Below are positions 1 to 6,388 of a DNA stretch of 6,388 nucleotides, piece after piece (position 1 is the first letter of the stretch; the number at the start of each line of letters is the position of its first letter). The notes beneath the pieces were generated by a model. The model was not told where the DNA came from, made no database searches, and saw nothing but the letters and a program-made list of their open reading frames with translations. The stretch lies in contig JAJYGE010000566.1 of assembly GCA_021785155.1 (NCBI GenBank), positions 1-6,388 on the forward strand, written 5' to 3'. Source of the stretch: Planctomycetota bacterium (GTDB lineage: Bacteria > Planctomycetota > Phycisphaerae > WQYP01). Made by a program: the position numbers and the translations under genes.

Positions 1-391
1 AATCGTTGGTGTAACTGTTTCCCGTGCGGGTAATGTGTTGATTGTCAATGGCGTAAAAGTGGAAATTGCCGAAGCCTGTGACGGAATGCGTATGGCGATT
101 GCCCTTATGGTGCTTGTGGCAACATTCACTCTCAGTATTCCAATGAATCGCTGGGCCCGAGCCATTTTTCTGATTTTAAGTCCTGTGGTGGCGTTGCTTT
201 GTAACATTATTCGCCTGGTTCCGACGGTGTGGGTTTTCGGTAAATACCCGCATGCCGCCGCCGAGAATTTTCATAACATTGCCGGCTGGTTGATGCTGCC
301 GATCGCGTTTTTGTTGTTCTGGTCCGTTTTGCGATTATTGCGCTGGGCGTCTGTACCGGTAGCTCCGTTCGGCCTCGCCTACGATCAGTGA
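1..391 (+). CDS. Exosortase, C-terminal part (5' end outside window)
   Basis: This is the C-terminal 129 codons of an exosortase, an integral inner-membrane transpeptidase that cleaves and anchors proteins carrying a C-terminal sorting tag. The frame is open from base 2 with no stop, so the gene begins upstream; the GTG at 35 is an internal valine codon, not a start. Three family signatures are in order. The nucleophile motif EACDGMR has its Cys codon at 77-79, the NIIRLVP motif has its Arg at 212-214, and FHNIAGW has its His at 272-274. Hydrophobic helices lie between them and after the His. Two positions differ from common versions: Asp replaces the usual Ser after the Cys (EACSG in many members), and Asn follows the catalytic His where Asp or Glu is frequent. 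The subtype (XrtA, XrtU and so on) cannot be assigned from this fragment. A gene for its EpsI partner follows after a 266-nt gap. Confidence 0.93.
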   Translation, partial: IVGVTVSRAGNVLIVNGVKVEIAEACDGMRMAIALMVLVATFTLSIPMNRWARAIFLILSPVVALLCNIIRLVPTVWVFGKYPHAAAENFHNIAGWLMLPIAFLLFWSVLRLLRWASVPVAPFGLAYDQ

Positions 392-394
392 AAG

Positions 395-411
395 GCCGAG
401 CTATGCTCGGC
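395..411 (+). repeat. Hairpin A, 7-bp perfect stem
   Basis: GCCGAGC and GCTCGGC form a perfect 7-bp stem around a TAT loop. It starts 3 nt after the exosortase stop codon. It is followed by TTAGTGAGTC rather than a U-tract, so it is more likely an mRNA 3'-end stabiliser or part of the repeat array than an intrinsic terminator. Confidence 0.8.
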
Positions 412-421
412 TTAGTGAGTC

Positions 422-438
422 ATTCGCCTTCGGCGAAT
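422..438 (+). repeat. Hairpin B, 7-bp perfect stem
   Basis: ATTCGCC and GGCGAAT form a perfect 7-bp stem around a TTC loop. It has the same stem and loop lengths as hairpin A, 10 nt upstream, but an unrelated stem sequence. No T-tract follows. Confidence 0.8.
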
Positions 439-477
439 TCAGTAGAGAAGGAAAGCCACCGTTTAAGTGTAGCGCAG

Positions 478-493
478 TCCCGGCGCCCCGGGA
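478..493 (+). repeat. Hairpin C, TCCCGG/CCGGGA
   Basis: TCCCGG and CCGGGA form a 6-bp stem around CGCC, extendable by a G-T pair. The left arm with its flank, AGTCCCGGCG (476-485), recurs exactly in hairpin D at 565-574, so C and D appear to be diverged copies of one palindrome. Confidence 0.75.
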
Positions 494-564
494 TATCATT
501 ACTCATTAGGGCCGCAGGTCGTCTCATTATTCATTGAGCGCCGCGTCGCGTAGTGTTTCGCTGA

Positions 565-584
565 AGTCCCGGCGTGCCGGGACT
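565..584 (+). repeat. Hairpin D, 9-bp perfect palindromic stem
   Basis: AGTCCCGGC and GCCGGGACT form a perfect 9-bp inverted repeat around GT; in RNA this would probably be an 8-bp stem with a CGTG loop. It is the strongest hairpin in the region and shares a 10-mer with hairpin C. It is followed by GTTTCACTAAGG, not a U-tract. Confidence 0.85.
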
Positions 585-594
585 GTTTCACTAA

Positions 595-619
595 GGACGC
601 GGCCAAAGGCCTGCCGTCC
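595..619 (+). repeat. Hairpin E upstream of epsI
   Basis: GGACG pairs with CGTCC and, inside it, GGCC pairs with GGCC around an AAA loop, with a small asymmetric internal loop (C against TGC). It ends 38 nt before the epsI GTG start, so in a leader transcript it could influence epsI expression. No T-run follows it. Confidence 0.7.
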
Positions 620-657
620 ATTTCACCAAGGCCGAGTCGTTTCACTGGAACTTTATC

Positions 658-1374
658 GTGCTAAAACAACGTACAACATTCTCCCATCGTCCGCTCTGGT
701 TTAATTGGGCACCCGCGTTCGCCTGCGTCATTTTGCTGGCGGCCATTGAGGCGCGCGCGTACTTTGAAAAGCCGCCCAAGCAGGCGGGAGCTTATCTGGC
801 CCATGTCCAGTCTCTGGCGGAACAGATGCCGAAGGCTTTTGGCCACTGGATCGGCCGCGACGTGCCATTACCACTTTCCGCTGTACATTTGCTGCAACCC
901 AATGTGGATTTATGCCGCAACTTTGTCAACAGCAAAACCGGTGAACAGGCCACCTTAATGGTCATCGACTGCTCGGATACCCGCAATCTTTCTGGCCACT
1001 ATCCACCAAATTGCTATCCCGGCAACGGCTGGATATTGGATAAATCAACCGCGAAAACCTGGGTGATCGAGAAAACGCCCATCACGGGAATGGAATACAA
1101 ATTTCATCGCGGAGCCTTCGATACTGAATCACATATATATGTTGATGATTTCTTTATTATGCCGGACGGTAAATTTCTCGCCACTGAACGGGAATTTCTC
1201 CATGATTCCGGAAGTTTTGATGAACGTGTGTTTGGGGCCGCGCAGGTGGAATTAACTCTGCCTGGCGACATGCTTCCCGCTGATCGGTTGCAGGTATTTC
1301 ATGACCTGATTGGCGCGAACTGGAAGCTCATTACTGCAATCTTACATGGGGTGTCCAATGAATACGCAAAATGA
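658..1374 (+). CDS. epsI: EpsI family exosortase-associated protein
   Basis: This 238-residue protein is of the EpsI type (DUF3485), the standard companion of exosortases, encoded next to them or fused to them in exopolysaccharide/protein-sorting loci. Its biochemical role is not firmly established. The N-terminus has one membrane segment at about residues 17-30, consistent with an inner-membrane anchor and a periplasmic body. The diagnostic motif is at residues 113-125: G-H114-Y-P-P-N-C119-Y-P-G-N-G-W125, the HxPxxCY...GW signature of the family. It also has the early GHWIGRDVPLP segment. The length fits the family. The start is GTG at 658: an in-frame stop at 592-594 limits extension, no ATG lies nearby, and starting here keeps the anchor. 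No strong Shine-Dalgarno is visible (TGGA at 646-649 is weak). Its 3' end overlaps the next gene by 17 nt, so the two are probably co-translated. Confidence 0.9.
   Translation: MLKQRTTFSHRPLWFNWAPAFACVILLAAIEARAYFEKPPKQAGAYLAHVQSLAEQMPKAFGHWIGRDVPLPLSAVHLLQPNVDLCRNFVNSKTGEQATLMVIDCSDTRNLSGHYPPNCYPGNGWILDKSTAKTWVIEKTPITGMEYKFHRGAFDTESHIYVDDFFIMPDGKFLATEREFLHDSGSFDERVFGAAQVELTLPGDMLPADRLQVFHDLIGANWKLITAILHGVSNEYAK
1348..1353 (+). promoter_or_regulatory. Ribosome binding site deciding the kinase start
   Basis: GGGGTG lies 4 nt before the ATG at 1358, inside the epsI coding region. It supports that ATG over the in-frame ATGs at 1310 and 1346, which have no purine-rich site upstream. Confidence 0.6.
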
Positions 1375-3808
1375 CAATATGGATTACGCGCCAACATCAC
1401 TTAGGCCCGAAATGGTTTCCGGACCGGCGCAGTATTCCGATTCCGGCGAACCGATGGCCAATCCGCTGCTGCTGATCCATCGGCTGCTGACAGGGCGCTA
1501 TCATTGGGCCATTCTGCTGGGGTTGATGCTGGCGATCGCCGGTAGTGCGCTGACATACAAGAGTATCAAGCTGGTGTACACCAGCACCGGACTGGTGCGC
1601 ATTTTGCCTTATTTGCCCCGCATTCTGTATTCAACCTCGCAGAATGAAGCCATGCCAATGTTTAGTGCATACATTAATTCGCAAACCGCGCTGATTATGA
1701 GTTCTCGCACCATTGATCTGGCTATGCAGAATCCCAAATGGCAGGCCCTGCACCGCGGTATTGATGCCGCAGCCAAGGCCCGATTCGCCTCTGAATTAGC
1801 CGTTACCCATAAGCCCGGCAGTGAATTAATTTATGTCGCCTATACCAGCAAAGACCCGGTTGTGGCGCAAATTGGTGCCGATGCGGTGATCGGTGCCTAT
1901 CGTCAACTTTACAGCCACGGCGATTCGGCCACGCAAAGCCTGCAAATCAGCGCCCTGCGCGACCGCCAAACCGTTTTACAAAATGAATTGCAAAGCGATC
2001 AGGATCAGATTGCCTCGTTATCCAGCCAATACGGTGCCGACGGTCTCGGTACGGTTTATAACTACAAGCTCGGTTTAATGAATGAGCTTGATACCCAATG
2101 GCAGGAAGCCCGAATTGCCTTGGCCAAAGCCGGCTCAAGCTCTGGTAAGACCAAAGGAAAAAAGGGAGGGAAAAATGTCGCCAAAGCGCCATTGGCTCCT
2201 ATGTATGACCCGCAAGTTGCACAGTTTGAGCTGCAGGCATTGGCTCTGAAAAAATCAATTAAGGAACTGGAACTTTCCGGCTTAGGCCCCAACAACCATC
2301 GCATCATGAACTTGCAATCGAGTTTGGATGCTCTGCGTGATGAAATGCGCAGCTATCAGGCCAGCTTATCCGGAAAAGGTCCTTCCATGGCTCCAACCAC
2401 GCCGGGCGGGCCGATGTCATTGGCCCTGCTTAAGGCGCGGGAACATCAATTGCGAATTTTGTATGAATCTGTAAAAGCTCAAACTCTTGATCTCGGCGGC
2501 GTGTATGCCAAGGTGCAAAATCTGCAAACGCAAAGCCAGGATTTGCGACAGCAATTAAATACGATCAAGTCCCGTATGGATGCCATTAACATGGAATCCG
2601 CTACCGGCGGTCGCATCCGCGTTGAGAGCACTGGTGATTTTCCCGCGGCTCCGACAACCAAGTCCCGCCATCTTCGTCTCGCCGCCGCCGCCGCCGCCGG
2701 ACTCGGCGGAATAATCGTCGGCTTTGGCCTGGTATTGCTGTGGGGCTTCATGCACGGCAATCTCCGCACCGTCGGCGATATGCAAATAACCACCTTGAAC
2801 TCCTACCGTGTTCTCGGAGCTGTTCCACAGTTGCCCCCCAATGGCGCGGCCACACCACTGGAACTCGCCATTGGCGCTCACAGCATTCACCGCATCCGCG
2901 GTCTATTGCAGGTTCGCCCCCGCATGGCCGGCAGTCAGGCCATGGCTCTGACCAGTCCAACCGCCGGTACCGGAAAAACCAGCATGGTTTTGGCCCTTGG
3001 AATGTCTTATGCCGCCTCCGGCATGAAAACTTTGCTTATTGATGCCGATGTGGTTGGTGGACAATTGACCGATCGCATGGGCATTCTCCGCAGCCAGCGC
3101 CTTGGCGATGTGATGGTAAAACACAAAATGATAACCCGTGAACAACTCAAGGAAGCCCTTGCCGCCGCCGGCGAATCCAAACGCCCGGTAGGCTCGGAAT
3201 TGCTGAATCTCGGTTACATTGACCATGAAATGCTTGAAAAGGCTTTGCAAATGCAGCGATTAAGTAAACGTGGCCTGATGGATGCCGTTGCCGGAAAGCC
3301 GCTGGATGAATGTGTGGTGCATACCAAGATTCATAATCTCCATGTTCTGCCGCTGGGACGTACCAAAGCTCACCACGGTGCCCGCATGTCCCCGGCGTCT
3401 ATCCGGGCCATGTTGGCGCATGCCAAGGAACAATATGATATGGTGCTGGTAGATACCGGTCCGGTACTGGGGTCACTGGAATCCGCATTGCTGGCCAGTC
3501 AGGCCGACGGCGTGCTGATGGTCGTGGCGCGCGGGGAGAGCCGCAACCTGTCCGGGCGTGCGGCTGATTATCTGGCATCCGTTGGAGCGCACTTGGAGGG
3601 TGTGGTATTTAACCGTGCCACCGAACGCGATATGCAGCGGCAATCGTATAGTACATCGCTGGAAAGCTTTACCAGTGCCGCGCCAACTGCGGATAACTCG
3701 CTGGCGGTTCAGAATGATACGGATCGTCTCAAGCCGCTGGTTCCGCTTGGCCCGCTGGCCATGGCGGTTGCGGCGTCTGCCAGCACGCAGGATGAAGAGG
3801 AAAAATGA
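1358..3808 (+). CDS. Wzz/GumC-like chain-length protein with BY-kinase-type ATPase and MshEN-like insertion
   Basis: This 816-residue protein is a polysaccharide co-polymerase of the Wzc/GumC kind, acting at the inner membrane in polysaccharide polymerisation and export. Order: cytoplasmic N-tail; TM1 at about 50-66; a periplasmic region with long coiled-coil stretches and a Lys/Gly-rich patch (about 259-280); a PAAP motif (429-432) typical of Wzz proteins before TM2 (about 441-463); and a cytoplasmic P-loop domain. That domain has Walker A SPTAGTGKTS (K540), Walker A' TLLIDAD (D562, D564) and Walker B MVLVD (695-699). Between A' and B, residues 581-633 insert a two-repeat MshEN-like domain, after which the kinase fold resumes with GLMDAVAGK (639). 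Odd points: no Arg follows Walker A' (DADVVGG), HxxHxxR (508-514) replaces ExxRxxR, and the C-terminal tail has a single Tyr (Y764) rather than a cluster. Tyrosine kinase activity is therefore uncertain; a regulatory ATPase is an alternative. The ATG at 1358 is preferred on its ribosome binding site. Confidence 0.9.
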   Translation: MNTQNDNMDYAPTSLRPEMVSGPAQYSDSGEPMANPLLLIHRLLTGRYHWAILLGLMLAIAGSALTYKSIKLVYTSTGLVRILPYLPRILYSTSQNEAMPMFSAYINSQTALIMSSRTIDLAMQNPKWQALHRGIDAAAKARFASELAVTHKPGSELIYVAYTSKDPVVAQIGADAVIGAYRQLYSHGDSATQSLQISALRDRQTVLQNELQSDQDQIASLSSQYGADGLGTVYNYKLGLMNELDTQWQEARIALAKAGSSSGKTKGKKGGKNVAKAPLAPMYDPQVAQFELQALALKKSIKELELSGLGPNNHRIMNLQSSLDALRDEMRSYQASLSGKGPSMAPTTPGGPMSLALLKAREHQLRILYESVKAQTLDLGGVYAKVQNLQTQSQDLRQQLNTIKSRMDAINMESATGGRIRVESTGDFPAAPTTKSRHLRLAAAAAAGLGGIIVGFGLVLLWGFMHGNLRTVGDMQITTLNSYRVLGAVPQLPPNGAATPLELAIGAHSIHRIRGLLQVRPRMAGSQAMALTSPTAGTGKTSMVLALGMSYAASGMKTLLIDADVVGGQLTDRMGILRSQRLGDVMVKHKMITREQLKEALAAAGESKRPVGSELLNLGYIDHEMLEKALQMQRLSKRGLMDAVAGKPLDECVVHTKIHNLHVLPLGRTKAHHGARMSPASIRAMLAHAKEQYDMVLVDTGPVLGSLESALLASQADGVLMVVARGESRNLSGRAADYLASVGAHLEGVVFNRATERDMQRQSYSTSLESFTSAAPTADNSLAVQNDTDRLKPLVPLGPLAMAVAASASTQDEEEK
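2681..2698 (+). repeat. (GCC)6 tract
   Basis: Six GCC triplets encode Ala442-447 at the start of TM2. Gain or loss of a unit would change the helix length by one Ala without shifting frame. It is probably compositional rather than a phase-variation switch. Confidence 0.8.
3098..3256 (+). other. MshEN-like tandem repeat domain inside the kinase domain
   Basis: Residues 581-604 begin RLGDVMVKHKMITREQL and residues 610-633 begin PVGSELLNLGYIDHEML, each 24 long and separated by five residues (GESKR). This reproduces the RLGxxLVxxGxIxxxxLxxxLxxQ pattern and spacing known for MshEN/GspE N-terminal domains, which bind c-di-GMP in MshE. Motif I keeps R581-L-G583 but ends in Ala604 where Gln is usual. 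Motif II keeps G612 and the final Q633 but has Pro-Val in place of Arg-Leu, with R609 just before it. The fold is therefore likely, while nucleotide binding is uncertain. Confidence 0.75.
3796..3800 (+). promoter_or_regulatory. Ribosome binding site of the 3805 gene
   Basis: AGAGG ends 4 nt before the ATG at 3805, within the last codons of the kinase gene. It supports the ATGA overlap start over the next in-frame ATG at 3829. Confidence 0.6.
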
Positions 3809-4599
3809 CACTCCTGGTGGAGCAAAACATGCAGGCCTCTTTTGGTACTCCGGCAAATGCGCTGACGGTGTGGGGACATTCCCCATCCGCGCTGCATGAT
3901 TTATTCTGGCTTTCCAGGGAAGTGGCTGTTGTGCGGCCCGGCTCCATAGAGCCCATTTCGCCTGATGCCAGGCTGTTTCTGCTGATCCCGGCGGGTAAAT
4001 TATTCCGCCTGCATCTCCGGTTTGTTCTCGATCAGTTATTTTGGATGCCGCGGGCGATGTATCTCATTGGCCTTAATCCGCCAACGCGACGCAACCCCGC
4101 AAGAGACCGCGATAAAAAATCGATGACCAATGATCACAATCACGGAAATCCAGGCACCTTGATCGTTGATCAAAGTCCACTGGCCGTCGAACCCGCCGCT
4201 CGACTGGCGCTTACCCCGCACCGGCAGATCGCGGATTACTGGCGTACCATCAGCACAACGGATAACGTATGGATGCGGCTGCGGCGGCAATATCCGAATT
4301 TCGGCTCGATCAAAGTGCCCGGCCTGGCGTATGCGGCCAGCGGTTGTCAGGCTATGGATTATCTTCAGGCGTTAACGCGGGATTGGTCTGATCCGGAAAT
4401 AGCCATTGCCGGTATCACCCGTCTGGCGCATCGTGTATATGGACCCATAGGTTTTGATATGTCAATGTTAAAAAATCATACGCGACCTCTCTGGATCGGC
4501 AAGGGCTGTGATCCCGCCTGTGCGGGTCTCACCGCCCCGGTACTGCCGGATGTCGTACCCGTCACGATTCCAACTGCTTCCAATATCGGGAGGAAATAA
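3805..4599 (+). CDS. Unrecognised protein of the exosortase/polysaccharide operon
   Basis: This 264-residue protein has no function I can name. It has no signal peptide, lipobox or clear membrane span, so it is probably cytoplasmic. It looks like two parts. Residues about 22-91 include WGHSPSALHDLFWLSREVAV and a hydrophobic stretch DARLFLLIPAGKLFRL. A basic, polar linker follows at about 94-117 (Arg/Lys, then Asn/His-rich). Residues about 118-250 include ARLALTPHRQIADYW and VWMRLRRQYPNFGS. Cysteines occur at GCQAM and in CDPAC near the C-terminus. None of these matches a catalytic motif of a glycosyltransferase or phosphatase that I can identify. The start overlaps the kinase stop by 4 nt (ATGA) and the stop overlaps the TPR start by 1 nt, so it is firmly part of the operon. 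A role in polysaccharide assembly or in regulating the kinase is inferred from context only. Confidence 0.85.
   Translation: MTLLVEQNMQASFGTPANALTVWGHSPSALHDLFWLSREVAVVRPGSIEPISPDARLFLLIPAGKLFRLHLRFVLDQLFWMPRAMYLIGLNPPTRRNPARDRDKKSMTNDHNHGNPGTLIVDQSPLAVEPAARLALTPHRQIADYWRTISTTDNVWMRLRRQYPNFGSIKVPGLAYAASGCQAMDYLQALTRDWSDPEIAIAGITRLAHRVYGPIGFDMSMLKNHTRPLWIGKGCDPACAGLTAPVLPDVVPVTIPTASNIGRK
4588..4593 (+). promoter_or_regulatory. Strong ribosome binding site of the TPR gene
   Basis: GGGAGG lies 5 nt before the ATG at 4599. It is the best Shine-Dalgarno in the window and fixes the TPR start at the TAATG junction. Confidence 0.8.
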
Positions 4600-6388
4600 T
4601 GAATTCACGGCAACGCATGAAACACCGCCTGCTGATACTCGGTGGTGTGATTTTGGCCTTGGTCGTGCTTGGCGGCGCTTTGGTGATATACCGCAAGCAC
4701 AGCATTCATGAGCACTTCCTGCAGCTGCGTGCCCAGGGATTAGCCGCGGTAAAGGCCAAGAAATACGAACTGGCACTCGGTGATCTCGGTGCCTATCTGG
4801 GACAGGACCCGACTGATCTGCCATCATTGGAAGGTTATGCCGCGGCGAGCCTGAAAGTTCCGCAGCCCGGTGGAAAAAATCTGTATCAGGCCGCCTCGGT
4901 AATCAAGCAGATTCTTTATCAAAAGCCCAACGATCTCAAATACCAGCAGAAACTCGTAAAATTACTGGCCGAGCTGAATTACAATGTAGAATGTGTCACG
5001 TTGGCCCATCAGATGCTGGCAAAAAATCCCAACAATTTGCCGGCGCTGGAATCCGAATCTCAAGCCTATGGCCGATTGCGAAAATTCAGGCGCGCTTTTG
5101 CCGCCGCCAATAAAGCGTTCCAGTTGTCGCCGGATCGCATCCAAAACGGTTTTCTCGCTTTGGATATGCTGTATCAGCGGCAGTTGCCGACCAGCGCTTT
5201 GACCAACTGGGCGGGAAAATTTCTGGCCAAATCGCCCGCCAATCCGGTGTATCAGGTTCTCGGCAGTGCCGCCGCCGCGTTGGCCGGTCAGCCGGATAAC
5301 GCCAAGCATTTGGCTCTTAAAGCCGCCGCAAATCCCAACCTCCCGGAAGCGGTTATTCTTCCGTTGGTTCGGCAACTTGATTCTCTGCAACTTTATACGC
5401 AGGCCACTCTGGTGCTGGAACATGCCGTCCGCCATGGCGCATCGGTTCCCATTCTGGAAGCGCTATGCGAACGGCTCTATCAGCAGGGAAATGATGCTGC
5501 TGTCCTGAAACTCACGGCGGCGAAATCGACGGGTCATCCACTGCTTTTGGCCTACCGGGCGCGATCTTTGATGCGTCTGGATCATCCGCATCGTGCGGCG
5601 CAGATTCTTCAATTGCTCAAAGCTATTAAAACGCCCGTCGCCAGCCAATGGTATGCGGTGCTGAATTTGCGGTTACATCCCAATGTGTCGGATTTGACGC
5701 GGATGAAAATTCTGCGCTCTGCGGCCTCCACCTTTCCCGGTCAGGCTTACTTTGTTGAGATGCTGGGATCCGGTTATCAGCATGTTGGCGAATTGGAACT
5801 CGCTCTTATTCAGTGGCAAAACGCCGCACGCCTGTCCCCAACCTGGCCGGAACCCATTTTGCACCTGGCACTGGGGTTGGTGCGGGCGGGGCATCTCAAG
5901 GCCGCACAATTGCTGGTGAAACATGCCGCACAATTGGCTCCGGATAATAAGCAGGTGCTCATTGATCACATCCGTCTGCTGGCCACGGCGACAGCCGTCA
6001 ACAAACCCGCTCGCGTGGAAGCGTTGCTAAGTTCTATTGAGAATCTGCAACGCCAATTTCCCGGAAAGCCTATTCTGCTGTCTGAACAAATTCGCTGCCT
6101 GATTGCGTTAAAACAATTGGCTGCGGCACGCACATTAATTGCCACTGCCCTGACGGCCAATCCGCCGCATAAACTTTCCACCCTCCTGGGGTTATATGCC
6201 ATCAATCGGATCAACAAACTGAATATGGGACAAACCATTTTGGCTGCCGCCGAAAAAACCTATGGCCTTCGCCCGCGCATCGCTTTGGCGTATGCCGGGC
6301 GATTGCTGCAGGCCAAACACCCCAAGCAGGCATTGGCATATCTGAAATCGCACCGCAAAACAACCGGCGCTATGGCTCCGCAATGGGA
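4599..6388 (+). CDS. Membrane-anchored TPR protein, 5' part (3' end outside window)
   Basis: The frame from the ATG at 4599 stays open to the last base: 596 complete codons plus 2 nt, with no stop. The N-terminus is basic (MNSRQRMKHR) and is followed by one hydrophobic helix at about 11-31, with no cysteine lipobox. This predicts an uncleaved inner-membrane anchor with a periplasmic body. The rest is alpha-helical and TPR-like. Clear units are near residues 45-75, 105-180 (YNVECVTLAHQMLAKNP and FRRAFAAANKAFQLSPDR) and 388-457 (GELELALIQWQNAARLSP, then GHLKAAQLLVKHAAQLAPDN). Large TPR proteins such as PrsT recur in exosortase loci and are thought to scaffold polysaccharide export, but PrsT is a predicted lipoprotein and this one is not. 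The partner is unknown. Start choice rests on GGGAGG and the 1-nt overlap with the preceding stop. Confidence 0.9.
   Translation, partial: MNSRQRMKHRLLILGGVILALVVLGGALVIYRKHSIHEHFLQLRAQGLAAVKAKKYELALGDLGAYLGQDPTDLPSLEGYAAASLKVPQPGGKNLYQAASVIKQILYQKPNDLKYQQKLVKLLAELNYNVECVTLAHQMLAKNPNNLPALESESQAYGRLRKFRRAFAAANKAFQLSPDRIQNGFLALDMLYQRQLPTSALTNWAGKFLAKSPANPVYQVLGSAAAALAGQPDNAKHLALKAAANPNLPEAVILPLVRQLDSLQLYTQATLVLEHAVRHGASVPILEALCERLYQQGNDAAVLKLTAAKSTGHPLLLAYRARSLMRLDHPHRAAQILQLLKAIKTPVASQWYAVLNLRLHPNVSDLTRMKILRSAASTFPGQAYFVEMLGSGYQHVGELELALIQWQNAARLSPTWPEPILHLALGLVRAGHLKAAQLLVKHAAQLAPDNKQVLIDHIRLLATATAVNKPARVEALLSSIENLQRQFPGKPILLSEQIRCLIALKQLAAARTLIATALTANPPHKLSTLLGLYAINRINKLNMGQTILAAAEKTYGLRPRIALAYAGRLLQAKHPKQALAYLKSHRKTTGAMAPQW
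5901..5936 (+). repeat. 12-mer direct repeat inside TPR unit
   Basis: GCCGCACAATTG occurs at 5901-5912 and again at 5925-5936, exactly eight codons apart, encoding AAQL twice within one TPR. It probably reflects local helix repetition or a small duplication. Confidence 0.7.

Follow-up and report, generated by a model that had tools for sequence, protein, structure and literature searches.

An MshEN_N-type module between Walker A' and Walker B of a planctomycete polysaccharide co-polymerase

We analyzed a 6,388-nucleotide stretch of planctomycete DNA (the window) and found that its co-polymerase carries a true MshEN_N-type module, homologous to MshEN_N, within its ATP-binding domain. With moderate confidence, we propose that this module was lodged long ago in a planctomycete PCP-2 protein, where it would bind c-di-GMP and control ring assembly and polymer production. 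The window is a polysaccharide/exosortase locus with the following genes, all on the forward strand.

Positions 2 to 391, forward strand: C-terminal part of an exosortase gene, its 5' end beyond the window (PF09721, 84.3 bits).
Positions 658 to 1374, forward strand: exosortase-associated EpsI-like protein (DUF3485), start codon uncertain (PF11984, 38.1 bits).
Positions 1358 to 3808, forward strand: 816-residue PCP-2 type polysaccharide co-polymerase; its cytoplasmic domain is BY-kinase-like and carries the insert (ORF, AAA_31).
Positions 3805 to 4599, forward strand: 264-residue protein that lacks the transferase domain; its homology is to a sugar-transferase protein, over the N-terminal half of the latter.
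Positions 4599 to 6388, forward strand: start of a TPR-repeat protein that continues past the window (TPR_14).

TIGR02914 on the EpsI-like protein and the PrsT-like model TIGR02917 on the TPR-repeat protein both scored under their cut-offs. The 264-residue protein matched the protein at the same place in a related locus (L018:10376-11803; BLASTP E 6e-16); Bac_transf is present in that relative, whereas the 264-residue protein had no Pfam match. For the co-polymerase, an ATG was chosen as the start, although the listed ORF opens at an earlier TTG. The protein matched AAA_31 with 48.1 bits, and its matches to TIGR01005, TIGR01007, and TIGR03017 were all under cut-off.

The motifs of the cytoplasmic domain and the insert were located as follows; A3 is an alignment of 35 members, comprising the window and 34 loci with different inserts.

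Positions 2951 to 2983, forward strand: Walker A / P-loop TSPTAGTGKTS, residues 532-542 (G-K invariant in alignments A1 and A3).
Positions 3032 to 3049, forward strand: Walker A' LLIDAD, residues 559-564, followed by VV and not by x-Arg.
Positions 3098 to 3256, forward strand: MshEN_N-type insert, residues 581-633 (NF053729, helices, shuffle control).
Positions 3098 to 3169, forward strand: motif I, residues 581-604 (contact list of PMC5013675).
Positions 3185 to 3256, forward strand: motif II, residues 610-633 (contact list of PMC5013675).
Positions 3272 to 3298, forward strand: GLMDAVAGK, residues 639-647, where ordinary kinase-like sequence returns (G639 invariant in A3).
Positions 3443 to 3463, forward strand: Walker B VLVDTGP, residues 696-702, with DTGP replacing DxPP.

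The insert reads RLGDVMVKHKMITREQLKEALAAA / GESKR / PVGSELLNLGYIDHEMLEKALQMQ, two 24-residue motifs separated by a five-residue spacer (605-609). The first-pass annotation had described such 24 + 5 + 24 repeats between Walker A' and Walker B, with the ordinary segment returning at GLMDAVAGK; both points were borne out, and relatives have that segment soon after Walker A'. The Walker A'-to-B distance is 131 residues in the window, compared with 74 in the insert-free relative P0031.

The MshEN-like identity proposed by that annotation was confirmed by profile searches. NF053729, the NCBIfam model of the MshE-related c-di-GMP motif, matched the insert with 45.2 bits (cut-off 38) over positions 1-53 of 53. 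A profile of 17 inserts, all from outside the genus, hit the window protein with 46.5 bits at exactly residues 581-633, whereas the best of 2000 shuffles of the protein reached 10.0 bits. Additionally, 32 of the 35 A3 members matched NF053729 at E<=1e-3. The A4 insert profile was built from 24 of these 35 members, leaving out 11 loci with mostly degenerate inserts; against PDB sequences, it retrieved V. cholerae MshE (5htl, E 2.1e-16), PilF (6f8l, E 5.8e-27), and PilB chains. A structure prediction (AlphaFold2, residues 485-816) gave a kinase-like fold with a mean pLDDT of 89.8 and four confidently predicted helices in the insert, an arrangement like that of MshEN_N (98-104, 110-123, 127-133, and 139-151 in model numbering, where the insert is 97-149). 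The mean pLDDT of ten-residue blocks was 94-98 over model residues 101-150 and 91 for 91-100. Predicted alone, the insert again formed four helices (pLDDT 78.3). No MshEN_C part was found alongside it.

The Pfam search that had also been proposed was negative: PF05157 gave nothing at E<=1 against the whole window protein or two pieces cut from it. Both PF05157 matches in this genome begin just behind NF053729 matches, so its silence is not decisive, and we dropped it as the deciding test because the 53-residue part is not what this model describes. A helical insert merely resembling the motif by chance would fit an imperfect motif and a missing PF05157 match, but the score above the curated NF053729 cut-off, the distance from shuffled sequences, the profile match to MshE, and the fuller motifs at the same site in relatives such as L018 make chance likeness scarcely credible.

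The check for conservation in homologous loci was also positive, as the insert recurs at the identical site in many relatives, including divergent ones. Across 44 tree rows, both motif glycines were kept in 31, both were lost in 10, and one was lost in 3. In decayed inserts, the two glycines usually go together, and the hydrophobic core remains. On the tree, the losses amount to 3 and 5 changes, so the joint loss rests on few events; an independent-pairs test of it was not significant, with too few pairs. Some lineages retain the insert in degenerate form, and its role may thus be partly structural. Purifying selection acts on the insert: compared with six genus-level relatives, its dN/dS was 0.043-0.075. 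The kinase part that follows gave 0.013-0.031, indicating less constraint on the insert. In a phylum survey of 392 sampled genomes, with at most six candidates scored per genome, matches at E<=1e-25 occurred in 14. The matches spanned the insert in the window's own genome and nine others, all of its own class. The four matching genomes outside the class matched only behind the insert, and their longer inserts showed no MshEN signal.

Comparison with the MshE contact residues showed that motif I retains R581, L582, G583, D584, L597, and L601, and motif II retains G612, G619, L626, L630, and Q633. Nine of the 12 contacts are identical, and a tenth, Leu39, is replaced by Val (V611). The equivalent of Gln32 is A604, and that of Arg38 is P610, with R609 directly before it. 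The first-pass annotation had these gaps right, namely motif I ending in Ala and motif II starting with Pro-Val, with an Arg one place earlier; a further gap is the motif I turn glycine, Gly18, whose equivalent is K590. In a second search, 116 of 120 members among the matches listed fitted the spacing rule; the query included the insert, so this list favors insert-bearers. Equivalents of G11, G40, and Q61 were kept in 115, 116, and 115 of these 116 listed members, respectively, and 99 matched the motif class at every contact position except Q32. Ala or Ser occupied the Q32 position in 48 of the 56 inserts in one set and in 112 of the 116 listed members in the other. Q32 is thus gone in essentially the whole insert family, and because of this loss, binding may be weaker or directed at another ligand.

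MshEN_N by itself binds c-di-GMP, and changes of R9, D12, or Q32 reportedly cost not more than fivefold, although the Discussion of the same paper states that Arg9 and Gln32 mattered for binding in an earlier study (PMC5013675). MshE bound considerably less well when a turn Gly was changed to Leu or Ile (PMC5013675, Fig. 3 legend). The window protein probably binds c-di-GMP, although its Q32, R38, and turn G18 equivalents are replaced. The genome codes for c-di-GMP enzymes, with 16 GGDEF and 10 EAL matches, some partial.

Alternatively, the insert could have retained its MshEN-derived fold for structural or oligomerization purposes alone, with c-di-GMP binding lost in the window lineage. The missing Q32, R38, and Gly18 equivalents, the 10 tree rows that lost both contact glycines and kept the helical core, and the precedent of XpsE, an MshEN homologue that has lost binding (PMC5013675), all point this way. 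However, XpsE carries changes at eight key positions (PMC5013675), compared with two or three, plus Val for Leu, in the window. The equivalents of G11, G40, L25, L29, L54, L58, and Q61 are kept in the window and most listed members, a conservation that appears to exceed what a four-helix core should need. We consider a purely structural role rather unlikely. A module sensing another cyclic dinucleotide, such as cGAMP, would agree with a clade-wide loss of Q32 that shifted specificity and with the weak cGAMP binding of MshEN (PMC5013675); EpsG kinases keep Q32. The guanine-recognizing Gly pair is intact in both halves of the window insert, however, and GGDEF and EAL domains are numerous in the genome; we regard another ligand as improbable.

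BY-kinases are characterized by a Walker A' DxDxR, a Walker B ending in DxPP or similar, and an EX2RX2R oligomerization motif. The host lacks these hallmarks and thus departs from a standard BY-kinase, which makes tyrosine-kinase activity doubtful. Walker A' reads DADVV in the window, and DxDxR occurred in 0 of 82 clade rows against 16 of 16 outside the clade. DxPP was likewise found in 0 of 82 clade rows against 13 of 16 outside, the three EpsG rows also failing, and EX2RX2R, absent from the window, in 0 of 82 against 15 of 16. A C-terminal Tyr cluster (at least 3 Tyr in 15 residues) was present in 3 of 82 clade rows, compared with 13 of 13 Wzc-type rows, and the window protein has one Tyr in its last 70 residues. 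The P-loop expected of BY-kinases and both Walker A' aspartates are retained. TIGR01007 gave the window protein 78.2 bits (81.8 for the domain alone), under its cut-off of 108.05, whereas the insert-free P0031 passed with 110.5 bits. In P0038, an Arg lies one place after the DxDxR Arg position, where the window has Gly; by our count, BceF has its ADP-proximal Arg590 at this place (PMC8394532). Of the earlier label "Wzc-type kinase", the Wzc-like co-polymerase part stands and the kinase part does not. The window protein shares its overall architecture, P-loop, and Walker A' DxD with Wzc-type PCP-2a BY-kinases (Wzc, Etk, VpsO, and BceF), but lacks DxDxR, DxPP, EX2RX2R, and the Tyr cluster, and has an extra 53-residue module.

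The EcpK/HfsB BY pseudokinases likewise serve polysaccharide export through a BY-kinase-like domain that has no Tyr tail, and their partners are phosphorylation-independent PCP-2 proteins (PMC12004946). There, EcpK is a separate protein without Walker motifs acting with a PCP-2 partner, whereas in the window the P-loop Lys and DxD are present and the domain is fused to the co-polymerase; the window protein did not classify as EcpK-type. The text of that paper contains neither c-di-GMP nor MshE.

Tyr clusters normally drive the co-polymerase cycle, and known c-di-GMP control of polysaccharide synthesis involves PilZ domains or, in the case of MshEN, the glycosyltransferase NfrB. Here, the co-polymerase would carry the sensor within its own ATP-binding domain, and it belongs to a clade that has mostly lost the Tyr cluster. 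In the mechanism that we propose, c-di-GMP would bind across both motifs. The two ends of the module are expected to leave the loop right after Walker A', so a ligand-driven helix movement would reach the nucleotide site and the ring contacts. Such movement could control assembly of the co-polymerase ring and its driving of polymer production, with c-di-GMP presumably turning export on. That c-di-GMP switches the co-polymerase is a reasonable inference; if true, planctomycetes would have a direct link between c-di-GMP and extracellular polymer. More tentatively, Phycisphaerae PCP-2 proteins may have lost the Tyr-phosphorylation switch, with c-di-GMP bound to the internal MshEN_N replacing it in insert-bearers and driving the ring assembly cycle. 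If true, these proteins would form a phosphorylation-independent, c-di-GMP-gated PCP-2 subfamily and would illustrate the switching of a PCP-2 that works independently of phosphorylation, which the EcpK paper (PMC12004946) raises as a question.

The MshEN_N of MshE, PilB, PilF, and NfrB (NF053729; 5htl) resembles the insert in its 24+5+24 layout, its guanine-contact Gly/Leu/Gln pattern, and its four helices, which are only predicted for the window insert. In those systems the module is terminal, whereas in the window it lies inside a P-loop domain with the first-motif Gln replaced family-wide. NfrB likewise ties an MshEN module to polysaccharide synthesis (PMC8669469). The first-pass annotation knew of no such insertion in BY-kinases, and we found no description of an MshEN-type insertion in a BY-kinase-like fold in the titles and abstract starts of open-licence PMC papers. 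That statement needs narrowing, because EpsG (TIGR03029, chain-length determinant protein tyrosine kinase), which is related to BY-kinases, also carries the motif. What looks new is the position within the catalytic fold, together with the host clade. EpsG is a member of exosortase-type EPS loci. NF053729 matched all six EpsG proteins tested, four over cut-off. The EpsG motif is N-terminal to the kinase, whereas that of the window is internal, in a domain fused to the co-polymerase. Unlike the insert family, EpsG keeps Q32 (118 of 120) and has other substitutions, with R9 replaced by Ser in 107 and L25 by Ala in 118 of the 120. The three EpsG rows fall outside the host clade in the tree. A derivation of the insert from EpsG was thus not supported by motif position, substitutions, or tree. 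TIGR03029 scored 55.4 bits on the window protein against a cut-off of 313.8.

The co-polymerase carries its 53-residue MshEN_N-type module between Walker A' and Walker B. The two 24-residue motifs and 5-residue spacer described in the first-pass annotation were found at residues 581-633, and its coordinates for them proved exact:

1358-3808, + strand: co-polymerase gene, 816 aa (the listed ORF opens earlier, at a TTG; translation probably starts from the ATG at 1358)
3098-3256, + strand: MshEN_N-type insert, residues 581-633, RLGDVMVKHKMITREQLKEALAAA / GESKR / PVGSELLNLGYIDHEMLEKALQMQ

In the alignment, the insert starts 16 residues past the Walker A' DAD. RLSKR separates it from G639, the residue at which the ordinary GL.D..AG segment resumes, as the annotation had noted.

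The NCBIfam model NF053729 (c-di-GMP_motif, MshE-related; cut-off 38 bits) matched residues 581-633 over its full length with 45.2 bits (E 5.8e-12). A profile of 17 inserts, all from outside the genus, scored 46.5 bits on the identical residues, against a top score of 10.0 bits on 2000 shuffles of the protein; the resemblance to the MshE-type motif is more than chance. Another profile comprised 24 inserts, that of the window and those of 23 of 34 loci with different inserts (11, mostly degenerate, were excluded). It aligned its positions 4-58 with residues 7-61 of V. cholerae MshE (5htl; E 2.1e-16) and also recovered PilF and PilB chains. The NF053729 score and the MshE match thus bear out the proposed MshEN-type repeat identity. 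The suggested Pfam PF05157 search gave no match in the window protein; yet both PF05157 matches in the window's own genome start immediately behind NF053729 matches, so PF05157 describes the part behind the motif.

Among the MshE contacts listed in PMC5013675, the equivalents of R9, L10, G11, L25, L29, G40, L54, L58 and Q61 are conserved in the window. The L39 equivalent is Val, the Q32 equivalent is Ala604, and the R38 equivalent is Pro610, with Arg609 one position before, in agreement with the earlier remark that motif I lacks its final Gln and motif II its leading Arg-Leu. The turn glycine G47 is present, and the G18 equivalent is Lys590. The same paper reports a binding loss of at most about fivefold for MshE changes at R9, D12 or Q32, although its Discussion rates Arg9 and Gln32 as important. 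Changing any single conserved hydrophobic residue weakened binding more than tenfold, a G11 change abolished it, and Leu or Ile in place of a turn Gly made it considerably weaker. Because of these mutation effects and the contacts kept and replaced, the window domain probably binds c-di-GMP, perhaps less tightly.

The predicted helices are compatible with an MshEN_N-type module. An AlphaFold2 model of residues 485-816 (49 sequences; mean pLDDT 89.8, pTM 0.86) placed helices at model residues 98-104, 110-123, 127-133 and 139-151, the insert being 97-149. Ten-residue block means of pLDDT were 94-98 over 101-150 and 91 for 91-100. The four predicted helices agree with the four-helix arrangement of MshEN_N described in PMC5013675. 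Modeled alone (24 sequences), the insert again gave four helices, with a pLDDT of 78.3.

Insert-bearing relatives are present in many planctomycete genomes (genome searches and a contig scan, the latter contributing the best 80 of at least 221 loci). The class, presumably Phycisphaerae to judge by what close relatives such as P0019 are called, was searched with at most five candidates scored per genome. A match at E ≤ 1e-15 was found in 94 of 397 genomes; by hand count of rows, it was continuous across the insert position in 35, and in the remainder it came in separate pieces or solely behind that position. The suggested check of homologous loci found the insert at the same site in all 30 best loci, for a query that itself carried the insert and so favored insert-bearing loci. 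At least seven of these inserts are degenerate (L107, L119, L120, L122-L125). NF053729 matched 32 of the 35 aligned members (window plus 34 loci) at E ≤ 1e-3.

A second protein search, with the relative locus L018 as query, yielded 483 proteins. Among the 120 listed, 116 satisfied the spacing rule of the script, and inspection of the other four sequences revealed the motif as well. The 116 retain G11 (115), G40 (116) and Q61 (115), and none has Q32 (Ala in 105, Ser in 7); 99 fit the motif class at all contacts besides Q32. One of them, P0315, has a longer spacer, which the script does not read correctly. In a wider, more divergent set of 56 different inserts, two of them poorly placed by the script (P0044, L030), G11 occurs in 41, G40 in 40 and Q61 in 46. 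Family-wide, other residues, chiefly Ala or Ser, stand in place of the Q32 equivalent, and Q61 is mostly retained; both are kept in EpsG, a chain-length determinant tyrosine kinase (TIGR03029).

The named insert-bearers are planctomycetes, except by label the L030 record (Hydrogenedentota) and the listed protein P0215 (Bacillota). Across 392 genomes sampled from the phylum, with up to six candidates scored per genome, matches through the insert position were found solely within the same class; four genomes outside it matched solely behind that position, and no MshEN signal was found in their inserts. Four relatives with longer or other sequence at the site (P0040, P0042, P0043, L033) had no NF053729 match at E ≤ 1. 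Longer inserts occupy the same site in P0040-P0043, P0047, P0050, P0053 and L140-L143, with a Walker A'-to-B distance of 155-187 in the seven P rows. The MshEN test was negative for those of P0040, P0042, P0043 and L140-L143, and the longer inserts are possibly a remnant or an unrelated replacement.

In comparisons with six genus-level relatives, dN/dS of the insert was 0.043-0.075 (simple counting method), similar to that of the preceding kinase part (0.043-0.078) and higher than that of the following one (0.013-0.031). Two more distant relatives gave 0.20 and 0.29 for the insert. From these values, the insert is maintained by selection, though another part of the protein is more constrained.

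A tree was calculated with the insert removed from 98 chosen rows, the script having dropped eight further requested rows. A clade of 82 rows (SH-aLRT 100, quick method) stands on a long branch apart from Wzc-type kinases and EpsG. Within it, a subgroup of 56 rows (support 88) holds nearly all insert-bearing proteins, together with P0031 and L026, which lack the insert, and several with a longer or different one; P0036 bears the insert yet falls outside. Scored by spacing alone, a rule that counts outgroup row L045 as insert-bearing, insert presence requires five changes on the tree.

BY-kinases are recognized by DxDxR (Walker A'), DxPP in Walker B and EX2RX2R. The Arg of DxDxR occurs in none of the 82 clade rows (P0038 has an Arg one place later) and in all 16 outside. 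DxPP is found in 0/82, where DTGP-like sequences stand, versus 13/16, and EX2RX2R in 0/82 versus 15/16. A Tyr cluster (at least three Tyr within 15 residues) was present in 3/82 clade rows, 13/13 Wzc-type rows and 0/3 EpsG rows. The alignment of 35 shows no variation at the P-loop Lys, at either Walker A' Asp or at the Walker B Asp. The earlier label of a Wzc-type kinase thus holds for the nucleotide-site residues and fails for the kinase hallmarks; judged from these residues, the host domain probably retains nucleotide binding, and a tyrosine-kinase function is doubtful. The losses extend to the 27 clade rows without the insert, and hallmark loss is therefore independent of it.

According to the first-pass annotation, this insertion is not known to have been described in BY-kinases. 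The same motif was found in six of six tested EpsG kinases, four over the NF053729 cut-off, but there it lies N-terminal to the kinase, whereas in the window co-polymerase it lies between Walker A' and B. PMC5013675 mentions MshEN in a Methylobacillus exopolysaccharide-synthesis protein, its gene unnamed, which we infer to be EpsG. NfrB couples MshEN to a glycosyltransferase with a c-di-GMP Kd of 1 uM (PMC8669469), EcpK and HfsB are proposed BY pseudokinases serving phosphorylation-independent PCP-2 proteins (PMC12004946), and for Wzc a cycle has been proposed in which an octamer alternates with the phosphorylated monomer (PMC8285477). The analysis establishes the module, its conservation and the changes in the host domain. 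On the most likely reading, c-di-GMP binding to the insert would act on the nucleotide site or on contacts within the co-polymerase ring, and through these on ring assembly and polymer production; binding, signal transfer and the direction of the effect are presumed.

The window gene order is exosortase end, EpsI-like (DUF3485), co-polymerase, 264-aa protein and TPR protein. The relative loci L018 and L020 share the order exosortase, DUF3485, co-polymerase and sugar transferase, and in L020 the next protein identified is a TPR protein; in L024, exosortase and sugar transferase flank the co-polymerase. An ABC-2 permease lies in the genome contig beyond the window. Genome-wide, GGDEF gave 16 matches and EAL 10, some of them partial. 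The 264-aa protein (3805-4599) matches the N-terminal half of the 476-aa L018 sugar transferase (Bac_transf) in the same place; it lacks the transferase domain, and no Bac_transf domain was found in the genome (88% complete).

Elsewhere in this genome, a 435-aa ORF (L127, contig C262) encodes a Ser/Thr protein kinase (Pkinase 181.7 bits) that has an MshEN-like motif close to the N-terminal end (NF053729 46.3 bits with neighbors). Contig C107 (7131 bases), ending at window 2684, differs from window 2684-6388 at 14 of 3705 positions (99.6% identity), one difference being Asn for Lys inside the insert; the location listed for the window, 3427-9814, extends beyond this contig. Several short repeats occupy window 392-657 (266 bases, exosortase end to EpsI-like gene), including two near-copies of AGTCCCGGCGNNCCGGGA at 476-493 and 565-582, both of them almost identical to their reverse complements.
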